In this document: positions 1 to 42,188 of the stretch, one piece after another
How positions within the stretch are numbered: the stretch's first letter is position 1
Layout of the letters: every line of letters begins with the position of its first letter
Assembly: GCA_024692885.1 (NCBI GenBank)
Contig: JAILLZ010000096.1
Location: 1 to 42,188 of the forward strand
Source: Lachnospiraceae bacterium
GTDB taxonomy: Bacteria; Bacillota; Clostridia; Lachnospirales; Lachnospiraceae
DNA length: 42,188 nt
Direction: 5' to 3'
Program-made: the position numbers and the translations under genes
The notes under the pieces: model-generated
What the model was told of the DNA's origin: nothing
Seen by the model: only the letters and a program-made list of their open reading frames with translations
Database searches by the model: none

Positions 1-2
1 GC

Positions 3-1205
3 TTTCAAACTGTATGTGGAGATAAGCGACCAAGATTTGCTCGTAAACAAGACTTAATTGACGAACTATATGATTTCTACTATGGAACTTCATTGAATAA
101 CGATTTTTCATTCAAAGCAATATTTGAAGCAGCTTTGGCAGAAAAAGAGCGCACAGAAAGGCCCAAGGAGAAAACCATACGAGACTACTATAGTTCTTAT
201 AAGGCTTTTATCACAGATGAATTTGGTGCAATGGATATACGTAAGATTAAGCCTTCTGAAATGAAGGAGTACATTCAAACGATATCATCAGAGCTTGCTC
301 CAACCAAAAAGCGTTTCTATAAGTTTAAAGGTGTTTTGAATTTAGTGTTTAACTACGCTTGTGATCCTGAGCGGCGATATGTTGACATTAATCCTGTTCC
401 GACTAATAATCGCGCTTATGCAAAGAATCTTACCCCTACAAATAATAAACCTGAAGATAAAGCATTTCAACCCGAAGAAGTTGAATTGATCAGAGAGCAT
501 CTTTGGAAACGTGCTAACAAAAGTACCTATGATGTGAATGCATATGCAATCCTATTCTCTTCTGAGACAGGTGTTCGAGAAGGTGAAATACCTTCTCTTA
601 AGTGGTCTGATATATCTGATGGAAAAATACACATCCATTCACAGCAGAACGATGAACTTCGAGGTGGCATTAAAGTTTATTACTATAACCCGACCACGAA
701 AAATGAAAAAGGTATCAGCCATGATGGACGATATATTCCTGTAACTGCAAAGATTCGTCAAATACTTGACGAGCTCAATTGCAAGCAACGCGAACTGGGA
801 ATCGACTCCGAATGGGTGTTTTGTAAGCGCAATGGAGATTGGACAACAACTACAGCGTATCAGAAGTCATTATATCTACTTGCACAAAAACTGGGACTTA
901 GACTAAAGAATAATCATGCTTTTCGCATATCATTAAACTCTTATGTTTATGTACCGATGGGATTGCCGGCACCAGAAAGAGCAAAGCTTCTTGGACATTC
1001 AGTTGAGACAAACCTGAAGCACTATACATTCGCACGAACAGATGAGTATTTAACTGAGTTAAGAAACAAAATGGATGCATTCAATGAAGTTCAGCGTTTA
1101 GAAGGGCCTCAAAGACATACGTGTACCCAAGGGTACCTTAAGATTCTACCATTTAAAGCAAAAGAAAAAAGCCCCAAGACGGCGAATCTAAAGGCTTTTT
1201 ACTAA
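3..1205 (+). CDS. Tyrosine recombinase / phage-type integrase, 5' end cut by window edge
   Basis: The frame is open from base 3 (FQTVCGDKRPRFARKQDLIDELYDFYYGTS-LNNDF...), so the TTG at 93 is probably not the true start. Catalytic-domain motifs: ETGVREGEIPSLKWSDI, HAFRIS, LLGHSVETNLKHYTF. Confidence 0.9.
   Translation, partial: FQTVCGDKRPRFARKQDLIDELYDFYYGTSLNNDFSFKAIFEAALAEKERTERPKEKTIRDYYSSYKAFITDEFGAMDIRKIKPSEMKEYIQTISSELAPTKKRFYKFKGVLNLVFNYACDPERRYVDINPVPTNNRAYAKNLTPTNNKPEDKAFQPEEVELIREHLWKRANKSTYDVNAYAILFSSETGVREGEIPSLKWSDISDGKIHIHSQQNDELRGGIKVYYYNPTTKNEKGISHDGRYIPVTAKIRQILDELNCKQRELGIDSEWVFCKRNGDWTTTTAYQKSLYLLAQKLGLRLKNNHAFRISLNSYVYVPMGLPAPERAKLLGHSVETNLKHYTFARTDEYLTELRNKMDAFNEVQRLEGPQRHTCTQGYLKILPFKAKEKSPKTANLKAFY
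1166..1200 (+). terminator. Putative intrinsic terminator overlapping the integrase 3' end
   Basis: AAAAAGCC (1166-1173) pairs with GGCTTTTT (1193-1200), ending in a T-run. Confidence 0.5.
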
Positions 1206-1216
1206 AAAACTACAAG

Positions 1217-1300
1217 TGCAGGAAATGGGACTTGAACCCACACGATATTGCTACCACAGGCACCTGAAGCCTGCGCGTCTGCCAATTCCGCCATTCCTGC
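1217..1300 (-). tRNA. tRNA-Leu (anticodon CAG), CCA not encoded
   Basis: Reverse complement GCAGGAATGGCGGAATTGGCAGACGCGCAGGCTTCAGGTGCCTG...GTGGGTTCAAGTCCCATTTCCTGCA: acceptor GCAGGAA/TTCCTGC, anticodon stem CAGGC/GCCTG with loop TTCAGGT, T-loop TTCAAGT, long variable arm. Confidence 0.95.
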
Positions 1301-1819
1301 ATTTTGTTCGATAACGAACATTACAAATATAGCTTATTTACATTCTTAAGTCAAGGCGGAAATATGCATTTGAAGCTTGCCATGGGTATCTTGCTTGCCT
1401 AATTTCTTGGTTTTGAATTATTAGACAATGATTGCGCGGCAAAACATATCAAAAAGATGCCTGATAATCAATTTGGGAAAAAATAAAAATGCTTGTTGCT
1501 GTGGTCCTATTATGCAAGATGAAATTTCTGAAAATTGAATCAAATATGGCATATACGCTTTGAAAAACATGATATGATGCATTTGAGGCTATAAATTGTG
1601 CCTTTTGTACTATATTTATATTGACGCAAATGATATACCATATATGGTAGTATACGTCTATCAAAAACCAAATATGTTACATTGATAACAACCAGACAAG
1701 ACACTGTGACACCATGATTTTAGAGAGATTTTCGAGAATTTCAATCATTGGAAACAATTCAGGGGAAATAAGTTTTTGCAAGTCGTGTAATACGTTATTT
1801 TTATTGTATTAGGGCAAGG

Positions 1820-3877
1820 GTGCTAGTATTGAAAAGTGTTTCTTTTAACGGAAGGGAGTATACTGAGCCAAGTGCGGAAACCCAAAAAGGTTTTGGGGTT
1901 TTTGACATTTATTCTTTCAGATATTATCCGCAGGACAATGTGGTGATTCTGTCAGATGAGTGCTGTGCGAAATTTGGTTGTAAAAAGGTTTATCCGACCA
2001 ATCTCGGTGTATTTCCGAAGGAACTAGTATACGATGGCGATAAAGAAAAGTATACTAATTTTTTCAATAGAATAAAATCCGGAGAGGACAATGTTTCTGA
2101 GAATGTAAGATCCGTTGACGGAAAAACCAGCTACAGGATATCTATGGGAGTTCTTGAAAAAGACAATAATGGAAGACCTGTGGTTGTTTCTGGTATGATT
2201 CAAAACCATGACGAGCACATACGAATGCTTGAGCACGTGCAGCTTTTGACCGGAGATTACGAGAATGTATTTCTTGTGGACTTTGAGACAAACGACATAG
2301 AGGTTTTCAGAGCGCAGGAACATATAGATAAACAATATGGGGAGATGCTGCAGCAGAAGCATTCCTTCGAGAAGATTATGGCCAAATACATCAAAGACTA
2401 CGTTTTTGATGAAGAAAAGATAGAGATGGCTGTAATATTCACCAGAAAAAACATAGAGCGCAAGCTCATGGAAAACAATCTTTTCACACACGATTTCAGA
2501 ATACTCAGAAATGAGAAGACTGAGCATATAAGAATAAAAGTGGTAAATGTGTCTGACAATCCCTCAAGTTTAAAGAGGGCAGTCATAGGTTTTGCTAATG
2601 TAAGCAAGGAAAAGAATGTGGAGCTTATGCACTTGGCGTATGATGATGCAATTACGGGAGGAAGGAACTTTACCTTCTTCAATGAATCACTCAAACAGGT
2701 AAACAATGAAGGAACAATCGTTACGGTAGATATAAAATCCTTCAAGATAGTGAATGAAGTGTGCGGCATGTCAAAAGGTGACGTGATACTGCGCCATGTT
2801 TCCGATATCATTGAGAAACAGGTGGAGGGAAAAGGTTTCTACGGTCATCTGAACGCAGATCACTTTATTGTTTTCCTTGACACCACAAAAGAGGACGAAG
2901 TAAAAGAGCTGCTCGAGAACATTACGGAAAATGTTGAAGCACTTGTTGTTCTCTTTGATATTCCGAAAATCAGTGCATATTTCGGTGTGACAAGATGGCG
3001 TGTCGGTATGCGTACCAACGTTGCCATAAGTGAGGCCAACACCGCAAAGCACAATATAAAAGGTATAAACGGTCCGAATCTGGCATTTTACAGACATGAG
3101 GATTTGGAGAAAACCATCGAGGAAAAACAGATGGAGGACAGCTTCGAGGAAGCACTTAAACGCCATCAGTTCGAAGTGTGGTATCAGCCTAAGTTCTCGC
3201 CGGTGGGACATGACATGATAGGCGCCGAGGCACTCATCAGATGGAGAAAGAAAGACGGTACACTTGTGTATCCGAACCGCTTCATCCCTGTATTTGAGAG
3301 GGATGGAATGATTCCTCAGTTGGACGAGTATGTGTTCAGGGCTGTTTGCGAGCAGCAGAAGGAATGGTTGGATAAATTCGGAAAGACTGTGCCTATTTCC
3401 ATCAATGTATCAAGAGCAAGCCTTTTCTTTGACAAGATTGTGGATAGATACAGACAGATAGCCGAGGATGTGGGAGTTCCTTCGGAGCTTGTTCCACTTG
3501 AAATTACAGAGTCCATGGCAGAGACAAATGATATGATAAGGGATATGGCCAACAAGTTTAACGACACCGGATTCCCTATACATATAGATGATTTTGGAAC
3601 GGGATACTCTTCACTTTCATCATTGAATATGATGAAGTTCGATACCTTAAAGATTGATAAGAGTCTCGTGGATTATATAGGAAATGTTAGCGGAGACAGC
3701 TTGATTAAACACACGATTGCATTGGCAAAAGAATTGGGATTTCATGTAACCGCAGAGGGAGTGGAAACCAAAGAGCAGGTAGCATTTTTAAGAGATCATG
3801 CGTGCGATAGCATACAGGGATTCTATTATGCTAAGCCTATGCATGCAGATAATTTTATGGAGCTTCTGGCAGGTTAA
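1820..3877 (+). CDS. Sensor-GGDEF(degenerate)-EAL c-di-GMP phosphodiesterase-like protein
   Basis: EAL motifs intact: GAEALIRWR, NVSRASL, EITES, DDFGTGYSS, KIDKSL, AEGVET, QGFYYAKPM. The GGDEF position reads LNADHF. Confidence 0.88.
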   Translation: MLVLKSVSFNGREYTEPSAETQKGFGVFDIYSFRYYPQDNVVILSDECCAKFGCKKVYPTNLGVFPKELVYDGDKEKYTNFFNRIKSGEDNVSENVRSVDGKTSYRISMGVLEKDNNGRPVVVSGMIQNHDEHIRMLEHVQLLTGDYENVFLVDFETNDIEVFRAQEHIDKQYGEMLQQKHSFEKIMAKYIKDYVFDEEKIEMAVIFTRKNIERKLMENNLFTHDFRILRNEKTEHIRIKVVNVSDNPSSLKRAVIGFANVSKEKNVELMHLAYDDAITGGRNFTFFNESLKQVNNEGTIVTVDIKSFKIVNEVCGMSKGDVILRHVSDIIEKQVEGKGFYGHLNADHFIVFLDTTKEDEVKELLENITENVEALVVLFDIPKISAYFGVTRWRVGMRTNVAISEANTAKHNIKGINGPNLAFYRHEDLEKTIEEKQMEDSFEEALKRHQFEVWYQPKFSPVGHDMIGAEALIRWRKKDGTLVYPNRFIPVFERDGMIPQLDEYVFRAVCEQQKEWLDKFGKTVPISINVSRASLFFDKIVDRYRQIAEDVGVPSELVPLEITESMAETNDMIRDMANKFNDTGFPIHIDDFGTGYSSLSSLNMMKFDTLKIDKSLVDYIGNVSGDSLIKHTIALAKELGFHVTAEGVETKEQVAFLRDHACDSIQGFYYAKPMHADNFMELLAG

Positions 3878-3905
3878 AATAATTGTGCCAAATGAACAAA
3901 GCAAA

Positions 3906-3944
3906 AGACCTGATGAATGAAATATGTTTCATCAGGTCTCTTTT
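3906..3944 (+). terminator. Intrinsic terminator after the EAL gene
   Basis: AGACCTGATGAA-tgaaatatg-TTTCATCAGGTCT followed by CTTTTATTTT. Confidence 0.8.
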
Positions 3945-3975
3945 ATTTTAAAACCCCCTGGGCTATATTAGACGA

Positions 3976-4158
3976 TTAGCTTGCAAGTCCGGCATGTCTG
4001 AAGAAGCCTTTTATAAAGTCTTCAATCTCAGTCAAAGGAGTTTTCTCAGAGCTGCTAAGAAAACCTTCGCAATACTCATAACGCTCGTTTTTCATCCATT
4101 CAGGCTCTGTATCATAAGAATTAAAATTTCCAAAATCTGCAAAAATCATATCTTTCAT
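3976..4158 (-). CDS. Small hypothetical protein (60 aa, MKDMIFADFGNFNSYDTEPEWM...)
   Basis: On the minus strand AAAGGAGGGAAGAAAT precedes ATG, a strong RBS, so this start is preferred over the longer ORF call. Confidence 0.6.
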   Translation of the reverse strand: MKDMIFADFGNFNSYDTEPEWMKNERYEYCEGFLSSSEKTPLTEIEDFIKGFFRHAGLAS

Positions 4159-4326
4159 ATTTCTTCCCTCCTTTGAGTGGCTCATGTTTTTCTTTCTGCC
4201 TATATATTAACATCGGCGTAGCATAATGCTATATGCCGTAAAAGTGAAAAAAGAGAAAAAAATTGTGCTACGCGCACAAATATGCTATCATTACAGACAA
4301 AATAAGTTTATTGCGAGGGAGTGCAT

Positions 4327-5478
4327 ATGGGTTTTACCGTAGAGGACATGCTTATAATCGGTCAGGAGAGATATGAGATGAAACTCGTGGCCGGAAATAA
4401 CGGATGGGCCAATTCCATCAGCTGGCTCATGATGGTGGAAGATCTCACCATCATTTCGAATTTCAGTGGAAAGGAGCTGGCGGTCACCACCTGCCTTGGA
4501 TTTCAGGAGGAGAAAAAGCTTCTCGACCTTGTGATGAATCTCGAGAGTCATCATGCTGCCGGCCTAATACTCAACACAGGGTACTATATAACAGAAGTTC
4601 CGAAGTCTGTCATGGATCTGTGCGATGAGTTGGATCTTCCGCTTCTCACGGTTCCGTGGAACGTTGTTTTGAGTGAGATGGTAAAAGACTTAAGTGTGCG
4701 TATTTTCTTTCAGGGTATTACCGACGAAAAGATATCCGCGGCCCTGATAGATGCCATCGAGCAGCCGGAGGAGAGGGAAAAGTATGTGAACGATCTCTTG
4801 TCCGTCTTTGACGTGGACGGGGAATTCCAGGTGGTTCTCATGACGACGGAGAATTTGGATGCCATGGATACTGTCGAGAGAAAGAGGATTGGCTACAGAC
4901 TTCAGATATATATGGAAAACATTTCCCATAACGCGCATTTCTTCTATTATGACGGATGCTTTGTGCTCATTGCCAATGCCGTGGGTGCGGAGACTTTGGA
5001 TGAGATTATCGGCGGTTTCGAGAAACGCTTGAGAAGAAGGATGCCGGATACACCTATAGCTGTAGGAATGGGAAGTCCGGTTGTAGATATTTCAAACCTT
5101 CATGTTTCCTACAAAAGAGCTCTGGCTGCAGTAAAAAGAGCCATGAGAAAAAAAGAAAACAGGTTGAATTTCGATGAGCTTGGAGTCGACAGACTGCTTT
5201 TGTCGGTAAAAGACAAAGCTCTGCTTGAGGAGATGGGACCGAAGCTTTTAGCTCCCGTTTTGGAGTATGACAGAGAGCACGACGGAAACTACGAAGAAAC
5301 CCTGTACAATTATCTTAAATACGATGGAAGTATACAGACTGTAGGTAAGGTTATGTTTATTCACAGAAATACCATCACTTACAGAATGAATAAAATCAGA
5401 GAACTCTTGGGCAACAATCTGGAGACTGCAGAGGATAGATTGCCCTATGAAATAGCATGCAGAATAATGAGGCTTTGA
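4327..5478 (+). CDS. PucR/CdaR-family transcriptional regulator
   Basis: PucR-like N-terminus (FTVEDMLIIGQERYEMKLVAGNNGWANSISWLMMVED) and C-terminal HTH (LYNYLKYDGSIQTVGKVMFIHRNTITYRMNKIRELLG). Confidence 0.85.
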   Translation: MGFTVEDMLIIGQERYEMKLVAGNNGWANSISWLMMVEDLTIISNFSGKELAVTTCLGFQEEKKLLDLVMNLESHHAAGLILNTGYYITEVPKSVMDLCDELDLPLLTVPWNVVLSEMVKDLSVRIFFQGITDEKISAALIDAIEQPEEREKYVNDLLSVFDVDGEFQVVLMTTENLDAMDTVERKRIGYRLQIYMENISHNAHFFYYDGCFVLIANAVGAETLDEIIGGFEKRLRRRMPDTPIAVGMGSPVVDISNLHVSYKRALAAVKRAMRKKENRLNFDELGVDRLLLSVKDKALLEEMGPKLLAPVLEYDREHDGNYEETLYNYLKYDGSIQTVGKVMFIHRNTITYRMNKIRELLGNNLETAEDRLPYEIACRIMRL

Positions 5479-5481
5479 TTA

Positions 5482-7884
5482 TCAAAGATCCTCATAGAAG
5501 AAATAGCCTGCTTTGCCGTTTTCTTTCTTATGATACAATGCCTTGTCCGCACGGTCGTAAATGGCCTGGAAGGTCTCTCCTTTTTTTGTGAGGGTGAGGC
5601 CTGCGGACAGGAAGGCAATCTTCAACACTTCATCTGACTGTTTTCTTAAGTCAAATTCAGAAACAAGTTCCTTTGCTTTATTTTCAGCTTTTTCACGGTC
5701 AACATTAGGGATGAAATAAAGGAATTCATCACCACCGAGACGGCATGTTATACCGTCTGTTCCAATATCTGCCAAAAGCTGTCCGATAAGTCTGATGGCA
5801 TTGTCACCGCTTGTGTGACCGAATCTGTCATTGATTTTTTTCAGATTGTCAAGATCGATAAAAGCAAGACAACCATTCTTTTCTTCGATAGCTTTCGCTA
5901 TCTGTTCCTCGCCGACACGTCTTATATTAAGACCTGTGAGGAAGTCGGTTTCATCTGTGAAACGATTTTCCGTAACAGTGGTAAGGAAGGTCGAAAGAAG
6001 CTCTGTAGCACCGGTGCTTGAAGCCTCGGACTCGAGAGCATATTCTTTTGATATCCTATCAAGTGTACCGTCATCGTAGAGCTCCATAAATGTATCCAAA
6101 AGGAACGGGTCAAACTGGGTTGCCCTGGATTTTATGAGCTCAACCTGTATATTGTTTTTCTCGTTTGCACCACGGTACATGCGCTTTGAATTCATAGCAT
6201 CGTAGGCGTCGGCGATGGAAACAAGTCTGGCTTCGATAGGAATGTCGTTTCCTGAAAGCCCCTTTGGATAACCAAGGCCGTCGTAACGCTCGTGATGATA
6301 AAGCGCCACGTCTGCAGCACTTCTTAATGATGTTATATTCTTTAATATTTCCGCACCGAGTTCAGTGTGCGACTTGATAACCGCGTATTCGTTGTCGGTG
6401 AGTCTGCCGGGTTTGTTCAAAATAACATCAGGAACACCAATTTTTCCTATGTCATGTAAAAGCGCAGAATAGTGAATATCCTCGATTTGCTCATCACTCC
6501 ATTTCAACTTTCTTGCTAGGGCAACGGAATATGCCGCAACTCTCGTGGAGTGGTCTGCCGTGAAAGGAGTTTTTGAATCAACCGTCTTTGCCATTGCCTC
6601 CATAGAACCGATTGACATATCTTTTATTTTATCCAGGGCCATTGTGTGCTCAATGTGCAAAACACCAAGCTTGTGAACCGCGTCCGCTGTTGCAAAAACC
6701 ATGAGAATAAGCATTCCCAAAGAGAGAATGGCACTTCCTGCTATTATTGTCATATCTGTAAGATAGAAATACAGCTGCAGGATAGAACAGAAACCTAAAA
6801 TTACCACACCTATGGCAGGTGTAATATATTTTTTCCCGAGCCCCAAATAAGTGTCCCGTATCATGGAAATCATTACGGTGATAACCGTTATTACCACAAG
6901 CACGGCCGACAGATAAAAATCATCGGACAAGCCCTTGATATTGGCAAAATGAAGCACCATCATAACGATAGTGTTTATCATGCACATAGATTCTATGATG
7001 ATATAAAGAATGTGGTATCTTCTCTCCTGAAGGGCATCCATATACATGGAAAAGGAGATAGGCATCAGGCCTACCGCAAGAAAGGCTGTGTTTCTTGCAA
7101 AGGAAACGTTAGGGAAGATAAACTGTCTAGCCTCACTGTTTAATACAATCCACAGGGAAACCGTCATGACTGCCACACAAAGGTATTTCAGGGTGGCATT
7201 TGCATTAACATATCTCTCTATAATAAGACACGACAAGAAAACCACTATTCCGGAAAAAATCATGGCAAAAGCAATGACCAGCTCAAACTGGCAGGCTGTC
7301 ACGGCAATCATTGTGAGAGAAAGCAAATCTCCGATAACAACATATCCAAGATAGCCTACAGGGTCATTGTTGTGAGTGATGTAATTTATGGTAATGGTTT
7401 TACCGCTGTCAGAGTCATGAATTGGGAAATAAATCCACATATTTGGATGATCCAGCCCGATAAAATCGAGATTTTTATCATCGAAAGTATATGTTTCTCC
7501 ATCTATTGAAATTTCCACGTCGTAGCCGTAATTATATATGGCAAGGTGTGTGTAACCCTTATTCGCGATGTCGGGAATAACATTTGTTATAGTGACTGTA
7601 GTGGTCTCATACTCGCCCGCCAGATTGACCGGAAGCGTTACGGTTTCATCCGTTTCTTCAACAGTCCAATAGTTATTCATATATACATAATTACGAATGG
7701 AAAAAGCAGTCTCACGCTTGAACATAAACTGCCCGATTAAGAGATAACCCAATATAAACAAAAACAGAATTGTAAATATTATATTAAAAAATACTGATTC
7801 AAGTTTTAACGTCTTCATAAAAGGTGTTCGGTATTGTAAAATTGAATAGACTACATGTAAAAGTATATCACGGTGCGAATGCAC
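5482..7884 (-). CDS. Membrane sensor (7TM-DISM-like) HD-GYP-GGDEF protein
   Basis: Extracellular beta-rich domain, multiple TM helices, HDIGKIGVPDVIL, HHERYDGLGYP, then LGGDEFLYF. The start is uncertain; ATG at 7818 (MKTLKLES) is an alternative. Confidence 0.85.
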   Translation of the reverse strand: MHSHRDILLHVVYSILQYRTPFMKTLKLESVFFNIIFTILFLFILGYLLIGQFMFKRETAFSIRNYVYMNNYWTVEETDETVTLPVNLAGEYETTTVTITNVIPDIANKGYTHLAIYNYGYDVEISIDGETYTFDDKNLDFIGLDHPNMWIYFPIHDSDSGKTITINYITHNNDPVGYLGYVVIGDLLSLTMIAVTACQFELVIAFAMIFSGIVVFLSCLIIERYVNANATLKYLCVAVMTVSLWIVLNSEARQFIFPNVSFARNTAFLAVGLMPISFSMYMDALQERRYHILYIIIESMCMINTIVMMVLHFANIKGLSDDFYLSAVLVVITVITVMISMIRDTYLGLGKKYITPAIGVVILGFCSILQLYFYLTDMTIIAGSAILSLGMLILMVFATADAVHKLGVLHIEHTMALDKIKDMSIGSMEAMAKTVDSKTPFTADHSTRVAAYSVALARKLKWSDEQIEDIHYSALLHDIGKIGVPDVILNKPGRLTDNEYAVIKSHTELGAEILKNITSLRSAADVALYHHERYDGLGYPKGLSGNDIPIEARLVSIADAYDAMNSKRMYRGANEKNNIQVELIKSRATQFDPFLLDTFMELYDDGTLDRISKEYALESEASSTGATELLSTFLTTVTENRFTDETDFLTGLNIRRVGEEQIAKAIEEKNGCLAFIDLDNLKKINDRFGHTSGDNAIRLIGQLLADIGTDGITCRLGGDEFLYFIPNVDREKAENKAKELVSEFDLRKQSDEVLKIAFLSAGLTLTKKGETFQAIYDRADKALYHKKENGKAGYFFYEDL

Positions 7885-7947
7885 TTTTCAACTGAGTAGG
7901 GGCACAATCTCCGACTTGGTTAAACAAATATAAAGATGGGAGGTTTT

Positions 7948-10374
7948 TTGACAGTGGAATTGTACAATTATGAAAAAAAGCATTTGAGGGTTGTGAGAAA
8001 TGTTTCATCGGAATGCACACTTTTCCTGAGAAAAAACGAGGATTTTCCGCTTGACGGTCCATGCGAAATCGCACTTTACGGAAACGGTGTGAGACGTACC
8101 ATTAAGGGCGGAACAGGTTCCGGTGAAGTGAATTCCAGATTTTCAATTAGTATAGAAAAAGGCCTCTTAAATGAGGGGTTCAAGATAACGACAAACAGCT
8201 GGCTCGACCGCTACGATGATGTATTCGAAAAAGCCACTGAGGAATTCTATGAATCTGTTCGAAGAACTGCCAGAGAACACCACACCTTGGCGGTCATGGA
8301 GGCCATGGGAAAGGTGATGCCTGAACCGGAATACAGTTTTCCTATAGAAAAGAAGGGTGAGGTGGCTATCTATGTGCTTTCGAGAATTTCCGGGGAGGGA
8401 AGCGACAGAGAGGCAGAAAAAGGCGACATTCTTCTGACGGATACTGAAATCAGAGATATATTGGATATTAATTCAAAATACCCTAAGTTCATGCTGGTCC
8501 TTAACGTAGGTGGACCGGTGGACCTTTCACCTTTGGACGAGGTTGAAAACATCTTTCTGCTTTCTCAGCTTGGCGTTGTGACCGGGAAAACTCTTGCAGA
8601 AGTACTTACAGGCAAGGCATATCCTTCGGGAAAACTTACCACCACGTGGACACGCTGGAGCGACTACAGCAGCATCGGGGACTTTGGCGGAAGAGATGAT
8701 ACCTACTATAAAGAGGGCATTTATGTTGGCTACAGATATTTTGATTCGGTCGGAAAAGAGCCTATGTTCCCGTTTGGTTTTGGCCTTTCATATGCAGAAT
8801 TTAAAATAAAAGATGTAAAAACTGACCTTTCAGGATCTTGCGTAACAATAAAGTGTAATGTTGAAAACACCGGAAAACATCCCGGAAAAGAAGTAGTTCA
8901 GGCCTATGTCGCTGTACCTGACGGAAGACTCGATCAGCCGTATCAGACGCTTGCGGCATTTGCAAAAACAGATGAAATCAAACCGGGGGAGAGCACTGAG
9001 ACAGAACTGTCTTTTGATATAAAATCATTGGCAGGATATGACAGAGAAAACGCTAGATTTGTTCTTGAAAAAGGAGATTATGCTGTCCTCGTCGGAAACT
9101 CTTCAAGAGATACAAAGGTTTCCGCAGTCATTACATTAGAGGACGACATCATCACAAAAGAGGTGTACAACTGTATAGGAGACGGCGGAGTTCACGATTT
9201 TGTACCGCATGACAAACCAAAGCTCATAATTCCTGGCAGAGTTAAAAAGTTTGTTTTGTCGCCTGAATCCATAGAAGTAGAGAAGGTGAATTACGATAGC
9301 GAGTACGAGATTGATCCTTTCGTGAACAACATGGATAACGTAGAGCTGGCATATATGAATGTTGGTGCATTCAGCCCAATTGGAAATGTTTCAAGTGTAA
9401 TAGGCGATGCAGGAATTAATGTTGCGGGGGCAGCAGGCCAGACCGCTAACGCGTTGAGCGAAGATGATTTCCCTGTACTTGTCATGGCAGACGGACCTGC
9501 GGGATTAAGACTCAGCAGACAGTATTACAGAGATTCCAGGGGAGTTCATCAGATAGGACTCGGAGTGCCTGAGAGCTTTGAAAATCTGATGCCGAAACCG
9601 GTGATGGCATTTCTTAGATTGAAAGCAAAGCTTCCTGTGAAACATAGGGTTTACGATCAGTATGCGACAGCAATTCCTATAGGAACAGCAATTGCACAGA
9701 GCTTTAATACAGAACTTGCCGAAAAACTCGGAGACATCGTGGGAGCAGAGATGGAGCGATTTGGAGTGGACCTTTGGCTTGCTCCGGCTTTAAATATTCA
9801 CAGGGATATAAGATGCGGAAGAAACTTTGAATACTTCTCAGAGGATCCGCTTATAAGCGGAAAATTTGCCGCTGCCATAACCAGGGGTGTGCAGTCTCAC
9901 AAGGGATGCGGAACCACAATAAAACACTACGCTGCAAACAATCAGGAGACCAACAGATACAACAGCAACAGTCATGTGAGCGAGAGAGCCATGAGAGAAA
10001 TCTATCTCAGGGGCTTTGAAATCTGTGTGAAAGAATCACAGCCGCTTGCGGTTATGACATCTTATAATCTCTTGAACAACAGACACACCAGCGAGTCCAG
10101 AAGTCTTATCGAGGAGATCTTGCGATGCGAATTTGGCTTTGAAGGAATCGTCATGACCGACTGGATAGTTATGGGTGGAACCTTTGACAAGTCTTCAAAA
10201 TACAGAGGACCGAAGGCCTCTCTCATCGCAGCAGCAGGCGGAGATTTGGTAATGCCTGGCTCAAGGGATGACGTGAAAGATATTTTGAAGGGCATTGACA
10301 CCGGCAGAGTCACAAGAAAACAGCTGCTCATCAATGCCACAAGAGTGTATAGAATGGCAAAGAAATGCGAATGA
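7948..10374 (+). CDS. Glycoside hydrolase family 3 beta-glucosidase with permuted domain order
   Basis: The C-domain-like segment (GKAYPSGKLTTTW) and Fn3-like domain precede the GH3 catalytic N-domain (GRNFEYFSEDP, KHYAANNQETNR, VMTDW). TTG start at 7948 behind GGGAGG. Confidence 0.85.
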   Translation: MTVELYNYEKKHLRVVRNVSSECTLFLRKNEDFPLDGPCEIALYGNGVRRTIKGGTGSGEVNSRFSISIEKGLLNEGFKITTNSWLDRYDDVFEKATEEFYESVRRTAREHHTLAVMEAMGKVMPEPEYSFPIEKKGEVAIYVLSRISGEGSDREAEKGDILLTDTEIRDILDINSKYPKFMLVLNVGGPVDLSPLDEVENIFLLSQLGVVTGKTLAEVLTGKAYPSGKLTTTWTRWSDYSSIGDFGGRDDTYYKEGIYVGYRYFDSVGKEPMFPFGFGLSYAEFKIKDVKTDLSGSCVTIKCNVENTGKHPGKEVVQAYVAVPDGRLDQPYQTLAAFAKTDEIKPGESTETELSFDIKSLAGYDRENARFVLEKGDYAVLVGNSSRDTKVSAVITLEDDIITKEVYNCIGDGGVHDFVPHDKPKLIIPGRVKKFVLSPESIEVEKVNYDSEYEIDPFVNNMDNVELAYMNVGAFSPIGNVSSVIGDAGINVAGAAGQTANALSEDDFPVLVMADGPAGLRLSRQYYRDSRGVHQIGLGVPESFENLMPKPVMAFLRLKAKLPVKHRVYDQYATAIPIGTAIAQSFNTELAEKLGDIVGAEMERFGVDLWLAPALNIHRDIRCGRNFEYFSEDPLISGKFAAAITRGVQSHKGCGTTIKHYAANNQETNRYNSNSHVSERAMREIYLRGFEICVKESQPLAVMTSYNLLNNRHTSESRSLIEEILRCEFGFEGIVMTDWIVMGGTFDKSSKYRGPKASLIAAAGGDLVMPGSRDDVKDILKGIDTGRVTRKQLLINATRVYRMAKKCE

Positions 10375-10432
10375 CAAAGACTATGCATCAAGGACAAAGA
10401 AGGGCATATATCATGATTATGAATGATGATGT

Positions 10433-10972
10433 TTGAAATGCAGTTATATGGAAATGAGTATTACTAAGATATATGAAGATATTCACTCAGTGATTTACTT
10501 CATTGAAACTGACCAACCTCAAACAAAAAAGGAAGACAGAAAGCAGCGAAAGAGCTCGCTGCTTTCTAAAGTGTTAAATGTCGACGAGAATGCATTGCAG
10601 CTTGGAGAACACGGGAAGCCGTTCCTTAAGGACGGCTCCCGATTTATTTCCATATCTCATGATGACAACGTGTCGGTGCTTGCTGTGAGTGATATCAATA
10701 TCGGCGTTGATATAGAAAGAATTGGCGAAGCAAAAATGAGAATCGTAAAGCGATTCTTCCCACCTTCATTTAAGGATGCGGTAGAATCCACTTCGGGTGA
10801 GGACAGAAATCGTGTGTTCTACGAGAAGTGGACTATCATAGAAGCTATACTTAAAGCAGACGGTAGTGGCTTCCACAGAGACATAAACGAGGATCCTGCG
10901 TGGATTTTTAATTGGAAAACAGTATCATTTGAACATGAAGGATTTATGGTTAGTTTGGCATACTCTAATTAA
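10433..10972 (+). CDS. 4'-phosphopantetheinyl transferase superfamily protein
   Basis: ISISHDDN, IGVDIERIGEAK and KWTIIEAILKADGSGF, matching Sfp/AcpS-type motifs. Confidence 0.8.
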   Translation: MKCSYMEMSITKIYEDIHSVIYFIETDQPQTKKEDRKQRKSSLLSKVLNVDENALQLGEHGKPFLKDGSRFISISHDDNVSVLAVSDINIGVDIERIGEAKMRIVKRFFPPSFKDAVESTSGEDRNRVFYEKWTIIEAILKADGSGFHRDINEDPAWIFNWKTVSFEHEGFMVSLAYSN

Positions 10973-10981
10973 TGCATTTCA

Positions 10982-11217
10982 GATGGCTGGTTGCATATAA
11001 TCATTGCAATTCTTGCCTTCGGACTAAAGTTTTTCTAAGCATTTTTATATAGTTTTTGGTAACGTACGCAAACGTTCGCTACACGCCATCCCTGGCGTGG
11101 ACCTCACTAGTTTCACCATCCGGGTGAAACTTTGCTGGGGAGTGAATTAAAAATGCTAAGAAAAACTGAAAGTCCTACGTAAAAGAATTGGCAATTGATT
11201 ATATGCAACCTGCCATC
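10982..11217. repeat. Long imperfect inverted repeat (about 66-70 bp arms) with internal hairpins; MITE-like element or structured RNA
   Basis: Left GATGGCTGGTTGCATATAATCATTGCAATTCTT...GGACT...GTTTTTCTAAGCATTTTTA matches the reverse complement of the right arm GATGGCAGGTTGCATATAATCAATTGCCAATTCTT...GGACT...GTTTTTCTTAGCATTTTTA. Internal hairpins: CACGCCA-tccc-TGGCGTG and GTTTCACC-atccg-GGTGAAAC. Confidence 0.85.
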
Positions 11218-11312
11218 AGCAACGCTTTAACATGGATAATGAAGTTGTAACCTAATTCCATCATTTCAATAAGAATAAATGACAGTTATGATTGAGGCTG
11301 AATAATAAAAGC

Positions 11313-11999
11313 ATGGCTGTATTTGAAAAGGTAACAACGATGTTTGGAATAAAGAAAAATAAGAAGAAACAAAAAGATAATGATTCGCAGCATATAGTAA
11401 TTGAGGTTCCGCAGGAACTTGAAGATCTTGCGTCTCAGATAGACAAGAAGATGTGCTTCAAGCCCGGCAGAACAAAGCGTGTGGCGGACATCAGTCTTGA
11501 GATGTTAAGAAGAATGCATAAAGATGCAGATACTTGTGAAAGAGTCGTAAAACTTGCATATGCTTTTGATGCAGGATTTCTGCTTGTACCTGATGAGATA
11601 TTGTCAAAACCCGATAAGTTGACTGAGGAAGAACTAAAAACACTTAAGGAAAAAGTCATTTCCTACGAGGATGCAGATGTATATAAAGATGTTTCCAACG
11701 TATTAAAAGACATTCCGAATGCAAATCAGATTATAAGAGCACATTTTGAGAGATACGACGGAAAGGGATATCCTGATGGACTTGAGGAAAAGGAAATTCC
11801 TTTTGAGACCAGAGTTTTGCAGATTGCGACAGCTTACGTATCCATGACATCGAAGCGACCATACCACGATGTTTTTACCAAGGGAATGGCCCGAGGAGAA
11901 ATCATAGCCAATAAGGTTTCTCAGTTTGATCCTGTTGCCGCAGATGCCCTTATAGATATGATAGACGAGGACATCGATTACAAATTGCGCGAGCTATGA
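11313..11999 (+). CDS. Degenerate HD-GYP domain protein
   Basis: HD-GYP-like layout (VPDEILSKPDKLTEEE, FERYDGKGYPDGL, ISKRPY-like MTSKRPYHD), but the HD signature reads AFDAGF and HHE reads AHFE. Confidence 0.75.
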   Translation: MAVFEKVTTMFGIKKNKKKQKDNDSQHIVIEVPQELEDLASQIDKKMCFKPGRTKRVADISLEMLRRMHKDADTCERVVKLAYAFDAGFLLVPDEILSKPDKLTEEELKTLKEKVISYEDADVYKDVSNVLKDIPNANQIIRAHFERYDGKGYPDGLEEKEIPFETRVLQIATAYVSMTSKRPYHDVFTKGMARGEIIANKVSQFDPVAADALIDMIDEDIDYKLREL

Positions 12000-12020
12000 A
12001 TTTAAGCATAATTTTTGAAG

Positions 12021-12314
12021 TATTTTACGTGATATTATTGCAATAATTGAGTTTTACATGTAAATAACGGGTTTACTTTTTGGAATTACGTGATAAATAA
12101 AAAATATAGTTATTTTTACACGTAATTTCAGGCCGATTTTTAGCCCGATTTACGTGTAAAATCGATAAGCACTGTATTTGTCACGTAAATCGTAAAAGGT
12201 TTTATGTGTTTTTTACGGGTCAAATAAAGATAAATAGTATTTACACACGTAAAAACAAATTACGTTATAAAGAATTACGTGTAAAATGATTGTTTATTGA
12301 TTATGACACGTAAT
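12021..12314. repeat. Array of 10 ACGT-core palindromic half-sites, 30-32 bp centre-to-centre, alternating orientation
   Basis: Core centres at about 12028.5, 12058.5 (ACATGT variant), 12089.5, 12121.5, 12153.5, 12184.5, 12216.5 (ACGG variant), 12248.5, 12278.5 and 12309.5. Motif TTACGTG / CACGTAA. Confidence 0.85.
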
Positions 12315-12442
12315 GGTAATGCATTTGAAAAAAAGAGAAAAGGTATGGGGAACCAATCCATACAAAAAGGGAAGATTACAAATCGTGTAGCCATGAAATA
12401 ATTGTGATAGAATAGGTGCAACAAGAGTCCGGAGGAATACAG

Positions 12443-13375
12443 ATGAAAGCTACAAAAGTGCCACCGAAGATGGATCCCGTGATGCGTGCCATAAAGGCAG
12501 TGCATTCGGTTGCTGGAGGTTCGGCATCGGTGTCGGAAGAAGATCTTGCAAAGCAGAGAGCTTCGCAGGAATTATTCGGTGTTTTGGTTACACCGGTCAT
12601 AGGTGTTAGCAACGAAAAAATGAATATAGATGGCATGGCGGCAACCTGGTGGAGACCGGATTTCAGACATGAAAAAAGACATGTTATCCTATATTGCCAC
12701 GGTGGCGGATATACAGCGGGAAACCTCGCATACGCAGGCATTCTTGCCAGTAAACTGTCGCTTCACACAGGCCTTGAATCACTTGCTTTTGAGTACAGAC
12801 TGGCTCCGGAACATCCATATCCGGCGGCTCTTGAAGATGCGAAAAAAGCATGGGATTATCTGATGAAGCAGGGCTATGCGGCTAGAGATGTTATAGTGGC
12901 CGGAGATTCTGCCGGAGGGAATATGGCATTGGAACTTTGCCTAAGGCTTAGAGAAGAAGGGAGGATGCTTCCAAAAGCACTTGTTTTGATGAGCCCTTGG
13001 ACGGACATGACCGTTACATCGGAAACTTACGAGACTCATCTTGCGGCAGATCCAATGATTACACCGGAGTATGTGAGAGCAGTAAGAGGCGCATACTTGG
13101 GAGATAAAGTAAAAGAAGAGGATTTTAAAAAGGAGATTTACAGTCCTCTTTTTGCCGACCTTACCGGCTTTCCGGAGACCTATATACAGGTCGGAAACTG
13201 CGAGGTCCTTTTGGATGATTCCAGAAAGCTTTACGAGAAGATGAAGGAAGCAAATGTCAAAGTAAAGCTTGATATTTATGATGGCGCATGGCATGTATTC
13301 CAGCAGATGCCTATGCGAAGATCCATTAAGGCAGTGATAGATATCGGAAGCTTTGTAGAACGTGTATTAAGATAG
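12443..13375 (+). CDS. Alpha/beta hydrolase (HSL/esterase-like)
   Basis: HGGGYTAG oxyanion motif, GDSAGGN nucleophile elbow, late His in GAWHVFQQMP. GGAGG upstream of ATG 12443. Confidence 0.88.
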   Translation: MKATKVPPKMDPVMRAIKAVHSVAGGSASVSEEDLAKQRASQELFGVLVTPVIGVSNEKMNIDGMAATWWRPDFRHEKRHVILYCHGGGYTAGNLAYAGILASKLSLHTGLESLAFEYRLAPEHPYPAALEDAKKAWDYLMKQGYAARDVIVAGDSAGGNMALELCLRLREEGRMLPKALVLMSPWTDMTVTSETYETHLAADPMITPEYVRAVRGAYLGDKVKEEDFKKEIYSPLFADLTGFPETYIQVGNCEVLLDDSRKLYEKMKEANVKVKLDIYDGAWHVFQQMPMRRSIKAVIDIGSFVERVLR

Positions 13376-13457
13376 CACACGTATATAGAGCAGTAACATA
13401 AATTAATATAAAGATTAAGATATAGAATAAGTAACATAAAACGGGGAGGCATATATT

Positions 13458-14708
13458 TTGGCCGATAACATTACCTGGTATAAGGTAGACAACGTGGCAA
13501 AGGTTTTTCTTGCCACATATAACAGAAGAGATACACGCTCTTTCAGGGTGTGCTGTACCTTAAAGGAAAGGATAAATCCCGAGATTTTACAGCAGGCAGT
13601 TAATCTTTCCGTGAGAGAAAGATCTCAGTTTCAGGTGCGAATACACAAAGGCCTGTTTTGGCATTATTTGGAGGTTACCGACAAGATGCCGGTGGTTTCC
13701 GAGGAGGTGGACAGACCTTGTCCGACACTTTACGGACCTGAGGTGGAGGGACAGCTTCACTACAAGGTTACGTATTGGAACAACAGGATAAATCTTGATA
13801 TGTTTCATGCTCTTACCGACGGAAACGGCGGAATGGAGTTTTTGAACATCATAGTTCAGAATTATCTTAAGATTACCCATCCCGGAAAGTTCGAGGAGAT
13901 TTCGATGCATTCGGGAGCTTCGGAGGACAGCCTGACTGAGGACAGTTTTAAGAAGTTCTATGACAAAAAAGGAAAAAACGACCCTTCACTTCCGAAGGCT
14001 TATCAGATACATGGATTGAAACTGGGTTATGACCAGCTTCAGTTTTTTGAGATACACATGTCTGCATCAGAGGTTTTAAAGCTTGCAAAGGCAGAGGGCG
14101 TTTCACTCACGAGTTATCTCGGAACAAGAATGATGATGGCACTTTATGAAAACATGCCGTCGCTTCAAAAAAAGAAACCGATAACGATTTCAATGCCTGT
14201 AAACCTGAGGAATTATTATCCTTCGGAGACAAGTCGAAATTTCTTCAATTCGGTTTATGTGTCTCATGTTTTTGACGGAACGGAAAATCTTGGAGATTTG
14301 GCAAGAGAATACGATGAAAGCTTCAAACAGGAACTTCAGCCGGAACGAATAGCGGCAAGGATGAACAATTATGAAAAACTGGAGGAAATCCTTTTTATAA
14401 GAGCGGTTCCTCTTTTCATAAAAAATCCGGTTGTTGCAGCTTTCTCAAGAAGTGAAAACAGCAAGGTTTCAGCCATCATTTCCAATATAGGAAAGATTCA
14501 GGTTCCGGATGTCATAAAGCCATATATTGAAGGGTATTCCTCATTTTGTAGTTCGAATGTGCTTTTTATGACTGTTTCTTCCTATGGCGACGATCTCACC
14601 TTCGGTGTGGCATCGCCTTACAGAAACACAAATATTTTAAGACAGTTTGTGAAGGGATTTACCGATAACGGCATGGAAGTAACTCTCTATGCCACGGAAA
14701 TCGTTTGA
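13458..14708 (+). CDS. HxxxDG-type acyltransferase (alcohol acetyltransferase / condensation-like)
   Basis: HALTDGNGG active-site motif and condensation-superfamily-like layout with YLGTRMMMALYE and NLRNYYPSETSRNFFN. Confidence 0.75.
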   Translation: MADNITWYKVDNVAKVFLATYNRRDTRSFRVCCTLKERINPEILQQAVNLSVRERSQFQVRIHKGLFWHYLEVTDKMPVVSEEVDRPCPTLYGPEVEGQLHYKVTYWNNRINLDMFHALTDGNGGMEFLNIIVQNYLKITHPGKFEEISMHSGASEDSLTEDSFKKFYDKKGKNDPSLPKAYQIHGLKLGYDQLQFFEIHMSASEVLKLAKAEGVSLTSYLGTRMMMALYENMPSLQKKKPITISMPVNLRNYYPSETSRNFFNSVYVSHVFDGTENLGDLAREYDESFKQELQPERIAARMNNYEKLEEILFIRAVPLFIKNPVVAAFSRSENSKVSAIISNIGKIQVPDVIKPYIEGYSSFCSSNVLFMTVSSYGDDLTFGVASPYRNTNILRQFVKGFTDNGMEVTLYATEIV

Positions 14709-14770
14709 TAGATAATAGGTCGCTTCGCAATTGTCTATAAATTAGTAATTATAAATGGTGGAGATTAGAT

Positions 14771-15436
14771 ATGAACAGTTGTCCGCATTGTAATATAAAG
14801 GTCGGAGGAGACAGAGAAAAATGTCCCCTCTGTCAGAGTACACTCCTTGGAGAAGGAGAGATGCCGCATTGGCCGAAGCCTGAGAGATTAAGACAGGTGT
14901 CGTTGGCGGTAAAAATAATAAATTTTGTGTTGCTCAGCGTCGCAGTGGTTTTCTTGGCATTTGATTTTCTCATTTTGCCACCGGGACATAAGCATTTTAG
15001 CCTTGTAATCTTTTTTGCAGGATTGGTTATTTACAGTTTGATAGGGCATTTTTTGAGAAGAAGAGCAAACGTGCCGAGAATTCTTTTTCAGTCGATGTTG
15101 GTTTTATCAATCCTTTTCATACTTATAGGCTGGTATCTCGGGTTCAGGGGAATAATCCTTTACTGGGTGATGCCAATCCTCTGCAGCACAACGCTTGTTT
15201 TGAATTTTATTTTTTCGTTTATAGACAAAGGATTCACCGAGGATTCCCTTGTTTACATTTTGCTTAACATAGTAGTTGGAATTATTCCATATGTTGCGAT
15301 TTACCTTCACAGGTGGGCGCAGCCGCCAATGACATGGACAATCACATTGATAATTAGTGTTATCACTTTTATCGGACTTGTCATTTTTAAGGGAAGAAGA
15401 GTGTTCACCGAGATGGAGAAGCGACTTCATATGTAA
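14771..15436 (+). CDS. Zinc-ribbon multi-pass membrane protein (DUF6320-like)
   Basis: N-terminal CPHCN...CPLCQS zinc ribbon followed by about six hydrophobic segments. Confidence 0.65.
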   Translation: MNSCPHCNIKVGGDREKCPLCQSTLLGEGEMPHWPKPERLRQVSLAVKIINFVLLSVAVVFLAFDFLILPPGHKHFSLVIFFAGLVIYSLIGHFLRRRANVPRILFQSMLVLSILFILIGWYLGFRGIILYWVMPILCSTTLVLNFIFSFIDKGFTEDSLVYILLNIVVGIIPYVAIYLHRWAQPPMTWTITLIISVITFIGLVIFKGRRVFTEMEKRLHM

Positions 15437-15479
15437 AAATGCCAATGAATAGATTCATTTGTAGGCACAGGAAGAAAAG

Positions 15480-16928
15480 ATGTTTATAGCTATCGACCTT
15501 AAATCATTTTATGCGTCCGTGGAGTGTGTGGAGAGGGGATTGGATCCTCTCACAACAAAGCTCGTTGTGGCAGATTCCGAGCGGACTTCAAAAACAATAT
15601 GCCTTGCAGTCTCCCCTGCTCTTAAAGCATACGGGATATCGGGACGAGCAAGGCTTTTTGAGGTTGAGGAGAGAGTAAAACTTCTGAATGCGGGAATAAA
15701 AAAGGAAGAGGATAAGATTACTTACATAACCGCAAAGCCTAGAATGAAGCTTTACATGGATTACAGTACAAAGATATACAATATTTATTTGAAGTACGTT
15801 GCTCCGGAGGATATGCATATATATTCGGTGGACGAGGTATTTATAGATGCCTCTGCCTATCTGAACACATACAAAATGACCGCTCATGAACTGGCAATTA
15901 CCATGATACGCGATGTGTTGAATGAGACCGGTATCACCGCGACTGCCGGAATAGGAACAAACCTTTACCTTTGTAAGATTGCGATGGATATCGTTGCAAA
16001 GCATATGCCGGCCGATTCCGACGGAGTGAGAATAGCAGAGCTTGACGAAAGAAAATACAGAGAGCTTCTCTGGGACCACAAACCAATAACAGATTTTTGG
16101 CGTGTCGGACGAGGATATCAAAAAAGGCTGGCCGAGGTTGGAATAACCACCATGGGTGAGGTGGCAAGATGTTCCATAGGAAAAGAAAACGAGCATTATA
16201 ACGAGGACCTTTTGTACAAGCGTTTCGGAGTGAATGCCGAACTCTTAATAGATCATGCCTGGGGATGGGAACCAGTCACCATGGCGGAGATAAAAGCCTA
16301 CAGACCATCCACAAATTCCATAAGCTCGGGGCAGGTCTTGACCGAACCCTATCCGTATGACAAGGCTAGACTCATAGTGAAAGAAATGACGGAGCTTTTG
16401 GTTTTGGATTTGGTGGATAAAGGAGTGGTTACGGACCAGATGGTGTTGACCATCGGATATGATGTCGAAAATCTGACAAATCCTGATATTAAAAAGAAGT
16501 ATCACGGGCCGGTTACCATAGACCATTACGGACGCCCGGTTCCGAAACATGCCCATGGAACCTTCACCATGAAAAAGATGACGTCGTCGACAAAACTGAT
16601 AAGGGAAGCAGTTCTTGATATATTTGACAGGACGGTAAATCCTAATCTTACCATAAGACGAGTTACCATTGCGGCATGCAGGCTGAAACTTGAGTCCGAG
16701 ATGGAGGAGGACAGCTATGAACAGCTGGATCTGTTTACGGATTACGAGGCCGTGCTGGAGGAGAGAAAAAGCGAGGAAGAAACGCTTGGAAAAGAGAAAA
16801 AACTTCAGCATGCAATGCTTGATATACAAAAGCGATACGGGAAAAATGCCATCTTAAAAGGAATGAACCTGGAGGATGGAGCCATGACCATAAAGAGAAA
16901 CGGGCAGATAGGAGGCCATAAGGCTTGA
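15480..16928 (+). CDS. Y-family DNA polymerase, UmuC/ImpB-like
   Basis: MFIAIDLKSFYASVECVERG, YSVDEVFIDAS, TATAGIGTNLYLCKIAMDIVAKH. Confidence 0.9.
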   Translation: MFIAIDLKSFYASVECVERGLDPLTTKLVVADSERTSKTICLAVSPALKAYGISGRARLFEVEERVKLLNAGIKKEEDKITYITAKPRMKLYMDYSTKIYNIYLKYVAPEDMHIYSVDEVFIDASAYLNTYKMTAHELAITMIRDVLNETGITATAGIGTNLYLCKIAMDIVAKHMPADSDGVRIAELDERKYRELLWDHKPITDFWRVGRGYQKRLAEVGITTMGEVARCSIGKENEHYNEDLLYKRFGVNAELLIDHAWGWEPVTMAEIKAYRPSTNSISSGQVLTEPYPYDKARLIVKEMTELLVLDLVDKGVVTDQMVLTIGYDVENLTNPDIKKKYHGPVTIDHYGRPVPKHAHGTFTMKKMTSSTKLIREAVLDIFDRTVNPNLTIRRVTIAACRLKLESEMEEDSYEQLDLFTDYEAVLEERKSEEETLGKEKKLQHAMLDIQKRYGKNAILKGMNLEDGAMTIKRNGQIGGHKA

Positions 16929-16959
16929 CCATAACAAGAAAAGATTAGGGGGGTAAGGC

Positions 16960-17145
16960 ATGAACGGAAAATATGATGACATTATAGATTTGCCTCATCA
17001 CATCTCGAAAAAACATCCGCAAATGTCCATTGAGGACAGGGCAGCCCAATTTGCACCCTTTGCGGCACTGACGGGACTTGATGAAGAAATGAAAAAGACT
17101 GCGGAAGAAAATGAGAGAATCATGGACAGACGCAGCGAAGAATAA
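16960..17145 (+). CDS. Small conserved protein of the type that accompanies UmuC-like polymerases (YolD-like)
   Basis: MNGKYDDIIDLPHHISKKHPQMSIEDRAAQFAPFAALTGLDEEM, directly downstream of the Y-family polymerase. Confidence 0.6.
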   Translation: MNGKYDDIIDLPHHISKKHPQMSIEDRAAQFAPFAALTGLDEEMKKTAEENERIMDRRSEE

Positions 17146-17158
17146 AGAGGTATAAGAC

Positions 17159-18352
17159 GTGAACATGCTTGATTATATGGAGTGGAGAGGCGACCTTTCG
17201 TTTAAGGTTTCTCCGTTTAATGACGTGGATGCAATGATTTTGTCCCAGTTGGCAGGTGTGGATTACACCGGGATTGTGGATAAAGCAGTAAATGTGGATT
17301 TACTGAATCCGAAAGAGATGAAAAGAGTCACTCTTCGAGAGGTGGCAAAACAGTATAAAATGGTACTCGCGGAACCAAACAGAAAGGTGGATTTTGAGGA
17401 GAGTGACAACAAGAAACTTCTCTTAGATGCCGTGGGAAACAGTGTGCGCTTTGGAGATATAGAGATGAGCGCTTTCATCCGTGACACGGATGTGGAGGCT
17501 GTAAAGCAGTTTTCTGCGGTTACATTTTTCCTTCCAAGAAGAGTGAGGTTTATTGCCTTTCGCGGAACGGACGGAAGTGTTACCTCCTGGAAAGAAAACT
17601 TCAATATGGCTTACCTTCTGCCGTTTCCTGCAGAGAGGGATGCCCTTGTTTATCTTGAAAAAATGAGCAAAGGTTTCTTTGTAAAAACCATAATCGGAGG
17701 ACATTCCAAGGGTGGAAATCTTGCTCTTTACAGCGGATATTTCTCCGATGAAAAGACGCGCAAAAAGATAAAAAAAGTCTATTGCTTTGACGGACCGGGA
17801 TTTTGCGAGGACCCGGAGACATTCCCAGGATACGAGGATATCAAAGAAAAGATTGTTGCTTACATTCCGCAAAGCTCGGTGGTTGGACGCATCTTAAATG
17901 CCGAACAGCCTGCAATGATAGTAAAAAGCAACGGATTGGGAATCGGAACACACAGCATGTTTACCTGGCAGATAACCGGAACAACCTTTGTTGCTGAGAA
18001 TACAACGGATGAATACAGCAACAAAACAAAGGAGCTGTTGGACAACTGGATAAGTCAGGTGGAAAGAAAAGAACGGAAAGCCCTTATAGAAGAGGTCTTT
18101 GCCGTTCTTGGTAAAAACGATATTCACAATGCTGAAGATTTTGCGGGACTTGGCGTGAAGCAGCTTCCGAAATTTATAATGGATGTGCTTTCTCTGTCGC
18201 AGCCCAACAAGGAACTTCTTTTGAGTATTATAAAGGAGTCGTTCAGTCCTGAACTTTTAAAAGGATTCCTTCATCTTCCAGAGTTTCACATACTCTCTCG
18301 TAGGCAGCCTCGTCAGGACACAGAAGAGTGTGAAGATGAAGACCGTTCGTAA
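17159..18352 (+). CDS. Mbeg1-like / DUF2974 alpha/beta-hydrolase (lipase-like)
   Basis: FIAFRGTDGSVTSWKENFNM and GGHSKGGNLALY nucleophile elbow. Confidence 0.8.
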   Translation: MNMLDYMEWRGDLSFKVSPFNDVDAMILSQLAGVDYTGIVDKAVNVDLLNPKEMKRVTLREVAKQYKMVLAEPNRKVDFEESDNKKLLLDAVGNSVRFGDIEMSAFIRDTDVEAVKQFSAVTFFLPRRVRFIAFRGTDGSVTSWKENFNMAYLLPFPAERDALVYLEKMSKGFFVKTIIGGHSKGGNLALYSGYFSDEKTRKKIKKVYCFDGPGFCEDPETFPGYEDIKEKIVAYIPQSSVVGRILNAEQPAMIVKSNGLGIGTHSMFTWQITGTTFVAENTTDEYSNKTKELLDNWISQVERKERKALIEEVFAVLGKNDIHNAEDFAGLGVKQLPKFIMDVLSLSQPNKELLLSIIKESFSPELLKGFLHLPEFHILSRRQPRQDTEECEDEDRS

Positions 18353-18776
18353 GCTCTGACAAAGCGTGGGCATCGAGCTCTTTTGCTTTGCTCACAAACT
18401 GGCTTACGTCGTAGCGTGACTTTATCTGAAGCGGACCGGTAAGCTGCCCGTAAAGAGGATGCTCGACTATGACATCCAAAACGCTGCAACCGTTGTCGAC
18501 ACATATGTTTAATTCAGCCTGCATTTGCTCTCCGGAGTGGATGCAGGCTATTGTTTTGATGAGTCCCCCATCCATTTCTTTTTCGCCTTCCGAAGAGATG
18601 ATGTATCCGCGTGGAGTAGCCACAATATCCTCGCCCCTTGCACGCAGCAAGGCTATATCTCCGACCACAATCTGTCTGCTCACACCGTATTTTTTTGCAA
18701 GAGCAGCAGCACTCACGGCCACGTTACTCTTTTTCAGTTCTGCAAGTATTTTTTTCCTTCTTTCTTCAGCTGTCAT
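18243..18776 (-). CDS. niaR: Transcription repressor NiaR (HTH + 3H domain)
   Basis: N-terminal HTH (VSAAALAKKYGVSRQIVVGDIALLRARG) and a 3H domain with conserved His residues (CIHSGEQM, VEHPLYGQL, LHLHTL). Confidence 0.85.
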   Translation of the reverse strand: MTAEERRKKILAELKKSNVAVSAAALAKKYGVSRQIVVGDIALLRARGEDIVATPRGYIISSEGEKEMDGGLIKTIACIHSGEQMQAELNICVDNGCSVLDVIVEHPLYGQLTGPLQIKSRYDVSQFVSKAKELDAHALSELTNGLHLHTLLCPDEAAYERVCETLEDEGILLKVQD

Positions 18777-18821
18777 GTCAGTACCTTTTCATAATAATTA
18801 TCGGAAACGAAATATAGTATA

Positions 18822-18873
18822 TTGCATTATGAATTGAAAAGCAATATAATACTCGACAGGTGTCAAGACACCT
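18822..18873 (+). promoter_or_regulatory. Predicted promoter and palindromic operator of the NiaR-divergent transporter
   Basis: -35 TTGCAT (18822-18827), 17-nt spacer, -10 TATAAT (18845-18850), then perfect dyad AGGTGTC-aa-GACACCT (18858-18873) at about the start site. Confidence 0.65.
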
Positions 18874-18971
18874 ATATATTCACAATGGTATACACGGTAT
18901 ATTATTGTGGAAGAATACAATGATAAGTGTAAGAAAACTAGATACTTATCAAAAGAAAACGAGAGGGAATT

Positions 18972-20063
18972 ATGGAAAAATTTAAAGAGTTTCTCAAACG
19001 AAAAAACATCATTATTTCAGCAAAGCGCTACGGAATCGATGCCTTGGGAGCCATGGCTCAGGGTCTGTTCTGTTCGCTTCTCATCGGTACCATTTTAAAC
19101 ACATTGGGAACACAGTTTCATATAGGTTTTTTGACAACACCTGTATATGCAACTGACACTGTTTCCTACACAATCGGCGGATTTGCATCAGCTATGGTCG
19201 GACCTGCAATGGCAGCATCCATAGGACTTGCTCTTCAGGCACCGCCTTTGGTCTTGTTTTCACTTGTTCCGGTCGGATTTGCCACAAACCTTATGGGTGG
19301 AGCAGGCGGTCCGCTTGCTGTACTCGTGGTTGCTATAATAGCTTCAGAGTTTGGTAAAGCCGTTTCAAAGGAGACAAAGATTGATATTCTTGTTACTCCA
19401 ATAGTAACTATATTGGTTGGAATCGGCCTCGCATCTGTTATCGCTGCACCTATCGGAGCTGCAGCTTCACAGGTTGGAAGAATTATCATGTGGGCTACAG
19501 AGCTTCAGCCATTCCTCATGGGAATCCTTGTATCAGTAATTGTTGGTATAGCACTCACGCTTCCTATTTCTTCAGCAGCTATTTGTGCGGCACTCAGTCT
19601 TACGGGGCTTGCCGGTGGAGCAGCAGTCGCAGGATGTTGTGCACAGATGATTGGATTTGCAGTTATGTCATTTAAGGAGAACGGAGTCGGAGGACTTGTT
19701 TCCCAGGGAATCGGAACATCAATGCTTCAGATGCCAAACATCGTAAAGAATCCTAAGACTTGGATTCCGCCAATCATTGCATCTGCAATCACCGGACCTA
19801 TCGCAACATGTATCTTCAAGCTCACAATGGACGGACCTGCAGTATCATCAGGAATGGGAACCTGCGGACTTGTAGGACAGATTGGTGTATACACCGGATG
19901 GTTAAACGACATTGAAGCAGGTACAAAGGCTGCAATCACAGCCGGAGACTGGGTTGGACTTGTTCTTATCTGCTTCATCCTTCCTGCAATCATTTCGACT
20001 GTTATCTGCGAAATGGAGAGAAAAGCCGGATGGATTAAGGACGGAGATCTCAAACTCGACTAA
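18972..20063 (+). CDS. PTS EIIC-like / PfoR-family membrane protein, candidate niacin transporter
   Basis: Polytopic glycine/alanine-rich membrane protein (PVGFATNLMGGAGGPLAVLVVAI, GTSMLQMPNIVKNPKTWIPP) with no EIIA/EIIB domains, divergent from niaR. Confidence 0.75.
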   Translation: MEKFKEFLKRKNIIISAKRYGIDALGAMAQGLFCSLLIGTILNTLGTQFHIGFLTTPVYATDTVSYTIGGFASAMVGPAMAASIGLALQAPPLVLFSLVPVGFATNLMGGAGGPLAVLVVAIIASEFGKAVSKETKIDILVTPIVTILVGIGLASVIAAPIGAAASQVGRIIMWATELQPFLMGILVSVIVGIALTLPISSAAICAALSLTGLAGGAAVAGCCAQMIGFAVMSFKENGVGGLVSQGIGTSMLQMPNIVKNPKTWIPPIIASAITGPIATCIFKLTMDGPAVSSGMGTCGLVGQIGVYTGWLNDIEAGTKAAITAGDWVGLVLICFILPAIISTVICEMERKAGWIKDGDLKLD

Positions 20064-20071
20064 TTTTGTAA

Positions 20072-20120
20072 TGCACATGTATTTTTATTCGGTGAATGAG
20101 GATACATGTGTATTTTTTTT
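20072..20120 (+). terminator. Intrinsic terminator
   Basis: TGCACATGTAT...ATACATGTGTA followed by TTTTTTT. Confidence 0.75.
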
Positions 20121-20305
20121 GCAGTAGATTAAACGGATGAAATGAGTATTAATAAATAGCAATATTAGGAACATCCCAAATAGGAAAAATAGTATGAATA
20201 TGCTTAAAAATAGCATGAAAAAAACGTGCGAAAATAGAAAAAAAGTACTATAATAAATGATAAGGCGTTTAAAGATTAAGATATTGCACTTAGGGAGATA
20301 AAGGG

Positions 20306-20656
20306 ATGACAAAAGTTTACTGTTATTCAAGATGTACAACATGTAGAAAAGCCTTAAAATGGCTGGATGAAAACAAAGTTAAGTATGAACTTATAGACAT
20401 CAAGGAAGATCATCCTGATGAAAAGACACTTCGTCAATTGCGCAAGAAGAGCGGACTTCCGTTGAAAAAGTTTTTCAATACCAGCGGACAGCTATATCGT
20501 GAGATGGAGCTTTCAAGGAAACTTCCGGATATGAGTGAAGACGAAATGTTTAAAATACTGGCATCCGACGGGATGCTGGTAAAGAGACCGCTTTTGGTAA
20601 CCGATGAAAGCGTCCTCACGGGGTTCAAAGAGGACGATTGGAAAAAAGTATTGTAA
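20306..20656 (+). CDS. ArsC/Spx-family thioredoxin-fold protein
   Basis: VYCYSRCTTCRKALKWLDEN (CxxC) and KRPLLVTDESVLTGFKEDDW. Confidence 0.88.
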   Translation: MTKVYCYSRCTTCRKALKWLDENKVKYELIDIKEDHPDEKTLRQLRKKSGLPLKKFFNTSGQLYREMELSRKLPDMSEDEMFKILASDGMLVKRPLLVTDESVLTGFKEDDWKKVL

Positions 20657-20675
20657 AAAAACAGTGGGGGATTTT

Positions 20676-21314
20676 ATGACATCTAATATCAGAGTTCTGA
20701 CGCACAGCAGCATAAGGGTAGAAGGCCAAAAAACAGTGGTTTACATCGATCCGTTTGAGATAGATGGTGCGCCTCATGATGCTGATGTGGTTTTCGTGAC
20801 ACATTCCCATTACGATCATTTTTCACCTGAGGATATTGAAAAGATTAGCAAGGCCAATACCATTCTGGTGGCTCCAAACAGCATGAATGGTGAGACAAAA
20901 AAAGCCGGAGGTCTTGTGTCGAAGATAATAAATGTAACTCCCGGAGAAGAGCCTGAAATCCTCGGAGTTAAATTTCAGGTGGTAAGAGCATATAACACCA
21001 CGAGCCAGTTCCACAAAAAGGAAGCAGACTTTGTGGGATACATCATCAATGTGGACGGCAGCAGGATATATATTGCCGGTGACACAGAAGCAAATGAGGA
21101 TAACCTGAAAGTGCAGTGTGATGTGGCTTTGGTTCCAATCGGGGGTACATATACGATGGACGCAAAGGCTGCTGCAGATTTTGTAAACAGGCTTAATCCA
21201 AAGGTTGCAATCCCTACCCACTACGGAAACATTGTGGGAGATGCTTCCGCGGCAGAAGAATTTGCCAAAAAGGTAAATCCAGGGATAAAAGTTGAAATAA
21301 AGATGGAGAAGTAA
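20676..21314 (+). CDS. MBL-fold metal-dependent hydrolase (UlaG/YtkL-like)
   Basis: THSHYDHFSPEDI, YIAGDTEAN, PTHYGNIVGD. ATG 20676 behind GTGGGGG. Confidence 0.85.
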   Translation: MTSNIRVLTHSSIRVEGQKTVVYIDPFEIDGAPHDADVVFVTHSHYDHFSPEDIEKISKANTILVAPNSMNGETKKAGGLVSKIINVTPGEEPEILGVKFQVVRAYNTTSQFHKKEADFVGYIINVDGSRIYIAGDTEANEDNLKVQCDVALVPIGGTYTMDAKAAADFVNRLNPKVAIPTHYGNIVGDASAAEEFAKKVNPGIKVEIKMEK

Positions 21315-21332
21315 AAATTCGGACTGAAGGTA

Positions 21333-23483
21333 TTGTACGGAGGGGGAGAATTGAGTATTCACGTGCAAAAAACAAACCGTAGTATTCGAAACAGACGTAT
21401 AGCAATAGCACTTTGCATATTGATAAACGTGGTTATTGCTTTTTTGACAAGTTTATTTAAGCTACCTATGTACTTTGATACAATTGGTACAATAGCGATT
21501 GCTTCAATGACCGGACTATTTCCCGGAATACTTGTTGCGGTTATCACGAACCTACTCTGCGGTTTTTTCAACGAATATGCGCTTTATTATTCAATAATCA
21601 ATGTGCTGATTGCCATAGTGACAGCATGGTTTGTGCGCTACAAAAAGTATGAAAAGATTTTGTGGCTTTTTGAGTATGTCCTCGTATTGGCAGCAATCAG
21701 TGGTATCTTGGGAACCGCTGTTCAGTGGGTTCTTATGTCCGGTCCGCAGTTTGATGACGTAGCCGAGGCTGCTGCGGCATTATCTCAAAAAACGAATTTT
21801 AATTATTTTATATCCGCAACGATCGTCAACATTGGATTAAGCTTTGTTGATAAGACGATTACGGTTTTTTGCGCTTTTTTCTGCATTCGATTTATTCCTG
21901 AAGAAAAGAGAAAAGCCATGTGGGCAAGTGGTTGGAAACAGACACCGCTCACAGATGATGTTATAAGCACAATAACTGAAAAAAGAGGAATGCAGTCTGT
22001 CAGAGGGAAGATGGGACTGCTTATTTCCGCTGTTTCCGTAACGCTTGTTTTGGTAATGTCGTGGATAAGTATTAACGAGTATTACAAAAAGACAATGGAA
22101 CAGTACACAACAGATGCTTTGAATGCCACAAGACTGGCGGCAGAATTTATAGACGGAGATTCCATTGAGCTATATTTGAGAAAGGGCGAGAGTGCTCCGG
22201 GATACCAGGAGACAAAGAATCTCCTATACAAGATAAGAGACAATGCCACAGGGGTGAAATATCTCTACGTTCTGAAGATTTCGAAAAAAGAATATACCTT
22301 TGTGTTTGATTTGGATACGGATGACGAACCCGGAAATCCTCTGGGATATACCAATCCTATAGAGGAGGCTTTCGAACCTATATTAACAAAGCTTTTGGCA
22401 GGCGAGGAGATAGACCCGATTGAATCGGACGACACATATGGATGGCTTTTAACAACATATTATCCGGTTAAAAATTCTGCAGGAAAAACAGTCTGTTACG
22501 TCGGAGCAGATGTCTCAATGAGCTATCTGTCGGATTATACAATAGAATTCCTGGTTAAGTCTTTAATAATATTCGCCGGATTCTTTATTTTGGTATACGG
22601 ATACGCCCTCAGCGCTTCCGGATACAGTCTGGTTTATCCATTGAGCACCATCACAATGTCAGCCAAGGATTTTGTGGAAAACATTGGAGATCAGAAATCG
22701 GTTGATAAAAGTGTTAAGAATATCAGAGCAATGAACATCCACACCGGAGATGAAGTAGAGGAATTGTATTTGGCAATCTGCCGCATGGAAGCAAACATGG
22801 CAGAGCAGATTCGTGACATCAGGCATTATGCGGATGCGACAGCCAAGATGCAGAACGGACTTATCATAACGATGGCGGACATGGTTGAAAGCCGTGACTC
22901 CGACACCGGTTCACATGTACAAAAGACTGCCGCTTACGTAAAGATAATTCTGAAAGGATTGAAGAAAAAAGGATATTACGAATCTAAGCTTACAGCCAAG
23001 TATATGGCTGATGTGGAGATGTCGGCACCGCTTCATGATGTTGGAAAGATCAATATTTCGGATGTGATTTTAAATAAGCCGGGCAAACTTACGGATGAGG
23101 AATACGAAATCATGAAGACTCACACCACGGCCGGCAAGGAGATAATGGAAAATGCCATAAGTACCGTAGAGGGAGAAAACTACCTCAAAGAAGCAAGAAA
23201 CATGGCAGCATATCATCACGAGAGATGGGACGGAAAAGGATATCCGGAAGGCCTTCACGGAGAGGTTATTCCGCTTTCGGCAAGAGTTATGGCTGTTGCG
23301 GATGTATTTGATGCCTTGACTTCAGCGAGAATATATAAGCCGGCTTTCCCAATAGAGAAGGCACTTGAAATATTGCAGGAAGACTCGGGAACACAGTTTG
23401 ATCCTAAGTGTGTTGAAGTGTTTATGGATTCGCTTCCTGAGGTTAAGCAGGTACTGAGAAAGTATAACAGACCGGAGTTATAG
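21333..23483 (+). CDS. HD-GYP protein with N-terminal ECF-S-like membrane domain and extracellular sensor
   Basis: N-terminus LPMYFDTIGTIAIASMTGLFPGILVAVITNLLCGFF; extracellular segment between TMs; HDVGKINISDVILNKPGKL and HHERWDGKGYPEGL. Confidence 0.85.
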   Translation: MYGGGELSIHVQKTNRSIRNRRIAIALCILINVVIAFLTSLFKLPMYFDTIGTIAIASMTGLFPGILVAVITNLLCGFFNEYALYYSIINVLIAIVTAWFVRYKKYEKILWLFEYVLVLAAISGILGTAVQWVLMSGPQFDDVAEAAAALSQKTNFNYFISATIVNIGLSFVDKTITVFCAFFCIRFIPEEKRKAMWASGWKQTPLTDDVISTITEKRGMQSVRGKMGLLISAVSVTLVLVMSWISINEYYKKTMEQYTTDALNATRLAAEFIDGDSIELYLRKGESAPGYQETKNLLYKIRDNATGVKYLYVLKISKKEYTFVFDLDTDDEPGNPLGYTNPIEEAFEPILTKLLAGEEIDPIESDDTYGWLLTTYYPVKNSAGKTVCYVGADVSMSYLSDYTIEFLVKSLIIFAGFFILVYGYALSASGYSLVYPLSTITMSAKDFVENIGDQKSVDKSVKNIRAMNIHTGDEVEELYLAICRMEANMAEQIRDIRHYADATAKMQNGLIITMADMVESRDSDTGSHVQKTAAYVKIILKGLKKKGYYESKLTAKYMADVEMSAPLHDVGKINISDVILNKPGKLTDEEYEIMKTHTTAGKEIMENAISTVEGENYLKEARNMAAYHHERWDGKGYPEGLHGEVIPLSARVMAVADVFDALTSARIYKPAFPIEKALEILQEDSGTQFDPKCVEVFMDSLPEVKQVLRKYNRPEL

Positions 23484-23525
23484 AAGGTATTAAGCAAAAG
23501 TAACAGACCGGAAAAAAACGGGGAT

Positions 23526-26500
23526 ATGAGCATGAAGTATAAAAGGGTTTTACTGCAAACAATAGTTTCAGTTTTGGCATTTGCCACAGTGGCTGTTGTA
23601 AAAGATGTAAATATAGTGAGAGCCGAAGACAGTGCAAGTATAGGCGGTGGCTACGCGGCTACAGGGCAGATAGATGGCCTGGGATACACATCCAAGCTTT
23701 ATGATGCAACCAACGGTCTCCCTACATCCGATGCGAATTATATTTTGGGAGCATCCGACGGATACATTTGGATTGGCGGATACAGCGGCATCATACGTTA
23801 CGACGGATCTTCCTTTGAGAGAATGGACACCTCAGACGGCCTTACGAGTGGAAGGGCACTGTTCGAGGACAGCGAAGGAAGAATCTGGGTCGGAACAAAC
23901 GACAACGGTGTCGTTATGCTTGATGGAGAGAATAGGACTCACTTCACATTTAAGGAAGGCCTGGGCTCATCATCAATTCGTTCGTTTGCGGAAGATGCAA
24001 ACCATAATGTTTACATAGGATCCACTGCGGGAGTCTGCTATGTGGACAGCGATTTGGAAGTACATGTACTTGATGATGACAGAATAAATGAAGAGAGAAT
24101 ACTGCGTCTTGAGAGTGAAGCAAACGGCAGAATTATAGGACAGACAAAGGCCGGTATGGTTTTTGCCATAGAATCGGGTGAGATAACCGAGTTCTATACC
24201 AGTCAGGATCTTGGAATCGAAAAAATAACAACTTTTATACCTGATCCGGAAAACCAGGGAAAAGTTTATCTGTGCACCGAGACTAGCAATGTATATTACG
24301 GAGAATTCGGAAAAAGCGTAAACGAATTAAAAAAGATATCGGTTGCCCCGGCAGAAAACATACATTGGATTTGTTATGCCTGTGGCAGGGTATGGATTTC
24401 TTCCGTTCAGACACCGGGATATCTCGATGAAAATAATATTTTCCATGTTTTGGAGCATGTTCCTATGGACAGTGCCATCGAAATGATGACGGTCGACTAT
24501 CAGGGAAACATGTGGTATGCAAGTTCGACGATGGGAATAATGAAGGTGGTAGCGAACAATTTCACGGATGTCACCGGAGATGCGGGGATTACTACCGGAG
24601 TTGTAAACTCTACATGTTATTTTGAAGATAAGCTTTATATAGCAACCGACACGGGACTTCTTGCTCTGGATAAAAAAGGAAACGCTGCAAATGATGAAAT
24701 TACGGAGTTTATGGGTGGAGCCAGAATCAGGTCCCTGTATGACGATGGAAACGGAAATATGTGGATCTGTTCTTTCTCCAGAGACCATGGCCTGGTTAAA
24801 TGCAGTAAGGACGGCACAATTACTACTTTCACCGAAGAGAACGGAATGCCAAGCAGCGAAGCAAGATGTGCTGTCAAATTGTCAGATGGTTCATTGCTCG
24901 TAGGAACAAACAGAGGAATTGCCTTCATCGAAAACGAAAGCACAGTCAAGGCCTATCCTGAGGACAGCCTTCTCTCAAGTATGATGGCACTTACTGTCTG
25001 TGAGGGAGACAGAGGAGAGAAATACATAGGAACAGACGGAGACGGACTCTATATTCTGGATAAAAATGACAACTATGTTCATATGGGCCGTGAAGATGGT
25101 CTTACAAGTGATGTCATAATGAGAATAAAAAAGGATGAAGAGCGAGACCTTTATTGGCTCATAACTTCAAACTCCATTGAGTATATGAAGAATGATGTTA
25201 TCTCAGAGGTTACATCTTTTCCGTACAACAACAATTACGATTTATTTTTCGACAACAGAGGCTATTTGTGGATACTTTCATCCTATGGGGTTTATTGCGT
25301 AGATGAGGAATCGATGATTAACGATAATGTTACCGACTACAGACTGTATACGCTGGCAAACGGACTCATAAGCACACCTACGTCAAACTCCTACAGTGCA
25401 ATTGATGATTCGGGAAATCTTTATATTTCCGGAAGAAACGGTGTTTGCCATGTAAATATAAATAATTATTTCGAGGAGAGCGCAAATACAAAGACGGGAG
25501 TAAGTTACATTTATTGTAACAACGAAAGAGTCACAGAGGATTCCGACGGAGGTTACACTATTCCGCCGAATAACGGACGTATAAGAATCAGTGCAAAGGT
25601 TTTGGATTACACCATGTCCAATCCACTTGTGCATGTCTACATGGACGGAAGCGACGATGAAGGTATCACAGCATATGCAAGAGAGCTTTCGGATTTGGAA
25701 TACACAAACCTTAAATACGGCAATTACACTCTGCATATTCAGGTTATGAGTAATGCAGACGGAAGCATGGTGAGAGACGACACTGTAAGAATTTCCAAAC
25801 AGCCAAGATTCTTTGAGATGGCGGTTACAAAAATAATTATAGTGGCCATTGCGATAGCGGTGACGGGAATATTGGTATGGAGCATATTGACCGGAACAGT
25901 CATCAGAAAGCAATATGCGCTGATTCAGGAGGCAAAGGATGAGGCTGAGCGCGCAAACAGCGCAAAATCGCGCTTCCTTGCAAATATGTCCCATGAGATA
26001 AGAACTCCTATCAATACTATTTTGGGAATGGACGAGATGATGCTGAGGGAGGATCCTACCGGTGTTCCTAAAACCTATTTCATGTCGATGGTGAACTATG
26101 CCTTCGACATAAAAAATGCAACGGAGTCTTTGCTTGGACTCATAAATGACCTTCTTGATATTTCAAAGATTGAGTCAGGAAAGATGAATCTTGTGGAGCA
26201 GGAGTATGATGTGGCTGAAAGTCTGCGCTCCATCATTTCAATGATTCGCGTAAAGAGTGCGGAAAAGGATTTGGCATTTGACGTTACGGTTGATGAAAAG
26301 ACACCTTCACGTCTGTACGGAGATATCGGAAAGATAAAGCAGATTCTTTTAAATCTTCTTACAAATGCCGTTAAATACACGGAAGTCGGAGGATTTGTTT
26401 TGACACTGGCTGTCGAGGAAATCACTGATGAAAAAGTGAGTATCAGGTTTTCGGTTAAGGATACCGGAATGGGAGTAAAGCCTGAGGACATGGACAGGCT

Positions 26501-27743
26501 TTTCACCGCATATGAGAGACTTGAAGAGGAGAAAAACAGCGGCATACAGGGAACCGGACTGGGACTTGATATATCAAGGCGATTTGCTGAGCTCATGAAC
26601 GGAAAACTCTGGTGTGAGAGCGAATACAAAAAAGGCTCGGAATTTATCTTTACCGTAGACCAGGTTATCAAGGATAAAAAGCCTATTGGAATCTTTGTTG
26701 AACATGATGAGTTTGAATCCACGGGACCTTATGTTCCGCAGTTTATAGCACCGGATGCGGATGTTCTGGTAGTTGATGACAACCCGATGAACCTTAACGT
26801 TATAAAAGGACTTCTGAAGGCAACAAGGATGTTCGTCACCACGGCAAAGAGCGGTGAGGAATGCCTTGAAAAGATAAAATTCGGAAATTTTAACGTTGTT
26901 CTTCTTGACCATATGATGCCCGGAATGGACGGCGTGGAAACTCTTGAAAGAATAAGGCAGACACATCCTGACCTTCCGGTCTATGCCCTCACAGCAAACT
27001 CCGTGGCGGGCGAGGACTTCTATATTTCAAAGGGATTTAACGGCTATCTGGCGAAACCGATTGACAGTATAACCTTGGAGAAGACCATCATGAAGCATCT
27101 TCCTGAGGAAATCATGGAGAAGCCGGGTGAGGACGATGTGGTTGAAGAACTCACAGAGTTGCCGGAAGATATGCTTTGGATAAAAGAGGTTGAGAGCCTC
27201 AATGTTGATGATGGTATCAAGGCATCGGGAGGAATCCAGGGATACATTACATCGTTGAATCTGTTTTTGGATACGATAGATGATAATCTGAAAACTATTG
27301 AGAATGCATATAAGGCAAATAACATAAAGCTTTATAAGATAAAGGTGCATGCCCTCAAGACCTCCGCTAGGATTATAGGAGATATGAAACTTTCCAAGAT
27401 GGCTGAGGCTCTGGAAGATGCAGGAAACAGAGAAGATTATGAATACATAGACGGTCATAACGACGAGTTCATCGCTGATTACAGTGCTTACAAAGAAAAA
27501 CTTGCAAGGCTTCACAAAGAGGAAGACGATGGAAACAAAGAATTGATTTCGGACGTAGAACTTGCGGATGCGTATGCAGCACTTAAGGAGCTGATTCCTC
27601 AGATGGATTATGACTCAGTGGAAATGATTCTTAATCAGCTTGATAGTTATATGCTTCCGGATAAGGATGCAACTAAAATGAAAGAACTCAAAAAAATGCT
27701 TAAGCTTCTGGATTGGGATGGAATGGAAGCATTAATCAAATAA
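23526..27743 (+). CDS. Hybrid histidine kinase with two-component-regulator propeller, HisKA-HATPase-REC-HPt
   Basis: Repeated propeller motifs (GLPTSDANYILGASDGYIWIGG, EGRIWVGTNDNGV), a TM segment, SHEIRTPINTILG, GTGLGLDISRR, VVDDNPMNL...LLDHMMPGMDG, HALKTSARIIG. Confidence 0.92.
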   Translation: MSMKYKRVLLQTIVSVLAFATVAVVKDVNIVRAEDSASIGGGYAATGQIDGLGYTSKLYDATNGLPTSDANYILGASDGYIWIGGYSGIIRYDGSSFERMDTSDGLTSGRALFEDSEGRIWVGTNDNGVVMLDGENRTHFTFKEGLGSSSIRSFAEDANHNVYIGSTAGVCYVDSDLEVHVLDDDRINEERILRLESEANGRIIGQTKAGMVFAIESGEITEFYTSQDLGIEKITTFIPDPENQGKVYLCTETSNVYYGEFGKSVNELKKISVAPAENIHWICYACGRVWISSVQTPGYLDENNIFHVLEHVPMDSAIEMMTVDYQGNMWYASSTMGIMKVVANNFTDVTGDAGITTGVVNSTCYFEDKLYIATDTGLLALDKKGNAANDEITEFMGGARIRSLYDDGNGNMWICSFSRDHGLVKCSKDGTITTFTEENGMPSSEARCAVKLSDGSLLVGTNRGIAFIENESTVKAYPEDSLLSSMMALTVCEGDRGEKYIGTDGDGLYILDKNDNYVHMGREDGLTSDVIMRIKKDEERDLYWLITSNSIEYMKNDVISEVTSFPYNNNYDLFFDNRGYLWILSSYGVYCVDEESMINDNVTDYRLYTLANGLISTPTSNSYSAIDDSGNLYISGRNGVCHVNINNYFEESANTKTGVSYIYCNNERVTEDSDGGYTIPPNNGRIRISAKVLDYTMSNPLVHVYMDGSDDEGITAYARELSDLEYTNLKYGNYTLHIQVMSNADGSMVRDDTVRISKQPRFFEMAVTKIIIVAIAIAVTGILVWSILTGTVIRKQYALIQEAKDEAERANSAKSRFLANMSHEIRTPINTILGMDEMMLREDPTGVPKTYFMSMVNYAFDIKNATESLLGLINDLLDISKIESGKMNLVEQEYDVAESLRSIISMIRVKSAEKDLAFDVTVDEKTPSRLYGDIGKIKQILLNLLTNAVKYTEVGGFVLTLAVEEITDEKVSIRFSVKDTGMGVKPEDMDRLFTAYERLEEEKNSGIQGTGLGLDISRRFAELMNGKLWCESEYKKGSEFIFTVDQVIKDKKPIGIFVEHDEFESTGPYVPQFIAPDADVLVVDDNPMNLNVIKGLLKATRMFVTTAKSGEECLEKIKFGNFNVVLLDHMMPGMDGVETLERIRQTHPDLPVYALTANSVAGEDFYISKGFNGYLAKPIDSITLEKTIMKHLPEEIMEKPGEDDVVEELTELPEDMLWIKEVESLNVDDGIKASGGIQGYITSLNLFLDTIDDNLKTIENAYKANNIKLYKIKVHALKTSARIIGDMKLSKMAEALEDAGNREDYEYIDGHNDEFIADYSAYKEKLARLHKEEDDGNKELISDVELADAYAALKELIPQMDYDSVEMILNQLDSYMLPDKDATKMKELKKMLKLLDWDGMEALIK

Positions 27744-27760
27744 AACAAAGGAGAGAGATT

Positions 27761-28513
27761 GTGAGAAAAATACTGATGATTGGCGCCAGGGAGACATTTC
27801 TCGTACGAGTGCTGGTGGATAAGCTTGTGAAGGAAGACTTTAACTGCATATTTGTACCATGGAATATCAATGACATTAACAAAAGCTGGGACGGGACAGC
27901 GCTGGTATGCCTTTATATGGATGATAAGGAGTATCCGCCCGAGGATGTCATTCACTATTTGAACGACAAGATGGATGAGGACAATCTACAGATGATGGCT
28001 GTGGGTGAAAAAAACGATATGGTAAGACTCCTGGGCAGCATCAAAGAAGATTTGGTCTATGAGAGTTTTGTAAGACCAATCAATAACGATGCCTTTGTTC
28101 AAGCTGTACAGAAGCTGTTCAAAAAAGTGGATGCGGGAGAGTTCAAAAAGAACATTCTGATAGTGGATGACGATCCGAATTATCTTGGTATAGTCAGGGA
28201 GTGGCTCAGAGAAAAATACAAGGTTTCCATGGCAAATTCAGGATTGCAGGCCATAAAATGGCTGGGGAAAAACACTGTCGATCTTATTCTTCTCGACTAT
28301 GAAATGCCGGTTACCAGTGGACCGCAGGTCTTGGAGATGTTAAGAAGCGATGAGGATACGAAGGAAATCCCTGTCATGTTTCTTACAGGAAAAGGTGACA
28401 AGGAAAGTGTAATGAGCGTTCTTGAATTAAAGCCGGAAGGATATTTTTTGAAGAGCATCGGAAAGCAGGAACTCATAGAGCAGCTTGACGTATTTTTCAT
28501 AAAGCACAGATAA
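27761..28513 (+). CDS. Response regulator with N-terminal pseudo-receiver and C-terminal REC, no DNA-binding output
   Basis: C-terminal REC: NILIVDDDPNYLGIV, LILLDYEMPVTSG, VMFLTGKGD. GTG start behind GGAGAGAG. Confidence 0.85.
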   Translation: MRKILMIGARETFLVRVLVDKLVKEDFNCIFVPWNINDINKSWDGTALVCLYMDDKEYPPEDVIHYLNDKMDEDNLQMMAVGEKNDMVRLLGSIKEDLVYESFVRPINNDAFVQAVQKLFKKVDAGEFKKNILIVDDDPNYLGIVREWLREKYKVSMANSGLQAIKWLGKNTVDLILLDYEMPVTSGPQVLEMLRSDEDTKEIPVMFLTGKGDKESVMSVLELKPEGYFLKSIGKQELIEQLDVFFIKHR

Positions 28514-28563
28514 GAGGAATCTGAAGATTTTTTTAGAAATGCACAGGTAAGAGGAACTATCAT

Positions 28564-31002
28564 ATGATGGAGTTTTTGAAAACAAATCAGCTGAATTTCA
28601 TGTTGGTAATGAGCAGCGTCTGCGGCACCATTGCGGTCTTTGTAATGATTGCCAAAGCACTGCCGTTTAAAAGGCGAATGGCATTGCTGTCTCTTGAATT
28701 GACAGCCATGTTTCTTTTGTACTTTGACCGATTGGCATATATGTTTTCGGGAGATCCGACTCCATATGGATTTGTGATGGTGCGAGTGACAAACTTTTTG
28801 GTTTTCTCACTTACACTTGGAGTTATTATATCGCTGAATTTCTACATTTCGGATTTGCTTACGACAGAAGGTGGGCTTGAGTCGGCTCCGAAAAGGCTGT
28901 ATATTTCTTTGGCTCTTGCAATTATTGGAATAATACTGATAGTTATTTCGCAGTTTACGGGGCTTTATTATTACTTTGATGAGGCAAACCGTTATCACAG
29001 AGGTCCGGGATTTTTGCTCTGTTATGTTTTCCCGCTTATAACACCTCTTGTACAGCTTACCGTAATTGTTCAGAATCGTGAGAGATTCAATAAAGGAATA
29101 TACAGGTCTTTGATTTTGTTTATTTTTGCGCCTATTGTTGCATCAGTAATTCAGATTTTTGCATACGGACTCTCACTCACAAATATGGCAATGGTTGGAA
29201 TGGGTATTGTTGTATACGTTTATGCCATCATAGATGTGAACCAAAAGATTGAGCGGTCCAAAAAGCGCGAGATGGATATTTTAAAGGAAGAACGAAAGAA
29301 GATGCAGCATCTTTTCGAGGAGACTTCCACAGCTTTCATAAATGCTCTGGATGATAAGGGTGAGTATTCAAAAGGCCACTCAGTGAGAGTGGCGCGATAT
29401 GCGAGAAAGATAGCACAGGCCTGCGGAAAAAACGAAGCAGAGTGCGATGAAGTATACTACAGCGGATTGCTTCATGATGTCGGAAAGATAGGGCTTCCGG
29501 AAGAACTCTTGAAAAAGGATGAACTGACGGAAGAAGAGAAAATAAAAATGAAGGAAAAACCTGTTATTGGAGATAGGATTCTCTCGGGCATTACGGATTT
29601 CCCAAGGTTAAGATTCGGTGCGAAGTATGCCTTTGAAAAATATGACGGAACGGGGTACCCGGACCAGCTTAAAGGTGAGGAAATACCGGAAGTAGGAAGG
29701 ATAATTGCCGTAGCCAATTATTATGACAGAATCACTTCACAGAAGAGTGACAGATCCCCGTATCCACAGATGGTTGTGCGAGAGGAGTTTGTAAAAAAGG
29801 CCGGAAATGACTTTGATCCAAGATTTGCGGGAGCGATGGTTTCACTTATAGATGAAGATTCCGACTATCTAATGCAAAACAGTGATGAAAATTACAGGAA
29901 CGAGCCGGATAAATTTGTGGAGGCAAATGCCTACAGAAGTTCTGTTTCAAAAGGAATTCTTATAGAAAACATTTCAACGGTCATTCGTTTTAAATGCAAA
30001 AAACGTGAGGATTCGCCAACCGGTTTCTCCGCTCCTTCCATAATCTTGTTTGATTCCTATGACGGAAGAGTTCATGATGCAAAAAAGAATATAGATGTAT
30101 TCGGATATCTGGAGTATGGTGAGATCTTCTTTGATGGACACGTTATCTGTACTGCTGCCAGAAGCATGGATGTTAAGGTGACGGAAAGAACCGTACATAC
30201 TGAGGAAGAAATACAAGAGCAGCTTGATTCTTCCAAGATAGAAAAAAACAAAAAAGCTGAATCATTTATTCTGAATAAGATGGAGTCGGAATACGAGATA
30301 TATACCGGACGAATAGAAGACCATGCAAAGATTATCGTAAAGACTCCGGAGAAGGTAATAGAGGTTGTGGCAGCACTTCCAAACAGTTCAAAGTATGCCT
30401 ATGTTGGCCTCACCGGCGAGTATTGTACGCTGGATGACATAGCTATAGAAAAGACGATTGAGAAGGCTTACGATGAGATACCGCGTATTGCGCCTTATGT
30501 GCAGTATACAAACAGAATGCAGTCGGACATCCCGAATATCCAGGTGGACAGTACAAGACTTGTTTACACGAGGGGAATACCTCTTGAGGACAGTCTGCAG
30601 ATAAAATTCCATACGATGAGTCTGCCGTCGGCAAATCTCATCTGGCACTGTCCGTACATTATCATTTTCCATTCGGACGATGGCCTTGTGAACGGAAAGA
30701 ATTACAAAGAATACGCGTTCATAAAGATGAGTGGTGAGAATGAAGGAAAATATGATTATTCAGAGAACAGCATCGAGGTTACAAGAGGAGAAGAGTTTGT
30801 AAACTGGGAAGACTGGGAAGAATGCAACCGCGAAGGCGTGGAGTGCGAGGCTGTCTTTGAGAAAAAAGGCAAAACTATTATTACTCAGGCCGAGAATAAC
30901 GGAATCGGAATTGTCAATAAGACAAGACTCTTCGAAGCTGATGATGAAGTGTATGTAGCCCTCACCGGAGATCAGGTGGCTTTGACGGATATAAGAATAT
31001 AA
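28564..31002 (+). CDS. Membrane HD-GYP protein with C-terminal duplicated uncharacterised domain
   Basis: About seven TM segments; KGHSVRVARYARKI, HDVGKIGLPEELL, AFEKYDGTGYPDQL; a long (over 300 aa) C-terminal extension with two repeats. Confidence 0.82.
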   Translation: MMEFLKTNQLNFMLVMSSVCGTIAVFVMIAKALPFKRRMALLSLELTAMFLLYFDRLAYMFSGDPTPYGFVMVRVTNFLVFSLTLGVIISLNFYISDLLTTEGGLESAPKRLYISLALAIIGIILIVISQFTGLYYYFDEANRYHRGPGFLLCYVFPLITPLVQLTVIVQNRERFNKGIYRSLILFIFAPIVASVIQIFAYGLSLTNMAMVGMGIVVYVYAIIDVNQKIERSKKREMDILKEERKKMQHLFEETSTAFINALDDKGEYSKGHSVRVARYARKIAQACGKNEAECDEVYYSGLLHDVGKIGLPEELLKKDELTEEEKIKMKEKPVIGDRILSGITDFPRLRFGAKYAFEKYDGTGYPDQLKGEEIPEVGRIIAVANYYDRITSQKSDRSPYPQMVVREEFVKKAGNDFDPRFAGAMVSLIDEDSDYLMQNSDENYRNEPDKFVEANAYRSSVSKGILIENISTVIRFKCKKREDSPTGFSAPSIILFDSYDGRVHDAKKNIDVFGYLEYGEIFFDGHVICTAARSMDVKVTERTVHTEEEIQEQLDSSKIEKNKKAESFILNKMESEYEIYTGRIEDHAKIIVKTPEKVIEVVAALPNSSKYAYVGLTGEYCTLDDIAIEKTIEKAYDEIPRIAPYVQYTNRMQSDIPNIQVDSTRLVYTRGIPLEDSLQIKFHTMSLPSANLIWHCPYIIIFHSDDGLVNGKNYKEYAFIKMSGENEGKYDYSENSIEVTRGEEFVNWEDWEECNREGVECEAVFEKKGKTIITQAENNGIGIVNKTRLFEADDEVYVALTGDQVALTDIRI

Positions 31003-31050
31003 GAATATAAGAAGACCGTGAAAAGACTATTATTTAAGTGTTGTTAATCT

Positions 31051-31104
31051 ATTGTTAACTAAAATGATAAAATGGTTGACAAATGAAAGCTGTTGCCATA
31101 TTCT
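31051..31104 (+). promoter_or_regulatory. BirA-type operator overlapping the bioY promoter
   Basis: ATTGTTAAC-N15-GTTGACAAA (31051-31083). -35 TTGACA (31076-31081), 17-nt spacer, -10 TATTCT (31099-31104). Confidence 0.8.
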
Positions 31105-31195
31105 GTCTCTTGGCATATGAAACATAGCGAGTGAATTCTACGCGTATAAGAAATCATATGCATCAAGTAGATAAATATTTGGAGGAACATCATTT

Positions 31196-31747
31196 ATGAA
31201 TCGTGGCAAGCTTTATTTTTGGACAACCTGTGCCCTCATGACAGCAATTATGTGCATATTGGGACCTGTAACCCTTCCTATTGGGCCGATACCGGTTTCG
31301 CTCATGCTTTTGGTAATATTCCTGTCGGTTATCATTCTTGGAACAAAGGGAGCTGTGGTAAGCACTGTTTTGTATCTTCTCATAGGAATGGCCGGACTTC
31401 CGGTTTTCTCCGGATACTCGGGTGGAATCACAAAGATTGCCGGACCTACGGGAGGCTATCTTGTAGGATACATATTTGCAGCCCTTATAGCCGGCATAAT
31501 AAATGAGAAGGCAAAAGGAAAGACAGCGTTCATCATTCTTGGAATGGTACTTGGAACAGCTGTTGCCTATTCATTTGGAACTGTTTGGTTTATCATCCTG
31601 ATGAAGGTTGATTTATGGTACGCCCTCACAGTGTGTGTATTTCCGTTCATTCCTTTTGATGTGGCGAAAATGTTGATCGCGACATATCTTGGAAGGGCGG
31701 TTAAAAACGCGCTGATGAAGAGCGGACATTATGATTTCGAAGTATAA
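31196..31747 (+). CDS. bioY: Biotin transporter BioY
   Basis: LPIGPIPVSLMLLVIFLSVIILGTKGA...GMAGLPVFSGYSGGITKIAGPTGGYLVGYIFAA. Confidence 0.92.
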   Translation: MNRGKLYFWTTCALMTAIMCILGPVTLPIGPIPVSLMLLVIFLSVIILGTKGAVVSTVLYLLIGMAGLPVFSGYSGGITKIAGPTGGYLVGYIFAALIAGIINEKAKGKTAFIILGMVLGTAVAYSFGTVWFIILMKVDLWYALTVCVFPFIPFDVAKMLIATYLGRAVKNALMKSGHYDFEV

Positions 31748-31750
31748 AAA

Positions 31751-32443
31751 ATGATTTCAGAAGAGATAAGAAAAAAACTGTACGAACTGCAAGACAAGAA
31801 ATATCGAGATTTTCAGAGCGGTCTCACTCCGACTCTGGAATCGGACAGAACGATTGGTGTGAGAACTCCGGAACTGAGAAAACTTGCAAAGGAACTTGCA
31901 AAACGAAATGACGTTGCAGACTTTTTGTCATTATTGCCGCATGAGTATTTCGAGGAGAACCAGCTGCAGGCCTTTATAATCTCAGATAGGAAGGACTTTG
32001 ATGAGTGTATGGATGGGCTCAAAAGATTTCTTCCCTTTGTGGACAATTGGGCTACCTGCGATCAGATGTCTCCGAAGGTTTTTAAGAAGCACAAAAAAGA
32101 GCTTCTGCCTTACATAAAAGAATGGATTGGGTCGAGTGAAACATACACCGTTCGGTTTGGAATAAAGATGCTGATGGAGCATTTTTTGGATGAGGATTTT
32201 GACATCGCTTATCCTGAGATGGTGGCGCATGTTCGCTCTGATGAGTACTATGTCAATATGATGATAGCCTGGTATTTTGCAACAGCTCTTGCTAAGCAGT
32301 ACGATATGGTAATACCTTTTATAGAGGAACATCGTTTAGATAAGTGGACTCATAATAAGACGATACAAAAGTCGGTGGAGAGCTATCGAATATCTGATGA
32401 ACAAAAGGCTTATCTCAAAAGCCTTAAAGATAAGAGCAAATAA
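31751..32443 (+). CDS. DNA alkylation repair (AlkD-like) HEAT-repeat protein
   Basis: GVRTPELRKLAKEL, DNWATCDQMSPKVFKKHK, YYVNMMIAWYFATALAK, LDKWTHNKTIQKSVES. Confidence 0.88.
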   Translation: MISEEIRKKLYELQDKKYRDFQSGLTPTLESDRTIGVRTPELRKLAKELAKRNDVADFLSLLPHEYFEENQLQAFIISDRKDFDECMDGLKRFLPFVDNWATCDQMSPKVFKKHKKELLPYIKEWIGSSETYTVRFGIKMLMEHFLDEDFDIAYPEMVAHVRSDEYYVNMMIAWYFATALAKQYDMVIPFIEEHRLDKWTHNKTIQKSVESYRISDEQKAYLKSLKDKSK

Positions 32444-32446
32444 AAA

Positions 32447-32483
32447 GGCTCCGGGTTACGCATGTAACTCGGAGCTATCTTTA
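32447..32483. terminator. Terminator hairpin between convergent genes
   Basis: GGCTCCGGGTTAC-gcat-GTAACTCGGAGCT with A/T-rich flanks. Confidence 0.65.
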
Positions 32484-32518
32484 TATGTTTAATATACAAG
32501 TCTGATTTGAAGTTTATT

Positions 32519-33883
32519 CTAAGCTTCCTCGCCTTTGAGTTCTTTGATCTTCTCAAGAATAAGTTTTTCATTGAATGCGAAGAAGAGGCATGCTCCTATG
32601 AAGCAGGTGATGAAAGCGATGACAGCTGTAGCTCTGTAGCTTTCCGGTGTCTGTGATACTGTCACAGATGTGAAAATAACAAGTGCGATAGCCTGTCCCA
32701 TCTTGAATGCGAAAGTTCTTGCAGCGAAGAACATTCCGCTTCTGTCTTCTCCGGTCTCAAGTCTAGTGAGCTCAGCAACATCTGCTACACAGGCCTGTGG
32801 AAGAATTCCTAAGATTGCCATAGGAATTGCGGCAGCAACAGCTACGATAAATCCCCAATGAAGACCCTTTCCGCAGAATGATGTGATTGCAAATACACAT
32901 GAGTATGCGAAAAATCCGACGATGATAAGTTTTTTCTTTCCAATCTTCTTTGCGAGGAAGTTAACAAGCGGATAGAGGCAAACGCTTATCGCTGTCATAG
33001 TAGCTGTAAGAACGAATGTCCAAGTATCCTCAATTTCCATAAGCTTTGTCTCATAGAAAGCCAAACCTGTCTGGAAAAGTGTGAGTGCAAAGAAGTAAAT
33101 TACATCACTGTATACAAAACGTCTGAACTGACCGTTTGAAAATGTCTTGACAAGAGAAGTAAACGGTTTTGTATCACTTGGCTTGCTGTCAATGTAATCG
33201 CGCTCTTTAATATAGAAAGCCGGGAATATCATTGCAAGGCAAGCGATGGTAGCCATTATAGCAACTGCGAGTCTGATACTGCTCTTCTGACCTACTGTTG
33301 GCTGAAGTGCTCCGGCAAGGTTTGGAAGAAGGAAAGATATACTCTGTCCAACGATAAATGTAAACGAAATGAAAGTCGAAACATTTATTCTGTGCTCCTG
33401 TGTGTCTCCAAGCTCAGCGATAAGCGCATTGTAAGGTGTGCAGAACATTGTCATGAAAAGGTAGAATACCATCAAAAGTACGAAGAGTACCAAATCATTA
33501 ATAACGATGCTTCCTGTCTGAGGAAGAACGAAAAGTCCTATTGTAACAAGCGCAAACGGAATAGCCATCACGCGCATAAACGGGATACGTCTTCCACCGG
33601 GGTTGTCGCTTCTGTCAGACCATCCGGCGATGAGCGGATCTGTTATGGCGTCGAAGATTCTTCCTGCAGCAAGGACAAGCCCGAACAGTGTCAGCTTGAA
33701 GAAGATAGGATCCTGAGTGATGCCCGATGCGAAAATACCTGTGTTTGGATTCATCTCATCAGGGCTTCCGGTATAGTAATAAACCATCCAGTTTGAAACT
33801 ACTCCTGAGAGGAGACTCCATCCAAACTGCCCCAATGCGAAAATCCATAATAATTTGTTAGTTATGGGTTTTAGTTGATTCAT
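32519..33883 (-). CDS. MFS/GPH-family glycoside-cation symporter
   Basis: FGLVLAAGRIFDAITDPLIAGWSDRSDNPGGRRIPFM (MelB/GPH signature). ATG at 33883 behind AAAGGAAG. Confidence 0.88.
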   Translation of the reverse strand: MNQLKPITNKLLWIFALGQFGWSLLSGVVSNWMVYYYTGSPDEMNPNTGIFASGITQDPIFFKLTLFGLVLAAGRIFDAITDPLIAGWSDRSDNPGGRRIPFMRVMAIPFALVTIGLFVLPQTGSIVINDLVLFVLLMVFYLFMTMFCTPYNALIAELGDTQEHRINVSTFISFTFIVGQSISFLLPNLAGALQPTVGQKSSIRLAVAIMATIACLAMIFPAFYIKERDYIDSKPSDTKPFTSLVKTFSNGQFRRFVYSDVIYFFALTLFQTGLAFYETKLMEIEDTWTFVLTATMTAISVCLYPLVNFLAKKIGKKKLIIVGFFAYSCVFAITSFCGKGLHWGFIVAVAAAIPMAILGILPQACVADVAELTRLETGEDRSGMFFAARTFAFKMGQAIALVIFTSVTVSQTPESYRATAVIAFITCFIGACLFFAFNEKLILEKIKELKGEEA

Positions 33884-34091
33884 TTTTTTGCTTCCTTTCG
33901 AGTCATAATAGGGGCTTAGCATAATTTTTTTGTGCAAAATCGCGCCCTTTTAGAAAAATTATATAAAAAAACCGTCAAACAAACTAGCTAAAAAAAACAC
34001 ATTTTCGACCATTTTTGAACATTTCAGAAAAAAACGGTAAAAACATCTCTGATATTTGTGCAAATCGATGAAGAAAATAAAGCAATTTGTT

Positions 34092-34121
34092 GAATTAAAA
34101 GTGAAACATGTATTATAATAC
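34092..34121 (+). promoter_or_regulatory. Predicted promoter of the CHASE2-cyclase gene
   Basis: TTGAAT, 18-nt spacer, TATAAT. Confidence 0.45.
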
Positions 34122-34184
34122 TATTAACTATGATGTAGTATTTTGGTCTAATTATAAGTAATTATAATTTATGGGGTTTTTGTT

Positions 34185-35996
34185 ATGAAAAGTAAGAGGG
34201 AGAAAGTCTTATTCATAGTAGTGGCAATTGCCATAGTTCTGGTGACATTTGTTTTGTCATTTTCAAATGTCTTATACTCTTTTGACAAGATATTCTCGGA
34301 CCCGATTTATCAGGTCCCTTCAAGCACGAACACAAATATAAAAATAATAGGTATAGATGAAAAGACTCTTGCCGAATACGGAGACGTTACCGATTGGTCA
34401 AGACAGGTAACAGCGGACCTTATCACCACTTTGACGGACGATCCGCAGTACGCACCTTCAGTTATCGGACTCGATGTACTTTACATTTCAGAACAGAACG
34501 ATGCCGGTGATGCAGCCCTGGCAGAAGCATGCAAGAGCGCATCTGAAAACGGAACACAGGTTGTTTCCGCAGCAAATCTTGTTTACAAGACCTCTGTCAC
34601 AAGAACGGACGAGGGAACACTTGCGGTAAACAGAAACAACGTTGAGAACATAGAGTATCCATATTCCGGACTTAATGAGAATACATTGGTTGGATTTGCA
34701 AATACCACCCAGGATGTTGACGGATACATCAGATATGCAAAGCTTTCAGAGGAATTTAACGGAGAGAGTATGGATTCTCTTTCCACAGCAGTTTACAAGG
34801 CATATTGCAACAAAAAGGGTGAGACAGCAAATCTTCCTAAAACATACAAAAACAATATTTTCGGTTTTACATTCTCCGGGAAGAGTGGAGGTTACGAGGT
34901 TGTTTCACTTTCCGATGTATTAAGCGGAAATGTTGACAGCAGAGCATTTGCGGGTTCCATCGTTCTCTTTGGTGCATATGCTCCGGGAATGCAGGATGCT
35001 TACAATGTGGCAATCCAAAAAGGTACACAGATGTACGGAGTGGAAATCCATGCAAATATCGTGGAGGCGCTTCTTGAAGGAAAAACTGCAGTGCCTGCAA
35101 ACTTCTGGATTTACACACTTATACTCATTGTCATTGCGCTGATTTTCTATGTAATCTGCGACCATGTGAAGATTGTTCCGGCCACATCGCTTTTGGTGGC
35201 ATTCATCGTACTTAATCTCCTTGCAGGAAAACTCCTGTACATGAGAGGCATCATCATAAATATCATTATACTCCCGATTGTGCTTTTGGCTGTTTATGCT
35301 TACCAGCTCATAACCGGATACCTTGTAGAGTGGTTAAAGAGAAGGCAGACCGTGGAGGCGTTCAAAAAATACGTTGCGCCTCAGGTTGTTGATGAGATTT
35401 CAAAAAAAGGCGAATTCAATATCGTGCTTGGTGGTGAGAACAGAGATATCGCAGTTCTTTTCGTTGATATCCGTGGATTTACACCTATGTCCGAGGGCCT
35501 CGAGCCTGAGCAGGTTGTATCCATATTAAATGAATACTTGAGCCTCACCACAAATTCAATTTTCAAAAACAACGGTACTCTTGATAAATTCGTCGGTGAT
35601 GCAACTATGGCGGTTTTCAATGCACCGTTTGATTTGGACGATTATGTTTACAGAGCTGTATGTACAGCAAGAGATATAGCAGCAGGAAGTGACGAACTCG
35701 AAAAGAAACTCATGGAGAGATTCGGAAAGTCCGTAAGCTTCGGTATCGGAGTAAACTGCGGACCAGCTGTCGTTGGTAATATCGGTTGTGAGTTCAGAAT
35801 GGACTACACAGCCATCGGAGATACGGTTAATACCGCTGCCCGTCTTGAGGCAAACGCAAAGCGCGGACAGATACTTATAAGCGATAAAGTGTTTGAGAGA
35901 GTGAAAGACAGAGTAGAGGTCACTCCTATAGGAGCGATTCCTTTGAAAGGAAAGAGCAACGAAGTATTTGTATATCAGGTGGATAAAGTGCTTTAG
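34185..35996 (+). CDS. CHASE2-domain class III adenylate/guanylate cyclase
   Basis: CHASE2-like extracytoplasmic domain (IKIIGIDEKTLAEYGDVTDWSR...GVEIHANIVEALLEG), three TM helices, cyclase domain (VLFVDIRGFTPMSE, DKFVGDATMAVFNAP, YTAIGDTVNTAARLE). Confidence 0.92.
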   Translation: MKSKREKVLFIVVAIAIVLVTFVLSFSNVLYSFDKIFSDPIYQVPSSTNTNIKIIGIDEKTLAEYGDVTDWSRQVTADLITTLTDDPQYAPSVIGLDVLYISEQNDAGDAALAEACKSASENGTQVVSAANLVYKTSVTRTDEGTLAVNRNNVENIEYPYSGLNENTLVGFANTTQDVDGYIRYAKLSEEFNGESMDSLSTAVYKAYCNKKGETANLPKTYKNNIFGFTFSGKSGGYEVVSLSDVLSGNVDSRAFAGSIVLFGAYAPGMQDAYNVAIQKGTQMYGVEIHANIVEALLEGKTAVPANFWIYTLILIVIALIFYVICDHVKIVPATSLLVAFIVLNLLAGKLLYMRGIIINIIILPIVLLAVYAYQLITGYLVEWLKRRQTVEAFKKYVAPQVVDEISKKGEFNIVLGGENRDIAVLFVDIRGFTPMSEGLEPEQVVSILNEYLSLTTNSIFKNNGTLDKFVGDATMAVFNAPFDLDDYVYRAVCTARDIAAGSDELEKKLMERFGKSVSFGIGVNCGPAVVGNIGCEFRMDYTAIGDTVNTAARLEANAKRGQILISDKVFERVKDRVEVTPIGAIPLKGKSNEVFVYQVDKVL

Positions 35997-36005
35997 CTCA
36001 AACGA

Positions 36006-36827
36006 ATGCCTATGAAAAGAAAGATTCTTATCATACCGGATATAGAAAGAATAGACGAGAGTCTGAAGGTGGCTGAGAAATATGATTTGGCCTTTGAGTA
36101 CAACGACTTCTATATGCCGGACTTGCTTGATGACTCCGCAAGGCTGAAAAAGACGGTGGAGACTTACAAAAGTTTAGACAGGGACAGAAGCAATGACACG
36201 CTTCACGGGGTGTTTTACGACATCACGGTTCACAGCGATGACCCTAAGATAAAACAGATTTCAGAGGACAGAATAAAGAGTTCTTTGGATATAGCTACAG
36301 AGCTTGGAGTGACAGGTGTCATCTTCCACACAAACTATCTGGCAAACTTTAAGGTGGCTTTTTATGAGGATGCCTGGGTAGAGAGAAACGTGGCTTTCTG
36401 GAGCAAACTTGTGAAGGAAACGCCGAATCTCAACATTTACATTGAAAACATGTTTGATGAGGAACCGGGACTTATAGTCAGATTGTTTGAAAGACTCTTT
36501 AATGATGGCATTCTCACACCGGAGGAAAAGAAAAGGATAGGCATATGCTTTGATTATGCCCATGCAAATGCCTTCGGAAATGACATGGATCTTTGGGAAA
36601 ACAGTGTGTTTCCTTATGTGAAACACATGCACATAAATGACAACGACCTCAAGGCGGATCTTCACCAGCCTATGGGAGAAGGAAAAATCGATTGGGCGAG
36701 ATTCAATAGATTTGTTCAGGAAAAAAATATCAATTCCTCAGTTTTGGTGGAGATGAAGAGCATTGAAGGGCAGATAAAATCTTTGGAATTTATGAAAGAG
36801 AATCATATATATCCGTATGATAAATAA
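36006..36827 (+). CDS. Sugar phosphate isomerase/epimerase-like TIM-barrel protein (AP endonuclease 2 family)
   Basis: IYIENMFDE, GICFDYAHANAF, VKHMHINDND, HQPMGEGKIDW. Confidence 0.8.
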   Translation: MPMKRKILIIPDIERIDESLKVAEKYDLAFEYNDFYMPDLLDDSARLKKTVETYKSLDRDRSNDTLHGVFYDITVHSDDPKIKQISEDRIKSSLDIATELGVTGVIFHTNYLANFKVAFYEDAWVERNVAFWSKLVKETPNLNIYIENMFDEEPGLIVRLFERLFNDGILTPEEKKRIGICFDYAHANAFGNDMDLWENSVFPYVKHMHINDNDLKADLHQPMGEGKIDWARFNRFVQEKNINSSVLVEMKSIEGQIKSLEFMKENHIYPYDK

Positions 36828-36892
36828 TTTGAGGGTTTATTTACACACATATAGATGAATGTGATGGAAAGGTATATTACAGGGGGTAGGTT

Positions 36893-38365
36893 ATGTTAGG
36901 TGTTGCCGAACTGAGAGAAATGCTGAATATAGGCATTGAACTCACCACCGAGAAAAATCAGAATCTTCTCTTAAAGAAGATGGTTACGAGCGCCATGGAT
37001 ATCGCGGAATGCGATGCCGGAACTCTGTATCTCTATGTGGATGACAAACTTCAGTTCAAAATAATGAGGACAATCTCTCTTGGAATCAGTCAGGGAGAAG
37101 ACGGAGAAAAAATAGACCTCCCACCTGTTCCTTTAAAAGAGGGAAATGTCTGTGCGTACACAGCTATTCACAGAGAACTTGTAAATATACCGGACGTTTA
37201 CACCAGTGACCGATTCGATTTCAGCGGACCTAAGAATTACGACAAGATTACGGGATACAGAACAGGTTCCATGTTGGTCATTCCTTTGGAGGACTCGGAA
37301 AATGTTCTCGTTGGAGTGCTTCAGCTTATAAATAAGCATGGTTCCAAGATGGATCCTTTCACCGAGGAAGACGAATTTTTGATAAGGTCCTTGGGTTCCA
37401 TGGCAGCCATTTCTCTTTCGGAGAAGATATACCTTACGGAAGTTAAAGAGCAGATGCACAGCTTCGTGCAGGCTTTCGCAACCGCAGTCGACGAAAGAAC
37501 ACCTTACAATGGCTCACACACAAGAAAGGTTACGCAGTATTCCGTTATTTTGGCGGACTATATAAACAAGCTTCACGAAAAGGGTGAAACGGAAGATTAC
37601 TTCAACGAAAACCGCAGGGAACAGCTTGAACTTGCAGCAACCCTTCATGATATAGGAAAGATGATTGTTCCGCTTTCGGTCATGAACAAAGCAACAAGAC
37701 TTGACGATGACCTGCCGAAACTCATAGCGAGATACGAACTTTTGAGTGTCTGCTACGAGAGAGACATGTACAAGGGACGTATCACAAAGGAAGAAAACGA
37801 AGAAATTCAAAAATACATTCAGGAATCTCTTGACTTTATTAAGGAGATAGATTCAGCCGGATTCATGCCGGATGAAAAACTGGAGAGAGTTGCGGATATT
37901 GCCGAGCATAAATACGTAAAGGAGGACGGAACCGTCATTCCGTTCCTTGAAGATAATGAAAAGGAGTGCCTTATGATAAGAAAAGGTACCCTCACCGACG
38001 AGGAGAGAAAGACCATGGAGAGCCATGTTGTCATGACAAAGAAAATCCTCGATCAGGTACATTTCAACAAGAGATATTGCAATGTGGCAAAGTTTGCCGC
38101 AGAGCACCATGAGAAACTCAACGGAAAAGGTTATCCAAACGGTCTTACAGCCGATGAACTTTGTCTTGAATCCAGAATGCTTGCGGTGTGTGATGTGTAT
38201 GACGCCCTCACTTCAAGCGACAGACCATACAAGAAACCTATGCCGAAGGAAAAGGCCTTTGCCATTCTTTACGACATGGTTAAGTACAACGAGCTGGAGG
38301 AGAGACTCGTAAAGTATCTTGAGGAAGCCTTATCTGATCCTGAGGTGGAAGCTTCTGTCAAGTAA
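36893..38365 (+). CDS. GAF-HD-GYP phosphodiesterase-like protein with an insertion in the HD-GYP domain
   Basis: GAF-like N-terminus (LYLYVDDKLQFKIM...GVLQLINKHG); HDIGKMIVPLSVM; HHEKLNGKGYPNGL; VCDVYDALTSSDRPYKK. Confidence 0.88.
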   Translation: MLGVAELREMLNIGIELTTEKNQNLLLKKMVTSAMDIAECDAGTLYLYVDDKLQFKIMRTISLGISQGEDGEKIDLPPVPLKEGNVCAYTAIHRELVNIPDVYTSDRFDFSGPKNYDKITGYRTGSMLVIPLEDSENVLVGVLQLINKHGSKMDPFTEEDEFLIRSLGSMAAISLSEKIYLTEVKEQMHSFVQAFATAVDERTPYNGSHTRKVTQYSVILADYINKLHEKGETEDYFNENRREQLELAATLHDIGKMIVPLSVMNKATRLDDDLPKLIARYELLSVCYERDMYKGRITKEENEEIQKYIQESLDFIKEIDSAGFMPDEKLERVADIAEHKYVKEDGTVIPFLEDNEKECLMIRKGTLTDEERKTMESHVVMTKKILDQVHFNKRYCNVAKFAAEHHEKLNGKGYPNGLTADELCLESRMLAVCDVYDALTSSDRPYKKPMPKEKAFAILYDMVKYNELEERLVKYLEEALSDPEVEASVK

Positions 38366-38378
38366 AGGGGTTTGTTTT

Positions 38379-40123
38379 ATGAGTGTACGTTATCTCAGTG
38401 GGAAGACACTTAAAAGAATAGCGGCAGTAACAGTTGTATTTGCCCTGCTTATTACTTTGCCGGCGGTTGCAGCAAACGGTGCAATTTCATCCAGTTTGAC
38501 TATAAATTATAATTTTGCCGGGGACACGAATATAGTTAAAACTGAACAATTGCAACTCACTTCTTCAAGCGACTCGGAAAATCTGTTAACGGGAAGCTTT
38601 ACGTTGCCTGAAACCCTGGGAGAGGATGCCGACCACTATATTTATCAGTATTCCTGGTCAACCGAAGTTGATGAGACACAGGGATATGAGAGTGTGAATT
38701 ATACCCATTCTGTGCTTAGTGGACTGCCGGGAGAAAGTGATGTTGTCACGGCTGACTTAGGAAACCTTAATGAGCCGTCTACAGCCAATGGGGCCAATCT
38801 CGGTTCAGTGAGCATACATGCGCACCTATACGAGCGTAACGTCGTAAAGCTGAATTATATGAGCGATGATCAACTTCTTGAAACAGAATCGCTCAAACAG
38901 AGTGCAAGCGGTCAGACTGTGTACAATTTTACTGTTACGTCCTCGGTTCCGACATCGGATGCCGGAGCGTTTTACGGATGGAGAGAGGATGAAGAGCCAG
39001 ATGTATTCTACAGAGCCGGAGATACCTTTGCCGCATCAGAAGATTCCCTTTCATGGGTTTCCGGAGAGTGGTATACGGATTCGCAGGATCACAATACCGG
39101 AATCGTAACTCTTAGCGCCGCGTATGGACATACGGAAAAGCAATATATGTGGACGATGAGGGCAATGCAGTGATGGAACCTTCATCGGAAGTGCATATGG
39201 ACGGACAGACTTACAGCATCTCGGCATCTGAGATTACAGGATATGAAAATCCTTATGTTTCCTCCGGAGAACCAAGCGGCACCATGGGAAACGATGACAT
39301 AAATGTTACTTTTACGTACATGCCAAGAACCTACGGTCTCACTGCAAAATACGTGGATGAGAGCGGAAATGAGCTTGCTGAGTCGGTGAGAAGCGATTGC
39401 AAATACAACAAGCAGTATTCGACAAGTGCTAAAGAAATCACGGGCTACACACTGACAGCGACACCTTCAGATGCGACAGGAACCATGCCGGCATCGGATA
39501 AGACTGTCACCTATGTTTACGCAAAGAACAAGTACAAACTCACTGTGAAATATCAGAACGAGGATGGAAAGAACATAAAAGATAAGACTGAGAAGGATGT
39601 TTACTACGGAGACGAGTACTCTGTGGAAAAAGAAAACATTGCCGGTTACATCCTTACTGAGACACCTTCCAATGCACAAGGAACTGTAGGACTTAAAGAT
39701 ATTACGGTAAAGTTTGTGTACAAGCCGAGGACCTACAGCATTACATATGACTTGAACGGAGGAAGCTTAAGTAAGTCAAACCCGGAAACCTACACTGTGG
39801 AGTCGGACAAGATTACACTGAACAACCCTACAAAGGATGGATACGACTTTACCGGATGGACCGGTTCAAACGGGGACGATCCCGATACATCGGTTTCCAT
39901 AAAGAAGGGTTCCACGGGAGATAAAAAATACAAAGCAAACTGGGAAATGGATTCGGACTCAAACGTATCCGGAGAAGGCGGAACAAAGAGCCTTAAAAAG
40001 GGAAAGAAAAACCGTATGGAAAGCGGCAGATGGACTATAACCGGTGATGCAACCATATATAACGGTGATTTGGATTTTTATGTACCGGAGGATATCAGTC
40101 TTACATTTACAGCTGTTAAATAA
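38379..40123 (+). pseudogene. Secreted MucBP/InlB-repeat protein, interrupted by a -1 frame shift near 39136-39141 (two ORFs: 38379-39173 and 39149-40123)
   Basis: Signal peptide LKRIAAVTVVFALLITLPAVAA. Joining frames in the AAAA run gives YGHTEKAIYVDDEGN, which aligns residue for residue with the paralogue YGHYMNVKYVDDQGE. Confidence 0.75.
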
Positions 40124-40167
40124 TAAATGATATTGATGTAAAATGAGAAGAAAAAGAGGAGAGCATT

Positions 40168-41967
40168 ATGGAGGTAAGTTATTTAAGCAAAAGAGGATTA
40201 AAACGTCTTTTGGCATGGCTTATGATTTTTGTCATTGTTTTGTGTATACCGTGTATACCAAAGATGCAAAATGCAAAGGCAGCGACGAATGTCATACTAG
40301 AACTTGGGCTTTCTGTTGGAGGCTTTGATGTTTTATCAACTGAAGTCAGTTTAAGGTATGATTCAACCAACTTTGAGGCGACAGGAAGCTATACGTTTCC
40401 TGCCGAAGTTACGGTTAATGGAAATGAAGCTTTTCCATATGGATCATACAGTATTATGGACGCTGTATTAGGTAATTATCCTATAAATATAACCGAGAGT
40501 AACGTGGACTATGATAATGGCTATGCAGGTGGAGACACATGGGATATTCAATTAATGATTTCGCCGGATAACGCTCAACAAATATCAGAAGGTCTTCATA
40601 TAGGTCATGCGAGCTTTTATGTAAATACCGCTCAATATAAAAACATTGTTACATTGAATTATTATGATCAGGGTGATTATGATGCCGTATTTGCTACAGA
40701 CACAGTAAAACAGTCCAGTCCCAATGCGACAGAATATGTTTTCAATATCATATCAAGCGAGCCAACGACAGAAGACGGTAAATTTATAGCTTGGAAACCA
40801 TATTTATCCGAACAGACAACGGAAGCATATTCAAGTGATTCGAGCAAAGGTAACACACAGTATAGGGCTTCTTCAGCCTCACCTACATGGACGGTCACAT
40901 CCTCTAGTTGGTACGATGAGTCTACCACAGAACCAAGTAGTGCTTCTGTATCTCTCTATGCCAGATATGGTCATTACATGAATGTAAAATATGTGGACGA
41001 TCAGGGCGAGGAGATAAGAACGGCTGACCAGACGCTGTACGAAGACGGCAGCTATTTTGAAATAGAAGTCCCTGAAATAGATGGCTTCGAAGCACCTGAA
41101 TTAAATGAAGATGAAAGATATGGTTACATGGAAGGCGGATCTCAGACCTTAACACTTACATACCTTCCATATGAGTATGAGCTTACAACAAGGTTTGTTG
41201 ATGAGGACGGTAATACGCTTGCCGAGGAGCAGCGAACTCAAGTTAAGTGCAACAGGTCTTATCAGACTACTCCGGTTGAAGTTACAGGTTATTCTGTAAA
41301 GACCACACCGGATAATGCAAGTGGAAAGATGCCTGCATCTAATACTACAGTCACATATGTATACCAGAAAAACAAATACACTGCTACTGTTAAGTATTTA
41401 AACGAAGAAGGCAAAAAAATTCAGGACAATAAAACACAGGAGATAGAGTATGGCGCTTCTTATTCTATCGAAAAAGAAAATGTTGCTGGATATATACTTA
41501 AGGAAACCCCTGATAATGCAAAGGGAACTATGCCAGCAAAAGATATTACCGTAAAGTTTATCTATAAACCTAGAACTTACAATATTACTTATGATTTGAA
41601 CGGAGGAACATTAAGCAAGTCAAATCCGAGCACCTATACGGTTGAGTCGGATAAGATTACGTTAAACAATCCGGAAAGAGAGAACTACACATTTACAGGA
41701 TGGACCGGTTCAAACGGAGATAATCCGGATACATCGGTTTCCATTAAGAAGGGCTCTACCGGAGATAAGAAATACAAAGCAAATTGGGAAGAAGATCCTG
41801 ATTCAAATGTCAGTGGAGAAGGCGGAACAAAGAGCCTTAAAAAGGGAAAGAAAAACCGTATGGGAAGTGGCAGATGGTCAATAACCGGAGACGCAACCAT
41901 TTATAACGGAGATTCGGATTTCTATGTGCCGGAGGATATCAGTCTTACATTCAATGCAGTGCAATAG
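40168..41967 (+). CDS. Secreted MucBP/InlB-repeat (Listeria-Bacteroides repeat) protein
   Basis: Signal peptide LLAWLMIFVIVLCIPCIPKMQNAKA; MucBP-like repeats (VKYVDDQGEEI, TRFVDEDGNTLAEE, VKYLNEEGKKI); ITYDLNGGTLSKSNPSTYTVESDKITLNNP...FTGWTGSNG. Confidence 0.88.
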   Translation: MEVSYLSKRGLKRLLAWLMIFVIVLCIPCIPKMQNAKAATNVILELGLSVGGFDVLSTEVSLRYDSTNFEATGSYTFPAEVTVNGNEAFPYGSYSIMDAVLGNYPINITESNVDYDNGYAGGDTWDIQLMISPDNAQQISEGLHIGHASFYVNTAQYKNIVTLNYYDQGDYDAVFATDTVKQSSPNATEYVFNIISSEPTTEDGKFIAWKPYLSEQTTEAYSSDSSKGNTQYRASSASPTWTVTSSSWYDESTTEPSSASVSLYARYGHYMNVKYVDDQGEEIRTADQTLYEDGSYFEIEVPEIDGFEAPELNEDERYGYMEGGSQTLTLTYLPYEYELTTRFVDEDGNTLAEEQRTQVKCNRSYQTTPVEVTGYSVKTTPDNASGKMPASNTTVTYVYQKNKYTATVKYLNEEGKKIQDNKTQEIEYGASYSIEKENVAGYILKETPDNAKGTMPAKDITVKFIYKPRTYNITYDLNGGTLSKSNPSTYTVESDKITLNNPERENYTFTGWTGSNGDNPDTSVSIKKGSTGDKKYKANWEEDPDSNVSGEGGTKSLKKGKKNRMGSGRWSITGDATIYNGDSDFYVPEDISLTFNAVQ

Positions 41968-41982
41968 AGGGTTTGGGAGATT

Positions 41983-42188
41983 ATGGAGATTGGTTATTCT
42001 AATGCAAGAATTTTAAGACGGGTACTGATATTTGTGGCTATAACGGCAGTGCTTTTGTTCCTGGTTGGGGTGAAAAAAGCAGTTGCCGCCACCACTGTGA
42101 AGATGAACCTTGTGGTTCAGACGACTTCGGGCGAAGAAATATTCAGAGAAGTAGTGCCTTTGTCATACAGTGAGGATACAGGAAAAGC
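41983..42188 (+). CDS. Third member of the secreted repeat-protein family, truncated by the window edge
   Basis: ATG 41983: MEIGYSNARILRRVLIFVAITAVLLFLVGVKKAVAATTVKMNLVVQTTSGEE, signal peptide plus a similar N-terminal start. Absent from the ORF track because it is open-ended. Confidence 0.7.
   Translation, partial: MEIGYSNARILRRVLIFVAITAVLLFLVGVKKAVAATTVKMNLVVQTTSGEEIFREVVPLSYSEDTGK

Follow-up and report, generated by a model that had tools for sequence, protein, structure and literature searches.

A TwoAYGGAY-bearing inverted repeat from Lachnospiraceae as a probable decayed copy of a non-autonomous DNA transposon

Background

The Correia or NEMIS elements of Neisseria are bacterial MITEs; they are short and non-coding, carry terminal inverted repeats, duplicate their target and occupy many intergenic positions, and if transcribed they give a long hairpin.

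The TwoAYGGAY motif (Rfam RF01731) was first reported by Weinberg et al. 2010 where, in the available parts of that paper, it is assigned no function and is scored as probably an RNA, with 'n' for cis-regulation (PMC2864571). The Rfam type label of the family is 'Cis-reg'; two covarying pairs were added in Rfam 15, according to the available text of its description (PMC11701678), and the accessible portion of a study by Gardner and Eldai proposes, from matches to RMfam motifs, that TwoAYGGAY is a CsrA-binding sRNA (PMC4333381). In the portions of main text available from publications that name the motif, there is no mention of its lying inside a transposable element. The new part of the present analysis is that TwoAYGGAY is carried by a MITE; the motif itself, an Rfam family, is the known part.

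Results

The window (the whole stretch of 42,188 nucleotides analysed here) belongs to a MAG of 2.18 Mb in 264 contigs, 81% complete (G000). Its inverted repeat at 10982-11217, described in a sequence-only reading as lacking an ORF, is borne out on both counts; as RNA, the 236 nt fold at -105.9 kcal/mol, against -51.1 +/- 4.5 in 200 shuffles (z -12.2, 0/200). The minus strand matches the covariance model of RF01731 from position 1 to 168 at 112.7 bits, where the gathering threshold is 43 bits, which places the structured core in a family already described; other Rfam families gave only chance matches at a relaxed threshold. The two core hairpins are as previously described (CACGCCA, 11082-11088, with TGGCGTG, 11093-11099; GTTTCACC, 11110-11117, with GGTGAAAC, 11123-11130), and the CCATCC noted at both on the plus strand is GGATGG, i.e., a GGA loop, on the minus strand, the one modelled by Rfam. 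The loops of this copy, CGGAT and AGGGAT, both contain GGA and neither is an exact AYGGAY. Elsewhere in the window there is a tRNA gene (1217-1300, minus strand; RF00005, 52.2 bits). The features of the locus are collected in Table 1.

Table 1. Position of the inverted repeat, its parts and its neighbours in the window
Feature	Position	Strand	Basis or remark
Probable decayed MITE copy, estimated full extent	10947..11252	-	Sister copies in this genome, whose arms extend 66-70 nt past the Rfam core
Well-preserved inner inverted repeat	10982..11217	.	Sequence and RNA fold
RF01731 TwoAYGGAY match, full model 1-168	11014..11182	-	112.7 bits, alignment
First GGA-loop hairpin, GTTTCACC-CGGAT-GGTGAAAC on minus	11110..11130	-	Sequence, fold, Rfam alignment
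Second GGA-loop hairpin, CACGCCA-GGGA-TGGCGTG on minus	11082..11099	-	Sequence, fold, Rfam alignment
One long arm (inner part), with AAAATGCTTAGAAAA block on minus strand	10982..11050	.	Fold and copy alignment
Other long arm (inner part), complementary to 10982-11050	11147..11217	.	Fold and copy alignment
Flanking gene, 4'-phosphopantetheinyl transferase superfamily (PF01648)	10433..10972	+	3' end overlaps outer arm
Flanking gene, HD-domain protein (PF13487)	11313..11999	+	Start approximate

The ends of the element do not fall at 10982 and 11217, as had been supposed, since comparison with better-preserved homologous copies places them about 35 nt farther outwards on each side; with the arm lengths of sister copies this gives a span of about 10947-11252, and the outer arm therefore overlaps the last ~26 nt of the transferase ORF. 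In these outer ~35 nt the terminal repeat described below is not recognisable on either side, and re-examination agrees with the earlier reading that no target-site duplication is visible, because this copy has lost its recognisable ends. On these two grounds we read the window copy as an old one whose outer ends have decayed. It shows no promoter-like sites beyond chance. A transferase-HD locus matching that of the window was not found in the congener G001, which therefore provides no empty site for this copy.

The repeat is not single-copy. A BLASTN comparison within the genome recovered copies and fragments at 72-84% identity, and 14 RF01731 matches exceed the gathering score in G000 (the window copy and 13 others); arms without a full core also occur (fragments on contigs C13 and C141), and several copies lie near contig ends, as is seen with assembly-breaking repeats. 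When the copies are aligned, the stems vary on both sides together, i.e., there is compensatory change, and pairing extends past 10982 and 11217. Across the family, TwoAYGGAY is present in 39 of 249 sampled Lachnospiraceae genomes at 1 to at least 20 copies per genome; the element is thus patchy in its distribution and amplified within genomes, with about 14 copies in G000. In one genome (G191:C36:54401 and 54705; L116) two near-identical elements stand in direct tandem, 304 bp apart. The full element had no match in plasmid and phage records, the terminal repeat none in viral contigs, and a search for a long core pattern in genome contigs likewise found none.

The boundaries of the element were set from seven copies in G201 (~92% mean identity) and four similar copies in G147, in which homology ends sharply far outside the Rfam model; one end carries GATTCGGGTGTCAAAAGGT and the opposite end the complement of this sequence. 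Lengths and ends were measured over 104 copies; elements whose ends can be recognised measure 297-317 bp, and their arms reach 63-75 nt past the core (G201, G147, G085 and G067), and three copies in the genome of the window (on C56, C199 and C165) span 298-303 bp, with diverged remnants of the terminal repeat 66-70 nt outside the core. With three mismatches or fewer allowed, G201 has 86 occurrences of the terminal repeat and G147 has 19, where a reversed control pattern gives 2 and 1, respectively, and the exact 19-mer was found in at least 120 GTDB genome stretches, nearly all Lachnospiraceae; a handful of contigs assigned to Muribaculaceae or Gastranaerophilales probably reflect mis-binning. 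Copies in many other genomes (G009, G023, G062, G111 and G265) are too diverged for their ends to be fixed, so that the terminal repeat has been established in only part of the family.

Seventy-two pairs of terminal repeats were collected. Among the 67 non-redundant pairs of up to 400 bp, the flanks are identical at a length of 7 in 24, where 0.29 would be expected from mismatched flanks, and of the lengths tested, 4 to 11, only 7 shows such an excess. The target sites are AT-rich, with a consensus near CTATAAG, and the 7-bp duplication is seen in full-size and short elements alike. TwoAYGGAY was inside all 16 full-size pairs scanned with Rfam (16/16) and in none of four short pairs scanned (148, 160, 244 and 245 bp); in elements of the standard size its distance from the ends is ~68-75 nt. 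Core-less elements of 38-245 bp exist among the terminal-repeat pairs, and the short forms look like deletions of the centre. Comparison of sites gives two examples. At one orthologous site L239 has an element of 315 bp and L201 retains 27 bp of one end only, which is not a clean empty site; at the other L259 has 312 bp, and the insertion in L203, with similar flanks, has the centre of the palindrome (the core) deleted. The 38-bp elements consist of two terminal repeats back to back (L257, L141 and L142), those of L257 and L141 adjoining CTATA-like or CTACA-like sites. Several insertions (copies in G201, e.g., L105, and the L259/L203 site) are placed just past terminator-like hairpins, in the order CACGCTTTAGCGTG, a T-rich stretch and CTATAAG; this arrangement suggests an insertion preference for terminator tails.

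Within genomes, identity between copies is 79% in the three-way-junction core, 68-70% in the arms and 51-53% in the linkers, the difference between core and arms having p 0.002-0.005; the core is under constraint. By folding, 64 of 100 copies have two or more GGA-loop hairpins, 31 have one and five have none. Copies in G009, G265, G121 and G023 (L038, L039, L064-L067, L111 and L041) have CACGATG loops, which correspond to CACGGATG minus one G; these genomes have csrA, yet one or both hairpins of the copies have lost the GGA.

In the sample of 249 genomes, csrA scores above the cut-off in 37 of the 39 with TwoAYGGAY and in 89 of the 210 others (Fisher p 2e-10). About 15 changes are required for TwoAYGGAY on an RpoB tree built from 58 of these genomes. 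When either trait was simulated along this tree, p was 0.003 for so few carriers without csrA, and an independent-pairs test on the tree, which is more conservative, pointed in the same direction (about 3.4 to 0.3) and was not significant. Motility, which csrA tracks, is a possible confounder of the association. One of the two exceptions is the genome of the window itself, in which, at 81% completeness, neither csrA nor fliW was found; both are present in its congener G001. In several TwoAYGGAY genomes there is a second CsrA of ~93-132 aa; in one case (G067:C54:10614-10763, L080) a divergent second CsrA-like ORF, in a frame of 132 aa, lies ~1.2 kb from the TwoAYGGAY copy at C54:11975.

G-U pairs are equally scarce on both strands of the copies (119/2721 on the modelled strand, 137/2802 on its complement), and the per-genome consensus sequences give 16/375 and 30/390, respectively; tRNAs taken from the same loci and treated in the same way give 70/506 against 21/449. 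With no G-U excess, the evolution of individual copies is unlike that of RNA genes. A strand asymmetry in the arms (199 against 148 when pooled) was considered as proof of RNA selection and rejected, being due to the one expanded family of G201; with that genome left out there are 159 G-U and 145 A-C. Relative to neighbouring genes, by crude ORF calling, 24 copies are sense, 27 antisense, 25 between convergent and 15 between divergent genes, sense and antisense being counted against co-directional neighbours; the upstream neighbour is directed towards the element in 53 cases and the downstream neighbour in 57, and there is no bias towards an orientation favouring transcription from a neighbour gene.

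Discussion

The inverted repeat in the window very probably belongs, as a copy that has decayed, to a Lachnospiraceae family of non-autonomous DNA transposons (MITEs), and TwoAYGGAY is the cargo of this family, because the elements have terminal repeats and 7-bp duplications and the core is present in every full-size pair scanned. The sequence-only reading had offered a new MITE or a structured ncRNA as alternatives. Both apply; the MITE half stands on the terminal repeats and duplications of the family, while the structured core, a putative RNA, is not new but the known RF01731. That the palindrome arose by chance, or is neutral and without homologues, has a negligible probability beside a fold with z -12, 14 Rfam matches in one genome and 39 of 249 Lachnospiraceae genomes with the motif.

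The intact element, of ~300-316 bp, consists of the ~19-bp terminal inverted repeat followed by two complementary arms of ~110 nt, which enclose the TwoAYGGAY motif as a three-way-junction core that is strand-asymmetric. In the model we propose, the terminal repeats would be recognised by a transposase provided in trans, and the element would insert at AT-rich sites of 7 bp (e.g., CTATAAG), which become duplicated, multiply inside the genome and then decay, often with loss of the palindrome centre. We infer a DDE-type transposase acting in trans from the terminal repeats and target duplications. An autonomous partner sharing the terminal repeats was not found in a search of a few genomes for the transposase families ISL3 and IS256; ISL3 transposases are absent from the genomes searched, those of IS256 are few and not linked to terminal repeats, and the solo terminal repeats examined run into ordinary genes. 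Two longer repeat pairs were rejected as autonomous elements, that of 1.6 kb in L141, which is crossed by integrase-like and phosphatase-like ORFs (by eye), and that of 921 bp in L267, which holds a serine resolvase alone. The latter pair (L267:1337-2257; 0 and 4 mismatches) contains half an arm followed by an ORF of 254 aa with a serine resolvase N-terminal domain (PF00239).

The leading, though unproven, proposal for the function of the cargo is that it is a decoy for CsrA, which we regard as a plausible reading of the sequence patterns and the most likely one. In a transcribed copy the two GGA-loop hairpins would bind a CsrA dimer, and all copies together would act as decoys. It is conceivable, more tentatively, that each insertion adds CsrA-binding sites and that copy number thereby tunes or exploits a post-transcriptional regulator of the host. 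Such tuning or exploitation, if real, would explain why lineages that carry csrA are almost the only ones to have the element.

The main rival is that the hairpins act as DNA, core and arms folding as single strands or forming cruciforms that serve the machinery of transposition or of replication, which we consider possible though doubtful; the companion idea, that pairing is kept by constraint on the DNA or by correction of one arm by the other, is equally tentative. The stems vary widely yet remain Watson-Crick, the copies are oriented at random relative to genes, and G-U is no commoner on the modelled strand than on its complement, unlike in tRNAs. Pairing may therefore be kept at the DNA level, and the missing strand bias argues for caution over any role of TwoAYGGAY as RNA. 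However, the core is strand-asymmetric, its GGA loops and tandem G-A pairs belonging to a single strand and being kept across lineages; a DNA role does not predict the association with csrA, nor does a transposon that has terminal repeats and makes 7-bp duplications require a three-way junction at its centre, and elements of 38-245 bp exist without the core.

The GGA-loop pairs, the co-occurrence with csrA and the conservation of the core, together with the RMfam CsrA-site match in the available text of PMC4333381, could also be taken to mean that these are trans-acting CsrA-sponge RNA genes, like CsrB or RsmZ, selected by the host and merely multiplied by a MITE. We consider this unlikely, given copy numbers that range from 1 to 20 or more, a patchy distribution with about 15 changes on the tree, the decayed copies, the window copy's lack of promoter-like sites beyond chance and the absence of a G-U strand bias. 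A cis-regulatory RNA acting on the adjacent gene is far less probable still; the Rfam annotation and the closeness of copies to genes are in its favour, but the occurrence of both orientations relative to genes is evidence against it, sense copies (24) being about as numerous as antisense (27), with 25 between convergent genes and neighbours pointing at the element from either side (53 and 57), and the 2010 score for cis-regulation, in the part of that paper available, was 'n' (PMC2864571).

With the CsrA decoy as the preferred reading of the cargo, the proposal can be put more sharply: does a mobile element multiply the binding sites of a global regulator, spreading only where that regulator exists? 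The RF01731 matches in Lachnospiraceae are MITE copies, which reframes an orphan RNA family of 2010, and consequently its counts, its 'cis-reg' label and its covariation support need to be read again. Absence of a G-U strand bias also offers a cheap and general way to check if a 'structured RNA' that covariation has revealed is really maintained as RNA.

The TwoAYGGAY element shares with the Correia/NEMIS MITEs its short, non-coding nature, its many intergenic copies, its terminal repeats, its target duplication and the long hairpin that a transcript would form. It differs in the terminal repeat itself, in its AT-rich 7-bp target and in its conserved, strand-specific three-way-junction core, and no parent insertion sequence was found for it. 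As for RF01731, the window copy fits the whole model, with two GGA-loop hairpins in a closed junction; whereas Rfam describes an isolated cis-regulatory RNA, the motif here is the middle of an element of ~300-316 bp with terminal repeats and 7-bp duplications. The likeness to the sRNAs CsrB/CsrC and RsmX/Y/Z lies in the paired GGA-loop hairpins and in the csrA carried by TwoAYGGAY genomes. Unlike those sRNAs, TwoAYGGAY resides on a mobile element in many decaying copies, has loops without GGA in some lineages and shows no G-U strand bias.
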